DNA from: Marinifilaceae bacterium
GTDB lineage: Bacteria; Bacteroidota; Bacteroidia; Bacteroidales; Marinifilaceae
Assembly (NCBI GenBank): GCA_016744515.1
Contig: JADGEF010000007.1
Coordinates: 1 to 64,000 of the forward strand
Length of the DNA stretch: 64,000 bases
Direction of reading: 5' to 3'
Under the pieces are notes generated by a model. The model was not told the origin of the DNA, made no database searches, and worked only from the letters and a program-made list of their open reading frames with translations. Within the stretch, counting starts at the first letter, position 1, and each line of letters opens with the position of its first letter. The position numbers were made by a program, and so were the translations under genes. Of the stretch, positions 1 to 64,000 are shown piece by piece.

Positions 1-99
1 AGTTAAATTCTTTCAATGAAAGAATAGTCATATATAGCAGCATGTCTCTTTCAAATGATATTGATCGAGAACATCGCAACACTAGTCTTCGTAAATCTT

Positions 100-285
100 T
101 CAAACACTGAAATCCCCCTAACAATAATACTTCGGAGAGAGCTATTCGAAATGTCAGAGTAAAACAAAAAGTTAGTGGCTTTTTTAAATCTTTTAAGGGG
201 GGCACAAGATTATACAACGCTAAGATCATGCATTGATACGGCTATTAAACAAGGGATAAAACCCTTGAGATAAGCTGTGCCATAT
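100..285 (+). pseudogene. IS66-family-like transposase C-terminal remnant
   Basis: Conceptual translation gives NNNTSERAIRNVRVKQKVSGFFKSFKGG..., resembling the IS66 transposase C-terminus (SERAIRxxKVKQKxSGxFKS), followed by frame breaks. Confidence 0.6.
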
Positions 286-315
286 TGCAAAATATTAGCA
301 TACTGAATAGTTACA

Positions 316-1344
316 TTAAAACTTAAACTCAAAATTCACATATACTTGAGACTTATCTTCTGAATCTTTGTGAGCAAAGTTTCGGTAGTTAAATGCCATT
401 TTCACACCTTTAGCTGGAGCATACTGAACACCTGTAGTAATTGCACCACCATTTTTTGAAAGATTCCACTTTTCAGTTTCCCCCTCCAGTTTATTCGAAG
501 TTAAGTGATCATATCTACCGAATATTTCCCATTTTTTATCAAAAGTATAAGTAGAGTAAAATGAAAGGCCTTTCAAATCGTGATTATCAGCAACTTTTGA
601 ATACTTTGTTCCATTCATTAATTGATTATATTCCGCAGCTAATCTGAATTTATCAGAGAATTTATAACCAATAAACGTAGCCAGTGCTGAAACTGTTACA
701 TCTTTCTCATCTTCACCCTCAGTTATAACTTTAGCAGAAGTTGCATCAGTATAAACTTTAGCAATTAAGCCTTTGTTCTTGTAAATTAAGCTTGCACCAT
801 ATTTTTGCTTACCATCTTCATCTTGCATTTTTTTATAACCTTCACCATTTACGATAAAAACATTTGCCGAAAAAGCATTATTCAGTTTGAAATTCGCTTT
901 GATACCTATATCTGCACTTGCTCCTAAACCATACTGATCGTTGAACGATTTCATGATATAACGGTATCCCCAGAATTTCTCCTGCTCCTTAAACTGAATG
1001 GTACTAATCATACCTAAAGCAAGCTTTACAGACGAAGAAGCTTTCCATTCTAGTTGTGCTTTCTTAAGAAAAGCGGAATAATCGCTACCTCCCTCATTTT
1101 TTCCAACATCGAGTGTTACACTTACTTTTAAATCTTTAGCGATATGATAATCGTAACCAAAGTATGCCCTTTTAATTTCAAAACCACTCTCTTTATCTTC
1201 ACCATTTGTCATGTTATAACTGTAGTTGAAAAATACTTTCCCATTAACTTTTCCTGATGGTTTAAATTCTATCTTTTCCTGTGCAACTGAACTCAAGCTT
1301 GCTGATATCACAAACATTGCAAGAAATAAATTCTTTAATCTCAT
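316..1344 (-). CDS. outer-membrane porin-like beta-barrel protein (phosphate-selective porin O/P type)
   Basis: ORF with signal peptide, repeated amphipathic strands and terminal aromatic residue (FEFKF). Confidence 0.65.
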   Translation of the reverse strand: MRLKNLFLAMFVISASLSSVAQEKIEFKPSGKVNGKVFFNYSYNMTNGEDKESGFEIKRAYFGYDYHIAKDLKVSVTLDVGKNEGGSDYSAFLKKAQLEWKASSSVKLALGMISTIQFKEQEKFWGYRYIMKSFNDQYGLGASADIGIKANFKLNNAFSANVFIVNGEGYKKMQDEDGKQKYGASLIYKNKGLIAKVYTDATSAKVITEGEDEKDVTVSALATFIGYKFSDKFRLAAEYNQLMNGTKYSKVADNHDLKGLSFYSTYTFDKKWEIFGRYDHLTSNKLEGETEKWNLSKNGGAITTGVQYAPAKGVKMAFNYRNFAHKDSEDKSQVYVNFEFKF

Positions 1345-1714
1345 TGTGGTTGTCTTTATTTTAGTAGTAGTACATTAAAATTAAATTTACTTTATCTAAT
1401 TTATGAGCAAAAATAGAGTCCTAATTTAATCCGTAAGTAACGGCAAAGTTAACTTTACGTTAAGCTCTTCGCCTCTATTTAGTTTTATACAAGAATATAA
1501 AACTTAAACTAACAGCTCCTTTCAAAGGCAAATATTTTATGAAGAAGGTGAAACATCTTAACCTATAGATCATATTTTTTGGCGAAGAATAAAATATCAA
1601 TGCTTGCCTTTTGAGGCATATCTCAGTTTTCAGAATCTCAAAGAACGATTGTCGTATATCCTTAATAATTTTGGTAAATTATACGACATTAAATATTAAT
1701 CAGTACTTACTTCT

Positions 1715-2479
1715 CTATATTAACTCAAGATCCATAGCTATTTTAATGGCTTCCGAAGAATTTGAAGCACCAAGCTTGTCCATTATATTTTTTCTGTGAT
1801 TATTAACCGTATTAGCACTTATACGTAATTGTTCTGCTATTTCTTTACTTCTTAAACCTTCTGCCATTTTATCCAACACTTGTTTTTCGCGATTAGAAAT
1901 ATTTGATTCAACCTCTCGTTTTCCTTCTATTGTAAAAATCACCTCTCTAGTATTTTTGTTACTAAATACAGCAATTCCTGGTTTATCAATATCTTGTATT
2001 GGTGAGAAATCGAATAGCTTCATATCAATCCAAATAGCTCCTTTTTTATCCAGTTCTAGAATAAAATTTTGTGCTATAAGTCTAATATATTTATTATCAT
2101 CATTCAGAATTCTAAATTCAAACGTGAATTTATAATCCTTTCTCTTTTCGATAGGTTGTTTTGAGATAAATTCTCTTGCTTTTAATGCAGCAACATTAAT
2201 AATATGATCTTCTGGATGAAATCTACTCCTAAACCAATTATGATCCATTAATCGCATTTTATTGTGAAAACCATATACTTCATCCATGTTTTCAGAATAA
2301 TAAAAATAATTATGCCTGTAATAATCTGTAGAAACAACAATACTTGTGGTCGTTGAATCTATCATCTTAAAAAAAGCGATATGTTTTTCTGCTTGTTTAT
2401 AATCTACATCTTCTGGCAAAATCGCATTTGCAATAATATTCGCTTGATGGTCCTGAATACTTTTTTCAAGTTTATTCAT
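1715..2479 (-). CDS. PAS-like sensory domain + LuxR-type HTH regulator
   Basis: C-terminal NREKQVLDKMAEGLRSKEIAEQLRISANTVNNHRKNIMDKL is a GerE/LuxR HTH. Confidence 0.8.
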   Translation of the reverse strand: MNKLEKSIQDHQANIIANAILPEDVDYKQAEKHIAFFKMIDSTTTSIVVSTDYYRHNYFYYSENMDEVYGFHNKMRLMDHNWFRSRFHPEDHIINVAALKAREFISKQPIEKRKDYKFTFEFRILNDDNKYIRLIAQNFILELDKKGAIWIDMKLFDFSPIQDIDKPGIAVFSNKNTREVIFTIEGKREVESNISNREKQVLDKMAEGLRSKEIAEQLRISANTVNNHRKNIMDKLGASNSSEAIKIAMDLELI

Positions 2480-2861
2480 AGTGACATAATATAAGAGTTT
2501 GATTTACAAAATAGTCATTTTTCACTATTGTACAAATTTGCCGAATGAGATACTTTAGATTTCGTAATGAATATAAAATATCTAACTACAAAAACATTCA
2601 CTTTTGTATGATTAAAGCTCTTTTTTTCTTAAAATCAGCAAGTGAACGCAGAGAGGAAACACTTTGTTAATGTTTGTGGTAAAATACATTTTTATTTATC
2701 TATGAATAACTTCCAATTGTTTATTGATCCATTCATGCTATAATAATAAGCGTATATAAAATAAAATTTAGTTCTGTTAAATATTATATATAACTTCATG
2801 TTTGATATTAAGAATTTTGGAAGATTTGTGGGGGCGATTGAATCAAATTAATCAACAGTAA

Positions 2862-4931
2862 ATGCAAAAGAAATTGAACCGCAAATTCGACTTGATTGTA
2901 TCTTTATTTTTAGCTAGTTTGCTGACGGCTTTGTTTATCTGGTGGAATCCTGTTGACAGCAAATATAAGTTAGAACTAAAAGATAAGACTAAGCTTAGCA
3001 AAGGTAGTATTTACATATACGAAGATTTAAATTTTGATGGAACAAGCGAGAGAATGCATTTCATCAAAGATTTTATTGGCAGACCAGCTGTATTAGTCTA
3101 TGAAAAAGAGCGTATCTTATTTCAGTGGAATCTAACAGGAGAATTTGTTCCTGGAGAATTTTATCATTTTGCCGATTTTAATGGGAATGATAGAAAGGAG
3201 ATTTTTTTATTTACCCATCAAAATGATTCAATTTTTTTAGATGCTATCGATTTTAAGACTGAAGAGAAAATTATAAAGCATCAGTACATTACAAATTATA
3301 AGCGATATAAAAACAGAACAGACTTTGGGGTTTATAAACCCCAGTCTATAGACTTAAACGCTGATGGGAACAAGGAAATCATTTTCTCATTTGGCTGTGC
3401 ATTTTCGCATATTACACGTAAACTAGCTAGTTACGATATAACGAATCAGAGGCTTAACATAACAGGAAAGTCGGCTTGTGCAACCTATCGAGATGTTGTG
3501 CCTTTTGATTTGGATGAAGATGGAGAACTTGAATTTATTGGAACGATACATTCCCCAGGTAACAGTAGATTCGAATACCCATATTCCGATCAGTATTCTT
3601 GGCTAATGGTTTGTGATAAGCAGATGAACTATAAATTTCCTCCTAAGAAGGTTGGTCTTTATCCTGCTCTACTTCAGGTGAAACCTTTTGCGAAGAATAG
3701 ACAGAATTGTTTGGCAAGTTTTTATGATTATGCAGGAAAAGAAGACTCATCTTATTTAGCTCTTTTTGATGCCTCAGGCGAGATAATAAAAAAGAAAATA
3801 TTAGGACATTCGCCTGATCTTAACGGTTCTTCTTTCACGACCTATATTAAGAATAAGCATTATTACATGGCATTGCATTCTAAAACAGGAGCTGTTGATG
3901 TTTATAACGATGAACTCGATAAAATTGATGCGTTTGAATCCACGCCGCACTTAGGTAGAATAAAAAGTTTTGATGTGGATGCAGACGGGATTGAAGAGCA
4001 AATGTTTATCGGTACGAACCGAAATGAATTAATCATTACTCGCAATGATTTTTCTGAACCTGCCATTCTTAAATTTAATGAAGATATTTTATATTCGAAT
4101 TGTTCTAATGAATGGCTCGATGGTCAGCTTAGTGCATTTGTCTTTCAGCATGGTACAAATTTATGCCGAATATCTTACGGACTAGATATTTTTTACACCT
4201 TTCGATATTTGATTTGGCTGGGTGTTTTTATACTTTCGTTTATATTCTCTTTTTTACTGGGCAAGGTCTATCAGTACTACATCCGTCGCCAGTACGAGGA
4301 TGAAAAGCGAATAACAACACTTCAAGTTCAAGCCATTGAACAACAAATGAGTCCTCATTTCACCTTGAATATTTTAAACTCAATTGGAAACCTTTACGAG
4401 AATCACGACAAGCAAAAAGCGCAGTATTATTTTGGAAAATACTCTAAGCTCCTGCGTATCTCATTAATCTCATCAGGGCAGATTGCTGTGCCTCTGGTAG
4501 ATGAATTGCAGTTTACCCAAAACTACTTGGAGCTTGAACGACTGCGTTTAAACGAGGGTTTCAATTTTCAGTTTATAGATAATCAAAACATACCTGATAT
4601 AAAGGTTCCGAAATTTCTAATTCACACTTTTGTGGAGAATGCAGTAAAACATGGTTTATTTCCTATTCAGGGCATACGAAAGGGGAATATAAACTTAAAA
4701 TTATTTAAAGAGAAAGATCAGATTAAAATAACAATTGAGGATGATGGAGTGGGACGGATAAAAGCAAAAAACAGTAAGATTCATTCTACAGGAAAAGGAC
4801 TTTCAATTTTAGATGAGATACTTGAATTATATAAACGATTTGAGAGCAGGAATATTAGTTACAAGATTGAAGATAAGTACCAAGACAGAGAAGAAACAGG
4901 AACAAAAGTTAGTATTAATATTTCAATGTGA
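2862..4931 (+). CDS. sensor histidine kinase, LytS/YpdA-type kinase core with N-terminal FG-GAP/VCBS-like repeats
   Basis: DLNADGNKE, DLDEDGELE, DVDADGIEE motifs; TM segment; QQMSPHFTLNILNSI H-box; DDGVGR ATPase motif. Confidence 0.8.
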   Translation: MQKKLNRKFDLIVSLFLASLLTALFIWWNPVDSKYKLELKDKTKLSKGSIYIYEDLNFDGTSERMHFIKDFIGRPAVLVYEKERILFQWNLTGEFVPGEFYHFADFNGNDRKEIFLFTHQNDSIFLDAIDFKTEEKIIKHQYITNYKRYKNRTDFGVYKPQSIDLNADGNKEIIFSFGCAFSHITRKLASYDITNQRLNITGKSACATYRDVVPFDLDEDGELEFIGTIHSPGNSRFEYPYSDQYSWLMVCDKQMNYKFPPKKVGLYPALLQVKPFAKNRQNCLASFYDYAGKEDSSYLALFDASGEIIKKKILGHSPDLNGSSFTTYIKNKHYYMALHSKTGAVDVYNDELDKIDAFESTPHLGRIKSFDVDADGIEEQMFIGTNRNELIITRNDFSEPAILKFNEDILYSNCSNEWLDGQLSAFVFQHGTNLCRISYGLDIFYTFRYLIWLGVFILSFIFSFLLGKVYQYYIRRQYEDEKRITTLQVQAIEQQMSPHFTLNILNSIGNLYENHDKQKAQYYFGKYSKLLRISLISSGQIAVPLVDELQFTQNYLELERLRLNEGFNFQFIDNQNIPDIKVPKFLIHTFVENAVKHGLFPIQGIRKGNINLKLFKEKDQIKITIEDDGVGRIKAKNSKIHSTGKGLSILDEILELYKRFESRNISYKIEDKYQDREETGTKVSINISM

Positions 4932-5052
4932 ATTTGTAAAAATAAACCACAAATAGATTTCGTCGAGTTATGTTTGGTTTCATAGATTATTCCAGATTAT
5001 TTTATAATTAATTTGTGAAAATCAGTGTAATCTGTGGTTAAAAAATAAGAAG

Positions 5053-5625
5053 ATGGGAAAAATTAAATGTTTTTTATTGGACGATCAGATTAATTCTATA
5101 GAAAGACTAAAGTCACTTCTATACCAAACCAATCAGGTTGAGATAATAGGAGAGCTTTGTGATCCCGAAAAAGCTATTGCCTTAATTCTAAAACAAAAGC
5201 CAGAATTGGTATTCATTGATGTGGAGATGCCTCGCATGTCAGGCTTCGAAGTGGTGCAGGAAATACGCAACAATCTTTTCTTCCCCAAGTTCATATTCGT
5301 TACCGGATATGACCAATACGCCATTAAAGCTATTCGTGCAGGAGCTTTCGACTATATTCTCAAACCCATTGACATCGACGACTTAAAGGATGCTTTAGAA
5401 CGTTTCACGGAGTCTCAAAAGAAGTTTCACATTCCTCATGCTTGTTGCTTAACTGATCGAGAGAAAGAAGTCGTTGAATTGGTGATAGAAGGTAAAACAA
5501 GTAAAGAGATAGGTGAGCTCCTGAATTTGAGTAAGCATACGATAGATTCCCATAGACGCAATATTCTGGAAAAAACGAACGTGAAATCCTTTCAAGAGTT
5601 GATTCTATGCTCTCATAACACATGA
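5053..5625 (+). CDS. response regulator, receiver + LuxR-type HTH
   Basis: LLDDQ, FIDVEMPRMSG, FDYILKPID receiver motifs; LTDREKEVVELVIEGKTSKEIGELLNLSKHTIDSHRRNI HTH. Confidence 0.85.
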   Translation: MGKIKCFLLDDQINSIERLKSLLYQTNQVEIIGELCDPEKAIALILKQKPELVFIDVEMPRMSGFEVVQEIRNNLFFPKFIFVTGYDQYAIKAIRAGAFDYILKPIDIDDLKDALERFTESQKKFHIPHACCLTDREKEVVELVIEGKTSKEIGELLNLSKHTIDSHRRNILEKTNVKSFQELILCSHNT

Positions 5626-5783
5626 TTTACTTATCCCTTTTATTTAACGCCATTAATCATTCTTGATAAGTGGCGTTTTTTCATACCCAATGAGTAATTA
5701 GATTAGCTATGAGTGAGTAAAGAAATGGTGTGGGTAAGTCGTTAAATTAGTGGCAATAATATTGCAAACTAACATAGTCTCAA

Positions 5784-6398
5784 ATGAAATACCTAATGAA
5801 TAAAAAATCATTAACTAAAACTAAGTATATGAGAAAGATCCAATTTTTTATCGTCAGTATAACGATTTTGTTTTTATCCTCTTGTGGCAGTACAAAAAAA
5901 ATTACTGATACAACTGCTCAAGGGGAAACTAGAATCGAAATTATAGAACCATGTTCTGAATATCTTCAAAATAGTAAAGAACTTATTCGAGCAAGAGCTA
6001 CATCAACAAGTACAGATTTGCAGTTCGCCAAAGACAAAGCAATGGGATTGGCAAGAGCTGATATGGCTCTGAAAATTAAAGCTGGTGTATTTGCCTATAT
6101 GGACTTATTCAGAAATGACTATGATGCAAAAGGCAAACAGGAATTCCAAGGGAAAGCAGAACAAAAGACAGAACAAGTAGCTAAAGAAGTGTTGAATTTA
6201 GTTAATGTAGTTTGCAGTAAAAGCTATACTCTTAGTTCTGGAAAATATGAAGCTTGGGTTGCTATTGAAATGTCAATTGATAATATAGGGAAAGCTTTAT
6301 TTGAAAGTGTTTCTAAAGAAAATAAACTTTTAATTGATAAAAATGCAGAGGCTTGCTCGAAGAAAATGCATGAGTTAAGCAATACTTTTATTAAGTAA
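5784..6398 (+). CDS. LPP20-like lipoprotein
   Basis: Lipobox LFLSSCGS; AKDKAMGLARADMALKIKAGV region typical of LPP20/DUF400-like proteins. Confidence 0.5.
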   Translation: MKYLMNKKSLTKTKYMRKIQFFIVSITILFLSSCGSTKKITDTTAQGETRIEIIEPCSEYLQNSKELIRARATSTSTDLQFAKDKAMGLARADMALKIKAGVFAYMDLFRNDYDAKGKQEFQGKAEQKTEQVAKEVLNLVNVVCSKSYTLSSGKYEAWVAIEMSIDNIGKALFESVSKENKLLIDKNAEACSKKMHELSNTFIK

Positions 6399-6424
6399 TA
6401 GTTTCATAGTCCCAATAAAAGCAG

Positions 6425-8284
6425 TTGTTTAATTGCTTTTATTGCGGAAAACTTTTAATGTTTATGAAAAAAGCACACCTTATATTTATAACTTTTATAT
6501 TGTGTTTTGGTATAGATTGTATTTCGCAAACTGTAAATGAAGTAAAAAAATCAGGCAAATATATTTATGGTATCGGTAGATCTAATGACTATGATAAGGC
6601 AGATAAGTTGGCGTTGAATGACCTGATTAGTCAAATTAGTGTTAATGTCAAAGGAGAATTTGGTTATGAAAGAACTGATTCTAATTTCGTTTATAAAGAA
6701 TATGCTAAATCTGTAATTAAAACATATTCAACGGCTACATTAAATAATGTTCCTAGAATAGAAGAAGAGAAGAATGGGATATATAATGTGGTTCGCTATA
6801 TGCAAAAAGAAGACCTAAGCAAGGTTTTTGAAAAACGTAAAGTTGCAATTATTGAGTATTTGAAAGAAGGAGTTCGTTCAGAATGGAAACTACAAATAGC
6901 AGATGCAATTCGTAATTATTATTGGGCTAACATATTGCTTATAAGTCATCCTGATTACAATGGAATGAAGTATTTCAATGGTCGTGATTCATTATTACTT
7001 AAAGTACACCTACCAAATAAGATTAATGAAATATTTTCAAATATTAATATAGAAATTATTGAACAATCATATAATCAATTGGAAAAATACTCCAAATGTA
7101 TTTTAGGTCTAAAATACAAAGGAGATACAATACAAAGTCTAGACTATACTTTTAAAACCAAAAATTCATGGTCTAGTACAATAAATGCAAAAAATGGATT
7201 AGCCTGTTTAGAATTCTATGGAGATGATGCTAAAAAAGGTAAAGATGTAAAGATTCGAATAGAATATAAGTATAAGGATAAAGCCTTTTTTGATAGAGAT
7301 GTACAAAGTGTTATGTCATCTGGAGTGGATCTACCTTCCTTTAGTAATCAAGAAATGAGTGCTTCTATAAAAAAAGTCAAATCAGAAAAAAATGATGGAG
7401 AAATAAGTATCTCTCAAATTAGCAAAGAAAAAGCTAACACTCAAAAGATTAAAAGCTTCATTGAGATTGTAATAAAAGGATTAAAAAATAAAAATTCAAT
7501 TCTAAATACAGCAGAATATTTTACACCAGATGGACTAATTGCTTTTAATAAATTATTAAAGGAGGGTAACGCTATGCCTTTACTTCGTGATAATGAGTTG
7601 AAAACGGTTAAAATTAACAATGAAACACTGGTTCGCTCTATTCCAATGCGTTTAACATTCTCGAAAAATCGCCAATTCATCGAAGATGTTGTATTTATAT
7701 TAGATGAAAATAATAAGATAAAAGACATTAATTTTTCATTAAGCAAAATTGCAATAAAGGACATTCTTTCAAAAGATGAACGATTTGCCACTACTGAAGA
7801 AAAGTATTTTATTATTCGTTTTTTAGAGAACTACAAAACAGCATATTGTTCAAAAAGAATTGATTATTTACAACAAGTTTTTGATGAAGAAGCTTTAATA
7901 ATTGTAGGGAGTATTTTAAAAAAACGTAAAACCTCAGATGCTTCTCAGGTTTCTTTCATATCAAACAAAGAGGTCGAATATCAAAGGCTTTCTAAGAAGG
8001 AATATATTTCACGTTTAGAAAGAATCTTCAAGCTTAATGAGTTTGTTAATCTTCATTTCGAAGACAATATAGTGAAAAAGGCAAAAAAGGACATGAGTAT
8101 ATATGGCATTCAGATTGCACAGCACTACACATCTGATACATATGCAGACAAAGGATATCTTTTTTTAATGGTAGACCTTAGAGATATGCTAAATCCTATT
8201 GTTCATGTACGAACTTGGCAACCACAAAAAAATGCAGATGGTTCAATATATGGGCTTAATGATTTTCCAATTGAAAATATATAA
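6425..8284 (+). CDS. secreted protein with N-terminal LPP20-like domain, otherwise uncharacterised
   Basis: Signal peptide; SGKYIYGIGRSNDYDKADKLALNDLISQISV. Confidence 0.5.
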   Translation: MFNCFYCGKLLMFMKKAHLIFITFILCFGIDCISQTVNEVKKSGKYIYGIGRSNDYDKADKLALNDLISQISVNVKGEFGYERTDSNFVYKEYAKSVIKTYSTATLNNVPRIEEEKNGIYNVVRYMQKEDLSKVFEKRKVAIIEYLKEGVRSEWKLQIADAIRNYYWANILLISHPDYNGMKYFNGRDSLLLKVHLPNKINEIFSNINIEIIEQSYNQLEKYSKCILGLKYKGDTIQSLDYTFKTKNSWSSTINAKNGLACLEFYGDDAKKGKDVKIRIEYKYKDKAFFDRDVQSVMSSGVDLPSFSNQEMSASIKKVKSEKNDGEISISQISKEKANTQKIKSFIEIVIKGLKNKNSILNTAEYFTPDGLIAFNKLLKEGNAMPLLRDNELKTVKINNETLVRSIPMRLTFSKNRQFIEDVVFILDENNKIKDINFSLSKIAIKDILSKDERFATTEEKYFIIRFLENYKTAYCSKRIDYLQQVFDEEALIIVGSILKKRKTSDASQVSFISNKEVEYQRLSKKEYISRLERIFKLNEFVNLHFEDNIVKKAKKDMSIYGIQIAQHYTSDTYADKGYLFLMVDLRDMLNPIVHVRTWQPQKNADGSIYGLNDFPIENI

Positions 8285-8294
8285 ATCGTATAAT

Positions 8295-9422
8295 ATGAAA
8301 ATATTTAACTCTCAACTAAAAATTGTATTAACATCAATTCTTTTTATTGTCTTATTCCAAATTAAGGTAGTTGGCCAGGAATTGACTATAAAAAGCTTTA
8401 AACAACTTGAGAATAATACTACTGCAAGAGTTCATAAAAAAAGAGACATAAATAGCCAGTACTGTGCGATACTTATTCTTAAACACAATTTTAAAGACTT
8501 TACTATCGAAACAGGAATAGGTGACGAAGGAATAATCGAGAAGAAAGGAGAAACATGGATTTGGTTATCTGCAGATGAATACCGGATTGTAATAAAAAAA
8601 GATAGGTCTATTCCTTTAGAATATAATTTGAAAAACAAGCTGAAACCTTATGAAACATATGAGCTAGTTGTGATTGATGAGTATGCTTCTTTAAAGGTGA
8701 CTGCTTCTGACTCAAAGATATGGTTGGATGATAAATTTGCTGGTACTAATGAGTATGTATTTAATAACCTAAAAGAGGGCAGGTATATTTTAAAAGCAAC
8801 TAAAGATAAGTACTACGAAGAAGAAGAATTATTAATACTAAATGCAGGAGACAATTTAGATTTTACTTTTAATTTAAAGCCTAAAATGGGGAAGCTGGTT
8901 ATTAACTCAAATCCTTCAGGGGCTAATATATTTATTGGTGACTCTTTAATTATTTCCAAAACTAATACCACCATTCCATTGATTATTGGAAATTACAAGA
9001 TAAAAGTTGAAAAACAAGGTTTCTTACCATACGTAAATGATGCTTTCATTTATGAAAATAAAAATACTCAGTTCAATGCAAAAATGGAAGCAGACCCAAC
9101 ACTCACAATGATAAAACACAAAAAGAAAAGAAATTTCTGGATGATATCCACCATTGTATCAGCGAGTGTTGGAGGATATGCTTATATGCAATCAAATAAA
9201 TTATATGATGAGTATGAAACAGCAACAGATAATGCTGCCGATCTTCATAAAAAAGTTGATACATATGATAAAATTGCTCCTGTTGCTTTTGGTGTAGCAG
9301 GTTTTTGTTTGGTTGAATATATCATTCATGCCTCAAAATATGGCAAAGCTAAAAGACGATTAAAGCTTCATCCTTCGTACAATAAAAATGGAGGTTCATT
9401 GTCGTTAAATTACACATTTTAA
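8295..9422 (+). CDS. PEGA-domain protein
   Basis: KMGKLVINSNPSGANIFIGDSLI PEGA motif; likely start is the internal MKIFNSQLKIVL with a signal peptide, not the ORF-track start at 8199 that overlaps the upstream gene. Confidence 0.65.
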   Translation: MKIFNSQLKIVLTSILFIVLFQIKVVGQELTIKSFKQLENNTTARVHKKRDINSQYCAILILKHNFKDFTIETGIGDEGIIEKKGETWIWLSADEYRIVIKKDRSIPLEYNLKNKLKPYETYELVVIDEYASLKVTASDSKIWLDDKFAGTNEYVFNNLKEGRYILKATKDKYYEEEELLILNAGDNLDFTFNLKPKMGKLVINSNPSGANIFIGDSLIISKTNTTIPLIIGNYKIKVEKQGFLPYVNDAFIYENKNTQFNAKMEADPTLTMIKHKKKRNFWMISTIVSASVGGYAYMQSNKLYDEYETATDNAADLHKKVDTYDKIAPVAFGVAGFCLVEYIIHASKYGKAKRRLKLHPSYNKNGGSLSLNYTF

Positions 9423-9433
9423 AATCAGATAGT

Positions 9434-10675
9434 ATGAAAAATTTAACTACATATATTTCTACAGGGCTTATCATAATTCTTTTTTCAACTTGTAGTGAAA
9501 AAGAATGGGACAATCCTTATGATTCTGATTGTCCTGCTTCTCAATTTACTCCATATAGCCTTAAAGCTAATCAAACTGATAATACAACAATTGAGTTAAC
9601 ATGGTCTAATTATGAATCAAGAATTGATGGTTTTTATATTGAAAGAAAAAATGGTAATACATCTTGGTCAAGAGTTTCACAACTAATTAATGAGGAATCA
9701 AGGAGTTGGAGTGATACTGAATTTCAACCTGGTACTGAATATAATTATCGTATTTATGCTTCTGCTGGAGATAATACTAGCGAATATATTTCAACATTAA
9801 TTACAACACTAAAATCTAAACCTGCTGTCGTAATTGTTAGTGTTGAGGCTGTTAGTGAATCTGAAATTAAATGCATATGTAAAATAAATGACAATGGAGG
9901 AGGGAATATAATAAATAGAGGTGTTTATTGGAATACTACTGATGACTCTTATGGTACAAAAGTATCTTCTTCGGAAACAAGTACTACTTATTCAGTAACT
10001 ATCAAAGATTTAGAGTATGGTGTGACGTATTATATTTCAGCTTTTGCATCAAATGAAGAAGAAGAAGGAAATGGAAATCAAACAACAATAAAGATAACAG
10101 TAAATGACATAACAGGAGAAACTGGAGTATTAACCGATATTGATGGTAATATTTATAATTGGGTTGGTATTGGCAGACAGGCTTGGATGGCAGAAAATCT
10201 AAAAGTAACACATTCTCCTAATGGTGCAGATATTAATTATTCTTACTATGGTAACTCTATTGAAAACAGATATATATATGGTGCACTATACAACAATGCT
10301 GCTGCTGAAAATGCTTGCCCCACTGGGTGGCATCTTCCAAGCGATTCTGAGTGGAATGAACTTATAAGATATACTAGTGATAATGGACATAATGGAACAG
10401 AAGGAATCGCATTAAAAAGCACATCTGGTTGGGACAATGATGGCAATGGTACTGATGTTTACGGCTTCAAGGCTCTTCCAGGTGGCATAAACTATGATGG
10501 AGATTCATTTCAAAAAATTGGAGTTAGTGGTTATTGGTGGACTTATACATTTTATGAATATTATAATTTTCAGGATTATTCCTACTATTCGTATATGTTG
10601 TCTGATGAATCAGAAGTAAACCTAAATGGAACTTATAATACAAATGAATTTAGTGTACGTTGTGTAAGAGATTAA
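9434..10675 (+). CDS. FISUMP-domain lipoprotein with fibronectin III-like repeats
   Basis: Lipobox FSTCS; fn3-like segments; C-terminal GRQAWMAENLKVTH...CPTGWHLPSDSEWNEL...GFKALPGG. Confidence 0.75.
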   Translation: MKNLTTYISTGLIIILFSTCSEKEWDNPYDSDCPASQFTPYSLKANQTDNTTIELTWSNYESRIDGFYIERKNGNTSWSRVSQLINEESRSWSDTEFQPGTEYNYRIYASAGDNTSEYISTLITTLKSKPAVVIVSVEAVSESEIKCICKINDNGGGNIINRGVYWNTTDDSYGTKVSSSETSTTYSVTIKDLEYGVTYYISAFASNEEEEGNGNQTTIKITVNDITGETGVLTDIDGNIYNWVGIGRQAWMAENLKVTHSPNGADINYSYYGNSIENRYIYGALYNNAAAENACPTGWHLPSDSEWNELIRYTSDNGHNGTEGIALKSTSGWDNDGNGTDVYGFKALPGGINYDGDSFQKIGVSGYWWTYTFYEYYNFQDYSYYSYMLSDESEVNLNGTYNTNEFSVRCVRD

Positions 10676-11043
10676 TGCTTAAATAGACTTAAATAACTCA
10701 ATCTAGAAAGCACTCTGATTTATTTTATAATTGAGTCTAATAAAGGTAGCTATGAAAAATACAAAGAGTTAATTATTCTTATGGATTGTTTACAATTAAC
10801 GCTACTATTAACTCTTGCCGCATGGGTGCATTAAAAAAATCAAATTATATGATGCTTCTTATTTAATGGAATATTTATTTATAATGAAATACGCGTGGTA
10901 ACATGCGCACATGAATAACTGCCGTATTGTATGTTGTCCAAATGTTTACCCTCAATAAATTCTACGTATCAAGACAGGCAAGTAAATTGCAATCAGCAAC
11001 TATTCATAGCGTCACCATTGTTCCAATAACTGATGTTTATCTA

Positions 11044-11331
11044 TTGGGGCAGAAATAAAAGCTTTAAAATCAAATAATGGACAGACCTATGGGGAAAGTC
11101 TGATGGAAATGATAAATACGATTTTCAGCTTCTCCTGGTGGTTACAGATACTCCTCTTGTGGTTTTGGAGGATACCTTGATGCAGGATTATGGTGGAGTT
11201 CTTCAGAGACTACTAACGAAAAAGCATATGCTCGTTCCTTATTCGATAATAACGATGCCATACACCGTTTCGACTATTTAAATCAGGTGGACATACGGTA
11301 CGTTATGTAAAAGATTTAATAAATCAAATTA
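11044..11331 (+). pseudogene. decayed FISUMP paralog fragment
   Basis: Frame-broken translations include ALKSNN, DGNDKYDFSASPGGYRYSSCGFGG, LWWSSSETTNEKAYARSLFDNN, VRYVKD. Confidence 0.65.
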
Positions 11332-11468
11332 TTTGGCGGATGAAGAGTATTATTTTTGAGTATAAAAATGATGGTTTTTATATAACAAACTTTACATTAA
11401 TTCACGAATTGATACTAAGGAACAGTTAGCTAATATTGAATTCTAAAATCATATAAAACTTAATAATC

Positions 11469-12968
11469 ATGAAAATAAAACTTCTTATTGTATTGTTAAG
11501 TTTCCCAATGATACCGATTCTTGCTCAGAATATTGATTCTTTATCAAATCAAAGAAATAAAGCTTATGATTCTATACGTAAGCAAAGGAATAAGGCAATA
11601 GAAGGCTATAATAACGACTACAAATATTATGTTAATGCGGACGATGAGAAGTTCGTCAATTATTTGAAAAAGAGATGGAGTGAATTTCAAGTTTTTTCAG
11701 GAAAGGAAATTCCAACTGGACCTAAACCAATTGTTCCCCCTGTTTTTGTTCCTAATTCAAATATTGATAGGCTTGAGCCCATAAAACTAATAGTTGACTC
11801 TGAAATAGAGTCACTTGATAATTCTGTTTTAATTCAACCCAATAAGACAATAACTCCTAGAGATCTTGATAAAAATCAAATTCATAGGATAATCGTTTTT
11901 GAGTTTGATTTTTTTGGGAGTAATATTATCCTTGCTATGGATATAGCTCTTAATTCAGGATTTGAAAAAGCTCCTAGTGAAATTGCATTTAGCGAGTATT
12001 GGACTAAAGCGGCAAGAGCAGATTATCCATATATTATTAATCAACTGATTAAATATTCAAATACAATGAAGCTCAACGATTGGGCTTACTATATGTTAGT
12101 TGATAAATTCTCTAAGCAGATTCATCCTGATGATAATAATTCCAGGGAGCTTTTAACTTGGTTTATTTTGGTGAAGTCAGGCTATAATGCCAAAATTGGT
12201 TATAATGCCCATGATATTAGTCTCATGTTAGCTTGCAAACAACAAATATTTCGATACTCATATATTAGATTGAATGGCTTGAATTATTTTTTGCCTAAAT
12301 CATTGAGTTCAACACTCTTTACATATGATAAAGACTTTGGTGGTTCTGATAAGCTGTTTAATCTCAATTTGATTGAGTCTCCGAATTTGGGTAGTGAAAC
12401 TAAAACAAGAAATCTGTCTTTTAATTATCAGGGTAAGAACCATTCTTTAGCATTTAGTTTCGAACCAAGTTTAATAGATTTCTATAATGCATATCCTGCT
12501 GTTGATTTTACTACTTATTTTAATGCATCCGTTTCTGAACTAACACAAGAAAGTATTGTCTCACAGTTGAAACCAATTCTTGATAATAAGAGTGAACTTG
12601 AACAGGTTGAAATTCTCCTGACATTTATTCAGCAAGCTTTTCCTTATCAAACTGACGAGGAGCAATTTGGTAGGGAAAAATATTTTTTTGTTGAAGATAT
12701 ATTCTCATATCCCTATAGCGATTGTGAAGATCGATCGGTATTATTCACTTGCCTAGTTAAGTCACTTGTAGGATTAAAAACGCTGGGTGTTAAAAGCCCT
12801 GGACATATGTTTACTGCTGTTGAGTTGGAAGATACGCATGGTGACTATGTTGATTATAACGGTGGTAAGTATACTGTATGTGATCCAACTTATATGGGTG
12901 CTTCAGTTGGATTTGGCATGCCCGATGCTATGAAGGCTGATATAAGTCTTATCCAAGTGGAAAAATAA
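11469..12968 (+). CDS. secreted transglutaminase-like protein
   Basis: Signal peptide; YSDCEDRSVLFTCLVKSL ... GHMFTAVEL ... CDPTYMGASVG resembles Cys-His-Asp transglutaminase-like signature. Confidence 0.55.
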   Translation: MKIKLLIVLLSFPMIPILAQNIDSLSNQRNKAYDSIRKQRNKAIEGYNNDYKYYVNADDEKFVNYLKKRWSEFQVFSGKEIPTGPKPIVPPVFVPNSNIDRLEPIKLIVDSEIESLDNSVLIQPNKTITPRDLDKNQIHRIIVFEFDFFGSNIILAMDIALNSGFEKAPSEIAFSEYWTKAARADYPYIINQLIKYSNTMKLNDWAYYMLVDKFSKQIHPDDNNSRELLTWFILVKSGYNAKIGYNAHDISLMLACKQQIFRYSYIRLNGLNYFLPKSLSSTLFTYDKDFGGSDKLFNLNLIESPNLGSETKTRNLSFNYQGKNHSLAFSFEPSLIDFYNAYPAVDFTTYFNASVSELTQESIVSQLKPILDNKSELEQVEILLTFIQQAFPYQTDEEQFGREKYFFVEDIFSYPYSDCEDRSVLFTCLVKSLVGLKTLGVKSPGHMFTAVELEDTHGDYVDYNGGKYTVCDPTYMGASVGFGMPDAMKADISLIQVEK

Positions 12969-13046
12969 AGCATTAAGGTAAATTTTAATAAGATTAATAA
13001 GGTGAATGATGATTTAGAAAAAACATCCATAAAAAATCCTTAAAAT

Positions 13047-14867
13047 ATGATTTGCAACACATGTAATAAACAAATTGATAATGACTCAAAGTTTTGTACT
13101 TTTTGTGGTCAAAAGATAATTATTCAAGTAGTTTATACGAACGGTGATTTGGAGTCTTTTTATAAAAATGGGAAATGGGGATTTAAAGACAAAAATACCA
13201 GAGATGTTATAATTCCTCCAAAATATTGCGCAGTTGGTCAATATATTAATGATAGAGCAATAGTTGTATTGGGGAAAAACTATACAGCAATTGATGAAAA
13301 TGGGAAAGAGCTCACACCATTCAAATATGATTTTATTTCTGAATTCGAAAATGGGCATGCTAAAGCAAAAAGGGATGGAATATGGGCACTCTTAGATATC
13401 AATTGTATGCAGCTTACTCCTTTTATTTATGAGAGCATAGGTGTATTTGTCGAGGAAGTTGCAAAAGCCAGAATAAATGGAAAATGGGTTCTTATTGATA
13501 AATTAGGAAAGCAAATCACAGACGAGTATGATGAAATATTTGACTTTGAAAATTCTGTTGCCAAGGTAATGCAAGATACTCTCTTCGGATTAATCGATGA
13601 TTCGGGAAAAGAAATACTTGCCTGTAAATTTGATCATATTTTTGATTTTAAGAAGGATGTAGCAAAGGCAAAAGTATCTAACGAATATATTCTAGTTAAC
13701 AGGTCAGGAATAATAATGACAAAAAAGGGATATGATGAAATATTCGAATTTGAAAATTCTGTTGCTAAGGTAAAACAGAGTACTTTTTTCGGATTAATTG
13801 ATGATTCTGGTAAAGAAATACTTCCCTGTGAGTATCATGGTATTTATGAATTTGAAAATAAAATAGCTCAGGTGACAAAATTCTACAAACATGGATTTGT
13901 TAATCTTTTGGGACAATTGATCGTGCCTTGTAACTACAACAAGGTCCAGATACTTGCTGAAAACACAATTGCAGCTAAGTCGTCGGAAGGATGGGTTTGT
14001 TTTAATCATAAAGGTGAGGATGTGAGTGAAATCGATGTTTGTTTTATCAAATTTTTAAACAAAAAAAATAAAAAATACACAAGGACGACAATTCTTATTT
14101 TGTCGATTTTAATTTTACTTATGACTTTTATCGCCTATGACTATTCAACAGGTAAATTTGGATTAGAAAATGAAATCCGAAGCGTATTTTATACAGAAAA
14201 TATGATTTGGGAAGATATTCTAAATAATAAAGAAGATGACATAAGTCCGATGGAAACATATATTGAGAATTATCCTAATGGAAAACATATTCAAGAAGTA
14301 TCAGAAAAGTTAACTAGAGTTAGGGATATTAAAGAAAATAAGATATGGAAGAGTTCGTTGAAACTTAATACCATCGAATCTTTTAATAAGTATTTATTAA
14401 TGTATCCTCAAGGTGTTTACGTAAGTGAAGCTAGAAACAATATTGATTGGATAAAAGTAAGATACTCAGAGAATATTAAAGAACTTCAGGTCTTCTTAAT
14501 AAAATATCCTCATGATAAAAGAGCGATCAATAAAATCCGAAGTATTAAGAAAAATTGGGCTGAAATCAAGGATGTATTGAATGATTGGGCACGGTTAGTA
14601 ACTCTTTCACACCCTCGGGAATTTATTAGACTTACCTTAAAGGGTAGTGCTTTTTATAGGGAGTCTTTAAAGTTATCAAAACAGAAATACTCTCTTTATG
14701 ATGTCAAATTTAAGAATATTGTGAAAACAAAGACTACGTCAGATGAAATGTTTATTTCTGCTGTGCTTATCAAAACAAGTAGAGTGAATGGATTTGCTAA
14801 AGAATCAAAAGTAAAATTATCTGCGAAGTATATTAATCATAAATGGAAATTGAATAGATTCCGGTAA
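13047..14867 (+). CDS. zinc-ribbon + WG-repeat protein with a TM segment
   Basis: MICNTCNKQIDNDSKFCTFCGQK zinc ribbon; WG-like repeats (WGFKDKNT, WALLDIN, FGLIDDSGKEI); TM TTILILSILILLMTFIAY. Confidence 0.7.
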   Translation: MICNTCNKQIDNDSKFCTFCGQKIIIQVVYTNGDLESFYKNGKWGFKDKNTRDVIIPPKYCAVGQYINDRAIVVLGKNYTAIDENGKELTPFKYDFISEFENGHAKAKRDGIWALLDINCMQLTPFIYESIGVFVEEVAKARINGKWVLIDKLGKQITDEYDEIFDFENSVAKVMQDTLFGLIDDSGKEILACKFDHIFDFKKDVAKAKVSNEYILVNRSGIIMTKKGYDEIFEFENSVAKVKQSTFFGLIDDSGKEILPCEYHGIYEFENKIAQVTKFYKHGFVNLLGQLIVPCNYNKVQILAENTIAAKSSEGWVCFNHKGEDVSEIDVCFIKFLNKKNKKYTRTTILILSILILLMTFIAYDYSTGKFGLENEIRSVFYTENMIWEDILNNKEDDISPMETYIENYPNGKHIQEVSEKLTRVRDIKENKIWKSSLKLNTIESFNKYLLMYPQGVYVSEARNNIDWIKVRYSENIKELQVFLIKYPHDKRAINKIRSIKKNWAEIKDVLNDWARLVTLSHPREFIRLTLKGSAFYRESLKLSKQKYSLYDVKFKNIVKTKTTSDEMFISAVLIKTSRVNGFAKESKVKLSAKYINHKWKLNRFR

Positions 14868-14992
14868 TGACATTAAATAAATCATAAAACGATTTCTATC
14901 TTTCTTTGATTATCCCTTACTGATTGCAGATTTATCAAAAAAATAAATTGAAGAAGGTGTAATTATTCAAAACTAACAATAAAAACTAAGCT

Positions 14993-15760
14993 ATGTATTG
15001 TAAAGAATGTCAAGAACACTTAGATGAGGATACAGCATTTTGTAAAAATTGTGGTACACCTAACTCATCAATTAACGAAACTAATTCATCATTTAGCAAT
15101 AAAGTTAACTCTGAGGAGGAAAATCTTATTGTCGAAGAGCCTGAAGAAAAGAATTCTCAACGTGCACCAGAAGTTTCATTGGAAGAACAATCAAAAATAG
15201 CCAAGAGTCATAAGATTTTTCACAATAGTAATGAAATCTTTATCGATAGTCTTGGCGTTGGATTCATTCAGTCATTTGTTCTTTATAGAAAAGCAAAAAA
15301 ATCAATACTATTTTTGTCAGATAAGAGGATATATCAAATGGGGAAAATCTTAGAAAAAGATCGTTTGGACAAGTGGACTTATTCTAATGGAGAAGGGGTT
15401 CTGGATCTCAGGACAGTAACAGGTGCATATTTTTCAATTAGCAATAAAACAGACAAGGGAGCAAAAGCAATCTTTTTGATCTTTCTAGGTTTATTTGGTT
15501 TCTCTGTATTAAAGCTGGCTGGGCGTAAAATCGATAAGGATTTAATCCCTCTGGTGGCAGGAGTATCTGTATTTTTTATAGTATTTGGTTTGATTAAATT
15601 ACTCTGGTTTCAAGCAAAAAAGAAAAAATATTTCATAATAGAGTCTTCTGGAGGATGTATCGCAACTGAATGTAATTGGTATTCAAGGAAATCCATAAGG
15701 AGGTTTATGGCAAATATCTCCAAGCAGAAGGATAAACTTTTGTTAAAAACAAATTATTAG
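14993..15760 (+). CDS. zinc-ribbon membrane protein
   Basis: MYCKECQEHLDEDTAFCKNCGTPNS zinc ribbon, two hydrophobic segments. Confidence 0.6.
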   Translation: MYCKECQEHLDEDTAFCKNCGTPNSSINETNSSFSNKVNSEEENLIVEEPEEKNSQRAPEVSLEEQSKIAKSHKIFHNSNEIFIDSLGVGFIQSFVLYRKAKKSILFLSDKRIYQMGKILEKDRLDKWTYSNGEGVLDLRTVTGAYFSISNKTDKGAKAIFLIFLGLFGFSVLKLAGRKIDKDLIPLVAGVSVFFIVFGLIKLLWFQAKKKKYFIIESSGGCIATECNWYSRKSIRRFMANISKQKDKLLLKTNY

Positions 15761-15856
15761 CTTATTAGTAGACATCCATAAGCAAAAAGCTCAATAATAA
15801 ACCCCTAAGCTTTGCTAAACCCCTGGGGTACACACTATTATTTAATAATTCTCATC

Positions 15857-16025
15857 CTTCCAAAGTAGTCAACTCATGGTAACGAGTCGATTGCATGCCC
15901 AAAGTTTCTAGCAAATGCTGATCTTCGTTTACAGTCATATTTTTAACGGTGAGTAATTTATCGCCGAAGAAAATGGAGTTTGCACCAGCCATAAAACAAA
16001 GCGCTTGTCCTTCCTGGCTGTAATT
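15857..16025 (-). pseudogene. partial duplicate of the bioB 3' end
   Basis: Near-identical to 16553-16719 of bioB with scattered substitutions; homology stops abruptly at both sides. Confidence 0.85.
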
Positions 16026-16506
16026 AGTTCTATCCTAAAATATTAGATCTGGGTAATGTGTAGTAATTTATGCACAGATAATCGATTATAGTTCTATTAT
16101 CTGTGCATTTTCAACTATTTTTTTTGAATTGCAGTAGAAAAATTGCAGTCAGAAATCATTCCCAACTATTCTGAAACGACACAATAGCAGAACGTATATC
16201 CATCACAAAACTATAATAAAGAGGATTACTCTTTAATTAACATAGGAAGCATTACGGTATAACATGATTGTTTTGTATTTTACAACTCTTGATTTTCAGG
16301 CTGATGTGATTGTGTTGTAGTCATGTTATTTCTTAACAGTTCCATAGTGAGTTTGTACCAATTTAACTCTAAGCAAATATTTCACTAATTATCGACCATG
16401 TAGCATACTACATTTTTAAAATCTGTGTTAATTTGTGAAATTTGTGGTTTACCTAAAATGTTTTTTTACTCTTCCAAAGTAGATTCCTTTCAATTTTGGC
16501 ATAAAA

Positions 16507-16541
16507 GTAAAGGCAGCCCATTTAAAATGAGCAGCCTTTAT
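16507..16541 (-). terminator. hairpin terminator downstream of bioB
   Basis: AAAGGCAGCCCATTT ... AAATGAGCAGCCTTT inverted repeat. Confidence 0.6.
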
Positions 16542-16546
16542 CCCCT

Positions 16547-17521
16547 TCACTCTTCCAAGGTAGTCAACTCATGATAACGAGTCGATTGCATACCCAAAGT
16601 TTCTAGCAAATGCTGATCTTCGTTTACAGTCATATTTTTAACGGTAAGTAATTTATCACCAAAGAAAATGGAGTTGGCTCCGGCAAGGAAACAAAGCGCT
16701 TGTCCTTCCTGGCTATAATGCGTACGTCCGGCAGCAAAAGCGATAACCGCTTTAGGCATAAGAATACGAGCCGTAGCAACGGCACGCACCATTTCGAAAA
16801 TACCAATCACTTCTTTGCCATAAAAGGGTGTTCCCTCAACAGGTACAAGTGAATTTAATGGTACATTATAAGGGGGTTTCTCTTGATTTGAAAGGGTACG
16901 AAGCATCTCAATACGATCTTCATCATCCTCTCCCATTCCTAAAATACCGCCTGAACAATACGATACGCCAGCTTCCTGCAAATTGGCAAGAGTTTCCAAT
17001 CGATCGGCATAGGTTCTGGTCGTTGTAATATTAGGATAGTAACGTTCCGAAGTATCGAGATTATGATTTACGGCAGTAATTCCCAAACCAGCTAATTTTG
17101 CTGCCTTTTCTTTGTTGATCATTCCCATGGTACAACACACCTCCAATCCAAGTTTCTTTACCTCGGTAATCATTTCAGCCATCTCATTAAACCGATCGTC
17201 ACGATTCCCATCGCGACCTTCCGAACTTAAACATACACGTTTTACACCATTTGCCTTCGCTACTTTTGCATCTTCAATAACTTGCTCCAGACTTAGTTTT
17301 TCAGGTTTTACATGCGTATTATATCGAGACGATTGGGCACAATACTTACAATCTTGTGAACATGCTCCTGTTCGAACAGAAATAAGCGTATTCATATTCA
17401 TCTTTGTAGAGTCGTGGTACTTGCGATGAGTGTTAGAGGCACGGTTTACCAAATCTAACAAGGGGAAATTATAAATTTCTTTAACCTCTTCATGGGTCCA
17501 ATTATTTCTAATATCAGTCAT
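16547..17521 (-). CDS. bioB: biotin synthase
   Basis: GACSQDCKYCAQSSRYNT radical SAM motif; [32 protein letters not shown]. Confidence 0.97.
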   Translation of the reverse strand: MTDIRNNWTHEEVKEIYNFPLLDLVNRASNTHRKYHDSTKMNMNTLISVRTGACSQDCKYCAQSSRYNTHVKPEKLSLEQVIEDAKVAKANGVKRVCLSSEGRDGNRDDRFNEMAEMITEVKKLGLEVCCTMGMINKEKAAKLAGLGITAVNHNLDTSERYYPNITTTRTYADRLETLANLQEAGVSYCSGGILGMGEDDEDRIEMLRTLSNQEKPPYNVPLNSLVPVEGTPFYGKEVIGIFEMVRAVATARILMPKAVIAFAAGRTHYSQEGQALCFLAGANSIFFGDKLLTVKNMTVNEDQHLLETLGMQSTRYHELTTLEE

Positions 17522-17524
17522 AAT

Positions 17525-17911
17525 TCAATTCTTTTTTCGCTTAATAATTATTTTTTGGGTAGGATTAACAGACGAATAAAAGAATTGAAAAGCTTGTCGC
17601 TGATATTTCTTTCGTTCACCTACAGATTGACTTACAGTGCTACAAATTATATTTTGCAACAACAATAAAGCTTCACCATCAGGATCATCTTCGTCACATT
17701 TATCGCCACCTTTCTGAGCTTCGTATATAAAACCAAAAATACCAGCTTCTTTAGTTGGAGTCATCATATTATAGCTTGCAGATATACAGGCGATCTTAAC
17801 TTCCTGATTCATACTTGCAAATGCCGCATACGATTTTCTGCTCCAGTGTCTAAAAACCTGTTGTTCCTGATTACGACCTCTTTGTTGGTTGTCAGTAAAC
17901 ATGCTTATCAA
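17525..17911 (-). CDS. hypothetical protein immediately upstream of bioB
   Basis: ORF 3 nt from bioB on the same strand; no recognised motif. Confidence 0.45.
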   Translation of the reverse strand: MISMFTDNQQRGRNQEQQVFRHWSRKSYAAFASMNQEVKIACISASYNMMTPTKEAGIFGFIYEAQKGGDKCDEDDPDGEALLLLQNIICSTVSQSVGERKKYQRQAFQFFYSSVNPTQKIIIKRKKN

Positions 17912-18113
17912 TTAATATTAAATTAAAACTATGATCTCAGATAGATTCAAATCATATGATTATCAAACCTAAGCTCATCACTTATAGCTCTTTTGAGCCT
18001 GCCAAAGATATTCTTTTTTGAATGGTTTTCCCAGCTCTAAATATCAAATAGGTTGTAAAGCAGAGTTTATTAACGCCTCAATATTCAGAGCAAGCGGACA
18101 TTTTTATTAAAAC

Positions 18114-18304
18114 CTCACGATGAACCAATTTATCCGATAAATATTCAGCTTGTAAATAATTTATCGGATAAATAAAATAGTTCGTGAGATATGAGATTTA
18201 TTTACAAAGGCTTTCTTACTTTTCATATCTCACAGAGTGATGATGTTTTGCAAAAGGGATAGTAGAGAGAGAGACGCAAAATCTTGCGTCTCTTTGTTTT
18301 TTTT
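18114..18304 (+). promoter_or_regulatory. candidate structured leader / terminator upstream of cobQ
   Basis: CTCACGA(TGAAC) 18114, GTTCGTGAGATATG 18180, CATATCTCAC 18224 give alternative pairings; then AGAGACGCAA/TTGCGTCTCT hairpin (18270-18293) plus T-tract. Confidence 0.45.
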
Positions 18305-18663
18305 GACAAAGAGCGAGTACGGATAGCCTGGCCCGCAGGGTTTTGCCCAAAGATTTGTTATTGATGAAAAAAGTAGGTATTTCCCCTGACTCAATTCTCT
18401 ATTTGTTATATTTTGAACACATATATTACTATTTTTGTCAGCTAGAAACCGATTAAATTTGTTTTTAGAATTTATTATCGATGAAAAATAAAGCGTAACA
18501 AGGCAAATTTTATGCGAATAGTGGTTCTATTTAAATGGAATTTAACGCAGTTAGGCTTTATTTCTTCATATAAAAAAACGGAAGGATAAATTTTAAACGG
18601 TTTCTTAAACACATAAGCCTTCGGCAAAACTGTCCTTCGCTTATTTTATTATATCTGAGAGCT

Positions 18664-20130
18664 ATGAAAAAGTTAAAATCAATCATGTTTGTTGGTACGG
18701 GTTCCGATGTGGGTAAAAGTATGGTGAATACGGGTTTCTGTCGTATTTTCAAACAGGATGGTTACACGCCAGCACCTTTTAAAGCACAGAACATGTCTTT
18801 AAATAGCTTTGCAACGCCTGAAGGTTTCGAAATAGGACGTGCTCAGGCCGTACAGGCTGAGGCTTGCAAGTTGCCTTGTCATACAGATATGAATCCTATT
18901 TTGCTTAAACCGACTAATGACAAAAGCTCACAAGTGATTTTGAATGGCAAGCCCATAGGCACACAAACAGCTGCTGAATATTTCATGGGCAATAATAAGG
19001 CTGCACTTTTTACTGAAGCAATCAACGCATTCAATCGACTAGAAAAACAGTACAACCCTATCGTATTGGAGGGTGCAGGAAGTATCTCGGAACTTAACCT
19101 TAAGTCTAGAGATATTACCAATATGCGAATGGCTGTTGAAACCGACGCTGTAACTTATTTAGTTTCGGATATTGACAGAGGTGGCGTATTTGCCAGTGTA
19201 TTTGGAAGTATTTATTTGCTAGATGATGTAGAAAGAAAGCAAATCAAAGGCATCTTGATTAATAAATTTAGAGGTGACATTAAGCTTTTTGAAGAAGGGC
19301 GAACCATTCTTGAAGATCTTACTGGTGTTCCCGTAATTGGCGTACTGCCTTACTTTAGAGATATTCATATCGAAGAAGAGGATTCAGTCAGCTTAAAAGA
19401 TAAATTCAAAGAATCCCAATCAAATACAATCAATGTTGCTGTTGTTCGTCTACCTCGCATGGCTAACTTCACCGATTTTTCAGTTCTAGAGCACGACCCT
19501 CGTGTTCACCTTTATTATACCGATCGCCCAAGCGAAATTGAGAAAGCTGATATTGTAATCGTACCAGGAAGTAAGAATACCATTTCCGACTTGGCTCATC
19601 TTCGTAAAGTTGGCATTGCAAGCTCTATTGTAAGAGCTCAAAAGGATGGTAAAAAAGTAATCGGCATTTGTGGCGGTTATCAAATGATGGGTGAAACAAT
19701 CAGCGACCCTCTTGGTATTGAAGGTGATTTACCTCTAATTTCAGGTTTAGGATTATTACCAATTAACACAGTTATCGAAGATGAAAAGGTAACCGAACAA
19801 TGCCAATTCAAATTCAAAAATTATGCAGATATTTGTTCTGGATATGAGATTCACATGGGACAAACAACACTAAAATATCCTGAAAATCATTTGAACAAAT
19901 TGAATACTAAAAAAGAAGATGGTTATTTCTTAAATGAAAATTGTTGGGGATCATACATACATGGTATTCTTGATAATTCTATCGTTATTCAAGATATGCT
20001 CAAGGGTTTCGATACGGAGGATATTAATTTTGATTACAATCAATTTAAAGAGGAGCAGTACGATAAACTAGCTGATGCTATTCGTGAAAATATTGATATG
20101 GATTTGGTTTATCAGCATTTGAACGAATAA
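18664..20130 (+). CDS. cobQ: cobyric acid synthase
   Basis: FVGTGSDVGKSMV, PFKAQNMSLNS, GICGGYQMMG, SYIHGILDN motifs. Confidence 0.95.
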   Translation: MKKLKSIMFVGTGSDVGKSMVNTGFCRIFKQDGYTPAPFKAQNMSLNSFATPEGFEIGRAQAVQAEACKLPCHTDMNPILLKPTNDKSSQVILNGKPIGTQTAAEYFMGNNKAALFTEAINAFNRLEKQYNPIVLEGAGSISELNLKSRDITNMRMAVETDAVTYLVSDIDRGGVFASVFGSIYLLDDVERKQIKGILINKFRGDIKLFEEGRTILEDLTGVPVIGVLPYFRDIHIEEEDSVSLKDKFKESQSNTINVAVVRLPRMANFTDFSVLEHDPRVHLYYTDRPSEIEKADIVIVPGSKNTISDLAHLRKVGIASSIVRAQKDGKKVIGICGGYQMMGETISDPLGIEGDLPLISGLGLLPINTVIEDEKVTEQCQFKFKNYADICSGYEIHMGQTTLKYPENHLNKLNTKKEDGYFLNENCWGSYIHGILDNSIVIQDMLKGFDTEDINFDYNQFKEEQYDKLADAIRENIDMDLVYQHLNE

Positions 20131-20375
20131 TAAAAAATAAACAAGCAAGGCATTGATTATAAATGGCTAGACTGTTAAATTGATAGATGGATGGATAAAC
20201 TGTTAGTTTGTTTTTTTGGACTTTCAACTTTGAACATTTAGTCATACCCTGACATTTACAGCTTGCCTATAGTCAGAGCATGACAGATGGTGAAACTTTA
20301 GAGCTGCTTTTTCACTTATTTACTCTTTCACCTTTTTACTCTTTAACTCATTTACAAATTCACTCTTTCACAAAA

Positions 20376-20912
20376 ATGCTCACTCATTCTCATCGATATA
20401 TTATTACTGGCGGACCTGGCTCAGGGAAATCAAGCTTACTATCAGCTCTTATTAAGCAGAACTATCATGGTTTTGAAGAAATATCTCGTATCATTATTCG
20501 AGAGCAACACGAAATAGGAGGTGATAAGGTGCCTTGGCAGAATTTAGCTGCTTTTGCAGATTTGTGTTATGAGAGAATGAGTGTCCAATTAAATAATTGT
20601 AAATGTAATTGTACCTGCTTTTACGACAGAGGTCTTCCTGATATAATTGCCTATGTACGAAGAGGTGGTTTAGAAGTTCCAGAAAAATACTTTGAAAAGG
20701 TCAAGTCGTATAATAAAACCGTATTCTTAGCACCAGCTTGGGAAGAGATCTTTGTTAACGACAGTGAAAGGCCAGAGTCATTTGAAGATGCTGTTGAAAT
20801 AAATAGATTCTTAAAAGCTACTTATTCTGAATTGGGTTTTAATGTTGTTGAATTACCCAAAGTCTCCATTAAAAAAAGAGTTTCTTTTATTGAAAGTATT
20901 GTGAGGATGTGA
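20376..20912 (+). CDS. P-loop NTPase (AAA_28-like)
   Basis: YIITGGPGSGKSSLLSALI Walker A; internal ATG at 20376 preferred to the ORF-track start at 20280. Confidence 0.7.
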   Translation: MLTHSHRYIITGGPGSGKSSLLSALIKQNYHGFEEISRIIIREQHEIGGDKVPWQNLAAFADLCYERMSVQLNNCKCNCTCFYDRGLPDIIAYVRRGGLEVPEKYFEKVKSYNKTVFLAPAWEEIFVNDSERPESFEDAVEINRFLKATYSELGFNVVELPKVSIKKRVSFIESIVRM

Positions 20913-20948
20913 GGATGTGAGGATGTGAGGATGTGAGGATGTGAGGAT
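20901..20948. repeat. 6 x 8-bp tandem repeat (GTGAGGAT)
   Basis: Six perfect copies spanning the stop codon of the NTPase gene. Confidence 0.97.
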
Positions 20949-21011
20949 GTAAAAATTAAAAAATCTGCGTGGTCTGCGAAATCAGCGGGATGTGTTTTTT
21001 TAGATACCACT

Positions 21012-21677
21012 TTATATTTCCAAAGAATTTTTTAAAGCTTGGTAAACAGTCTTTGCAAGTAATTCTCCAAACAAGACATGCTTGCCACAATATTCAACCT
21101 TTGGTCCAGAACCTGAAGCTATCGCACAAGAATCTGTTCCTGTTCCCGTAGCTATTTTGCCACTAACAGGACTCTTCACATTCAAATCTTGCAAACAAGC
21201 AGATTTTGCTTCTGTTGCCATCATAATACATTCAATCATACTATTTTGAGATAGCCTCGCATTTGTTAATATTATCATATTGATGGTTCCAACTTTCTCA
21301 CAATCGTCATTCATAAGCCGATAATCGGCCTTATCTCCTGCTCGGCGAGCATTTGAAATTCCAGATGTAAGGAAAACTTCGATCCAAACACCTTGTTCTT
21401 CAAGCTTAATGCGCCTAAAAGATGCCATTAAGGCAGCTGTCATCATCCCAACAGCTTCTCCCCTCCACTTATTAGCTTCAGCAATATTTGCAAGCGTAAC
21501 AGCAGGCTTCTCAAACTCTGTTCTCTCACCTAAAAAGTTAGCATCAACTTTTGTGTTAAAGAAATGAGAAGCTTTACGAAACCCACCATTCAAAACAGAT
21601 GAGCTCAGCAAATTAACTGGCTCAACAAACTCCAAATGAAAGAATTGATCGTTTATATCAAACTTGAAATTCATCAA
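21012..21677 (-). CDS. cbiZ: adenosylcobinamide amidohydrolase
   Basis: ISNARRAGD, GTINMIILTNARLS, ATGTGTDSCAIASG family-like motifs; near cobQ. Confidence 0.8.
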   Translation of the reverse strand: MMNFKFDINDQFFHLEFVEPVNLLSSSVLNGGFRKASHFFNTKVDANFLGERTEFEKPAVTLANIAEANKWRGEAVGMMTAALMASFRRIKLEEQGVWIEVFLTSGISNARRAGDKADYRLMNDDCEKVGTINMIILTNARLSQNSMIECIMMATEAKSACLQDLNVKSPVSGKIATGTGTDSCAIASGSGPKVEYCGKHVLFGELLAKTVYQALKNSLEI

Positions 21678-21683
21678 CTCAGT

Positions 21684-22622
21684 TTATTCCTTTATGCCTT
21701 GTTGAAAAGCAAAGGCAACTGCCGCATGGTATTTCTTCATACCTCCCGATTTCTTAATTGCTTTATAAACCTTACGCTCGTTGTTAAAGTTGGCTGAAAA
21801 ATATTCCCACATGGGTTTCAACTTAGATAATAACTGAGTATCGCCACTTAAATAAGAGGTATACGAATCGTAAATCTCACCGTGCAGCTTCTTTAATAAA
21901 TCTAAACGCTCATGAGCAGCAGGCAGCTCCTCTCCTTTTATTCTTCTTGCTAAAAAAAGATCCTTCAAGAGCCCTCTACCGATCATCATTTGTTCCAAAT
22001 TAGGGAATTGTTCTAATCGTTGCTGATAATCTTCTAGGCTACAAATATCTCCATTATAAACAACAGGATGCTTCGATAATGAAAGTACCTTATTGAATGC
22101 TTCAAGATCTACGTCTCCTCTGTATTGTTGTATCCCTAAGCGTGGATGAACAATAATCTCAGAGATTTTAAACTTATTAAGAACCGTCAACACTGGTTCT
22201 AACTCTTCAACTGAAGAGTGACCGATACGCATCTTAACTGATAATTCAATTCGATCATCTAAACCTTCCGAAAGAACTTCTTCAATCAAATTTGGAAATG
22301 GCAATAAGCCTGATCCCTTCTTCTTTTTTACAAGCATAGGAAAAGGACAACCCAAGTTCCAGTTCATTTTCGTATAACCTAAACCAATCAGATGATCTCG
22401 AAAGAAAACAAATTCCTTAAGGCTATTACCTATAAATTGAGGCGCTAGGTTTTCTTCAATCTTAGGATCAATCTCCCTATGGTGAGACGATGTTAATTTA
22501 TCACCATTTTGGAGAACAAGAAAAGGGGTATAGAACTGATCTATGCCCCCAATATATTTTGCGAATGCTCTACGAAATACCAAGTCGGTAAAGCCCTGTA
22601 GAGGTGCTAAGGATAATTTCAT
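21684..22622 (-). CDS. dus: tRNA-dihydrouridine synthase family protein
   Basis: LAPLQGFTDLVFRRAF, NWNLGCPFPM, VKMRIG, VVYNGDI, MIGRGLL. Confidence 0.9.
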   Translation of the reverse strand: MKLSLAPLQGFTDLVFRRAFAKYIGGIDQFYTPFLVLQNGDKLTSSHHREIDPKIEENLAPQFIGNSLKEFVFFRDHLIGLGYTKMNWNLGCPFPMLVKKKKGSGLLPFPNLIEEVLSEGLDDRIELSVKMRIGHSSVEELEPVLTVLNKFKISEIIVHPRLGIQQYRGDVDLEAFNKVLSLSKHPVVYNGDICSLEDYQQRLEQFPNLEQMMIGRGLLKDLFLARRIKGEELPAAHERLDLLKKLHGEIYDSYTSYLSGDTQLLSKLKPMWEYFSANFNNERKVYKAIKKSGGMKKYHAAVAFAFQQGIKE

Positions 22623-22638
22623 ATATACTATAATTAAT

Positions 22639-23265
22639 CTAACGTCCGAAACTCAACACACTAAGTAATTGTTTGCGATGACGATAATAGGTTAATCCAT
22701 CATCGGTAGCAATACTTTTTACAAAGCTATCAATCATGGTATCGTAGATGGTTCCAAATTTGAAACGCTCAGGTGGATAAAGCTCTGGATTATGCATATC
22801 CTCAAGTCGAGATAAATACATCCTACCAACAATTTCAGGACTTAGATCTTCTCGATACATACCTTGAGCAATGCCCTTTTCAACATTAATCTGAATCTTA
22901 TCGAAAATAAAATTCATCCTCTGATCCATATGTTTCTTATAAATCTCTGGAAAATGTTTTTCAAATTCCATAGTTACCGCTGGGGAAACATCTTCAAATC
23001 GATCATTAATCTCCTGACTAACAATAAAAAGGATGTCAATTGCATTCTGTCCTTCAAAATTATACTCTAGGAAAATTTTAACAAAACTAGTTCTTTCAAA
23101 CTCTAATATCTTCTCAACAAGCTCTTCTTTAGAATTGACATATTTTGAAATCTCTTCTTTTGAAATACCAGATGATTCAAGCTTTTCCAAAGAAAAATTC
23201 CCCATACCTTCACGCAAAAGAATCTTTCTTACCTTCTCTATTATTTGAACAAAAGCTTTATCCAT
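22639..23265 (-). CDS. TetR-family transcriptional regulator
   Basis: N-terminal HTH organisation and TetR-like length. Confidence 0.65.
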   Translation of the reverse strand: MDKAFVQIIEKVRKILLREGMGNFSLEKLESSGISKEEISKYVNSKEELVEKILEFERTSFVKIFLEYNFEGQNAIDILFIVSQEINDRFEDVSPAVTMEFEKHFPEIYKKHMDQRMNFIFDKIQINVEKGIAQGMYREDLSPEIVGRMYLSRLEDMHNPELYPPERFKFGTIYDTMIDSFVKSIATDDGLTYYRHRKQLLSVLSFGR

Positions 23266-23458
23266 AAGTCTACGAAATTTTAAAGTTAATATTTAGATTT
23301 CAGTATCTTCCACATCATAACCTACTCTACCACACAAAATCTAAATCTTTTGTATGATCTAAAATTACTTCTTTTTTCGTCAAGAAATATCAAATCAAAT
23401 TTATATTTAGTCTCAATTATAAAAAAGAGCAGTTCCACTTTAAAATTTGATTCAAAAA

Positions 23459-23492
23459 AAAAGATGTGATTGAAATTCAACCGCATCTTTTA
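23459..23492 (-). terminator. Rho-independent terminator
   Basis: AAGATGTGATTGAAATTCAACCGCATCTTT hairpin followed by T-run on the minus strand. Confidence 0.6.
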
Positions 23493-23516
23493 TATTTTAT
23501 CTTTCATTATTTTGAA

Positions 23517-24041
23517 TTACTTTTTCAATTCTTCTTCAATCACTTTCTTCATTGCTGAAAATTCCTCATGATTAAACAATCTTGTTAGGAATATGATTTT
23601 TCCTTCTCGATTTAAAATTACATTACGGGTTATCCCGCTATTCTTCTCAGCATATATTTCGAAAATATCACCTCCATCATCCAATGCTATTGGATAGGTA
23701 ATGCCAGTTGCGTCAATTAATTTTTGCGCTTTTTCAATTGGCTCATCCCGATCAAGACCATAAAGGGCAAAATCTTTATTCTTATTGATTTGCCAAATTT
23801 CATTTTCGATAAAAGGCATCTCTTTACGACAAACTCCACACCAGCTTGCAGTGAACTGTAACATCACCACTTTACCTTTAAGATCCGAAAGCTTAACTTT
23901 CTTTCCATCCATTAAGCTCATTTCAAAATCAGGAGCCATTTCTCCCATTTTAACTTTATAACCTCTATCCTCAGCCTCTTGAGCCATTCCACTTATTACA
24001 ATTCCCATAAGCAATATAAATACTGATGCTAGTTTTCGCAT
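23517..24041 (-). CDS. TlpA-like thioredoxin-family protein
   Basis: FTASWCGVCRKEMP active site. Confidence 0.9.
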   Translation of the reverse strand: MRKLASVFILLMGIVISGMAQEAEDRGYKVKMGEMAPDFEMSLMDGKKVKLSDLKGKVVMLQFTASWCGVCRKEMPFIENEIWQINKNKDFALYGLDRDEPIEKAQKLIDATGITYPIALDDGGDIFEIYAEKNSGITRNVILNREGKIIFLTRLFNHEEFSAMKKVIEEELKK

Positions 24042-24217
24042 AATTTATTAATTCTTCTATTTAGTTGGTAGCTTTAATTTGACATGCAAAGTAGCAAGAT
24101 TATTCGTTGAAAAATGCTTCTATTGGAATTTTAACAAGAAGTTAAGAAATAAAATCAATGAGGGAATTAGGCTAATTTTAGGCATAAGAAAGAAGTTTTT
24201 TACTTCTCTCTTTTTTG

Positions 24218-24292
24218 TCGGGGTGGCAGGATTCGAACCTGCGACCTCCTCGTCCCAAACGAGGCGCGATGACCGGGCTACGCTACACCCCG
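24218..24292 (-). tRNA. tRNA-Pro(UGG) copy 1
   Basis: Reverse complement CGGGGTGTAGCGTAGCCCGGTCATCGCGCCTCGTTTGGGACGAGGAGGTCGCAGGTTCGAATCCTGCCACCCCGA, anticodon TGG. Confidence 0.95.
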
Positions 24293-24375
24293 AAAATTTA
24301 ATTCCGCTTTTTTTATTGAAAGTTTATTCTCAAAAAGAATAAAAAAGGAGAGACGAATTAATTCTCTCTTCTTTG

Positions 24376-24450
24376 TCGGGGTGGCAGGATTCGAACCTGC
24401 GACCTCCTCGTCCCAAACGAGGCGCGATGACCGGGCTACGCTACACCCCG
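24376..24450 (-). tRNA. tRNA-Pro(UGG) copy 2
   Basis: Identical to copy 1. Confidence 0.95.
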
Positions 24451-24510
24451 AAATAAATTTCGGTACTTTCAACAAAAATGAAGTTTTGCAACTTCTCAAA
24501 TTTCTCGGTG

Positions 24511-24585
24511 TCGGGGTGGCAGGATTCGAACCTGCGACCTCCTCGTCCCAAACGAGGCGCGATAACCGGGCTACGCTACACCCCG
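24511..24585 (-). tRNA. tRNA-Pro(UGG) copy 3
   Basis: Same, with one D-arm difference (GGTTATCG instead of GGTCATCG). Confidence 0.95.
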
Positions 24586-24651
24586 AGAATTTAATTTCAA
24601 CAAATGCGATAAAAAAAGAGAAGTTCTTCAACTTCTCTGGAATTTTCGGTG

Positions 24652-24726
24652 TCGGGGTGGCAGGATTCGAACCTGCGACCTCCTCGTCCCAAACGAGGCG
24701 CGATGACCGGGCTACGCTACACCCCG
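24652..24726 (-). tRNA. tRNA-Pro(UGG) copy 4
   Basis: Identical to copy 1. Confidence 0.95.
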
Positions 24727-24782
24727 AAAATTAAAGTGAAAAGCTTAAACCTTTCACTTTGCAACTCTTCAGTTAAGAAAAG

Positions 24783-24874
<92 letters not shown>

Positions 24875-25071
24875 TTATTGCGGAAGCAAAAGTAGGTAAA
24901 ATATTGATCTGTGCAAATTTTCTTTTCACACAATTTCAAATATTTACCCAGTCATGATTATAGTAAATTATGAATCAATGAGATTGGAGCTTTAAAAAAA
25001 AATATTTTTTCAAAAAAAAGGCTGGGTATGCTCAAAGAACACGCCTAGCCTTATTTTTATTACTGTTTTTA

Positions 25072-26049
25072 CTATTTCTTTTTACCTTTGGATGAAGGTT
25101 TAGCAATATTTTCACGCATAGATGTATCCGCTTCAATATTCTTCATACGATAATAATCCATTACACCTAAGTGACCACTACGGAAAGCTTCTGCCATTGC
25201 TCTTGGAACTTCAGCTTCTGCTTCAATTACTTTAGCTCGCATCTCTTGTGCAAGAGCCTTATTCTCCTGCTCAGTTGCAACAGCCATTGCACGACGTTCC
25301 TCAGCCTTTGCCTGAGCAATTTTCAAATCTGCTTCAGCTTGATCAGTTTGTAGTACAGCACCAATATTCTTTCCTATGTCGATATCTGCAATATCAATTG
25401 ATAAGATTTCAAAAGCTGTTCCTGCATCAAGACCTTTCTCTAATACAACACGAGAAATAAAATCAGGGTTTTCTAGTACTGTTTTATGCGACTCCGAAGA
25501 ACCAATTGAAGATACAATTCCTTCACCTACACGAGCCAAAACAGTTTCTTCTCCTGCTCCACCAACCAACTGACGAATGTTAGCTCGAAGGGTTACCCTA
25601 GCTTTTGCGATCAACTGGATACCATCTTTAGATACAGCAGTTACAGGCGGTGTGTTAATAACCTTAGGAATAACACTCATCTGAACGGCTTCATAAACAT
25701 CACGTCCAGCAAGATCGATAGCTGTGGCCATTTTAAATGGTAAATCAATATTTGCTTTCGCAGCAGATACTAATGCATGAGTTACTTGTTCGACATGACC
25801 TCCAGCCAAATAATGAGCTTCAAGATCATTACGCGTAAGATGTATCCCAGCCTTATGAGCCTCAATCATAGCACGTACAATAACATTAGGTGGCACTCGA
25901 CGCCAACGCATGAACACCAATTGAATTAAAGAGATTCGTACATCCGAAAGCATCGCTGAGAACCACAGTCCAACAGGGATAAATACAAATAGGATATAGA
26001 TACCTACACCTATCGCAACGATTAAAAATATTAATGCTCCAATTTCCAT
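25072..26049 (-). CDS. floA: flotillin-like protein FloA
   Basis: TM N-terminus, long [36 protein letters not shown] helix. Confidence 0.9.
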
Positions 26050-26054
26050 TTAAA

Positions 26055-26522
26055 TTATTTTATAGGTTTTACAACAATTACTTTATCTACAATTTTAATG
26101 ACTTCAACAAGTGTTCTTTCATCAACATAAGTTCCTGTTGATTTTGCTTCTACAATATGATTATTAATTCGGACACTTCCCATAGGTGCTAAACGAGATA
26201 GGCAAATTCCTTGATCACCAACTTGCACCAAATTATCTTCTAATTTTTCAACTTTCGAATCTATCTCAGTTTTCAATTTTAATCTATCCCAAGTTCCAGA
26301 ACTAAGAGCCAACCAAAGAGCTATCAAACTAAAAACAACTGAAGCTAAAACGGTTAAATGTCCTATTGTATTCCCATAATGACTATAGGATAAATAAATA
26401 CCACCAAGTATCATAACAACGCCACCAACACCTGCAACAGTAATTCCTGGGAGAACAAAAAATTCAAGTAGAATAAGAACAACCCCTAAAACTAACAAGA
26501 AAACTATAATAAAAATCGTCAT
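26055..26522 (-). CDS. NfeD-like membrane protein
   Basis: TM segments plus C-terminal OB-like domain; adjacent to floA. Confidence 0.85.
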   Translation of the reverse strand: MTIFIIVFLLVLGVVLILLEFFVLPGITVAGVGGVVMILGGIYLSYSHYGNTIGHLTVLASVVFSLIALWLALSSGTWDRLKLKTEIDSKVEKLEDNLVQVGDQGICLSRLAPMGSVRINNHIVEAKSTGTYVDERTLVEVIKIVDKVIVVKPIK

Positions 26523-26523
26523 A

Positions 26524-26769
26524 CTAATATGCTGTTTTGTTTATTTCAACGCTTACTATAAGGCCTTTCTTTTCTAATTTTTCTCTCATAACTGATAAAG
26601 CTTCTAAACTTCCAACCTTAAGTTCACTTTTGCCTTTATAATGAGTAATATATGCACACTGTTCAGCCTGATCGGAAGAGTGTTCACAAACCTCCATTAA
26701 AGCGTCAACAACATAGTCAAAGCTATTCTCACTATCATTGTGCAAACAAAGTACATGTTCTGAACTCAT
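26524..26769 (-). CDS. clpS: ClpS-like adaptor
   Basis: LCLHNDSENSFDYVVDALMEVCEHSSDQAEQCAYITHYKGKSEL. Confidence 0.75.
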   Translation of the reverse strand: MSSEHVLCLHNDSENSFDYVVDALMEVCEHSSDQAEQCAYITHYKGKSELKVGSLEALSVMREKLEKKGLIVSVEINKTAY

Positions 26770-26777
26770 CGTTTCTT

Positions 26778-28445
26778 TTATTTTATCAAACGGATAGCAT
26801 CTTGTATAGAAATTTTCTTATTTCCAGTGTAAGCTACAGTGAAAATATCAGTAAACCCAGATTTATAGAGTTTTTTCTTTAATGCGCTAGCATCAGCAAT
26901 AGAATCAAAATGCCCTATAGTGCAAACCGTCTTACCATTGGGTTGCTTAACAGCATATGTCCCAAAGGCTTTGTATTTAACCATTAAGGAATTAACCTTT
27001 TCAGGAACTCCATTGGCAAAAACACCAATCTGAACACGGAAATTAATATCACCAACAAGGTCTTCCTCAGTAATTGATTCCTTCGCAACCTTCACTTCTG
27101 GCTTCACCTGCTCAGTCGTTTTTTCGGTTTTCTTAATACTTGCCTGTAAGGATACTCTTTTCTGTCCACTATAAGCAACCGTAAATGCATCAGTATATCC
27201 AGCTTCTTGCAATTTCATCTTTAAACTGCCCACCTCAGTAAGTGACTTAAAGCGGCCAATCGTACAAACAATTTTCCCATCTGATCTTTTCTCATAAAAT
27301 GATCCGAAAGCTTGGTATTTTTCCATTGTAGTATTCAACTTCTCTGGAATCTCACCAGCAAAAACCCCAATTTGAACACGATAGCTTACATCACCAGAAA
27401 CTTCAGTTGATAATTGAGGCGTAGAAGTAGACACTTTATTTGCACCAGCTTTATCTGTTATTGCAATAGCATCTTTCAGGTTTATTCTAATTCCATTTTT
27501 ATAAACAACGACAAAAGCCGAAGGGAAAGCGGTTTTAATTCGAGTCTTATAAGTAGCTGCTTTAGCATAAGTCCTATATGAACCCGTCAAATACCTGAAT
27601 GATTTACCTCCATCAACAATTTCTTCTTTTATAAAGCCCATTCCTTTATAAAAATCATTCGTTGGTCTTTTATCAAAAACAGCAACCTGATAACAATACT
27701 CATATTCATGATCTAAATAACCACCCTCATCCTCCTGAGGACTAATATCTAGCTTAATATCAGGTTCGGTTTCTTGCTCTACAATCTCTTTTTTCGCAAG
27801 AACCACTTCTTTATCTTTCTTAATAGCTTTATAATTCTTTGTGATTTTTTGCTTTCCTGTAAAGTCAGGTGTCACAGATTCTTGAGTTGCAGCTAAAATA
27901 AGTGTTGGGGCTTTATCAGATGTTTGTTCCAATACTTTAGCATGTTTCGCTTTCTGAGCTGCATTCTTCTTCAACTCTTCTGCTCGCTGTTCCAAATCTC
28001 GAACTCTGCGCTTAAACAAGTCTTTATCAATCTCCGAATAAACACCCTGCTTAGTGTATAAAAGACTAACCTCACGAGTTAAACTATCACTATTAAATTG
28101 ATCATTTTTTGCTAAAACAAACAATTCTTTAGCCTGTTCAGAATTAAATTCAGACAGTTTATGATAGACTGTTTTCTTACTTATTCTAAAATTGAAGAAA
28201 GGAAAATTCTTGTAGTTGTACTTCCTAGTATATCGTATACCTGTTGAATCTTTCTCTTGAGATTGACGACGAATAAGCGCACTTGATTGTGTCAGCGTAT
28301 CTAAAGTAAGGACATCTCCATTATCTATAGAAATAATATTTGCCTTAGGATATTTAACATCAAATTCATTCTTAATAGTTGAAGAATGAACTGAATATGA
28401 AAAAAACATCGTTAGAATCAACAAATAAATACGTGATCGATTCAT
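26778..28445 (-). CDS. SPOR-domain repeat protein
   Basis: Two clear repeats (YRVQIGVFAGEIPEKLN.. / FRVQIGVFANGVPEKVN..) and a third divergent one. Confidence 0.8.
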   Translation of the reverse strand: MNRSRIYLLILTMFFSYSVHSSTIKNEFDVKYPKANIISIDNGDVLTLDTLTQSSALIRRQSQEKDSTGIRYTRKYNYKNFPFFNFRISKKTVYHKLSEFNSEQAKELFVLAKNDQFNSDSLTREVSLLYTKQGVYSEIDKDLFKRRVRDLEQRAEELKKNAAQKAKHAKVLEQTSDKAPTLILAATQESVTPDFTGKQKITKNYKAIKKDKEVVLAKKEIVEQETEPDIKLDISPQEDEGGYLDHEYEYCYQVAVFDKRPTNDFYKGMGFIKEEIVDGGKSFRYLTGSYRTYAKAATYKTRIKTAFPSAFVVVYKNGIRINLKDAIAITDKAGANKVSTSTPQLSTEVSGDVSYRVQIGVFAGEIPEKLNTTMEKYQAFGSFYEKRSDGKIVCTIGRFKSLTEVGSLKMKLQEAGYTDAFTVAYSGQKRVSLQASIKKTEKTTEQVKPEVKVAKESITEEDLVGDINFRVQIGVFANGVPEKVNSLMVKYKAFGTYAVKQPNGKTVCTIGHFDSIADASALKKKLYKSGFTDIFTVAYTGNKKISIQDAIRLIK

Positions 28446-28721
28446 AGTTTTTATTTAAATATATTATAATCAACAAAATACCTCCTGAATTGAGATTCAG
28501 AAAGCCCAAATTACCATCATGTAAGGTAACAATAATTTCCAAAATAAAAATAAATATACTCATAAGGCTAAGCCATTTTTTTTTCGCAATTATAATAGAA
28601 TTAAAAGTCACGAAAACTCTTAAACATCAGTCTTAATAGCACAAAAAAAACTTGTTGCAAGAATTGTGTATAATCACAAAACTTACAACAAGCTATCTAA
28701 TCTTTTACTTTTATTTAAACG

Positions 28722-30836
28722 CTATTTTTTCAACCATTTATCTAACCAACTAGCAAATTCACGTTGCCATAAAATACCATTCTGAACTCCAAGTACCCAA
28801 TGGTTTTCTTCAGGAAAATAAAGATATTTAGCAGGAATACCTCTCAAGCGCGCAGCATTAAAAGCTTGCATACCTTGTGAAGCAACAATACGGTAATCCT
28901 TTTCACCGTGAACCACCATGATTGGCGTATCCCATTTATCAACAAATTTGTGAGGAGAGTTAGCATACGAACGTTGAGCAATCTTATTCTTCTTGTCCCA
29001 GAATGAACCGCCAAGATCCCAATTTACAAACCACATTTCTTCAGTTTCTAAATATTGAGCTTCAAAATTGAACATCCCGTCGTGAGCAATAAATGCTTTA
29101 AAACGCTTATTATGGTGACCTGCCAACCAGAAAGTCGAAAATCCACCATAAGATGCACCAACGCAACCTAAACGATCTTCATCAACATACTTCTCAGCTT
29201 TCACATTATCAATTGCAGAAAGATAATCCTTCATATTCTGCCCACCATAATCACCTGAAATTTGCTCACACCACTCTTTACCAAAACCTGGCAGACCTCT
29301 ACGGTTAGGTGCAACAATTACATAGTCATTCGATGCCATCATCTGGAAATTCCAACGGTAACTCCAAAACTGAGAAACAGTTCCCTGAGGACCACCTTGA
29401 CAATAAAGTAGAGCAGGATATTTCTTATTTTCATCAAAATGAGGAGGCTTAATCACCCATACCAACATTTGCTTGCCATCAGTAGTTTTCACCCATCTCT
29501 TTTCAACAGATCCCATACTCAACTGATCAAGAATGTGTTTATTTACGAATGAAATTTCGTTAGCATCACCAGTTTTAGCATCAACGCTATATAATTCAGC
29601 AGGCTTACTCATTGAAACACGCTTAGCGATTAACTTATCGCCAACTGGATGAACCGATTGGTAGTTATGAACACCTTCAGTAATTTTATTAATCTTACCA
29701 TCACCCATATCCATACGGTAGATTTCATCAGTAGCATGCCAATCAGAAATAAAGTAAATAGACTTACTATCCTTTGTCCAAGTTAAATGCTCTGCATTTT
29801 GATCGAAACCTTTGGTCATGTATTTTTTATCACCAGTCTTCAAATCCATCACGAATAAACGAATTTGATCTGCCTCATAACCTTCACGCTCCATGCTTTC
29901 CCAAGCCATGTATTTTCCATCAGGAGAAAAAGATAGGTTATTATCGTAGCCCATCATGCCCTTAGTCACATTCTTAGTTTTCCCACTTTCCAAGTTGTAG
30001 AAATAGATATCTGTATTCGTTGAAAGTGCATAATCGACACCATACTTCTTACGAGAAGAATAGGCAATACTCTTACCATCAACAGTCCAGTTCACTTGCT
30101 CTATACCACCCCAAGGGCGAACAGGAGCTTCCCACTTTTCACCTTCCATAATATCCTTACCAGCTTTCAACATTGTTCCTTTGTTAAAATCAGCAACAAA
30201 AATATGAGTATAAGTTTCTACCCAATGATCCCAATGACGGTAAAATTCATCAGTAATAACACGAGCATTTGCTTTCTGCAAATCAGGATACTTATCCTGT
30301 ACATTCTCTTCAAGCTTTACCCCTTTCAAGAATAACATTTTCGATTCGTCTGGAGAAAACTTAAAATCGTTGATTCCACCTTCAATATCAGTCAGCTGCG
30401 TACGATTTGTTCCATCAGCATTCATTTCCCAAACCTGAACCGATCCACTTTCAGCTGAAAGGAATGCTATTTGCCCATCATTAGTCCAACGTTCTCCCCA
30501 TTCTTTACCTTTTGTATTGGTAATTTGAATTGCTTTTCCTCCAGCTATAGGCTGAGTATAAAGATCTCTGTAAGATTTATTTTCTTCCTTATTAAAATAA
30601 GTTACACCATATAGAACTGTTTTTTCGTCTGGCGAGATACTTTCTCCACCCATACGTCCAAACGACCATAAAACCTCTGGTGTCATACGATCTGAAGCCA
30701 ATTTTGTTTCAGGCGTACGATACGATTGATTATCCGTTTCGCTTTTTTCATCAGCAGTAATCGCATTTTGACATGACGACATACCTGTGACTAATGCCAA
30801 ACCGATTAATAAATGTTTATTCTTCATCATTAACAT
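28722..30836 (-). CDS. S9-family prolyl oligopeptidase-like lipoprotein
   Basis: Lipobox MSSCQ; beta-propeller repeats; GASYGGFSTFW and VHGEKDYRI catalytic motifs. Confidence 0.93.
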   Translation of the reverse strand: MLMMKNKHLLIGLALVTGMSSCQNAITADEKSETDNQSYRTPETKLASDRMTPEVLWSFGRMGGESISPDEKTVLYGVTYFNKEENKSYRDLYTQPIAGGKAIQITNTKGKEWGERWTNDGQIAFLSAESGSVQVWEMNADGTNRTQLTDIEGGINDFKFSPDESKMLFLKGVKLEENVQDKYPDLQKANARVITDEFYRHWDHWVETYTHIFVADFNKGTMLKAGKDIMEGEKWEAPVRPWGGIEQVNWTVDGKSIAYSSRKKYGVDYALSTNTDIYFYNLESGKTKNVTKGMMGYDNNLSFSPDGKYMAWESMEREGYEADQIRLFVMDLKTGDKKYMTKGFDQNAEHLTWTKDSKSIYFISDWHATDEIYRMDMGDGKINKITEGVHNYQSVHPVGDKLIAKRVSMSKPAELYSVDAKTGDANEISFVNKHILDQLSMGSVEKRWVKTTDGKQMLVWVIKPPHFDENKKYPALLYCQGGPQGTVSQFWSYRWNFQMMASNDYVIVAPNRRGLPGFGKEWCEQISGDYGGQNMKDYLSAIDNVKAEKYVDEDRLGCVGASYGGFSTFWLAGHHNKRFKAFIAHDGMFNFEAQYLETEEMWFVNWDLGGSFWDKKNKIAQRSYANSPHKFVDKWDTPIMVVHGEKDYRIVASQGMQAFNAARLRGIPAKYLYFPEENHWVLGVQNGILWQREFASWLDKWLKK

Positions 30837-31011
30837 TGTTAGTTAGTGTGTTTTAATTGCCTCGTAAAACTATAACAAAAAATTAGGATTAACTTTAAAA
30901 ATTTTAATTTTTAGAGCTAAGATCAGAATTCATAAAACACAAAAGGCTCTCAATATCAATTGAGAACCTTTTATATTTTCATTCTAGCAAAAGCTAGAGA
31001 CCATATCTTCT

Positions 31012-32034
31012 TTAGTTTTCTTTAGGCGCATTAATTGCATCAACAATTTTAGCTTCTAACTCTTCAGCCAATTCTACATTATCAGCAATCAAACGCTTAA
31101 CTGCCTCACGACCTTGACCTAGTTTTACCTCTCCATATGAGAACCATGATCCACTCTTCTTAATAACATTGTAGTCAACACCAAGGTCAACAATTTCACC
31201 AGTTTTCGAAACACCTTGACCATACATGATATCGAATTCAGCTTTACGGAAAGGAGGTGCAACCTTATTTTTCACAACTTTAACACGCGTACGGTTACCT
31301 TGAACCTCATCGCCATCTTTAATCTGACCAATGCGACGAATATCCAAACGAACCGAAGCATAAAACTTAAGAGCATTACCACCTGTTGTTGTCTCAGGAT
31401 TCCCAAACATAACACCAATTTTTTCGCGTAACTGGTTAATAAACATACAGGTGGTTTTCGTTTTGCTAATATTAGCCGTAAGCTTACGAAGAGCTTGTGA
31501 CATCAAACGAGCCTGAAGTCCCATCTTCGACTCCCCCATTTCACCTTCAATCTCAGCCTTAGGCGTTAAAGCCGCAACAGAGTCAATAACTACCAAGTCA
31601 ATTGCTGAAGAACGAATCAGCTGATCTGCAATCTCAAGGGCTTGCTCACCATTATCTGGTTGAGAAATCAATAAATTATCAATATCAACGCCTAAATTTT
31701 CAGCATAAAAACGATCGAAAGCATGCTCAGCATCGATAAAAGCAGCAATACCACCTGCCTTTTGAACTTCTGCAATAGCATGAATTGCTAAAGTTGTTTT
31801 ACCTGATGATTCTGGTCCATAAATCTCAACAATACGCCCTTGAGGGAAACCACCTATTCCCAAAGCCATATTCAGTGAAAGAGAACCAGATGAAATAGCT
31901 GGTAAATCAACGACAACCTCATCACCCATTCTCATAATAGCACCTTTACCATAGGTCTTATCAATTTTATCCATGGTTAACTGAAGTGCTTTCAGCTTTT
32001 CCTTATTAATGTCTGCAATATCTTTAGCTGCCAT
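31012..32034 (-). CDS. recA: recombinase A
   Basis: [63 protein letters not shown]. Confidence 0.99.
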
Positions 32035-32057
32035 ATCTCTATATGTATTATTAATTT

Positions 32058-32528
32058 TTAAAATTGAATATTCAGTTCCATCAAAATCTGATTGGTATGA
32101 TCTTTCGTTTTAACCTTTTTAAAGATTTTCTCAATCACACCATCCTCCGAAATTATAAATGTTGAGCGCAAAACGCCATCATAAACCTTACCATAGAGTT
32201 TCTTTTCTCCCCAGGCGCCATAAGCTTGTAGCATTTCCCTTTCTGTATCAGCAATCAAATTGAAAGCTAAGTTGTATTTGGCAATAAATTTCTGATGTTT
32301 CCCTGCTTCATCAGGACTAACACCTAAAACCTCAAATCCATGCTTAGTTAACTCATCGTAATTATCATTCAAATTACACGATTCTGCAGTACATCCAGGC
32401 GTATTATCTTTAGGGTAAAAATAAAGAATTAGTCGTTTCCCTTTAAAATCAGACAGTTTTAACATTCTACCTTCCTGATTTACACCAGAAAACTCTGGAG
32501 CTTTATCACCTTCTTTAAGTTCTATCAT
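32058..32528 (-). CDS. bcp: thioredoxin-dependent peroxiredoxin (Bcp/PrxQ)
   Basis: [15 protein letters not shown]. Confidence 0.95.
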
Positions 32529-32869
32529 TTTGAAAAATTGAATTACAAATATACCATTTAAAATAGATTAGCCTTTACAAATTGAGGACAAGAAATCCAA
32601 AAAATTAACACTACCCAACAACTTAGCATGACTCCCTTTTGACACTACAAGAGCAAAAGCAGTATGAAGATAAAAAAAATCATCAGGAATCATCAAATAA
32701 TTACAAATAAAAATCACACTAAACCACTTGTTTTCAGACAAAAGAAATGTTGAAAAACAGAAAAGTTATTTCTAATTCGCAATCAATGTAATCTTAAATC
32801 TTTTACTACATTTACGCATGCAAATTAAGGTGAATCTTTTTTACACAAACACTAAATTTTTACAAGGAT

Positions 32870-35761
32870 ATGGCAACCGAAAAGTTTGTTTCCCGTCACA
32901 TTGGACCTCGTAATGAGGATATCAAAACAATGTTGGAAACTGTTGGCGCATCGTCATTAGATGCCCTAATTGAAGAAACAATCCCTTCTGATATTCGTCT
33001 AACTCAGCCTTTGGATCTTCCTGAAGCTTTAACTGAGAATGAATATTTAGCGAAAATTAAAGGTATTGCTGCTAAAAACAAATTATTCCGAACATTTATT
33101 GGTCAAGGATATTATGACACAATCACTCCTCCAGTAATTCTTCGTAACGTATTGGAAAACCCAGGATGGTATACGCCTTATACGCCATATCAAGCTGAGG
33201 TTTCTCAAGGTAGATTAGAAGCACTTTTGAACTTTCAAACAGTTGTTTTAGATCTAACTAAAATGGAATTAGCTAACAGTTCACTTCTTGATGAAGCAAC
33301 TGCTGTAGGTGAATCCATGTATATGATGCATAGTTTGCGTTCTAGAACGAAGAAAAAGGCTAATGCCAATACGCTTTTTGTTGACGAAAATATTTTTGCT
33401 CAAACATTAGACGTTCTTGTTACTCGTTCAAAACCTCTAGGTATTGACCTTATTATTGGAGATTACAAAACTTTCGAATTTACTGATGCAGTATTCGGAT
33501 CTATCATCCAATACCCTGCTGCTAACGGTAGTGTTGAAGATTACACTGAGTTCGTAGAGAAAGCACATGGAACTGATGCATTAGTTGCAGTTGCTGCTGA
33601 TCTTATGAGTTTAGCATTACTTACTGCTCCTGGTGAGTGGGGAGCTGATATCGTTGTGGGTTCTACTCAGCGTTTTGGTATTCCTATGGGGTATGGTGGT
33701 CCTCACGCAGCTTTCATGGCTTGTCGTGAAGCTTACAAACGTACTATTCCCGGACGTATCATTGGTGTTACTAAAGATGCTCAAGGGAACAGAGCAGTTC
33801 GTTTAGCTCTTCAAACTCGAGAGCAGCATATCAAACGTGAAAAAGCGACTTCAAATATCTGTACAGCTCAAGCTCTTTTAGCTACAATGGCTGGCTTTTA
33901 TGCGACTTATCACGGACAAAAAGGTATTAAGCGCATTGCTACACATATTCACTCAGCAGCTGGTTTCCTTTCAGAAGGATTAAAAGCATTGGGTTACACT
34001 CAAAATATCGAGAACTATTTCGATACGCTTGAGGTTGTATTACCTGCTGGTGTTTCAATAGAGGCTATTCGTACGGCAGCTCTTGCAAAAGAGATGAACT
34101 TCCGTTATATCAACAATACAACTATCGGTATTTCTACTGATGAGAAAATTAGCGATACAGAATTAAATGCCATCCTAAATATTTTCGCAAACGCAGCTAG
34201 CAAAGCTGAAGTTGCCGAAACAGCAATGGACGAGAAATTATATTTCGATGAGAAATTAGCTCGTAAAAGCGAATACCTAACATTAGATGTATTCAACCGC
34301 CACCATTCTGAAACAGCAATGATGCGTTATATCAAAAACCTTGAGAAGAAAGATATCGGACTAAACACTTCGATGATCTCTTTAGGTTCTTGTACTATGA
34401 AATTGAATGCTGCTGCTGAAATGCTACCTCTTAGCTGGCCTGAATTTGGTGGACTTCACCCATTCATTCCAACTAACCAAGCTGAAGGATATACGCAGAT
34501 CATTACAGAACTAGAAGACTGGTTGTCTAAAATCACAGGTTTTTCTGGATGTACACTTCAACCAAACTCTGGTGCTGCTGGTGAGTACACGGGTTTATTA
34601 GTTATTCGCGAGTACCACATATCTCGTGGCGAAGGTCATAGAAATGTAGTTCTAATTCCTGCTTCTGCTCATGGTACCAATCCTGCTTCTGTAACGATGT
34701 CAGGTATGAAAGTTGTGGTTGTTAAGTGTGATGAAAAAGGGAATGTAGATTTTGAAGATCTTAAAGCAAAAGCTGAGAAATTCAAAGAAGATTTATGTGC
34801 ATACATGATCACCTACCCTTCTACTCACGGTGTATTCGAAACAGGTATTAAAGAAATGATGAACTTGATTCACGAAAACGGTGGACAGGTTTATATGGAT
34901 GGTGCTAATATGAATGCTCAGGTTGGATTAACAAATCCAGGTGCAATTGGCGCTGACGTTTGTCACTTGAATCTACATAAAACATTTGCTATTCCTCACG
35001 GTGGTGGTGGTCCTGGTGTTGGTCCTATTGGTGTTGCTGAACACTTGGTTCAATTCTTACCTTCGCACAAAATAATTGAGACTGGTGGGAAAAATGCAAT
35101 TACTGCTGTAGCTGCTGCTCCTTTCGGATCGGCTAGTGTATTGCCAATTACTTACGGTTATATCGCAATGTTGGGTACTGACGGTTTAGAGCAAGTAACT
35201 AAGATGGCTATCTTAAACGCCAACTACCTTGCTTCTTCATTCGAAAAACTTGGTTTCAAAATTCTTTACAAAGGAAATAAAGGTCGTGTTGGTCACGAAA
35301 TGATTTTCGACTGTAGAGAGTTCAATAAATCTGTTGGGATTACTGATGGTGATATTGCTAAGCGCTTAATGGACTACGGTTTCCATGCGCCTACTCTTTC
35401 ATTCCCAGTGCACGGAACACTTATGGTAGAGCCTACTGAAAGTGAGCCACTAGAAGAACTTGATCGTTTCGTTGAAGCATTGGCTAGAATCAATGGAGAG
35501 ATGAAAGAGATTGAAGATGGTGTAGCTGATGCTCAAGACAACGTTCTTAAGCATGCGCCACATACACATATGGTATTAACTGCTGATGAGTGGAACCATT
35601 CATATTCTCGTAAAAAAGCAGCTTATCCATTAGAGTGGGTTGCTGATAACAAATTCTGGCCTGCAGTATCTCGTGTTGATGATGCACACGGTGACAGAAA
35701 CTTGATGTGTACTTGTGCACCTCTTGAAAACTATATTGATGAGCATGTTGAGGTAGAATAA
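32870..35761 (+). CDS. gcvP: glycine dehydrogenase (aminomethyl-transferring)
   Basis: Full-length P-protein including [22 protein letters not shown]. Confidence 0.99.
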
Positions 35762-35792
35762 ATCGGCCTCACAGTTTATAATACAAACCAAA

Positions 35793-35828
35793 TAAGGATG
35801 CTCACAGAGAGCATCCTTATTTTTTTAT
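35793..35828. terminator. bidirectional terminator after gcvP
   Basis: AATAAGGATGCTC...GAGCATCCTTATT; copies at 46298 and 47143. Confidence 0.85.
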
Positions 35829-35990
35829 CAACATTCGAATTGGGCTAATAAAATCGCTTTTCAAACGCAATATCATCTACCAACTATCCCAGAATCGCCC
35901 TAAAAAAGATTTCTTTTTACAAATAAACAAGCTCGGGACAAGCCTCTAGGAATCTTAAATTCTATTGATCAAGCAACTATAATCATTATA

Positions 35991-38105
35991 TTACTTTACT
36001 ATTTTGAATAGTTGGCGACTATCTTCAGTTGTTACTTCTACAACATATAGTCCTTTATTGAGATTTTCTACATTTATGTTTACCCTGTTAGAATTCCCCT
36101 TATTTCTTACAAGAATAACTTGACCTAAACTGGTAATTAAACGAACTTTATGTATTAAGGAATTATCTGACTGAATAGTTAGAATTGATGATACTGGATT
36201 TGGGAATACTTTAATATTTTTAACAGCCGCTGGCTGTTCTACGGATAATATAACAGAGCTAATAGCCACGCCATAATCCTCTAATTCACCACTTTCGAAT
36301 ACTGCACAAGGATCATTCGAATCTAAATTAGAATCGCCTGTTTTGAATTTAGTAAAAACACGAAGTCCAGTATGCTTTTCGGTCGTTGCATTCATGGGTA
36401 TAATTACTTGCTTTGTAAAGGTATAATCACCTTTATTATTTGCATCGGTAAATGTCATGCTGTGTTCCATTATCAATTCATCACTGTCAAACATAAAATC
36501 GCCATTATAATCGAGCCATGCCAGAATAATGTATGAATCTGATGCTCCTGTTTTATATTTATTTAGGGTAACGCTTAAATCATATGTTTCTCCTAAATTT
36601 ACTTGTGCAATATAATTTTCGGAATAGTTATTATACGTACCATCGGAAACCACAGCTGATGTATTATTAATGTTAGCAAACTTAATATTTGAGATACCAG
36701 CATATAATTGATATTCAGATTGAGGAGTACAGTATTGAGTATATTTATCAAGGAAATTAATAGCAAAATTATCGACGTGCGTACTTTTTATTTCATCGAT
36801 ATTTAAGGTAAAGGCTCCTTGAAGAAATTCGATTGTTAGGTCAGTAATTGAATTATTTAATTCATGATTTGTTGCAGCCCCTGTAATTTCAATGCTTGCT
36901 TTAGTTTCTGTTGTACGTGTAATGGTTACGTTTAAGCCTTGAGGAACATTATAGATCTTGTAATGAGTATTAGCTACAAATGTTTCATTCGTATATTCGA
37001 CACCTCCAATTAAAGATGCAGTAAGTGTTGTAGATATATTTCCTTCGTTACTAAAATCTTCTTCAAAAATAAAGGAATTATACACTACCGATTCACCTGC
37101 ATCAAAGCCATTGTTAACACCTGTAGCTATGAGATTATCATTTTGCCATAATGTTATACGCGAGCTGTGTTGCATAGCTGCTTCCATACGAATTACCTGA
37201 TCTTGAGTAAACATTTGGTAGTCGTCGGTGTAATTCATGAAATTTTGTGTATTGGTGTAATTGCCTTCACAGTTTTTTTCATCAATACCCATTTGTGAAT
37301 CGCCTGCTGCTGGCGTATCGTTACAATTATCACCACCTCCACTTTCAGGGCACCCCCCCGAGAAAGTATGTGCTAAATTAAAAAAATGTCCAAATTCATG
37401 CGTTAGAATTCTCCTGAAGTTATCATTGGTATTATTACCTAAATATCTACCATTATAAACTACTCTTGACAACTGATTGTCACTCATCCTCTTGTTAGGA
37501 TACCATGCTACTCCCGAATTATACAAATCACCATCATCATACAAGTCATTCATAATATATACATTCATGTATTTTTCGTTATCCCATGCGTATTTTTGTA
37601 TTTTGTCATCGTAATTATTACCATTACCAAAGCCGCTAACTTCTGGATAAAACATTACACCAGTACAAATATTACCCTGAGTATCAATCTGTGCTAATCG
37701 AAATTCTATATCAATACAATCAACAATATCTTCGAATCGCGTGTGTATCTGATTCTGACCAGTTGATATACCTGCAAAATCGTTATTGGTGCGTTGCAAG
37801 GCGTCTTTAATAAGCTCAAAATCGACTAATTTACCGCTTTGATAAGAGCCAAAAACATGAAAAACTACTGGGATAATGTACTTCTGTGAATTCGCAGACT
37901 TTAGCTTTGCAGATTTTAAATTTTTAATCAGAGCATTTTGCGCTTTTTTCGATTGAATATGCTCTTGATAAGCCTTAGGATGGGTTTTGAAAAAAATTCC
38001 TTGTTGTGTTTCTATCTGACATTTATGCTCTTGCCCGTAACCACTTCTATTACAGCAAAATATCATTCCTATTAAAATAATCAAATATACAATTGTTTTT
38101 TTCAT
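35991..38105 (-). CDS. secreted M43-family metalloprotease with GEVED-like domain and T9SS C-terminal sorting domain
   Basis: HEFGHFFNLAHTF zinc motif; DYNGDFMFDSDEL module; C-terminal IKVFPNPVSSILTI...GLYVVEVTTEDSRQLFKIVK. Confidence 0.88.
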   Translation of the reverse strand: MKKTIVYLIILIGMIFCCNRSGYGQEHKCQIETQQGIFFKTHPKAYQEHIQSKKAQNALIKNLKSAKLKSANSQKYIIPVVFHVFGSYQSGKLVDFELIKDALQRTNNDFAGISTGQNQIHTRFEDIVDCIDIEFRLAQIDTQGNICTGVMFYPEVSGFGNGNNYDDKIQKYAWDNEKYMNVYIMNDLYDDGDLYNSGVAWYPNKRMSDNQLSRVVYNGRYLGNNTNDNFRRILTHEFGHFFNLAHTFSGGCPESGGGDNCNDTPAAGDSQMGIDEKNCEGNYTNTQNFMNYTDDYQMFTQDQVIRMEAAMQHSSRITLWQNDNLIATGVNNGFDAGESVVYNSFIFEEDFSNEGNISTTLTASLIGGVEYTNETFVANTHYKIYNVPQGLNVTITRTTETKASIEITGAATNHELNNSITDLTIEFLQGAFTLNIDEIKSTHVDNFAINFLDKYTQYCTPQSEYQLYAGISNIKFANINNTSAVVSDGTYNNYSENYIAQVNLGETYDLSVTLNKYKTGASDSYIILAWLDYNGDFMFDSDELIMEHSMTFTDANNKGDYTFTKQVIIPMNATTEKHTGLRVFTKFKTGDSNLDSNDPCAVFESGELEDYGVAISSVILSVEQPAAVKNIKVFPNPVSSILTIQSDNSLIHKVRLITSLGQVILVRNKGNSNRVNINVENLNKGLYVVEVTTEDSRQLFKIVK

Positions 38106-38248
38106 AACTAATAAGAAATTATTTTTTTTGAAAATCTATATGATTTGAGTTCTTGATATAGAAAGTACATTAAAATTTAAGATGATTAAAAAAGGTGGTA
38201 TCAGAGTCCTGATACCACCTCTTAAATATAAACATCAAGCAATTCCCT

Positions 38249-39262
38249 TTATTTTAAAGTGTAATTCATGTCAATCCAATGACCACTATCAGCATTACCG
38301 AAACCATTAACCATTTTATTACCAGGTTCAAAGTACAGTCCAAAACGAACACGAGACTTACTAACAGCATCTGTTGGAACATTAACAGTTATAGAAAAAG
38401 TTTCTATACCATCTGCTACCCATAGTTGTGAAAAGAGCTGCTCATTAACATCATCAAAGTCACCATCACCATTCCAATCAACAAATACATCTGCCATGTA
38501 CTTATCACCTTTTCCTGTATCACTCTGATTAACTGAGAATTCTAACACAGACTCACCTTTTGTTATGCTTAAATTTTCATCAAGTTTCATATTGTACCAC
38601 GAATTAGTACTCTTTTGAGTATAATCTAATTCACCCCATTTAATAGCTTCGATAGTTGCGTAAGGAGTATATGATGGATCTGGGTACATGTAATCGTATA
38701 CATTAAGTGTGAACAATGCATAGACATCACCAACCGATCCTTTTACAGCCACACTACCAGCTTTAAGGCCTGTAAAAGTACCATTTTCAGCATCAATTGT
38801 TAATATATCATTAGCTTCATATGTATAAATAGGTTTAACAACAGTTCCCTCAGGATCAACCATATACTCTATAGCTACTGTTTTATTAATAGCAGCCCAA
38901 CCATTACCAAACTCTATTTCATTAATAAGAGGGATAGGCTCAGTTACTGTAACAACACAATTACCAATAATACCATCAACAGTAGCTGTTATTGTTGCCT
39001 CTCCATTTAATACACCAGTTACCATACCTGTGGCACTAACGCTTGCAATAGTGACATCAGATGATGTCCATGCCACAATCGACTCAACAGTTGTTGGTAA
39101 TACAATTGCATTTAATTGTGTTTGATCACCTATAACAATACCCACTGCTGTAGGATCTACTGTTATTGTCTCAGCTGTAATAATGGCGACATCATCATCA
39201 TCAGAACACTGCACAAAACATACGGCGATAAATAATATCGCTAATAATCTCAAATTTTTCAT
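38249..39262 (-). CDS. lipoprotein with Big_2 Ig-like domain and GEVED-like module
   Basis: Lipobox FVQCSDDDD; ITVDPTAVGIVIGDQTQLNAIVLPTTV...VTGVLNGEATITATVDG; DWNGDGDFDDVNEQ. Confidence 0.8.
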   Translation of the reverse strand: MKNLRLLAILFIAVCFVQCSDDDDVAIITAETITVDPTAVGIVIGDQTQLNAIVLPTTVESIVAWTSSDVTIASVSATGMVTGVLNGEATITATVDGIIGNCVVTVTEPIPLINEIEFGNGWAAINKTVAIEYMVDPEGTVVKPIYTYEANDILTIDAENGTFTGLKAGSVAVKGSVGDVYALFTLNVYDYMYPDPSYTPYATIEAIKWGELDYTQKSTNSWYNMKLDENLSITKGESVLEFSVNQSDTGKGDKYMADVFVDWNGDGDFDDVNEQLFSQLWVADGIETFSITVNVPTDAVSKSRVRFGLYFEPGNKMVNGFGNADSGHWIDMNYTLK

Positions 39263-39328
39263 ACTCTTAAATAGTTAATTAAAAATGAATTGTTTTTTAT
39301 GGTTTAATAAGTGTGTGCTTTTTGGCAC

Positions 39329-40795
39329 TTACAGTTTAGTATTAGTATCAATTTCTTTTTGCGGTATTGGCCAAAAAGGAACGGGCTCAGTTTTAAAATC
39401 AGTTTTATTATTAATCCCGAGTAAATCCCATCGCATTAAATCCATTAAACGCTCACCTTCGAAGGATAGTTCCATTATTCTTTCGTGACGCAATACAGCC
39501 ATCAAATCATCCGAAGAATCTACATCGGGCATATTAGCTCTACTTCGTACTTTATTAATTAAAGGAATTGCTTTAGACGACTCGTTATTACTAACATAGG
39601 CCTCTGCCAGAGAGAGTAATACATTTGCATAGCGCATTTTTATAATGTTAAAATCACTTTGAAATGAGTTACTCTTTTGTGGTACATCACGATGCATATA
39701 CTTTCTGAGATATAAACGTTTAACGCCTCCATCTTCGTACGACTCAGGAAAGGCCTCTTGATAGGTTTGCCCATATACATCATCAGATTCAGGAGAGAAT
39801 AAAAACCAATATAATCTTGCATCATATTTACCATTACTAGCAATCTCACCTTCTTTTTTAGCTTCTTTATAATAAAAATCAGATGCTTCGATACTGCCCC
39901 ATCCGCCAAATTTTTTAGGAGCTGTATAATGTCCAAGATCACTACCCAACCATCGTCCACCACTCTCATTTTTAGTGTAGTTAACTTCAAATATACTTTC
40001 TTCAGAATGTTTATTCTTTCCAACAAACATGCTCAAAGGATCATCTATCAGATCGTATTTATTCAGAGCTTTAACAGCTTCGTAATTTAAGATAGCCTTT
40101 TGATGATTCTTTAAGTTTAAATAAGTATTACCCGCAAAAGCATACGCAGCACCTTTAGTTGCTCTACCTTTATTGTATGAGTCATAACTTTTAGGTAAAT
40201 CAACAGCTGCCAATTCAAATTCGTTGGCAATTATCTCTAAGGTAAGAATACGCTCGTTCAAGGGCTGCGAAAGTTCTTTGGCACTATTTACATACTTATC
40301 TCTATAAATAATTTTTTCCCAATGCGTCAACAACTTATAATGATAGAAAGCTCTCAGAAATCGTGCTTCTCCAATAACTTGTTTTTTATAATCATCGGAA
40401 ACATCCAGTTCTTTAATGTTTAGGTTATCAATAATTTGATTCGCATACATTATCCCACTATAGTAATGATACCAATAGTTGGATATAGACATGTTTTTTG
40501 ATTTTACTGTAAAATTTTTGATGTTGATCCATTCAGGATAATTAGATACAGCATCAGATCCAGGCTTTGTGCAATCACTTGCATAAAAATTACCTGTCAT
40601 AAAAGTTTCAGTGGTAAGGTAATACTCGGGACTTAACATTGTGTATGCTGCTGCTAGCGCAGCTTCACAATCGGTTGTATCTCTAAAAAAAATATCTGTA
40701 GTTAACGAATCAGGACTCGTTTGAGTAAGAAATTCATCATCGTTACAAGATGTAATTGTAAGAACAACTAATATTATGTAGACTAAATTTTTCAT
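39329..40795 (-). CDS. SusD/RagB-family lipoprotein
   Basis: Lipobox TSCNDDEFL; RFLRAFYHYKLL; NKVRSRANMPDV. Confidence 0.95.
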   Translation of the reverse strand: MKNLVYIILVVLTITSCNDDEFLTQTSPDSLTTDIFFRDTTDCEAALAAAYTMLSPEYYLTTETFMTGNFYASDCTKPGSDAVSNYPEWINIKNFTVKSKNMSISNYWYHYYSGIMYANQIIDNLNIKELDVSDDYKKQVIGEARFLRAFYHYKLLTHWEKIIYRDKYVNSAKELSQPLNERILTLEIIANEFELAAVDLPKSYDSYNKGRATKGAAYAFAGNTYLNLKNHQKAILNYEAVKALNKYDLIDDPLSMFVGKNKHSEESIFEVNYTKNESGGRWLGSDLGHYTAPKKFGGWGSIEASDFYYKEAKKEGEIASNGKYDARLYWFLFSPESDDVYGQTYQEAFPESYEDGGVKRLYLRKYMHRDVPQKSNSFQSDFNIIKMRYANVLLSLAEAYVSNNESSKAIPLINKVRSRANMPDVDSSDDLMAVLRHERIMELSFEGERLMDLMRWDLLGINNKTDFKTEPVPFWPIPQKEIDTNTKL

Positions 40796-40836
40796 TTAAT
40801 TTTTATTTTGGTTTCATTCAAGATATTAAGCCTTGA

Positions 40837-43800
40837 TTAGAAAGTAATTTGAACCCCCATTAAAAATGATTTTGTCATTGGATACGAATTAAGATCCAAG
40901 CCAGGAGACCAAACACTACTACTGCCAACCTCAGGGTCGAGACCAGAATAATTAGTGAAGGTTAATAAGTTTTGTCCACTTATATAAAATCTACATCTAT
41001 CTATAGCCACGGCAGACGATATGCCTTTGGGTAAAGTATAACCCAATTGTATATTTCTTAATCGCAGATAGTCACCATCTTCTAAGAATCTGGTACTAGC
41101 TCTATTGTTTTCGTTGGGGTCGCCATAAACAGCGCGAGGCATATTAGTATCAGTATTATTTATTGTCCAAGCATTAATTGCGGACACACCATAATTTCGG
41201 AACTCCGACATACCTTCAAAATTCACTCTGTTTCCGTTATAAATTTTATTATCACCCACACCAGTCCATAGCATGGAAAAATCAAAATCTTCGTAATCAA
41301 GATTCATATTTATACTGTATTCAAATGAAGGGATACCCGAACCACTATTAATTTGATCTTTAGAATCAAGAATACCATCCTTATTCACATCAACGAACCT
41401 TATATCTCCAGCTCTTGCATTTGTTTGAAGTATTACGTCCTGTCCATCAACATTAGATACGTGGGTGTTTACTTCTTCATTAGATTGAAAGATGCCATCT
41501 GTTTGATATAGATAGAATGAACCAATACTTTTACCTACCATGGTACGAGTAGTTGGCAAACCATTTACATAGCCTCCATAAATTGTTTCCTCTGCCGAAC
41601 CTAATGCGAGTACCTCATTTTTAATAGTTGTAAGAGTGGTATTTATAGAATAGTTTAATTTGCCAATCTTACTTTTGTATCCTAGTTCTAATTCAATCCC
41701 TTTATTTTTAACTCTTCCTGCATTAATAATTGGATCCCAGACTCCACCACTTGGCGACACAGGTTTGCTAACTAGCATGTCAGAGGTAAGCTTACTGTAA
41801 TAATTAAAATTTGTTGTTAATGATCCTTTAAACATGGCTAGATCAAAACCGAAATTCATTGTCTCACTTGCTTCCCAGTGTAAGTCATCATTTTTCAGAC
41901 TTTTAGCAATGGCAGCTCCCCAGTGCGACTCATTCTCTCCAACTCCTCTTATATAGAACCAATTATTTGTTTGCTCCCAATTCCAACTAGGATCATAGGT
42001 TGATATTAAGGCTTGATAGCCATAATTACCCAAGGTTATTTCGTTACCAAGTTTACCCCATGAGCCACGTATCTTGAAGTCATAGATCCATTCAATATCT
42101 TTCAGAAAATCCTCTTGTTTAACTCTCCATGCAGCCGAAAATGATGGAAACACACCATATCTACTTTTTTCTCCAAATTTTGACGATCCATCTCTACGCA
42201 CCGTAGCTTGCACTATATACTTATTATCATAACTATAATGCAAACGCCCCAATTGGGATGCTCTTGTATAGGTGTAATTACTTCCCGAAACACTAGGTGT
42301 TCCACCTTGTCCTCCATTTAATGTATCAAAGTTATCATCTAAAAAACCAGCTCGTTTATCACCTTGTTTACCAGTTATAGAAGCATCCATCCATCTATTT
42401 GTTTCGGTATTACGTGTATAGGCAAGCATTAATTTTAGAGCATGTTTATCAATTGTTGTACTGTAATTAATAATCGTTTCTATCATTTCCTGTCGCCAAT
42501 TCGAGTCCGAATTACTTACAGACGGGTAGTCATTTAAATTTGTTTTAGGATCAGCAGTAAACCTTGTACTGTGGTAGTACCCAAACTCGTCTTTATTATT
42601 AATACCAGCAACTAATCTAAAAACCAAACCTTTCAAAGGTTCAAGAGAAGCATTAATATTACCACTAAAATAATGCGTTGTACTGTAGTTGTTAACGTTA
42701 TCATGTAATGCCATTACATTAGCATTCGATGGCATATTTAATCCTACCAAGGCAAGACCATAACCACTAGGAGCATTTTCATCATAAATTGGCACCATCG
42801 GGTTCATCTGATACATCTCTTTTATGTTGTAAGTTTTGTAATCTTTCTTACTCTCGGCGTACGACAGATTACCCGATAACTTAAATATGCCTTCTTCTAT
42901 ATTCATTTTAGCGCGTACTGTTTGTTTTTCAAAAGCACTGCCTCGCATAATTCCTTCTTCATCAATAGTAGATGCACTTAGGAGGTAAGTTATTTTATCA
43001 GATCCACCACTCAATGCAATACTATGATTTTGCATTAAAGCATCTTTAAACATGGCATCTTGCCAATCAGTATCGTTTTTTGGTATCTCACCATTTAAAT
43101 ATGAACTTATGAATAAAGGCAATGTTTGTCCTGCATTTACTGCAACTTGAGTTGAAACCTGTAGATATTCTTCAGTATTTGTTAAATCTTGAAAGCCAGC
43201 AGCTCTAGTTAGTCCAAAAGAAGAATTAATATCAACCTTTAATTTCCCATTTTTACGACCACCTTTTGTTGTTATAATAATAACACCATTGGCAGCACGC
43301 GATCCATAGATGGCAGCAGCTGCACCATCTTTCAATATTTCCATAGATTCAATATCATCTGGATTGATTAGGAACATGCTTCCTGGTAAACCATCAACAA
43401 TATACAAGGGCGTATTATTCCCAACAGTACCAACTCCTCTAATCTTTATATCTACTCCACCTCCAGGTTCACCACTAATTCTTTTAACACTAACACCAGC
43501 TACCCGTCCTTGAAGAGCCTCTACAGGGTTTGTTGTTTTGATTTTACTCAATTCATCACCTTTAATTGATGCAATAGCGGTTGTTAAGTCACTTTTTTTC
43601 TGAACACCATACCCAATAGCTATAATTTCGTCAAGACCAACTGACTCATTAGTCATTTTAATGTTAATTACATTACGTTTGTTAGCTGTTATTTTTTGAG
43701 TAACAAAACCTAAACTTGAAAACTCTAATACAACATTATCTTTTGTGTCAAGCCCAAGAGAATAACGACCTTCAAGATTTGATGTGGTTCCAATGGTAGT

Positions 43801-44271
43801 ACCTTTCATACTAATGGCAACAAAAGGCAGTGGTTCACCTTTACTATCACTAATAGTACCAGTAATAACGTATTTCTTCTGAACCGTATTTTTTACGTCT
43901 TCAATAATGTTCTTTTTATACAACACTATATTATCAAACTTAACCTTGTAGTTTAAGTTTGTTCCCTTTAAGCATGCGTCTAATAAATCTTCTAATGTGG
44001 CATCAGATAGATCTACATTAACCACCATTTGTTTATTAATATCATCTTGACTGTAAAAAAACACACGGTCAGAGAATGATTGTAGCTTAGACAATGCTTC
44101 TTCCATATTAGCATTGTAGAGTTGTAACGAATATTTTCCATTCTGTGAAAATGATTTAGCAGATACTGAAATTACACACATGAATAACACAAACACAGTC
44201 AGTTTCATAACTCGGATAATTTTTACACAACTCTCTTTCTTATGAGAATCGTTGAACCATTTTTTTTTCAT
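40837..44271 (-). CDS. SusC/RagA-family TonB-linked outer-membrane protein with STN domain
   Basis: STN-like N-terminus, carboxypeptidase-regulatory-like domain, plug motif and ITF C-terminus. Confidence 0.96.
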   Translation of the reverse strand: MKKKWFNDSHKKESCVKIIRVMKLTVFVLFMCVISVSAKSFSQNGKYSLQLYNANMEEALSKLQSFSDRVFFYSQDDINKQMVVNVDLSDATLEDLLDACLKGTNLNYKVKFDNIVLYKKNIIEDVKNTVQKKYVITGTISDSKGEPLPFVAISMKGTTIGTTSNLEGRYSLGLDTKDNVVLEFSSLGFVTQKITANKRNVINIKMTNESVGLDEIIAIGYGVQKKSDLTTAIASIKGDELSKIKTTNPVEALQGRVAGVSVKRISGEPGGGVDIKIRGVGTVGNNTPLYIVDGLPGSMFLINPDDIESMEILKDGAAAAIYGSRAANGVIIITTKGGRKNGKLKVDINSSFGLTRAAGFQDLTNTEEYLQVSTQVAVNAGQTLPLFISSYLNGEIPKNDTDWQDAMFKDALMQNHSIALSGGSDKITYLLSASTIDEEGIMRGSAFEKQTVRAKMNIEEGIFKLSGNLSYAESKKDYKTYNIKEMYQMNPMVPIYDENAPSGYGLALVGLNMPSNANVMALHDNVNNYSTTHYFSGNINASLEPLKGLVFRLVAGINNKDEFGYYHSTRFTADPKTNLNDYPSVSNSDSNWRQEMIETIINYSTTIDKHALKLMLAYTRNTETNRWMDASITGKQGDKRAGFLDDNFDTLNGGQGGTPSVSGSNYTYTRASQLGRLHYSYDNKYIVQATVRRDGSSKFGEKSRYGVFPSFSAAWRVKQEDFLKDIEWIYDFKIRGSWGKLGNEITLGNYGYQALISTYDPSWNWEQTNNWFYIRGVGENESHWGAAIAKSLKNDDLHWEASETMNFGFDLAMFKGSLTTNFNYYSKLTSDMLVSKPVSPSGGVWDPIINAGRVKNKGIELELGYKSKIGKLNYSINTTLTTIKNEVLALGSAEETIYGGYVNGLPTTRTMVGKSIGSFYLYQTDGIFQSNEEVNTHVSNVDGQDVILQTNARAGDIRFVDVNKDGILDSKDQINSGSGIPSFEYSINMNLDYEDFDFSMLWTGVGDNKIYNGNRVNFEGMSEFRNYGVSAINAWTINNTDTNMPRAVYGDPNENNRASTRFLEDGDYLRLRNIQLGYTLPKGISSAVAIDRCRFYISGQNLLTFTNYSGLDPEVGSSSVWSPGLDLNSYPMTKSFLMGVQITF

Positions 44272-44346
44272 AAATTTGTATTTGTAATTTTATAAAACTG
44301 ATTGTTTTTAAGGCAACTTGTATTTGCAGTACGGGTTGCTTTTTTT

Positions 44347-45531
44347 TTATTTATCACTTATAATTATTACGCCATCTGTAATTGTTGTTTTCAGTTTATT
44401 GGTTGTTGTAATTACATCTAGCACTTTCTTAAAATCGTCATAACGCGATATGCCACCACCAAAACGTTTATTGGCTACAGCAACATTTGTAAACTTATAT
44501 TCGAAACTATACCAGCGCGACAGGTCGCGCAGTATATTATCAAGTGTTTCGCCTTTATAATACAGAATACCATTAACCCAAGAAGCGTATAGCTTTACAT
44601 CAACATTTTTTACGCACATTAATCCATTTTCATCAATACTTACTTGCTGATTAGGCTGAAGAATGCGCTGTTTCCCATTATTGTGTTGATTAATTTGTAC
44701 CAAGCCATGAACAAGGGTGGTAGCCATGTTTGCTTCATCCTTATAATTGCGCACATTAAAACCTGTACCTAGTACACGTATATCGTACTCATTGCCTTTA
44801 ACAACAAAAGGTTTAGCTTTATTTTCCTTGACTTCGAGGAATATTTCACCTTCGAGCAATTGTATTTCACGTGTATTATTAGCAAATTGAGTTGGGTATC
44901 TAAGTTTTGTTTGTGAGTTAAGCCACACATTTGTACCATCTGCTAAAAGGAGTTTATACTCTCCACCTTTGGGGATTGATAAGGTGTTATACTCAATCTG
45001 ATTGATGTTTTTTGAGGTGTAATTTAATTGATTAGCCGAATCTTTGGCGATAATAAGTCCTGCCTCTGAACTAATTTCAGCTACTTTATCTTGACCTAAA
45101 GCAATACGATTTCCGTTTCCTAGTTCGAGTATAGCTTTTGATTGACCTTTTTCAATAGATTCGACCTTAACAATAATATCGCTTACAGTTTTAGGCATAT
45201 AATTTAAATACCATAAAACTATACCAGCACTAATAAGGGGTAATAGAATAGATGCTGCATATTGAATGATACGAAAACGTTTGTTTAATTTCCACACTGA
45301 TCGGGTTAAGGTTTTAGAGTCAACAGTATGCCAAGCAGTATTCACATCTATAGCTAGGTAGCATTTTACATCTTTACTGCTATCCGATAATTTAAGAATA
45401 GCGTTAGCTTCACTAAGCATTTCTTTATTATCTGAAAAATAACATTTAAGCACTAATATCTGCTCTTGAGTGAGATCTTCACTCTGATGAGATAAAAGCA
45501 TTTTTATTATATGAGCAGGTAATTCTTTCAT
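44347..45531 (-). CDS. FecR-family anti-sigma factor
   Basis: IPKGGEYKLLLADGTNVWLNSQTKLRYP...REIQLLEGEIFLEV. Confidence 0.95.
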   Translation of the reverse strand: MKELPAHIIKMLLSHQSEDLTQEQILVLKCYFSDNKEMLSEANAILKLSDSSKDVKCYLAIDVNTAWHTVDSKTLTRSVWKLNKRFRIIQYAASILLPLISAGIVLWYLNYMPKTVSDIIVKVESIEKGQSKAILELGNGNRIALGQDKVAEISSEAGLIIAKDSANQLNYTSKNINQIEYNTLSIPKGGEYKLLLADGTNVWLNSQTKLRYPTQFANNTREIQLLEGEIFLEVKENKAKPFVVKGNEYDIRVLGTGFNVRNYKDEANMATTLVHGLVQINQHNNGKQRILQPNQQVSIDENGLMCVKNVDVKLYASWVNGILYYKGETLDNILRDLSRWYSFEYKFTNVAVANKRFGGGISRYDDFKKVLDVITTTNKLKTTITDGVIIISDK

Positions 45532-45594
45532 GTCAGGATATTTTACCCCTTCGAAAACAAAAAGGGTAAAAAGGGTGACACGAAAATGTTTTTT

Positions 45595-46194
45595 TTAAAT
45601 AAAAGTTAGGAATAACAATATACTATTTGCGTGCAAACGCTCTCGTAATCCTTTCATAGCACGTGATAGGGTGGTTTTCACTGTATTCTTAGAAATATCT
45701 AATTCTTCTGCAATTTCGCTGTAACTCATTTTATAAAAATAAACAGCAATAAATACTTCACGTGTTCGCTGAGGTAACTTATCTACTTCTTTTATTACAT
45801 CAGCCAATTGTTTGTTAAGCTGAGTGTCATCCAAAAACATATCAGGGATAGATGATTCATATAATTCAAGACCTACAATAATATTTTTTGGCTTAGCCCT
45901 TAAATGGTTTAAGCACTTATTTTTCACACTATTGTATAAATAAGCTCTTAAATAATTCTTAACGGAAGTAAATTTATCTCCCTCCCAAAAACTAATAAAT
46001 ACGTCCTGAACTAAATCTTCGGCTTGTGATTCAGAATCAACAAACTTACAAGCATACACAACCAATGGTCGATAGAACTTCTTGAAAAGAAGTTCTAAAC
46101 CTTGCTTGTCTCCTTTTTTCAGAAGTTGTAGTATGTCGTCTTCATGTTTCATTTGAAAGACCCCAAATATGATGAATCTATGCCACAAATACAA
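45595..46194 (-). CDS. ECF sigma-70 factor
   Basis: Region 2 and 4 motifs (AEDLVQDVFISFWEG; YSEIAEELDISKNTVKTTLSRAMKGLRE). Confidence 0.95.
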   Translation of the reverse strand: MYLWHRFIIFGVFQMKHEDDILQLLKKGDKQGLELLFKKFYRPLVVYACKFVDSESQAEDLVQDVFISFWEGDKFTSVKNYLRAYLYNSVKNKCLNHLRAKPKNIIVGLELYESSIPDMFLDDTQLNKQLADVIKEVDKLPQRTREVFIAVYFYKMSYSEIAEELDISKNTVKTTLSRAMKGLRERLHANSILLFLTFI

Positions 46195-46216
46195 CCTACA
46201 CCAAGTTAAACATTGA

Positions 46217-46554
46217 AGTGCACCGCTTAAAAACTATATTGATGAGCATGTTGAAGTAGAAATAAATCTGCCTCGCAGTTTACGATACAAACCAAATAAG
46301 GATGCTCGCTGTGAGCATCCTTATTTTTTTATCAACATTCGAATTGGGCTAATAAAAGAGCATATCAAAATACTATTTCATCTTCAAACTATCCCAGAAT
46401 CGCTCTAAAAAAGATTTATCAGAAATAATTATTTTACCATAAAGGGTTGTCTTAGCAGTAATAATTTGCGGGAGTTTATCTTCAAAAACAATACGAATAG
46501 ATGCATTATTATTTGCATCTAAAACAGGATATTTATGAGAAATTCGTCCTACAA
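46217..46554. pseudogene. chimeric remnant: gcvP last codons + terminator + divergent HlyD 3' tail
   Basis: First ~50 nt match the gcvP C-terminus; reverse strand encodes VGRISHKYPVLDANNNASIRIVFEDKLPQIITAKTTLYGKIIISDKSFLERFWDSLK. Confidence 0.85.
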
Positions 46555-47112
46555 ATGGCTATCTTAAACGCCAACTACCTTGCTTCTTCATTCGAAAAAC
46601 TTGGTTTCAAAATTCTTTATAAAGGAGATAAAGGTCGTGTTGGTCACGAAATGATTTTCGACTGTAGAGAGTTCAACAAAACTGTTGGTATTACTGATGG
46701 CGATATTGCTAAGCGCTTAATGGACTACGGTTTCCATGCGCCTACTCTTTCGTTCCCAGTGCACGGAACACTTATGGTAGAGCCTACTGAAAGTGAACCA
46801 CTAGAAGAACTTGATCGTTTCGTTGAAGCATTGGCTAGAATCAATGGAGAGATGAAAGAGATTGAAGATGGTGTAGCTGATGCTCAAGACAACGTTCTTA
46901 AGCACGCTCCACATACGCACATGGTATTAACTGCTGATGAGTGGAACCATTCATACTCTCGTAAGAAAGCAGCTTATCCTTTAGAGTGGGTTGCTGATAA
47001 TAAATTCTGGCCTGCAGTATCTCGTGTTGATGATGCACACGGTGACAGAAACTTGATGTGTACTTGTGCACCTCTCGAAAACTATATTGATGAGCATGTT
47101 GAGGTAGAATAA
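46555..47112 (+). pseudogene. partial duplicate of gcvP 3' end (~185 codons)
   Basis: Near-identical to gcvP from [13 protein letters not shown] to the stop; 5' junction fused to a HlyD-tail remnant. Confidence 0.93.
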
Positions 47113-47228
47113 ATCTGCCTCGCAGTTTACGATACAAACCAAATAAGGATGCTCGCTGTGAGCATCCTTATTTTTTTTATCAACATTCGAATTGGGCTAA
47201 TAAAATCGCTTTTCAAACCCAATATCAT

Positions 47229-47903
47229 CTACCAACTATCCCAGAATCGCTCTAAAAAAGACTTCTCTGAAATTATGACCTTACCATGTAGAATGGTTTT
47301 AGCCACAATAGTTTGTGGGAATTTATCTTCAAAAACAATACGAATTGAAGAATTAATATTTGCATCTAAAACAGGATATATCTTAGATATGCTACCTACA
47401 ATTATGCCCTTTGAAGAATTAAACAACAACTTAGCATCTTGATTAACCTTAACAATTAATGATTGTGGTACTTTTGCAATAGCGTAATACGTTAAGTTAC
47501 CTTCGGGCATAATAACAGCTAATGCCTCCCCCTTAGTAATTGCATCTCCATTTTGAACAATACGAGAAAGCTTACCAGATAATGAAGCCTGTATCACATA
47601 CAAACTATCCTGGGCTAATTCATATCCTAGAACTTCTCCTTCTCTCACAACTACTGACTTCGAATCCCAGAGTATCTGCCCCGCTCGGTTTGCTTTTAAT
47701 AAGACGCTTTTAGGACTTGTTTCTACCTTCGCTGCAATACTTATTGTTTCTTTATAAGGAATAAATGCAGCCATTCCTACCAGTAAAATTAAAACTATAC
47801 CAATGAGAGCAATGCCGTAGCGTAACAAAACCGACGGCACTTGCCCAATAATACTACGAACCTTCTCACTACGTAGTTCTATATTCTTTTTTTGTTCTGT
47901 CAT
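47229..47903 (-). CDS. short HlyD-family secretion adaptor
   Basis: TM + biotinyl-lipoyl-like halves (ASLSGKLSRIVQNGDAITKGEALAVIMPEG); start MTEQKKN chosen because the upstream ORF extension lies in repeat DNA. Confidence 0.8.
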   Translation of the reverse strand: MTEQKKNIELRSEKVRSIIGQVPSVLLRYGIALIGIVLILLVGMAAFIPYKETISIAAKVETSPKSVLLKANRAGQILWDSKSVVVREGEVLGYELAQDSLYVIQASLSGKLSRIVQNGDAITKGEALAVIMPEGNLTYYAIAKVPQSLIVKVNQDAKLLFNSSKGIIVGSISKIYPVLDANINSSIRIVFEDKFPQTIVAKTILHGKVIISEKSFLERFWDSW

Positions 47904-47920
47904 ATCTTTCACTTTTATAG

Positions 47921-48002
47921 GAACACAAATTGTACGGATTAAACGAGTTTTCACGAATGTTTTCATCAGTGTTTATCCGTCATATTCGTTACATCTGTGT
48001 TC
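47921..48002. repeat. ~82-bp dispersed repeat, copy 1
   Basis: GAACAC...CGGATTAAACGAG...TTTATCCG...GTGTTC inverted ends. Confidence 0.9.
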
Positions 48003-48015
48003 TGTTATCAAAAAG

Positions 48016-48099
48016 GAACACTAATTTGTGCGGATAAAACGAATTCCCACGAATCTTTTTCATCAGTGTTTATCCGTCATATTCGTTACATCTGTGTTC
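48016..48099. repeat. ~82-bp dispersed repeat, copy 2
   Basis: Same repeat. Confidence 0.9.
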
Positions 48100-48112
48100 T
48101 GTTATCAAAAAG

Positions 48113-48194
48113 GAACACGAATTGTGCGGATAAAACGAGTTTTCACGAATCTTTTTATCAGTGTTTATTCGTCAAATTCATTACATCTGTGTTC
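48113..48194. repeat. ~82-bp dispersed repeat, copy 3 (overlaps GxxExxY 3' end)
   Basis: Same repeat. Confidence 0.9.
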
Positions 48195-48571
48195 ACTTTT
48201 TTTCGATCATTGGTAAATATTTTTCTTTTAAACTGAGGTTCTTTCCCAAAGTTGAGCAACAAGCCATCTTCAATATGGGTTGCTTTTAAATAGTTGATCA
48301 ACTGACATTCATGTTCATAACACAAATTCTCGGCAGCTTTTAATTCTATAATCACTCTATTTTCAACAATAATATCTGCAAAGTAGTCTCCAACTTGGGT
48401 CCCTTCGTAAAATACTTTAATTCGCTCTTGTCGCTTACAAGACAAACCATGTTTGTGCAATTCCAAATACATCGCATTTTCATAAACCTTTTCAAGAAAC
48501 CCATACCCTAATGTGTTGTACACTTTATAGTAGGCTTTGATAATTTTATTTGTTATTTCTTTTTCGAGCAT
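48158..48571 (-). CDS. GxxExxY protein (PDDEXK_3-like)
   Basis: LGYGFLEKVYENAMYLEL; DIIVENRVIIELKA PD-(D/E)xK-like motif. Confidence 0.9.
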   Translation of the reverse strand: MLEKEITNKIIKAYYKVYNTLGYGFLEKVYENAMYLELHKHGLSCKRQERIKVFYEGTQVGDYFADIIVENRVIIELKAAENLCYEHECQLINYLKATHIEDGLLLNFGKEPQFKRKIFTNDRKKVNTDVMNLTNKH

Positions 48572-48592
48572 AGCTTAAAGATAAAAATGATA

Positions 48593-48673
48593 GAACACGA
48601 ATTGTACAGATTATACAGATTTTCACGAATCTTTTATTAGTGTTTATCCGTCAAATTCGTTACATCGGTGTTC
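48593..48673. repeat. ~82-bp dispersed repeat, copy 4
   Basis: Same repeat. Confidence 0.9.
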
Positions 48674-48677
48674 TATT

Positions 48678-50873
48678 TTAATTTCCCAGCTCCAACTGAT
48701 TCTTCACCAACTCATAATATTTACCTCGCTTTTGTGTGAGTTCTACATGATTACCGACCTCTACAATTTCGCCTTGATCTAAAACCACAATTTGATCAGC
48801 ATTTTTAACTGTACTTAAGCGATGTGCAACAACCACAACCGTTTTGTCTTTATAAAAAGCTGAAAGATTTTCTACAATCGCTTTTTCATTATTGGCATCA
48901 AGTGCATTAGTTGCTTCATCGAAAAACAAGAAAGATGGGTTTTTATATACGACCCGTGCGATTAAAATACGTTGGCGTTGTCCTTGACTCACACCTTGCC
49001 CATCTTGCCCAATAACTGTATTGTAACCCAAAGGTAAAGCTTCGATATAATCAGCAATATTAGCAACTTGAGCTGCATAACGAAGACGTTCTAAATCGGG
49101 TGTATCATCAGAAACGGCAATATTCCGAGCAATGGTTTCAGAAAATAAATAACCCTCTTGCATCACAGCACCACATTGCATACGCCACCACGACAGGTTA
49201 TAGGCTTCCAAATTATCCGATCCAATTTGAATAGTCCCCTCATTAGGAGAATAATAGCCTAAGAGTAATTTTATCAGGGTGGTTTTACCACTTCCACTGG
49301 CACCTACAATGGCAGTAACCTTGCCCTCGGGTATTGTTAAATTAAGATTATTCAATACATAATCAGACTGTGCCCCATTGTATTTAAAACAAAGGTCTTT
49401 AATATGGAATGCTTTATTATCAGGTAATTCGGCAAGCATGCGGTTCTTATTTTCTTCATTGTCTTGAGTATGAATTTCGTTCATCCTATCCAAACTAATA
49501 CTCACATCTTGCCACTGGTAAATAAAATTCATAATTTGTTCAACTGGGCTATTCAATTGCCCCATAATATACTGCACTGCCAACATCATCCCCAAAGTCA
49601 ACTGCCCATTTATCACAAAAGTGGCCGCCAATACCGTAATCAGTATATTCTTTAACTCATTAATCAGCACACTACCTGCTTCTTGATTCTGTTGCAAGGA
49701 GAGCGACTGCATATTCACAGCAAACAAATCTGCCTGTACATCTTCCCACTCCCAACGCTTGCGTTGTTCACAGCCTTGCAATTTAATTTCCTGCATACCA
49801 TTAATAAGCTGATAGACCACATTCCGATTAAGCCCTTGTTGCTCAAACTGCTTATAGTCCAACACGCGTCGTTTTTTTAAGAATATTAATATCCACACGC
49901 CATAAAAAACACTTCCCACTAAGAATACAAAGAAAATTTCCAAACTATAGATGAGTAAAACCACACCGAAAGTCAGAAAACTAAACACAGAAAAAAACAA
50001 TTCCAAGGTTTGGGCTGTAAGAAATCGCTCAATACGGCGATGATCCTCGATACGTTGCAAAAGATCACCCAATAATTTAGTATCAAAAAAGTGCATGGGC
50101 AACTTCATCAGTTTGATGAAAAAGTCGGAAATTAATGAGATATTAATGCGGGTACTGATGTGCAATAAAATACGATTGCGTATAAAAGCAATAGCCGTAC
50201 GGCTAAATATTAACATGGCTTGGGCAATAAGTATCAACCATATAAAATGGATATCCTTACCATTAATCCCGGTATCTACTATGGCTTGGGTGAGAAAAGG
50301 AAGAAACAATTGCAAGATACTTCCAATAAGTAAGCCTAAAATAAGCTGCCTGAAAAAACGTCGATATTTTGTCAGGTATTTCCACAAAAATAAAAACCGA
50401 TTTTGGTTCAGTAAAGTATCACCCTCTTGCTCATAAAAAAGATAGGTAGGTTCTAGCAACAAAGCAACACCTTTTTCTTCACCTTGCGTTTGGGTACTAA
50501 GCCAGCGATCGCAAAATTCCGCTTTGTCATATGTAAGCAATCCCTTGCCTGGATCGGCTACATAAATTTTATAGCCCTTGCGTATTTTCTTAATTTTATA
50601 AACGACTACAAAATGATTCTGATTCCAATGCACAATGCAGGGCAAAACGGCTTTATCAACCAATTTATCAAAAGTAATTCGTCCACCTACTGTTCGTAAA
50701 CCGATATGCTCGGCAGCCTTACTGATACCCAAAAGCGATACCCCATCTTTCCCTATAAATGCCGAAGCACGCAAACTCTCCAGAGTAAATTGCTTGCCAT
50801 AATGAGCAGCAATCATACACAGGCAAGCAGGACCACAGTCCATGGCATCGGGTTGTTTAACGAAATGTTTCAT
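48678..50873 (-). CDS. peptidase-containing ABC transporter (C39 peptidase + TM + ATPase)
   Basis: KQPDAMDCGPACLCMIAAHYGK C39; GASGSGKTTLIKLLLG; VSQGQRQRILIARVVYKNPSFLFFDEATNALD. Confidence 0.96.
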   Translation of the reverse strand: MKHFVKQPDAMDCGPACLCMIAAHYGKQFTLESLRASAFIGKDGVSLLGISKAAEHIGLRTVGGRITFDKLVDKAVLPCIVHWNQNHFVVVYKIKKIRKGYKIYVADPGKGLLTYDKAEFCDRWLSTQTQGEEKGVALLLEPTYLFYEQEGDTLLNQNRFLFLWKYLTKYRRFFRQLILGLLIGSILQLFLPFLTQAIVDTGINGKDIHFIWLILIAQAMLIFSRTAIAFIRNRILLHISTRINISLISDFFIKLMKLPMHFFDTKLLGDLLQRIEDHRRIERFLTAQTLELFFSVFSFLTFGVVLLIYSLEIFFVFLVGSVFYGVWILIFLKKRRVLDYKQFEQQGLNRNVVYQLINGMQEIKLQGCEQRKRWEWEDVQADLFAVNMQSLSLQQNQEAGSVLINELKNILITVLAATFVINGQLTLGMMLAVQYIMGQLNSPVEQIMNFIYQWQDVSISLDRMNEIHTQDNEENKNRMLAELPDNKAFHIKDLCFKYNGAQSDYVLNNLNLTIPEGKVTAIVGASGSGKTTLIKLLLGYYSPNEGTIQIGSDNLEAYNLSWWRMQCGAVMQEGYLFSETIARNIAVSDDTPDLERLRYAAQVANIADYIEALPLGYNTVIGQDGQGVSQGQRQRILIARVVYKNPSFLFFDEATNALDANNEKAIVENLSAFYKDKTVVVVAHRLSTVKNADQIVVLDQGEIVEVGNHVELTQKRGKYYELVKNQLELGN

Positions 50874-50893
50874 TGCTTACTTATTTTAAAATG

Positions 50894-50975
50894 GAACACG
50901 AATTGTACGGATAAAACGAATCTCCACAAATCTTTTCATCAGTGTTCATCTGTTACATTCGTTACATCTGTATTC
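50894..50975. repeat. ~82-bp dispersed repeat, copy 5
   Basis: Same repeat. Confidence 0.85.
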
Positions 50976-50985
50976 TTAATTATTG

Positions 50986-51065
50986 GAACACTAATAACAC
51001 AGATTAAACGGATCACTACGAATTTTTATCGGTGTTTATCCGTCACATTCGTTACATCTGTGTTC
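50986..51065. repeat. ~82-bp dispersed repeat, copy 6
   Basis: Same repeat. Confidence 0.85.
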
Positions 51066-51075
51066 TATTTTACTG

Positions 51076-51129
51076 GAACACATATTGTACGGATTTAACG
51101 AGTCTTCACAAATCTTTTTATCCGTGTTC
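51076..51129. repeat. ~82-bp dispersed repeat, copy 7 (shortened)
   Basis: Same repeat with internal loss. Confidence 0.75.
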
Positions 51130-51154
51130 AATCATTTACAAAAGTTCCAGAAAG

Positions 51155-51425
51155 CCCAATTTTGAGGTTCATAACCTAAACTTTCACCTTATATAAACCT
51201 ATCATTAGGTTGGCAAACCCTAAGCAATAGGTTGTCAACCATTCTGTTTAGGTTCGTTATACTTCCCTTTAGGTTCTCTAAACTTCCATTACGGTTTTGG
51301 TAGCTTAGTTTTTAGGTTGAACACCTAAAATTTACGCTTATTAAGCCTTCCATTAGGGAACATGACTGCACAAGTTCGCTTCCTAAGTCCAAAATTTCGG
51401 TTAGTTAAGCCAAATGCTTTAATAA
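51155..51425. repeat. degenerate ~21-22-bp tandem array
   Basis: aggttggcaaaccctaagcaat / aggttgtcaaccattctgttt / aggttcgttatacttcccttt / aggttctctaaacttccatta / cggttttggtagcttagtttt and decayed neighbours. Confidence 0.6.
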
Positions 51426-51512
51426 ATAAGCAAAGCGTTTATATGCAAAACCATACAACAGCTACAACAAAGTTTATACCTGCAAAAACGAAGCTCTAAT
51501 CGCTAATAATAA

Positions 51513-51566
51513 AAAACCTGACGTAGTTAAATTTGCGAAACGTAAATTAAACCAGTCAGGTTGTAT
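51513..51566 (-). terminator. Rho-independent terminator ending the peptide operon
   Basis: AACCTGAC...GTCAGGTT arms, with T-run after the hairpin on the minus strand. Confidence 0.75.
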
Positions 51567-51668
51567 TCCGATTTGTATTTGAAATCAACTAATGACATCA
51601 CTACATACATTTTTTATCTTCAGACACCTATCGGTATTACACTATGGTTCTATATGAAACAACTAAAC

Positions 51669-52160
51669 TTATTCTCCAACAGTTGTTTTCTCTTCGTCAG
51701 TCCTTCTAGTACGACTAAAGAACTGTTTTAACTCATTACGCTTGGCTTCGTAGCCTGGAGCAGATGTTCCTGTTTTATAACTGGTGTAAGCATAATCGTC
51801 TAAGGCAGCTTGGTAGTTATCGTAATCGTGCAGGGTTTTAGCATTATTAATACCTGTAAGCAGGTTTTGCAAGCGTGCAATAGTGCCTTCCAAAACATTA
51901 CGACTACTGAAGTCTTTGGCAAACTCATCCCAATCAACATCGGGACTACGCAAAGCCGTTTGTCCATTAGCATAATCGTTCACTTTATTTACAAACAGCT
52001 TGTTTTGTTCGCTTATACTACCATACTTGCGGCGTTCGTCACTACTAAGGTTACTTACCTTATCAGCTAGGGCGGTTTCTAAAGCTGCTAATGCCGTATT
52101 CACACTCTCTACTTGTTCTGCACTTAAATGCGTGCTAATTAGATTTTTTAATGTACTCAT
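51669..52160 (-). CDS. hypothetical protein of the peptide locus
   Basis: 163-aa ORF, predicted mostly helical, 26 nt after the TonB receptor stop. Confidence 0.55.
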   Translation of the reverse strand: MSTLKNLISTHLSAEQVESVNTALAALETALADKVSNLSSDERRKYGSISEQNKLFVNKVNDYANGQTALRSPDVDWDEFAKDFSSRNVLEGTIARLQNLLTGINNAKTLHDYDNYQAALDDYAYTSYKTGTSAPGYEAKRNELKQFFSRTRRTDEEKTTVGE

Positions 52161-52185
52161 GGTATTTGTTTTTTAGAATTGATAT

Positions 52186-54531
52186 TTACAATCTATTTAA
52201 TTCACTCCCACTTGCTAATTTTTTTCTAATTCCTCCACTGAATCTATTAAAATTGTATTTTATTGAAAATCTCACCCATGTGTTATCAAAGTCTGGAGTC
52301 GAACCGGCAACTATGTTCCCAAACTTATCCTCCCACGAATTGTCTGAGGAATTAAATATATCATTAGCCATAATACTAATGTTCAATTTCTTACTATAAA
52401 AAGAGGTGTTTAAGCCAACAGATAGTTTGTATTTGCTCCCCCAAGCTGTCATTAACTCTTCACTACTGCTAGAATATGAAAAGCTGGCAAAAATATTTGT
52501 TTGATGAGTAATAGAGTAATCATTTTTCGTTTGAAAATACCACGAGGATTTTTTCACCTTTCGTTTATCACCTAAATAAGGAATTTCAATAAAAGGTTTT
52601 GCACCTCCTAAACTAATGATACTGCTAAACTTTTTCAGGGAATAGTTATAATCAATATTTACAAAAACATATTCAGCCTTATTAACATTCACAGGCGTGT
52701 ACTTAATAATATCCTGATTACTTTCATCATTAATTGCACTTAGTATGCGTGCATTTTTCTCATATTTATATCCCATATTAACTGAAATCCCCTTGAACAA
52801 TCCTAATGTGAGATCGACATTGTGGCTTATACTTGGTTTTACTTCAGGATTGCCCACTTTATAGGAAAGCGAATTAAAATAAGTAATATCGGTACTCAAT
52901 TCATCAAAAGTAGGGCGATTGATTTTTTTAGAGTAGCTTAATGTTATATTCTGTTTATCTGAGATCTTTTGATTTATTAAAAATGTCGGAAACCAACTAA
53001 CGTAAGTTGAATCTAATACTATAATTCCATTCGAACTAATATATGTATCGGTGTATTCGTAACGCAAACCTCCTTGCAAACTTAATCTATTAAGCTCCTT
53101 TTTTAATGTAAAATAAGCTGCCGCTATATGATCCTTTATTTGATCTTTTGTTTTATAATTAATCTGATTTGCATCTTGATTCTTTGAACTTACATCACCC
53201 AGATTTTCGACTTTTGATAATTTAATTCCCGATTGAAATTTTATTGATTTGAAAATAGGGCTTTGGTAATCGACTTTACCACTGTAGATATCGTAATCAT
53301 TATGACTATCAATTAAAGTTTTCAATTTGGAATTATTGGTCATATTTTGTTCGTCTATGTCTTCGATTGAGTTATACTTAACTTTTGTATAATCGCCAAC
53401 CGCTGATAATGAACGTAAGCTATCAACAGTGAATTCATAATTCACATTGTAGGTTTGCAAATCATAATCACTATTTTTATCTTTAAAAATACTCCCTTTA
53501 TTTTTTAGCTCATTTGTTCTACTAATATATTGTTCGGCATTCGACTTTTGATTTCTACCATTTGAGATATACGAATATTGAAGTCCAATATTATTTCTCT
53601 TATTGATTTCCTGATTAATACTTGCAAAAAGATTATTCTTTTTTACTGTAGCTTTCCTTATCAAATCCCTCCGATTATCAATCATATAATTATCTTGATT
53701 ATTTATTTCATAAGAATCCTCATAATTTTTTGATTTGATATAGCCATATGAATAATTAACTGATACCCTTGTTTTATTAATTTCACTATTTAACTGTATT
53801 CCATTTATAATGCGAAATTTTCTTGCAAAATAATTTCGATTATAGATTTGTAATTTAAGCTGATCTTTAGTGATTTTCTTTGTTTTGATCCTTAAGACCG
53901 CCTTGCCCGATGCGCTATACTTAGCCGAAGGACTCCGATCGATCTCTATGCTTTCAATATCGTCAGATTGAAAGCTTTCTAATTCTGCCTTATTCTGAAC
54001 TTCCTTATTATTGATAAAAATAATAGGAGTTCCTTTACCAAATACAGTGATATTGTTATCATTATCCACAATCAATCCTGGGCTTCTCTGTAATGCATCA
54101 ATAAGGTCTCCAGCTTGGCTAAGTGAGGTTCCTTTCACATCAATTATTAGCCTTCCTTCGACCTGCTTAAATACTGGCCGTTTCGCTCTTATGACTACCT
54201 CATCCAATTCTAAAGTTTTCATTTGAATAGTTCCAACATCTATGGAACTATTCTCTGAAAAATTAATCAGTCGTTTTACTGTTTGATATCCAACACAGGA
54301 AATCTGCAATATGCACTTAACTTCTTTAATGTTATTAAACTCAACACAACCATCTATAAAAGCACCTCCGGTGATAATACTCAAGTCGGAAGTGTTTAAT
54401 ATTGCAGCTGTAAAATACTCAAGAGACTTATTATTACGATCAATTACCTTACATCTAACATGAGTAGATTGAGAATATAAATTATTGAAATGAAATAACA
54501 AAGTAATAATTATCCAACAGGTTCTTTTCAT
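52186..54531 (-). CDS. TonB-dependent receptor-like outer-membrane beta-barrel protein (OMP_b-brl_3 type)
   Basis: Signal peptide, regulatory-like domain, plug LDEVVIRAKRPVFKQVEGRLIIDVKGTSLSQAGDLIDALQRSPGLIVDNDNNITVFGKGTPIIFINNK. Confidence 0.88.
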   Translation of the reverse strand: MKRTCWIIITLLFHFNNLYSQSTHVRCKVIDRNNKSLEYFTAAILNTSDLSIITGGAFIDGCVEFNNIKEVKCILQISCVGYQTVKRLINFSENSSIDVGTIQMKTLELDEVVIRAKRPVFKQVEGRLIIDVKGTSLSQAGDLIDALQRSPGLIVDNDNNITVFGKGTPIIFINNKEVQNKAELESFQSDDIESIEIDRSPSAKYSASGKAVLRIKTKKITKDQLKLQIYNRNYFARKFRIINGIQLNSEINKTRVSVNYSYGYIKSKNYEDSYEINNQDNYMIDNRRDLIRKATVKKNNLFASINQEINKRNNIGLQYSYISNGRNQKSNAEQYISRTNELKNKGSIFKDKNSDYDLQTYNVNYEFTVDSLRSLSAVGDYTKVKYNSIEDIDEQNMTNNSKLKTLIDSHNDYDIYSGKVDYQSPIFKSIKFQSGIKLSKVENLGDVSSKNQDANQINYKTKDQIKDHIAAAYFTLKKELNRLSLQGGLRYEYTDTYISSNGIIVLDSTYVSWFPTFLINQKISDKQNITLSYSKKINRPTFDELSTDITYFNSLSYKVGNPEVKPSISHNVDLTLGLFKGISVNMGYKYEKNARILSAINDESNQDIIKYTPVNVNKAEYVFVNIDYNYSLKKFSSIISLGGAKPFIEIPYLGDKRKVKKSSWYFQTKNDYSITHQTNIFASFSYSSSSEELMTAWGSKYKLSVGLNTSFYSKKLNISIMANDIFNSSDNSWEDKFGNIVAGSTPDFDNTWVRFSIKYNFNRFSGGIRKKLASGSELNRL

Positions 54532-55832
54532 GCTTCAAGCTTATTTAACTCTTGTTCATAATGCATTTCTAATAGTTTAGGAAGATCCTCAAAATTTATT
54601 GGACAGACATCATAATCTGTACCATTTAACTTATGCTCGTATCTAAAAAGGCTACAACCTCCATCGCATACCGGAAAAAGAGTACATTCTTTGCATTTGG
54701 AATCGTTAAACATATCTGTTCCTACCATATATTCTGATAAAATGCTATAATTATATTCATCAGAAAAAATATTTCCTACAATGCGATCTTCTTTTCCTAA
54801 ATCTACCCAACATTTATATAATTCGCCACTTGGACCAACAACAAAACTGTTTATATAATCTGCTGTACATCCGATATCTTTAGGTTCTAGATAAAATTTA
54901 ACATCTTTAATTCCATATTTGAAATGAAGATTTTTAAAAAAAGTAATACGTTCTTTATGTTTTAAACATTTAACTTTGCATCCACCATGATCCGCAACAA
55001 TAGCCATATGAATACTAAGATTCTTATGTTCCCATCTTTTAGACAACATTGAATAAAGTTGGTGAAAGTCTTTTTCATTTTCTTTATGAAGATTAATACG
55101 TATTTTCACATGACATTCTGGGATAATTTCTGTCAAAATATCAATATTCTCAACAATTATATTGAATGTTGGAATTCCTGACTTATGTTTTCTGCTTTTA
55201 TTATGAGTATCTGGTAAACCATCAATAGTTATTTGAACTGAATCAAGGTTGTGTTCTTTTAGTTCATTACATTTTTCTTTATCTAGTAGAAATCCGTTTG
55301 TAACTAAATTATGAGAATCTAATTTAATTTTCTTTGACCTTTTGATTTTATTAAGAATATCAATCATAGTGTCAAATGCTAATAATGGTTCTCCTCCATG
55401 CCAGCATAAACTTAAACTCCCAAATCTGCTATTAGATTCAATATATTCAAGAAGTTTATTTTGCACTTCTTTACTCATTGTGTTAGTTGCAAGATCGGAC
55501 TCATAACAGTAAGGACAGGCAAAATTACAAGCCATCGTAGGAGCTATTACTATTCCAAAATTAGATTTAGAGAAGCATTTGTGGTATTTTAAAAATTTCC
55601 GTTGAATATAAAAATTATCATCTTCATTATTAGATACAAATACATGTGAATTTTGAAGAGCTTTGAGAATCTTCTTATCAATGGTTTTAATCAGATTAGG
55701 ATTATTTTTACACTCTTTTAAGTTATGAAATAGTCTTTCACTAATTTTTAAAAATGAATTTGTTCTGGAGTTATAGATAAAATATCCATATTTTGCCGAA
55801 TCCATCAAGTAATTGTATCTTGAAAATTGCAT
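54528..55832 (-). CDS. radical SAM/SPASM peptide maturase 1
   Basis: APTMACNFACPYCYESD; LSLCWHGGEPLLAF; SPASM CKECTLFPVCDGGC. Confidence 0.95.
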   Translation of the reverse strand: MQFSRYNYLMDSAKYGYFIYNSRTNSFLKISERLFHNLKECKNNPNLIKTIDKKILKALQNSHVFVSNNEDDNFYIQRKFLKYHKCFSKSNFGIVIAPTMACNFACPYCYESDLATNTMSKEVQNKLLEYIESNSRFGSLSLCWHGGEPLLAFDTMIDILNKIKRSKKIKLDSHNLVTNGFLLDKEKCNELKEHNLDSVQITIDGLPDTHNKSRKHKSGIPTFNIIVENIDILTEIIPECHVKIRINLHKENEKDFHQLYSMLSKRWEHKNLSIHMAIVADHGGCKVKCLKHKERITFFKNLHFKYGIKDVKFYLEPKDIGCTADYINSFVVGPSGELYKCWVDLGKEDRIVGNIFSDEYNYSILSEYMVGTDMFNDSKCKECTLFPVCDGGCSLFRYEHKLNGTDYDVCPINFEDLPKLLEMHYEQELNKLEA

Positions 55833-55900
55833 TTTTTAATTTTATTAAGTTGAGTAAAAAGGAGTTTATCTTATAATAAGATAAACTCCTTTTATTTAAT

Positions 55901-56089
55901 TTACCAAGCTGAAATAACTTTATTGTAAATAGAACGAGTCCCTCCACGTCTGCATAAATCGGCCGAAGAATCTGAACCATCTTTACAATAAAGAACATGA
56001 TCTTCCTTTCCTCCTCTAATATTTTTTAGTTCTTTTGTCAATATATCAATAGGAGCAACTACTATTTTAATGTCTGTTATTTTTTTCAT
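55901..56089 (-). CDS. GG-leader precursor peptide SAW-3
   Basis: MKKITDIKIVVAPIDILTKELKNIRGG|KEDHVLYCKDGSDSSADLCRRGGTRSIYNKVISAW. Confidence 0.9.
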   Translation of the reverse strand: MKKITDIKIVVAPIDILTKELKNIRGGKEDHVLYCKDGSDSSADLCRRGGTRSIYNKVISAW

Positions 56090-56133
56090 CGTGATTTTTT
56101 TTAAGATTAAAAATATTTTTCATAGAGCTCCTT

Positions 56134-56306
56134 TCCTTTTGCAATTGCAAAATTCACCTCTTTCTATGAGCATTGTACTTGCATACAGGGAGTTTCAGCT
56201 ACTATTGCCTCCTCCGGTAGAGGGTGGATATATTCTTATTTGTAATCCAGGGAGGCCAATTTCCTAAATTAGTTTTACCTAGAATGTGTATTGTTGTTTT
56301 ATTCAT
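56134..56306 (-). repeat. duplicated leader element, copy 1
   Basis: Homologous to 58152-58320; contains ORF MNKTTIHILGKTNLGNWPPWITNKNISTLYRRRQ and inverted repeat GCCTCC/GGAGGC. Confidence 0.85.
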
Positions 56307-56350
56307 GATCTATTGATTTTTTTCTAAATACTTATCATTTGATTATATGT

Positions 56351-57649
56351 TTATTTTTTCTTTAATTGTTGCTCATAATGTAACTCTAAAAGCATTGGAA
56401 GATCATCTACATCAATAGGGCAAACATTATACTCAGTCCCATTCAATTTATGTTCATATCTAAAAAGGTTACAACCACCATCACAAACAGGAAACAGAAC
56501 ACATTCTTTACATTTAGGATCATTAAATATGTCTGTTCCCATCATATATTCAGCTAATAACTCCTGATTGAAATCATTACTTGATATATGTCCTATAGTA
56601 CGGTCTTCTTTTCCTAAATCAACCCAACATTTATATAATTCTCCTTGTGGTCCAATAATAAATGTGTTATCAAAATCTGCTGTACAAGCAACATTCTTTG
56701 GTGTTAAATAAAAATTAACATTCTCAATTTTGTGATCTAAATGTAGATCCTTGTAAAAACTCACTCGTTCTCTAAGTTTTAAACATTTAACTTTACAACC
56801 GCCATGATCTGTTGTAAAGGATGGATTAATTGTTATATTTGGATTGTTCCATCTACTAGATAATTCCTCATATAGTTTTGGAAAGTCATTTTCATTTTTT
56901 TTATGAATATTCACACGAATATTTATATGAATATCATTTAATATTCGTTGTGCATGATCTATATTTTCAAGTATTTTTTTAAATGTTGGTAGTCCTGATT
57001 TGTGGATCCTACTTTTATTATGCGTTTCTTCTAAACCATCAATTGTAATTTGTACATAATCAAGTTTGTATTTTTTGAGTATCATACAAGTTTCTTCATC
57101 TAGAAGATATCCATTTGTCACCAAATTATGTTGTCCAATATTTATTTCTTTAGAATCAAAAACTTGAGTCAAGATATTCTGCATCGCTTCAAATGCCATA
57201 AGAGGTTCTCCTCCATGCCAAGTTAAATTTACTGAGTCAATACCTTTGAATGATTCAATAAAATCAACAATTTTATTTTGTATTGAAACTTCCATTTTTG
57301 TTGGTGGCAAATCTGATTCATAACAATAAGGACATGCAAAATTACATGCTATTGTTGGAGCAATGACAATCCCCAAATTAGATTTAGATAAACATTTCTT
57401 GTATTTAATGTATTTCTTTTGGTTAAAGAAATTCTCATCATCTGTTCTATTAACTAGTATTTTGGCTTGTTTTAACGATGACATTGTATCCTGATCTAAA
57501 TCACTGAATGAAGATGATGAATCTTTTAACAATTCTAGTGTTGTATAAAGGCCTTCATCTATTCTAAGAAAAGAATTTGTTCTTGAGTTATAAATAAAGT
57601 GACCATATTTACTCGAATTAAATTGATAATTATATTTAGAATATATCAT
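56351..57649 (-). CDS. radical SAM/SPASM peptide maturase 2
   Basis: APTIACNFACPYCYESD; NLTWHGGEPLMAF; CKECVLFPVCDGGC; strongly similar to maturase 1. Confidence 0.95.
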   Translation of the reverse strand: MIYSKYNYQFNSSKYGHFIYNSRTNSFLRIDEGLYTTLELLKDSSSSFSDLDQDTMSSLKQAKILVNRTDDENFFNQKKYIKYKKCLSKSNLGIVIAPTIACNFACPYCYESDLPPTKMEVSIQNKIVDFIESFKGIDSVNLTWHGGEPLMAFEAMQNILTQVFDSKEINIGQHNLVTNGYLLDEETCMILKKYKLDYVQITIDGLEETHNKSRIHKSGLPTFKKILENIDHAQRILNDIHINIRVNIHKKNENDFPKLYEELSSRWNNPNITINPSFTTDHGGCKVKCLKLRERVSFYKDLHLDHKIENVNFYLTPKNVACTADFDNTFIIGPQGELYKCWVDLGKEDRTIGHISSNDFNQELLAEYMMGTDIFNDPKCKECVLFPVCDGGCNLFRYEHKLNGTEYNVCPIDVDDLPMLLELHYEQQLKKK

Positions 57650-57756
57650 TTATTGGGATGTTTTAATTAAGAAGCTATCTCTAATTTTGAGATAGCTTCT
57701 TTTCTATTAAAAAAATCTTGCTTCCACATTTGAATCTAAAACAAGATCTGTTTATT

Positions 57757-57918
57757 TTACCATGCAGAAAAACTCGTCTTCTCGGTTACTATTTTCCCTG
57801 AATTGCACCCATCTGTACAATCACTATCCACAGGAGCACTATAACCACCTTTAATATGCTCTAATTCTTCATTTAAGATATCCTGTGGCTCTACAACAAT
57901 TTCTAATATTTTTTTCAT
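57757..57918 (-). CDS. GG-leader precursor peptide SAW-2 (not in ORF track)
   Basis: MKKILEIVVEPQDILNEELEHIKGG|YSAPVDSDCTDGCNSGKIVTEKTSFSAW. Confidence 0.92.
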   Translation of the reverse strand: MKKILEIVVEPQDILNEELEHIKGGYSAPVDSDCTDGCNSGKIVTEKTSFSAW

Positions 57919-57946
57919 TTTTCTTGATTTTTAATATAAATTAATA

Positions 57947-58108
57947 TTACCACGCAGACAGCTCAAGCTTTCCTGTAGTTATCTTCCCATTATTGCATCC
58001 ATCAGTGCAATCACTATCAATAGGAGCATTATAACCACCTTTAATATGCTCTAATTCTTCATTTAAGATATCCTGTGGCTCTACAACAATTTCTAATATT
58101 TTTTTCAT
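57947..58108 (-). CDS. GG-leader precursor peptide SAW-1 (not in ORF track)
   Basis: MKKILEIVVEPQDILNEELEHIKGG|YNAPIDSDCTDGCNNGKITTGKLELSAW. Confidence 0.92.
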   Translation of the reverse strand: MKKILEIVVEPQDILNEELEHIKGGYNAPIDSDCTDGCNNGKITTGKLELSAW

Positions 58109-58151
58109 AATATTCTTATTACTACTTATTTAATTAAAAAAGTTATCCATT

Positions 58152-58320
58152 CCTTTTACAATTGGCAATTGCAAAACTCCCCCCTATGCAGTAGCTTTGT
58201 CCTCACTTACAGGTAGTTTTAGCTACTATAGCCGCCTCCGGTAGAGAATGGATACTATTCATGTGTAATCCGGGGCGGCTATTTTCCTAAGTTATTCTTT
58301 CCTAAAAAGTGAATTGTCAT
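58152..58320 (-). repeat. duplicated leader element, copy 2
   Basis: Homologous to 56134-56306; ORF MTIHFLGKNNLGK and inverted repeat GCCGCC/GGCGGC. Confidence 0.85.
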
Positions 58321-58362
58321 ATCAATTAGATTAATTTTTCTACTTAGTCACATTCTTTTCTA

Positions 58363-58511
58363 TTACACATATACTCTCACCTCTTTCCCATCAATAACAA
58401 CGATAACAACGATAACGTAATCTCTTCTTTCTCCACCCTTTGTTAGGGTTAATTCCTTTTGGCTTAATATCTCAATCGCTTACTATTTTTTCCCATTTTC
58501 ATAACTTCCAT
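58363..58511 (-). pseudogene. frameshifted GG-leader peptide, second family
   Basis: Reads ...IEILSQKELTLTKGG|ERRDYVIVVIVVIDGKEVRVYV after a 1-nt correction. Confidence 0.75.
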
Positions 58512-58628
58512 CTTTAATAAAAGACAAGGCTACCAAGACAATTGTATAAAAATTCATAAACTACAACTCCTTAATACTCAAAACCAATCTTTTTATGTAG
58601 CCTCATCATTCAAATACCATAAGGATTA

Positions 58629-58760
58629 CTACACATATATCCTCACCTCTTCTCCATCAATAATAACGATAACATAATCTCTATTCTCTCCACCTTTCAC
58701 TAAGGTTAATTCGTTTCGGCTTAATTCCTCAATCGCTTTGCTGCTCTTTCTTGTTTTCAT
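58629..58760 (-). CDS. GG-leader peptide, second family (not in ORF track)
   Basis: MKTRKSSKAIEELSRNELTLVKGG|ENRDYVIVIIDGEEVRIYV. Confidence 0.82.
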   Translation of the reverse strand: MKTRKSSKAIEELSRNELTLVKGGENRDYVIVIIDGEEVRIYV

Positions 58761-58845
58761 GATTTCTACTTGTTATAAAGTGAATTATTCATTTTAAACT
58801 TCCTTGAAGTTAAAACCTCAAATCTTAAAAAACGATTAGCTTTAT

Positions 58846-59050
58846 GATTAGAAACCTAATCAAACAGCAGACAGTTTTCTAATCAAAAACAAGCAAAACA
58901 ATTACTTTTAAATAAAAATCAGGTGCAAATAAAATAGGATACAGAGAACACAACTCAGTATTAATCGGGCATGATTGAGTTTATTATCTTTCTAATCGCA
59001 ATATTCGATTACAATTTGATTAGAAAAGTCAGTCTGTTTTGATTAGAAAA
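58846..59050. promoter_or_regulatory. cluster of GATTAGAAA / TTTCTAATC motifs
   Basis: GATTAGAAACCTAATC 58846-58861; TTTTCTAATC 58875; TTTCTAATC 58989; GATTAGAAAA 59018; GATTAGAAAA 59041. Confidence 0.6.
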
Positions 59051-59232
59051 AGAGCATTCTTTTTTGACAAAAAATACAATTTAGAATTGTTCTAATGGAG
59101 GGAGCATTATTTTTTCATGAAAAGAAACATATCTTTATTTTATGAAACGTCCATGACGTAAAACTTTTCGCACACAAGGAAATGATTATATGGTAAGTTC
59201 CATATGGCAACTAAAAAACAAATTATAATCAT

Positions 59233-60615
59233 ATGAAAAGCAACTTATTCAAACGAATTGGAATAGCGGCAATACTAATACTAAGCATACTTGTTGGTTC
59301 GCAAGGACTGTGGTTGTGGCAACAGTTGGAGCAAGAGAAACAAACTTTTGCATTGAAGATAGAAAACGCCTTACAAGGCATGATAAATTTTCATGCTTTA
59401 CAAGGCTATAGTTCTACTGATTCTACAAAACCAAACGTGGCTACTATTTCAATGGAAGAACCAACAAATGAAGAAAAAAACAAAGATACTACAGATGCAT
59501 TGGGGAAATTTGATATCAGCACAAAAAAATACATTCCTAATTTTGCTTTAGGAAAACTTATAGAAGCCTCATTTACAGACAAAAGTTTGTCGAATGGTGA
59601 ATTCAAAATAAAAACTGTTGACTCATTATTTATTAGCAACTTTCCCGATTATGAAAAAATAACAAGCTATCGCCTACAATTTTTAAAAAACGAAAAGATC
59701 ACAGATAGCCTATCTCATGGAGAGATGAGTAATAAATCGTTAACAGGCTCTCCTTCAACTATACACTTACAACTACCTCTGGGTACAAAAGGAAGCTATG
59801 TTTTGGCTGCTGATTTTCAGTTGGAAACTTTGCCTTTTTTACGACAAATGGTATTTTCAATAGGTATATCGGCACTCGCTATTATTTTAGTTGCTTTTTT
59901 TATGCTATGGCTCTTGTGGGCATTGCAACGACAAATATCACAGTTACAATGGCGAGAACGAGCCGTAAGTGGTATTGTGCACGATTTAAAATCGCCCCTA
60001 TCCTATGTCTATACCTTTTTAGATTATCTGGCAAGTAAGGAACAGCAGCCTGCAATGCAGAGACAACTTGCAAGTGCAAGTACCAATATCTCCAAATTGA
60101 CCCATAAAATGGATGTTCTACTAACATTATTCCGTTCAAAGAAGAAAAAAATTGTCATCGAGCCTGCTCCCTACAATTTGGCGCAAAAGTGCAGAGAGTT
60201 ACTATCGGAACTGGAAGTCATTTATCAAGAAAAGAAAGTTGTATTCAAGCTATCTATTCCCGATGACTTAAAAATCAATGTAGATCCTCTTTATTTCGAT
60301 GCTGCCTTGCGTAATTTGTTAGATAATGCATTGAAATATTCTGACACACCTGCAAAATTGACCATTACATCAATAGCAAAACAAAAAGGGTTATACATTT
60401 GTATTGCAGATTCAGGTAAAGGCATTCCTAAAAATGAACAAAAGAAAATCTTTCAAGAATTCTACCGTACTGACAACAACAGCAAAGGACATGGTATTGG
60501 ATTGGCTTTTACCCAACAGATAATAAAAGCCCATAAAGGACGTATTAGTTTAGAAAGTGAAATTGGAAAAGGAAGTACATTTTGTATTATTTTGCCTACC
60601 TCAACAATAGTGTAA
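59233..60615 (+). CDS. sensor histidine kinase
   Basis: Two TM segments; VSGIVHDLKSPLSYV H-box; NLLDNALKYS; SGKGIPKNEQKKIFQEFYR; GIGLAF. Confidence 0.95.
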   Translation: MKSNLFKRIGIAAILILSILVGSQGLWLWQQLEQEKQTFALKIENALQGMINFHALQGYSSTDSTKPNVATISMEEPTNEEKNKDTTDALGKFDISTKKYIPNFALGKLIEASFTDKSLSNGEFKIKTVDSLFISNFPDYEKITSYRLQFLKNEKITDSLSHGEMSNKSLTGSPSTIHLQLPLGTKGSYVLAADFQLETLPFLRQMVFSIGISALAIILVAFFMLWLLWALQRQISQLQWRERAVSGIVHDLKSPLSYVYTFLDYLASKEQQPAMQRQLASASTNISKLTHKMDVLLTLFRSKKKKIVIEPAPYNLAQKCRELLSELEVIYQEKKVVFKLSIPDDLKINVDPLYFDAALRNLLDNALKYSDTPAKLTITSIAKQKGLYICIADSGKGIPKNEQKKIFQEFYRTDNNSKGHGIGLAFTQQIIKAHKGRISLESEIGKGSTFCIILPTSTIV

Positions 60616-60629
60616 TTGCAAATTAGAAA

Positions 60630-61340
<711 letters not shown>

Positions 61341-61462
61341 GAAATAAGTTGTGATTTAACAATCTCACGAAAAACAACAAAGTAAGCTTATTGATTTATG
61401 AAAATAAATCCTTACTTTTGCCAAATTAATAGTTCAAACAGAAACAATTTAATTTAAGTACT

Positions 61463-61732
61463 ATGTATTTATCAGCAGAAAAAAAACAAGAGCTTTTCGA
61501 ACAATACGGAAAGTCTAATAAAGACACTGGGGCTGCAGAATCTCAGATCGCTTTATTTTCTTACCGTATTGCCCACTTAACAGAGCATCTTAAGAAGAAT
61601 AGAAAAGATTACAGTACCCAACGTGCGCTGCAATTACTAGTAGGTAAAAGAAGAAGCCTATTAGATTACTTAAAAGCAAAAGATATTGAAAGATACCGTG
61701 CTATTATTTTGGCATTGAAAATGCGTAAGTAA
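61463..61732 (+). CDS. rpsO: 30S ribosomal protein S15
   Basis: GAAESQIALFSYRIAHLTEHLKKNRKDYSTQRALQLLVGKRRSLLDYL. Confidence 0.98.
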   Translation: MYLSAEKKQELFEQYGKSNKDTGAAESQIALFSYRIAHLTEHLKKNRKDYSTQRALQLLVGKRRSLLDYLKAKDIERYRAIILALKMRK

Positions 61733-61833
61733 TACTTATAATATTAGCAATTCTGAGCAATCGGGATTGCTTTTTTTATTTAAGTACGGCAACATCTCGC
61801 CTTATCCGAATATAAGTTTGAATAAAACTACAA

Positions 61834-63963
61834 ATGATGAATGTAATCGAAAAAACAATTGAATTAGGTGATGGAAGGTCCATCACAATTGAAACAGGAA
61901 AATTAGCAAAACAGGCTGATGGAGCTGTTGTAGTAAAAATGGGTAAGACCATGTTGTTAGCTACTGTAGTATCTGCCAAAAATGCAAAGCAAGATGTTGA
62001 CTTCTTGCCATTGTCGGTTGACTACAAAGAGAAATATGCTGCACTAGGTCGTTTCCCTGGTGGATTTATGAAAAGAGAAGGTCGTCCTTCTGACTATGAA
62101 ATTTTAGTATGTCGTCTTGTGGATCGTGCCCTACGTCCATTATTCCCTTCAGATTATCACGCTGATACATTCGTATCAATTAGCTTGATTTCTGTTGATG
62201 CAAACGATATGCCTGATGCCCTTGCTGGACTTGCAGCTTCTGCAGCTATTGCAGTTTCTGACATTCCATTCCTAGAGCCTATTTCTGAGGTTCGTGTGGC
62301 TAGAGTCAATGGCGAATTCATGATTAATCCTACTCGCGAGAATTTAGCACTTGCTGATATGGAAATTATGGTTGCTGCAACCATGGAAAACATTATGATG
62401 GTTGAAGGTGAGATGAAAGAAGTTTCAGAAGCAGAAATGCTTGAAGCTATCAAAATCGCTCACGAAGCAATTAAAAAACAATGTCAGGTTCAAGTTGAAT
62501 TAGCTGAAGCGGTTGGAAACACAACTAAAAGAGTTTATTGTCACGAAGAAAGCGATGAAGAACTTCGCCAGTTAATCGCTGACAAAACTTATGCAAAAGT
62601 ATTAGAAGTTGCAAGACTTCAAAATCCTAATAAACACCAACGTTCAGATTCTTTTGCAGCTGTAAAAGAAGAGTTTGTTGCTGAATACTCAGAAGGAAAA
62701 GATGCTTCAGAGATTAACATGAGCCTAATCGGACGCTATTTCCACGATGTGGAAAAAGATGCTATTCGCGAAATGGTTCTTGAAGATAAGGTTCGTTTAG
62801 ATGGTCGTAAGACTGACGAGATTCGTCCTATCTGGTCTGAGATTGATTACCTTCCAAATGCTCACGGTTCTGCTGTGTTTACTCGTGGTGAAACTCAATC
62901 TTTAACTACAGTAACATTAGGTACTAAGTTAGATGAGAAGATGATTGATGATGTACTTTTCCGTGGAAAAGAGAAATTTACACTTCACTATAACTTCCCT
63001 CCTTTCTCAACTGGTGATGCACGTCCTTCTCGTGGACTTTCTCGTCGTGAGGTTGGTCATGGTAACCTAGCACATCGTGCTCTTAAAAACATGCTTCCTG
63101 ATGAGTGTCCTTATGCAATTCGTATTGTTTCGGATATTCTTGAGTCAAACGGATCGTCTTCAATGGCTACTGTTTGTGCAGGTACATTAGCACTTATGGA
63201 TTCAGGTATCCAAATGAAGAAACCAGTTTCGGGTATCGCAATGGGACTTATCTCTACTGAAGGTGCTAAGAAATATGCTATTCTTTCGGATATTCTAGGT
63301 GATGAAGATCACTTAGGTGATATGGACTTTAAAGTAACAGGTACTAGAGATGGTATTACAGCTACTCAAATGGACATTAAAGTAGACGGATTACCTTACG
63401 AAGTTTTAGAGCAAGCCTTAATGCAAGCTCGCGAAGGTCGTCTTCATATCTTAGATAAAATTGCTGAGACTATCGAAGCTCCAAGAGAAGATCTTAAAGA
63501 TCACGCTCCTAGAATTGTATCCTTAGTTATTCCTAAGGAAATGATTGGTGCTGTAATCGGACCCGGTGGTAAGATTATTCAAGAGATTCAAGAAACTTCA
63601 GGTGCGGTTATCGTTATTGAAGAAGTTGACGGAAAAGGTCATATTGATATTTCAGCTAACAACAGAGAAGCCATTGATATTGCATTAGGTCGTATCAAAG
63701 GTATCACTGCAGTTCCTGAAGTTGGAACAATTTACAAAGGAAAAGTGAAGTCGATTGTTGCCTTTGGTGCTTTCGTTGAAGTTCTTCCTGGTAAAGATGG
63801 GTTACTTCACATTTCTGAAATCGAACATCGTAGACTAAATACAGTTGACGAAGTATTGAAAGAAGGAGATATTGTTGAAGTACAACTTATCGGTATCGAT
63901 GCTAAAACAGGTAAATTAAAACTTTCTAGAAAAGTTTTATTACCAAAACCAGATAAAAACTAG
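61834..63963 (+). CDS. pnp: polyribonucleotide nucleotidyltransferase
   Basis: [17 protein letters not shown] ([17 protein letters not shown]) and S1 domains. Confidence 0.99.
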
Positions 63964-64000
63964 AAATATACTCTAGTCTATCAATTGGATAAGAGAAACG

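Follow-up and report, generated by a model that had tools for sequence, protein, structure and literature searches.

A probable locus for exported radical SAM RiPPs with terminal-tryptophan precursors and a pseudoknotted leader RNA in Marinifilaceae

Three short precursor genes in a 64,000-nucleotide stretch of DNA from a Marinifilaceae bacterium (the window) probably belong to a locus for exported radical SAM (rSAM) RiPPs, in which a lineage-specific terminal Trp contributes to the function of the mature peptide and a pseudoknotted leader RNA precedes the precursors. The observations behind this picture are the genes and their domains, orthology, the distribution of the Trp among relatives, and the covariation and position of the RNA.

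Precursor genes and cassette architecture

Table 1. Features of the SAW locus and its surroundings, in window coordinates (R2, the wider covariance model described in the text).
Feature	Position	Strand	Description
SAW-1 precursor	57947-58108	minus	53 aa; GG leader, C-T-D-G-C-N-N-G core, SAW end
SAW-2 precursor	57757-57918	minus	53 aa; tandem duplicate of SAW-1 with diverged core
SAW-3 precursor	55901-56089	minus	62 aa; diverged paralogue
RNA element copy B	58126-58286	minus	directly upstream of SAW-1; R2 133 bits, E 2.0e-34
RNA element copy A	56109-56263	minus	directly upstream of SAW-3; R2 108.6 bits, E 2.1e-27
Radical SAM/SPASM maturase A	56351-57649	minus	432 aa; Pfam Radical_SAM; predicted N-terminal RRE
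Radical SAM/SPASM maturase B	54528-55832	minus	434 aa; 58% identical to maturase A
Outer membrane beta-barrel (OMP_b-brl_3)	52186-54531	minus	781 aa; start overlaps maturase B stop
C39 peptidase-containing ABC exporter (PCAT)	48678-50873	minus	731 aa; Peptidase_C39, ABC_membrane, ABC_tran
HlyD-like membrane fusion protein	47229-47966	minus	245 aa; assigned by position and by eye from sequence
Second, non-SAW GG-leader peptide	58629-58760	minus	core ENRDYVIVIIDGEEVRIYV
Histidine kinase	59233-60615	plus	divergent from precursor genes
Response regulator	60630-61340	plus	divergent, beside histidine kinase

The three minus-strand ORFs are present as the first-pass annotation had quoted them, each encoding exactly two Cys residues and a SAW terminus, and two of the three do fall below the 60-aa cut-off. 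The accompanying view that the cores are mostly different holds for SAW-3 against the other two and fails for SAW-1 and SAW-2, which share 85% protein identity. Codons 1-26 of this pair are the same throughout (0/78 nt differ); all of the codon changes, 8 non-synonymous and 6 synonymous, fall in codons 27-53. Those in the DCTDGC and SAW parts of the core are all synonymous, and codons 44-50 are largely replaced. Across all frames of the window, 5 of 371 ORF ends terminate in Trp, and SAW ends are confined to these three.

SAW-1 and SAW-2 stand ahead of maturase A and SAW-3 ahead of maturase B, and both precursor groups sit behind a copy of the RNA element. The maturases are followed by genes for the outer membrane beta-barrel protein (OMP), a 163-aa protein without family, the C39 ABC exporter and the HlyD-like protein; an OMP gene after the maturase is also found in orthologous loci. 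The HlyD-like protein has no NCBIfam match above chance, and its orthologues adjoin PCAT at other loci. The 163-aa protein (51669-52160, minus strand) has no match in Pfam or the PDB; several family genomes encode it at the corresponding locus with 77-89% identity, sometimes directly after the second GG-leader (DY) peptide. Between the kinase/DY-peptide genes and the exporter genes (52186-58760), different species carry different rSAM/precursor cassettes, and comparison of six loci (L027, L031, L032, L033, L060, L061) makes it look as if cassettes had been swapped at one locus.

A maturase with the CX3CX2C motif and the Cys residues of SPASM auxiliary clusters, an adjoining leader-bearing precursor gene and the presence of export genes mark the locus as a predicted radical-SAM/SPASM RiPP system. 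The CX3CX2C cysteines (C102, C106, C109) and the SPASM cysteines (C322, C341, C380, C383, C389, C393, C410) are invariant in 19 sequences. The predicted model of maturase A (pLDDT 88) has a b3a3 order at the N-terminus, as in RREs. The six closest maturases share an additional conserved C-x3-C-like pair, C285 and C289 of maturase A, which lies ahead of the SPASM region and outside the canonical cluster cysteines.

These parts suggest a route from precursor to product. The leader of each precursor would dock on the RRE at the N-terminus of the partner SPASM maturase, which most likely forms one or more Cys-centred thioether links in the vicinity of C-x(2,3)-G. The exporter, with its C39 peptidase domain, would then cut after GG and export the core, with HlyD and OMP completing passage through the envelope or handling the product outside.

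Distribution and proposed role of the terminal tryptophan

The terminal Trp is kept in 7/7 orthologous peptides from three lineages, as SAW, SVW or VIW. Labilibaculum filiforme, of the same family (Marinifilaceae) as the window, has two precursors ending in SVW, and those of a further genus of the family, also two, end in VIW and SAW. Of the SAW terminus initially described as invariant, the Trp therefore stands in orthologous loci, and the Ser-Ala varies. The expected setting was recovered as well, in that the precursors adjoin SPASM radical SAM maturases and terminal-Trp peptides recur in orthologous loci. In L. filiforme, a decayed SAW-type precursor (L027:7378-7446) separates the RNA element from the intact precursors; its leader is kept, GG has become DG, and it has neither Cys nor Trp.

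Precursors that lack the Trp accompany the close outgroup maturases, whose identities to maturase B are 54%, 52% and 44%. One no-Trp maturase relative, in another family, accompanies three precursors with the ends KIK, QLK and IIR; further such relatives are found in one Prevotella assembly and in a further family. The terminal Trp is conserved only among close relatives and is a lineage-specific feature.

The first-pass annotation had read the Trp, together with the Cys residues, as a crosslinked residue or an element recognised by the maturase or receptor. Retention of Trp in all seven close orthologous peptides is in keeping with an obligate role of this kind, as are the SAW codons, which differ only silently between SAW-1 and SAW-2. 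In the maturase tree, however, no-Trp systems are nested among Trp systems, so that two changes of the trait are required and maturases within the Trp group act beside no-Trp precursors. The receptor version meets the same difficulty: the L. filiforme OMP is 64% identical to that of the window, and OMPs accompanying precursors that end in SISLS or EISLS are equally close (62-67%). Because the Trp tracks neither protein, its reading as an element that follows maturase or OMP was rejected on these two comparisons. A streptide-like Lys-Trp bond was likewise rejected, the seven peptides having no fixed spacing from Lys to Trp, nor any from an aromatic residue, and the Trp, as the last residue in all seven, lacks the two following residues with which an aromatic residue closes the ring of a triceptide (three-residue cyclophane). 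A crosslinked or obligate recognition role for the Trp is accordingly considered unlikely.

Features common to both kinds of precursor are an approximate leader motif, V-x-P-x-D-[IL]-[IL]-x3-E-[LM]-x2-[IV]-x-GG, and C-x(2,3)-G, the latter recognised by eye in the alignment. We infer from sequence that leader and Cys motif serve maturation and that the Trp matters for what the mature peptide does, where it would probably take part in activity or target contact.

A pseudoknotted RNA element upstream of the precursors

The intergenic stretches upstream of SAW-1 and SAW-3 are alike and also resemble same-position stretches in six other genomes, forming an element of ~155 nt. A covariance model built from eight copies (R1) gave 25 matches in 15/60 family genomes, the weakest of them doubtful. 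The wider model R2 recovered 28 strong copies in 16/60 family genomes, with up to four per genome; five of these copies lie outside its training set (G026 has two of them, and G027, G038 and G041 have one each). Outside the family no convincing copy came to light. In 393 sampled genomes of the order, R1 at E 0.01 matched the window's genome alone, and R2 gave only weak matches (≤25 bits) outside the family in a 63-genome sample; in the two of these that were inspected, the P1 and pseudoknot pattern was absent by eye. The element was also not found in the third Trp-bearing lineage (L026) or at the outgroup maturase loci, and the RNA is therefore not required for the terminal-Trp peptide type. 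In the window and at 12 other loci, no Rfam 15 model matched the element with E values allowed up to 5, so that it falls in no known Rfam family. Among the papers listed by full-text searches, which reach little of the subscription literature, none described such an RNA ahead of genes for RiPPs or double-glycine peptides in Bacteroidota.

The fold comprises helices P1, P2 and P3; in addition, the P1 loop (C/U-CUC) pairs with a downstream GAGA/GAGG to form a pseudoknot. Among 28 RNA sequences, 89.2% of pair cells are standard and two-sided changes occur in 18/27 pairs. The covariation score is 0.364 against 0.200 for shuffled alignments (0/500 shuffles), a contrast whose strength the shuffle controls overstate because the copies are kin; slid versions reach ≤0.132. 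The pseudoknot, which was outside the search model, scores 0.321 against 0.167. Two conserved GCUAC arms can each serve as the partner of a single 5' arm, GUAGC, and in the rare variants G004a and G044 both partners follow the change in the GUAGC arm, which suggests alternative RNA structures. P3 ends shortly 5' of the start codon, and the pseudoknot links P1 to sequence just before P3. The two window copies differ in condition. In copy A most P2 pairing is lost and folding is no better than that of shuffled sequence, so this copy may be decaying; for copy B, folding against shuffles reaches a z of -1.6 only.

Small exported peptides dominate the genes behind the element. The first ORF is a small GG-leader peptide of rSAM, lanthipeptide or other type in 20/28 copies, and a small Cys-containing peptide with a signal-peptide-like (Sec-type) start in 5/28. 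The other three precede a decayed precursor, a 464-aa secreted-looking protein and a GG ORF ~107 nt further on. Thus for 25/28 copies the very next ORF, lying on the strand of the element, encodes a small peptide of GG or Sec type; a small GG ORF follows random positions on the same loci in 0.8% of trials. The enzymes encoded downstream include radical-SAM-like proteins at L086 and L100 (read by eye), a GLPGLI-family protein and, after the leader of a class I lanthipeptide, a LanC-like protein. This diversity indicates that the RNA goes with exported small peptides as such and not with one modification chemistry.

At five loci (L095, L096, L098, L100, L101) a terminator-like CTGCCA...TGGCAG hairpin lies just upstream of the element, followed in four of them by TAATGCGCATTA; the hairpin/TAATGCGCATTA region is possibly where transcription of the RNA starts. 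An earlier candidate, in which ~180-nt repeats were read as decayed precursor genes (LPEEAIVAETPCMQVQCS), was rejected: frames in the element contain stops in most copies, yet the DNA and the helices, with their compensatory changes, are conserved.

A proposed regulatory role for the leader

The element has a covariation-supported fold and a fixed same-strand position upstream of genes, as is expected of a cis-regulatory structured RNA. It is proposed that the element is a cis-regulatory leader for exported-peptide genes, possibly a switch, and most likely a 5' leader that controls translation. Each precursor group would be expressed behind this ~155-nt pseudoknotted leader. Gating of translation would probably involve P3, close to the start codon, and the GUAGC arm in its alternative pairings with the two GCUAC arms.

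The element might instead act as DNA, either as a binding region for a regulator or as a dispersed repeat. Copies at the DY-peptide locus are 73-83% identical as DNA, copies are dispersed with as many as four in a genome, and inverted-repeat DNA can also show complementary changes. It would be harder for a DNA feature to account for a pseudoknot topology with compensatory changes, for the G-U pairs within helices (39 among 441 counted) or for the fixing of both strand and distance to the start of a small-peptide gene, and this reading is judged quite improbable. If the element is a leader RNA, as preferred here, it could still bind a protein or stabilise the mRNA and not sense a ligand as a riboswitch does. 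The genes behind it have the export of small peptides in common and not a metabolic pathway, which suits such a leader. The two alternative partners of the GUAGC arm and the closeness of P3 to the start codon point the other way; both are usual in switching leaders and neither is proof. A protein-binding or stability leader is a serious possibility, if short of an even chance. More tentatively, the element may define a riboswitch-like RNA class of Marinifilaceae, in which one signal would switch the translation of chemically unrelated exported peptides (rSAM RiPPs including SAW, LanC-linked lanthipeptides and Sec-exported Cys peptides) as a shared RNA regulon.

The DY peptide and the neighbouring kinase/regulator pair

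The second GG-leader peptide has a strongly conserved, RDYVIVIIDGEEVRIYV-like core, with orthologues in 13/60 family genomes, the window's included. It lies beside a divergent histidine kinase/response regulator pair in 12/12 family loci examined, and this pairing is also found at L063 and L064, where there is no rSAM cassette. The peptide is a candidate signal for the divergent histidine kinase. A decayed copy of its gene is present at 58366-58491 (minus strand).

Implications

The SAW peptides add a core with two Cys and a terminal Trp to the poorly charted RiPPs of Bacteroidota, and the sister systems with and without Trp form a natural contrast that makes the role of this residue testable. 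Since the leader RNA fronts exported-peptide genes of differing chemistry, a single signal read by the RNA may set the timing for much of what these bacteria export as peptides. The RNA can also serve as a search tag, as nearly all of its copies lead to a small-peptide gene, of a kind easily overlooked by ORF callers.

Comparison with known systems

The Downstream-peptide motif (RF01704) is a structured RNA named for its position upstream of short peptide ORFs. The motif is cyanobacterial and marine (PMC2864571), and its Rfam model does not match the RNA elements of the SAW locus. Bacteroidales RiPP clusters with PCAT, MFP, OMP and rSAM genes, some with HK/RR, are described in PMC10352776, with nine clusters selected. 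They share the part set and the GG leaders of the SAW locus; in the available part of that article, SAW-type cores and an RNA leader are not mentioned.

Among precursor families, TIGR04149 (GG_sam_targ_CFB), which covers GG-leader rSAM-modified RiPPs of Bacteroidota, has in common with the SAW precursors the GG leader, the neighbouring radical SAM enzyme and the phylum. SAW-1 (19.9 bits), SAW-2 (17.2) and an orthologue (15.9) all score below its curated 25-bit cut-off, in weak matches that span the leader end and core start, and SAW-3 has no match; the SAW precursors differ in having a leader motif of their own, V-x-P-x-D-[IL]. Maturases A and B likewise score below the cut-off of every named maturase family among the NCBIfam matches listed. 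The best-scoring full-length SPASM families are that of the Clo7bot maturase (TIGR04334; 193.8 and 211.2 bits against a curated cut-off of 600) and PapB (NF047865; 122-124 bits against 340). The nearest solved relative, both by profile (E 1.9e-41) and by fold, is the thioether-forming maturase CteB (PDB 5WGG/5WHY), at 17-19% identity and with a different Cys-rich peptide as substrate. By analogy with CteB, and given the conserved Cys residues, a thioether of the ranthipeptide or sactipeptide type is a candidate for the SAW cores. Set against these systems, the SAW peptides are a new subfamily of rSAM RiPPs, and the RNA is a new structured-leader family with an unusual set of downstream genes.

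Follow-up and report, generated by a model that had tools for sequence, protein, structure and literature searches.

RiPP operons need the precursor peptide far above the enzyme that modifies it, and stem-loops are known between the precursor and enzyme genes of such operons; the arrangement in Bacteroidota is little known. The closest described RNA is HMP2_1881, a candidate structured RNA of 108 bp from human gut Bacteroidetes, which Fremin and Bhatt describe as often near radical SAM domains and as expressed all 13 times that it was found in their assemblies (PMC8040213). Literature searches beyond HMP2_1881, with a scope mostly outside subscription journals, returned nothing closer.

The window analysed here (the whole stretch of 64,000 nt from a Marinifilaceae bacterium) contains a duplicated element of ~170 bp, which a sequence-only reading had placed directly upstream of two sets of precursor genes. 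Both copies are indeed found at these sites on the minus strand (Table 1), and they match at 78% over ~157 nt (E = 1.7e-28). Copy 1 lies within an apparent operon, 45 nt past a maturase gene. Since the two maturases share 58% identity from end to end, the leader–precursor–maturase cassette was most likely duplicated as a whole, which would be the source of both copies. Beyond maturase 2 there are genes for an outer-membrane receptor-like protein, a peptidase-type ABC transporter and an HlyD-like protein. Several other features were observed in the window: the OmpR-type response regulator encoded beside the locus contains a run of ~eleven glutamines; a precursor of another type (ending in VKGGENRDYVIVIIDGEEVRIYV; 58629-58760, minus strand), which precedes kinase-linked elements in several genomes, has no leader RNA itself, and its end recurs in degenerate form near 58340-58460; and four consecutive tRNA-Pro(tgg) genes lie beside a tRNA-Ser(gct) gene at 24217-24874 (minus strand).

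Table 1. Positions of the leader RNA copies, their predicted parts and the neighbouring genes in the window
Feature	Position	Strand	Details
Histidine kinase, then OmpR-type response regulator	kinase 59233-60615; both 59233-61340	+	divergent, adjoining the locus
Leader RNA copy 2	58320-58146	-	upstream of first precursor set
Copy 2 short upstream ORF	58279-58320	-	MTIHFLGKNNLGK, then stop; TAG stop ends at first P1 base; frame kept in histidine-kinase-linked homologues
Copy 2 P1 and loop	58231-58279	-	58279-58270 GCCGCCCCGG with 58241-58231 CCGGAGGCGGC; compensatory pairs
Copy 2 strand S in P1 loop	58253-58243	-	ATCCATTCTCT
Copy 2 pseudoknot	58181-58247	-	58247-58243 (TCTCT) with 58185-58181 (AGGGG)
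Copy 2 P2	58190-58227	-	X 58227-58221 AGTAGCT with Y1 58217-58213 or Y2 58196-58190 AGCTACT
Copy 2 hairpin P4	58154-58176	-	TTTTGCAATT-GCC-AATTGTAAAA
Copy 2 purine-rich tail	58146-58153	-	GGAATGGA; could pair with strand S instead of the pseudoknot (weak, z -2.0)
GG-leader RiPP precursor	57947-58108	-	directly 3' of copy 2; TIGR04149-like, below cut-off
Second GG-leader precursor	57757-57918	-	same set as the first
13-bp stem-loop	57669-57701	-	between precursors and radical SAM gene 1
Radical SAM/SPASM peptide maturase 1	56351-57649	-	
Leader RNA copy 1	56306-56129	-	upstream of second precursor set
Copy 1 short upstream ORF	56202-56306	-	MNKTTIHILGKTNLGNWPPWITNKNISTLYRRRQ, then stop
Copy 1 P1 and loop	56207-56256	-	56256-56247 GCCTCCCTGG with 56217-56207 CCGGAGGAGGC
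Copy 1 pseudoknot	56157-56223	-	56223-56219 (CCTCT) with 56161-56157 (AGAGG)
Copy 1 hairpin P4 and tail	56129-56152	-	TTTTGC-AATT-GCAAAA; tail GGAAAGGA
GG-leader-like precursor	55901-56089	-	3' of copy 1
17-bp stem-loop	55857-55893	-	between precursor and radical SAM gene 2
Radical SAM/SPASM peptide maturase 2	54528-55832	-	

At the DNA level, five other genomes among 100 relatives searched carry the element. A first covariance model, built on seven copies, recovered 27 places, which lie in 16 of 60 Marinifilaceae genomes; a second (22 copies, core only) recovered 29 places in 17 genomes, belonging to seven of the 17 Marinifilaceae genera, including Ancylomarina (the genus of the window), Labilibaculum and Marinifilum. 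27 of these 29 places are strong matches (>60 bits), all of them in Marinifilaceae; L029 and L044 are one and the same locus. Five loci were reached only by the second model, and in these the fold is kept and the gene context mostly kept. In one locus (L092, 2374-2602) the element is apparently split by an insertion, and its 3' part (model positions 86-126) recurs ~60 nt further on.

Searches outside Marinifilaceae were of limited sensitivity. A tight sequence pattern searched against 84,980 species gave confirmed matches in Marinifilaceae only, an order-wide pattern search gave no confirmed relative, and an order-wide model search confirmed none of the best eight candidates per genome (a weak negative). 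Sequence matches in Muribaculaceae, Nostoc and Chlamydiae, as well as the order-wide pattern matches, failed under the covariance model, and viral contigs had no match to the element. Rfam 15 has no match to 54000-60000 of the window up to an E-value of 1; for 15 homologous loci it gave five weak matches, all below the gathering score and either lying outside the element or hitting families from other phyla. The RNA family is apparently undescribed; it and HMP2_1881, set beside it by description, may or may not belong to the same family.

The core of the element is well supported as a folded RNA of ~125 nt, extending from a stem (P1) to a purine-rich tail. P1 has ten pairs and one bulged A. 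Its outer part is the inverted repeat noticed earlier: GCCTCC/GGAGGC with a loop of 38 nt in copy 1 (56256-56251 with 56212-56207) and GCCGCC/GGCGGC with a loop of 37 nt in copy 2 (58279-58274 with 58236-58231), with the replacement of a T-A by a G-C pair borne out; past the single bulged A the stem goes on for four more pairs (CTGG/CCGG in copy 1, CCGG/CCGG in copy 2). A strand in the P1 loop (S) has the consensus AUCCRUYCUCW, and the 3' half of this strand makes a pseudoknot with WGARR, which lies ~60 nt downstream. P2 is formed by strand X (RGUAGCU), which has two alternative AGCUAC partners, Y1 near and Y2 farther away; in copy 1 the P2 partner strands are degenerate. A hairpin (P4) precedes the tail, and the conserved stretches GCAAA, UAAA and AUCC are unpaired and next to the pseudoknot.

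Several tests of covariation bear on this fold, with compensatory changes in favour of P1, the pseudoknot and P4. P1, the pseudoknot, local P2 and P4 have standard pairs in 92.7% of cells, with two-sided changes in 67 cells (26 in shuffles), and the signal is lost on sliding the partners. In the pseudoknot, each of the 22 sequences has a canonical pair at columns 38/106 (UA 11, CG 10, UG 1). When all 7626 column pairs are ranked under a tree-based null, canonical pairs from P4, P1 and the pseudoknot hold the first two places and three of the first four; with correction for all pairs over 27 related sequences these three have E-values of 0.25, 0.32 and 4.75 (none significant), and the top column pairs would reach significance if counted against the ~30 proposed pairs alone. 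The z values of a partner-swap test, which ignores relatedness among the sequences, are -7.7 for P1, -4.3 for the pseudoknot, -4.2 for distal P2 (X:Y2) and -5.2 for P4. Local P2 (X:Y1) is kept and nearly invariant, having too little variation for this test; in two loci (L083 and L091) a change in X is met by changes in both Y1 and Y2, which hints that both P2 pairings are maintained. In several copies the tail could pair strongly with the P1 loop on energetic grounds; the covariation of this pairing is weak (z -2.0), so we retain it only as a possibility. A divergent copy from another genome (L108), left out of the building set of the second model, has a 13-bp P1 and a 7-bp pseudoknot of differing sequence, AACCUCA/UGAGGUU (read by eye). 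Single sequences fold only moderately better than shuffled ones (z from -0.2 to -2.7).

The strand also leaves a trace in the pairs: on the strand of the downstream gene, P4 has 40 G-U versus two A-C cells, and P1 has 15 A-C versus six G-U cells; overall, the strand of the downstream gene is favoured as the sense strand. Two further structures were considered and rejected. A general stem just 5' of P1 (P0), proposed because many loci have inverted repeats at that site, has a mean folding z of -0.3, no better than controls. The nested pairings also brought to mind a ribozyme, HDV-like or other, but there is no Rfam match and the topology is different.

Nearly all strong elements shortly precede a short precursor-like gene. 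Most of these genes encode GG-leader peptides, whose partners are radical SAM, LanC-like or others, while four encode signal-peptide peptides; the exception is one strong element before a gene for a 464-aa protein. Conserved structure with compensatory change, together with a constant placement upstream of a single functional class of genes, is consistent with a structured cis-regulatory leader, and the leader RNA that the sequence-only reading had offered as one option is supported by homologues with compensatory pairs and a pseudoknot. That reading had also offered an attenuator. The element stops tens of nucleotides short of the start codon, and in the window the interval from each element to its gene showed no terminator-like hairpin, so neither classical attenuation of the terminator type nor direct occlusion of the start codon fits.

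The precursors are usually followed, before the enzyme gene, by a 10-17-bp stem-loop. Defined strictly (a contiguous stem of at least 10 pairs within 65 nt), a stem-loop follows the precursor set in 18 out of 25 loci, compared with 21 out of 167 other genes and three out of 324 random windows; the strict test misses stem-loops in a few more loci, the first set of the window among them. With the leader RNA on the 5' side and the stem-loop on the 3' side, the precursor message is usually bracketed. The element is not obligatory, as three of the 11 related radical SAM cassettes are without it. A sigma-70 promoter scan, using a model that fits Bacteroidota poorly, found no more sites than in shuffles.

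Many elements of Marinifilum and Labilibaculum are preceded, ~95-130 nt upstream, by a gene for a 65-aa HTH-like protein (L085, L088, L093, L097, L099, L105 and others), whose Pfam matches are below cut-off. A terminator-like hairpin (ctgccatttttggcag) follows this gene, and palindromes such as AATGCGCATT, AATACGTATT or AATGTACATT are found just before P1 in this subgroup; these could be a candidate site for the HTH-like protein.

Both copies begin with a short ORF, as noted earlier (MNKTTIHILGKTNLGNWPP... at 56306-56202, and MTIHFLGKNNLGK with its stop at 58320-58279). In loci linked to the histidine kinase, the frame with the motif LGKNNLGK has an in-frame ATG and no stop in 10 out of 10 loci resolved by script (and in an eleventh by eye), and the other two frames have an in-frame ATG in two out of 20 cases. 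The position of the ATG differs among loci; these represent about six lineages, so the ATG count is not one of independent events. Most changes in the motif are at third codon positions (GGN in all four forms, AAR, AAY), a pattern that supports translation of a short peptide in this subgroup, window included. The ORF stops at or within the 5' strand of P1 or immediately past it, and the DNA that encodes the LGKNNLGK motif has exact matches at the kinase-linked loci only. The remaining subgroups have no consistent upstream ORF, which leaves the peptide outside the core: the leader peptide proposed earlier is supported next to the histidine-kinase gene, with an in-frame ATG in every lineage and third-position variation, but not for the rest of the family. 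Of the differences once read as synonymous, those in LGKNNLGK do follow the third-position pattern, but CCT/CCG is the compensated T-A/G-C pair of P1. The frame-corrected reading to YPxSTGGGxSS exists too, but it is a by-product of the RNA (the translation of the conserved P1 loop, the 3' strand of P1 and the 5' strand of P2, X) and has no frame in more distant homologues.

Comparison of the homologues establishes the predicted fold, its site just before the precursor start codon, the sense strand and the usual 3' stem-loop. Most likely, the leader controls the stability or translation of the precursor mRNA, by a mechanism that we infer. Our leading reading, which we would put at slightly better than even, is a cis-acting pseudoknotted 5'-leader RNA of the mRNAs for RiPP and related small secreted peptide precursors in Marinifilaceae, acting by bracketing and switching. 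The folded leader and the 3' stem-loop would bracket the precursor message, so that more of it than of the downstream enzyme message would be retained and probably also translated. With X pairing to Y1 or Y2, and S to the pseudoknot strand or the 3' tail, the leader could switch state. In the kinase-linked subgroup, a ribosome that reaches the end of the LGKNNLGK ORF would cover the 5' strand of P1 and open the stem, perhaps coupling the state of the leader to translation of the short ORF. A more speculative version, which we would expect to be wrong rather than right, is a two-state switch of mutually exclusive helices common to the precursors of unrelated RiPP classes, gated in one lineage by translation of the upstream peptide and in others by a different input, with an output independent of the modifying enzyme.

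If, on the other hand, the fold simply protected or defined the 5' end of the precursor message, as a constitutive stabiliser or processing end without switching, then stem-loops also 3' of the precursors, the place of copy 1 inside an apparent operon and the near invariance of local P2 would be expected; compensatory change in distal P2 and the pseudoknot speaks against such an unlikely role, for which such sequence conservation and a second partner strand are not obviously needed. It is improbable that the element is a metabolite- or peptide-sensing riboswitch, in which the pseudoknot with GCAAA, UAAA and AUCC would form a ligand pocket and the alternative pairings would relay binding to precursor translation: conserved unpaired nucleotides lie beside the pseudoknot, the alternative partner strands co-vary in two loci, and one RNA is common to precursors of unrelated RiPP classes, but the gene context points to no ligand, the element ends tens of nucleotides upstream of the coding start with no terminator, and no Rfam riboswitch matches. 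We give very little credence to a DNA-level signal (a regulator binding site, recombination site or single-strand DNA hairpin), to which the palindromes of the HTH-linked subgroup and the upstream motif of the kinase subgroup could belong, because position and orientation before precursor genes are fixed and P4 has the sense-strand G-U excess, though P1 has the reverse. Finally, two decayed copies of a third precursor family, as once proposed from YPxSTGGGxSS (readable in both copies of the window with a one-base shift and stops) and compatible with LGKNNLGK being kept in one subgroup, have next to no chance of being the explanation, as a long intact ORF across the element is absent from every homologue and distant homologues retain the pairings, with different bases, while the corresponding frame goes.

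As a cis-acting leader, a conserved RNA common to radical SAM, LanC-linked and NVEALA-like peptide loci would offer a handle on precursor control, a marker for unannotated peptide precursors and a candidate new class of regulatory RNA. Set beside known systems, it was found only in Marinifilaceae, and there in only seven of 17 genera, whereas HMP2_1881 is described from gut Bacteroidetes. The element resembles trp/his-type leader-peptide attenuators in having alternative pairings and, in the kinase-linked subgroup, a short ORF that ends on a stem; unlike these, it has no terminator hairpin before the gene, its ORF does not repeat a single regulated amino acid, and the ORF is missing from most members of the family. 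The intergenic stem-loops of RiPP operons have their counterpart in the stem-loop after the precursor in the window and in most homologues, whereas the pseudoknotted element precedes the precursor, and is a sequence-conserved RNA rather than a simple hairpin.
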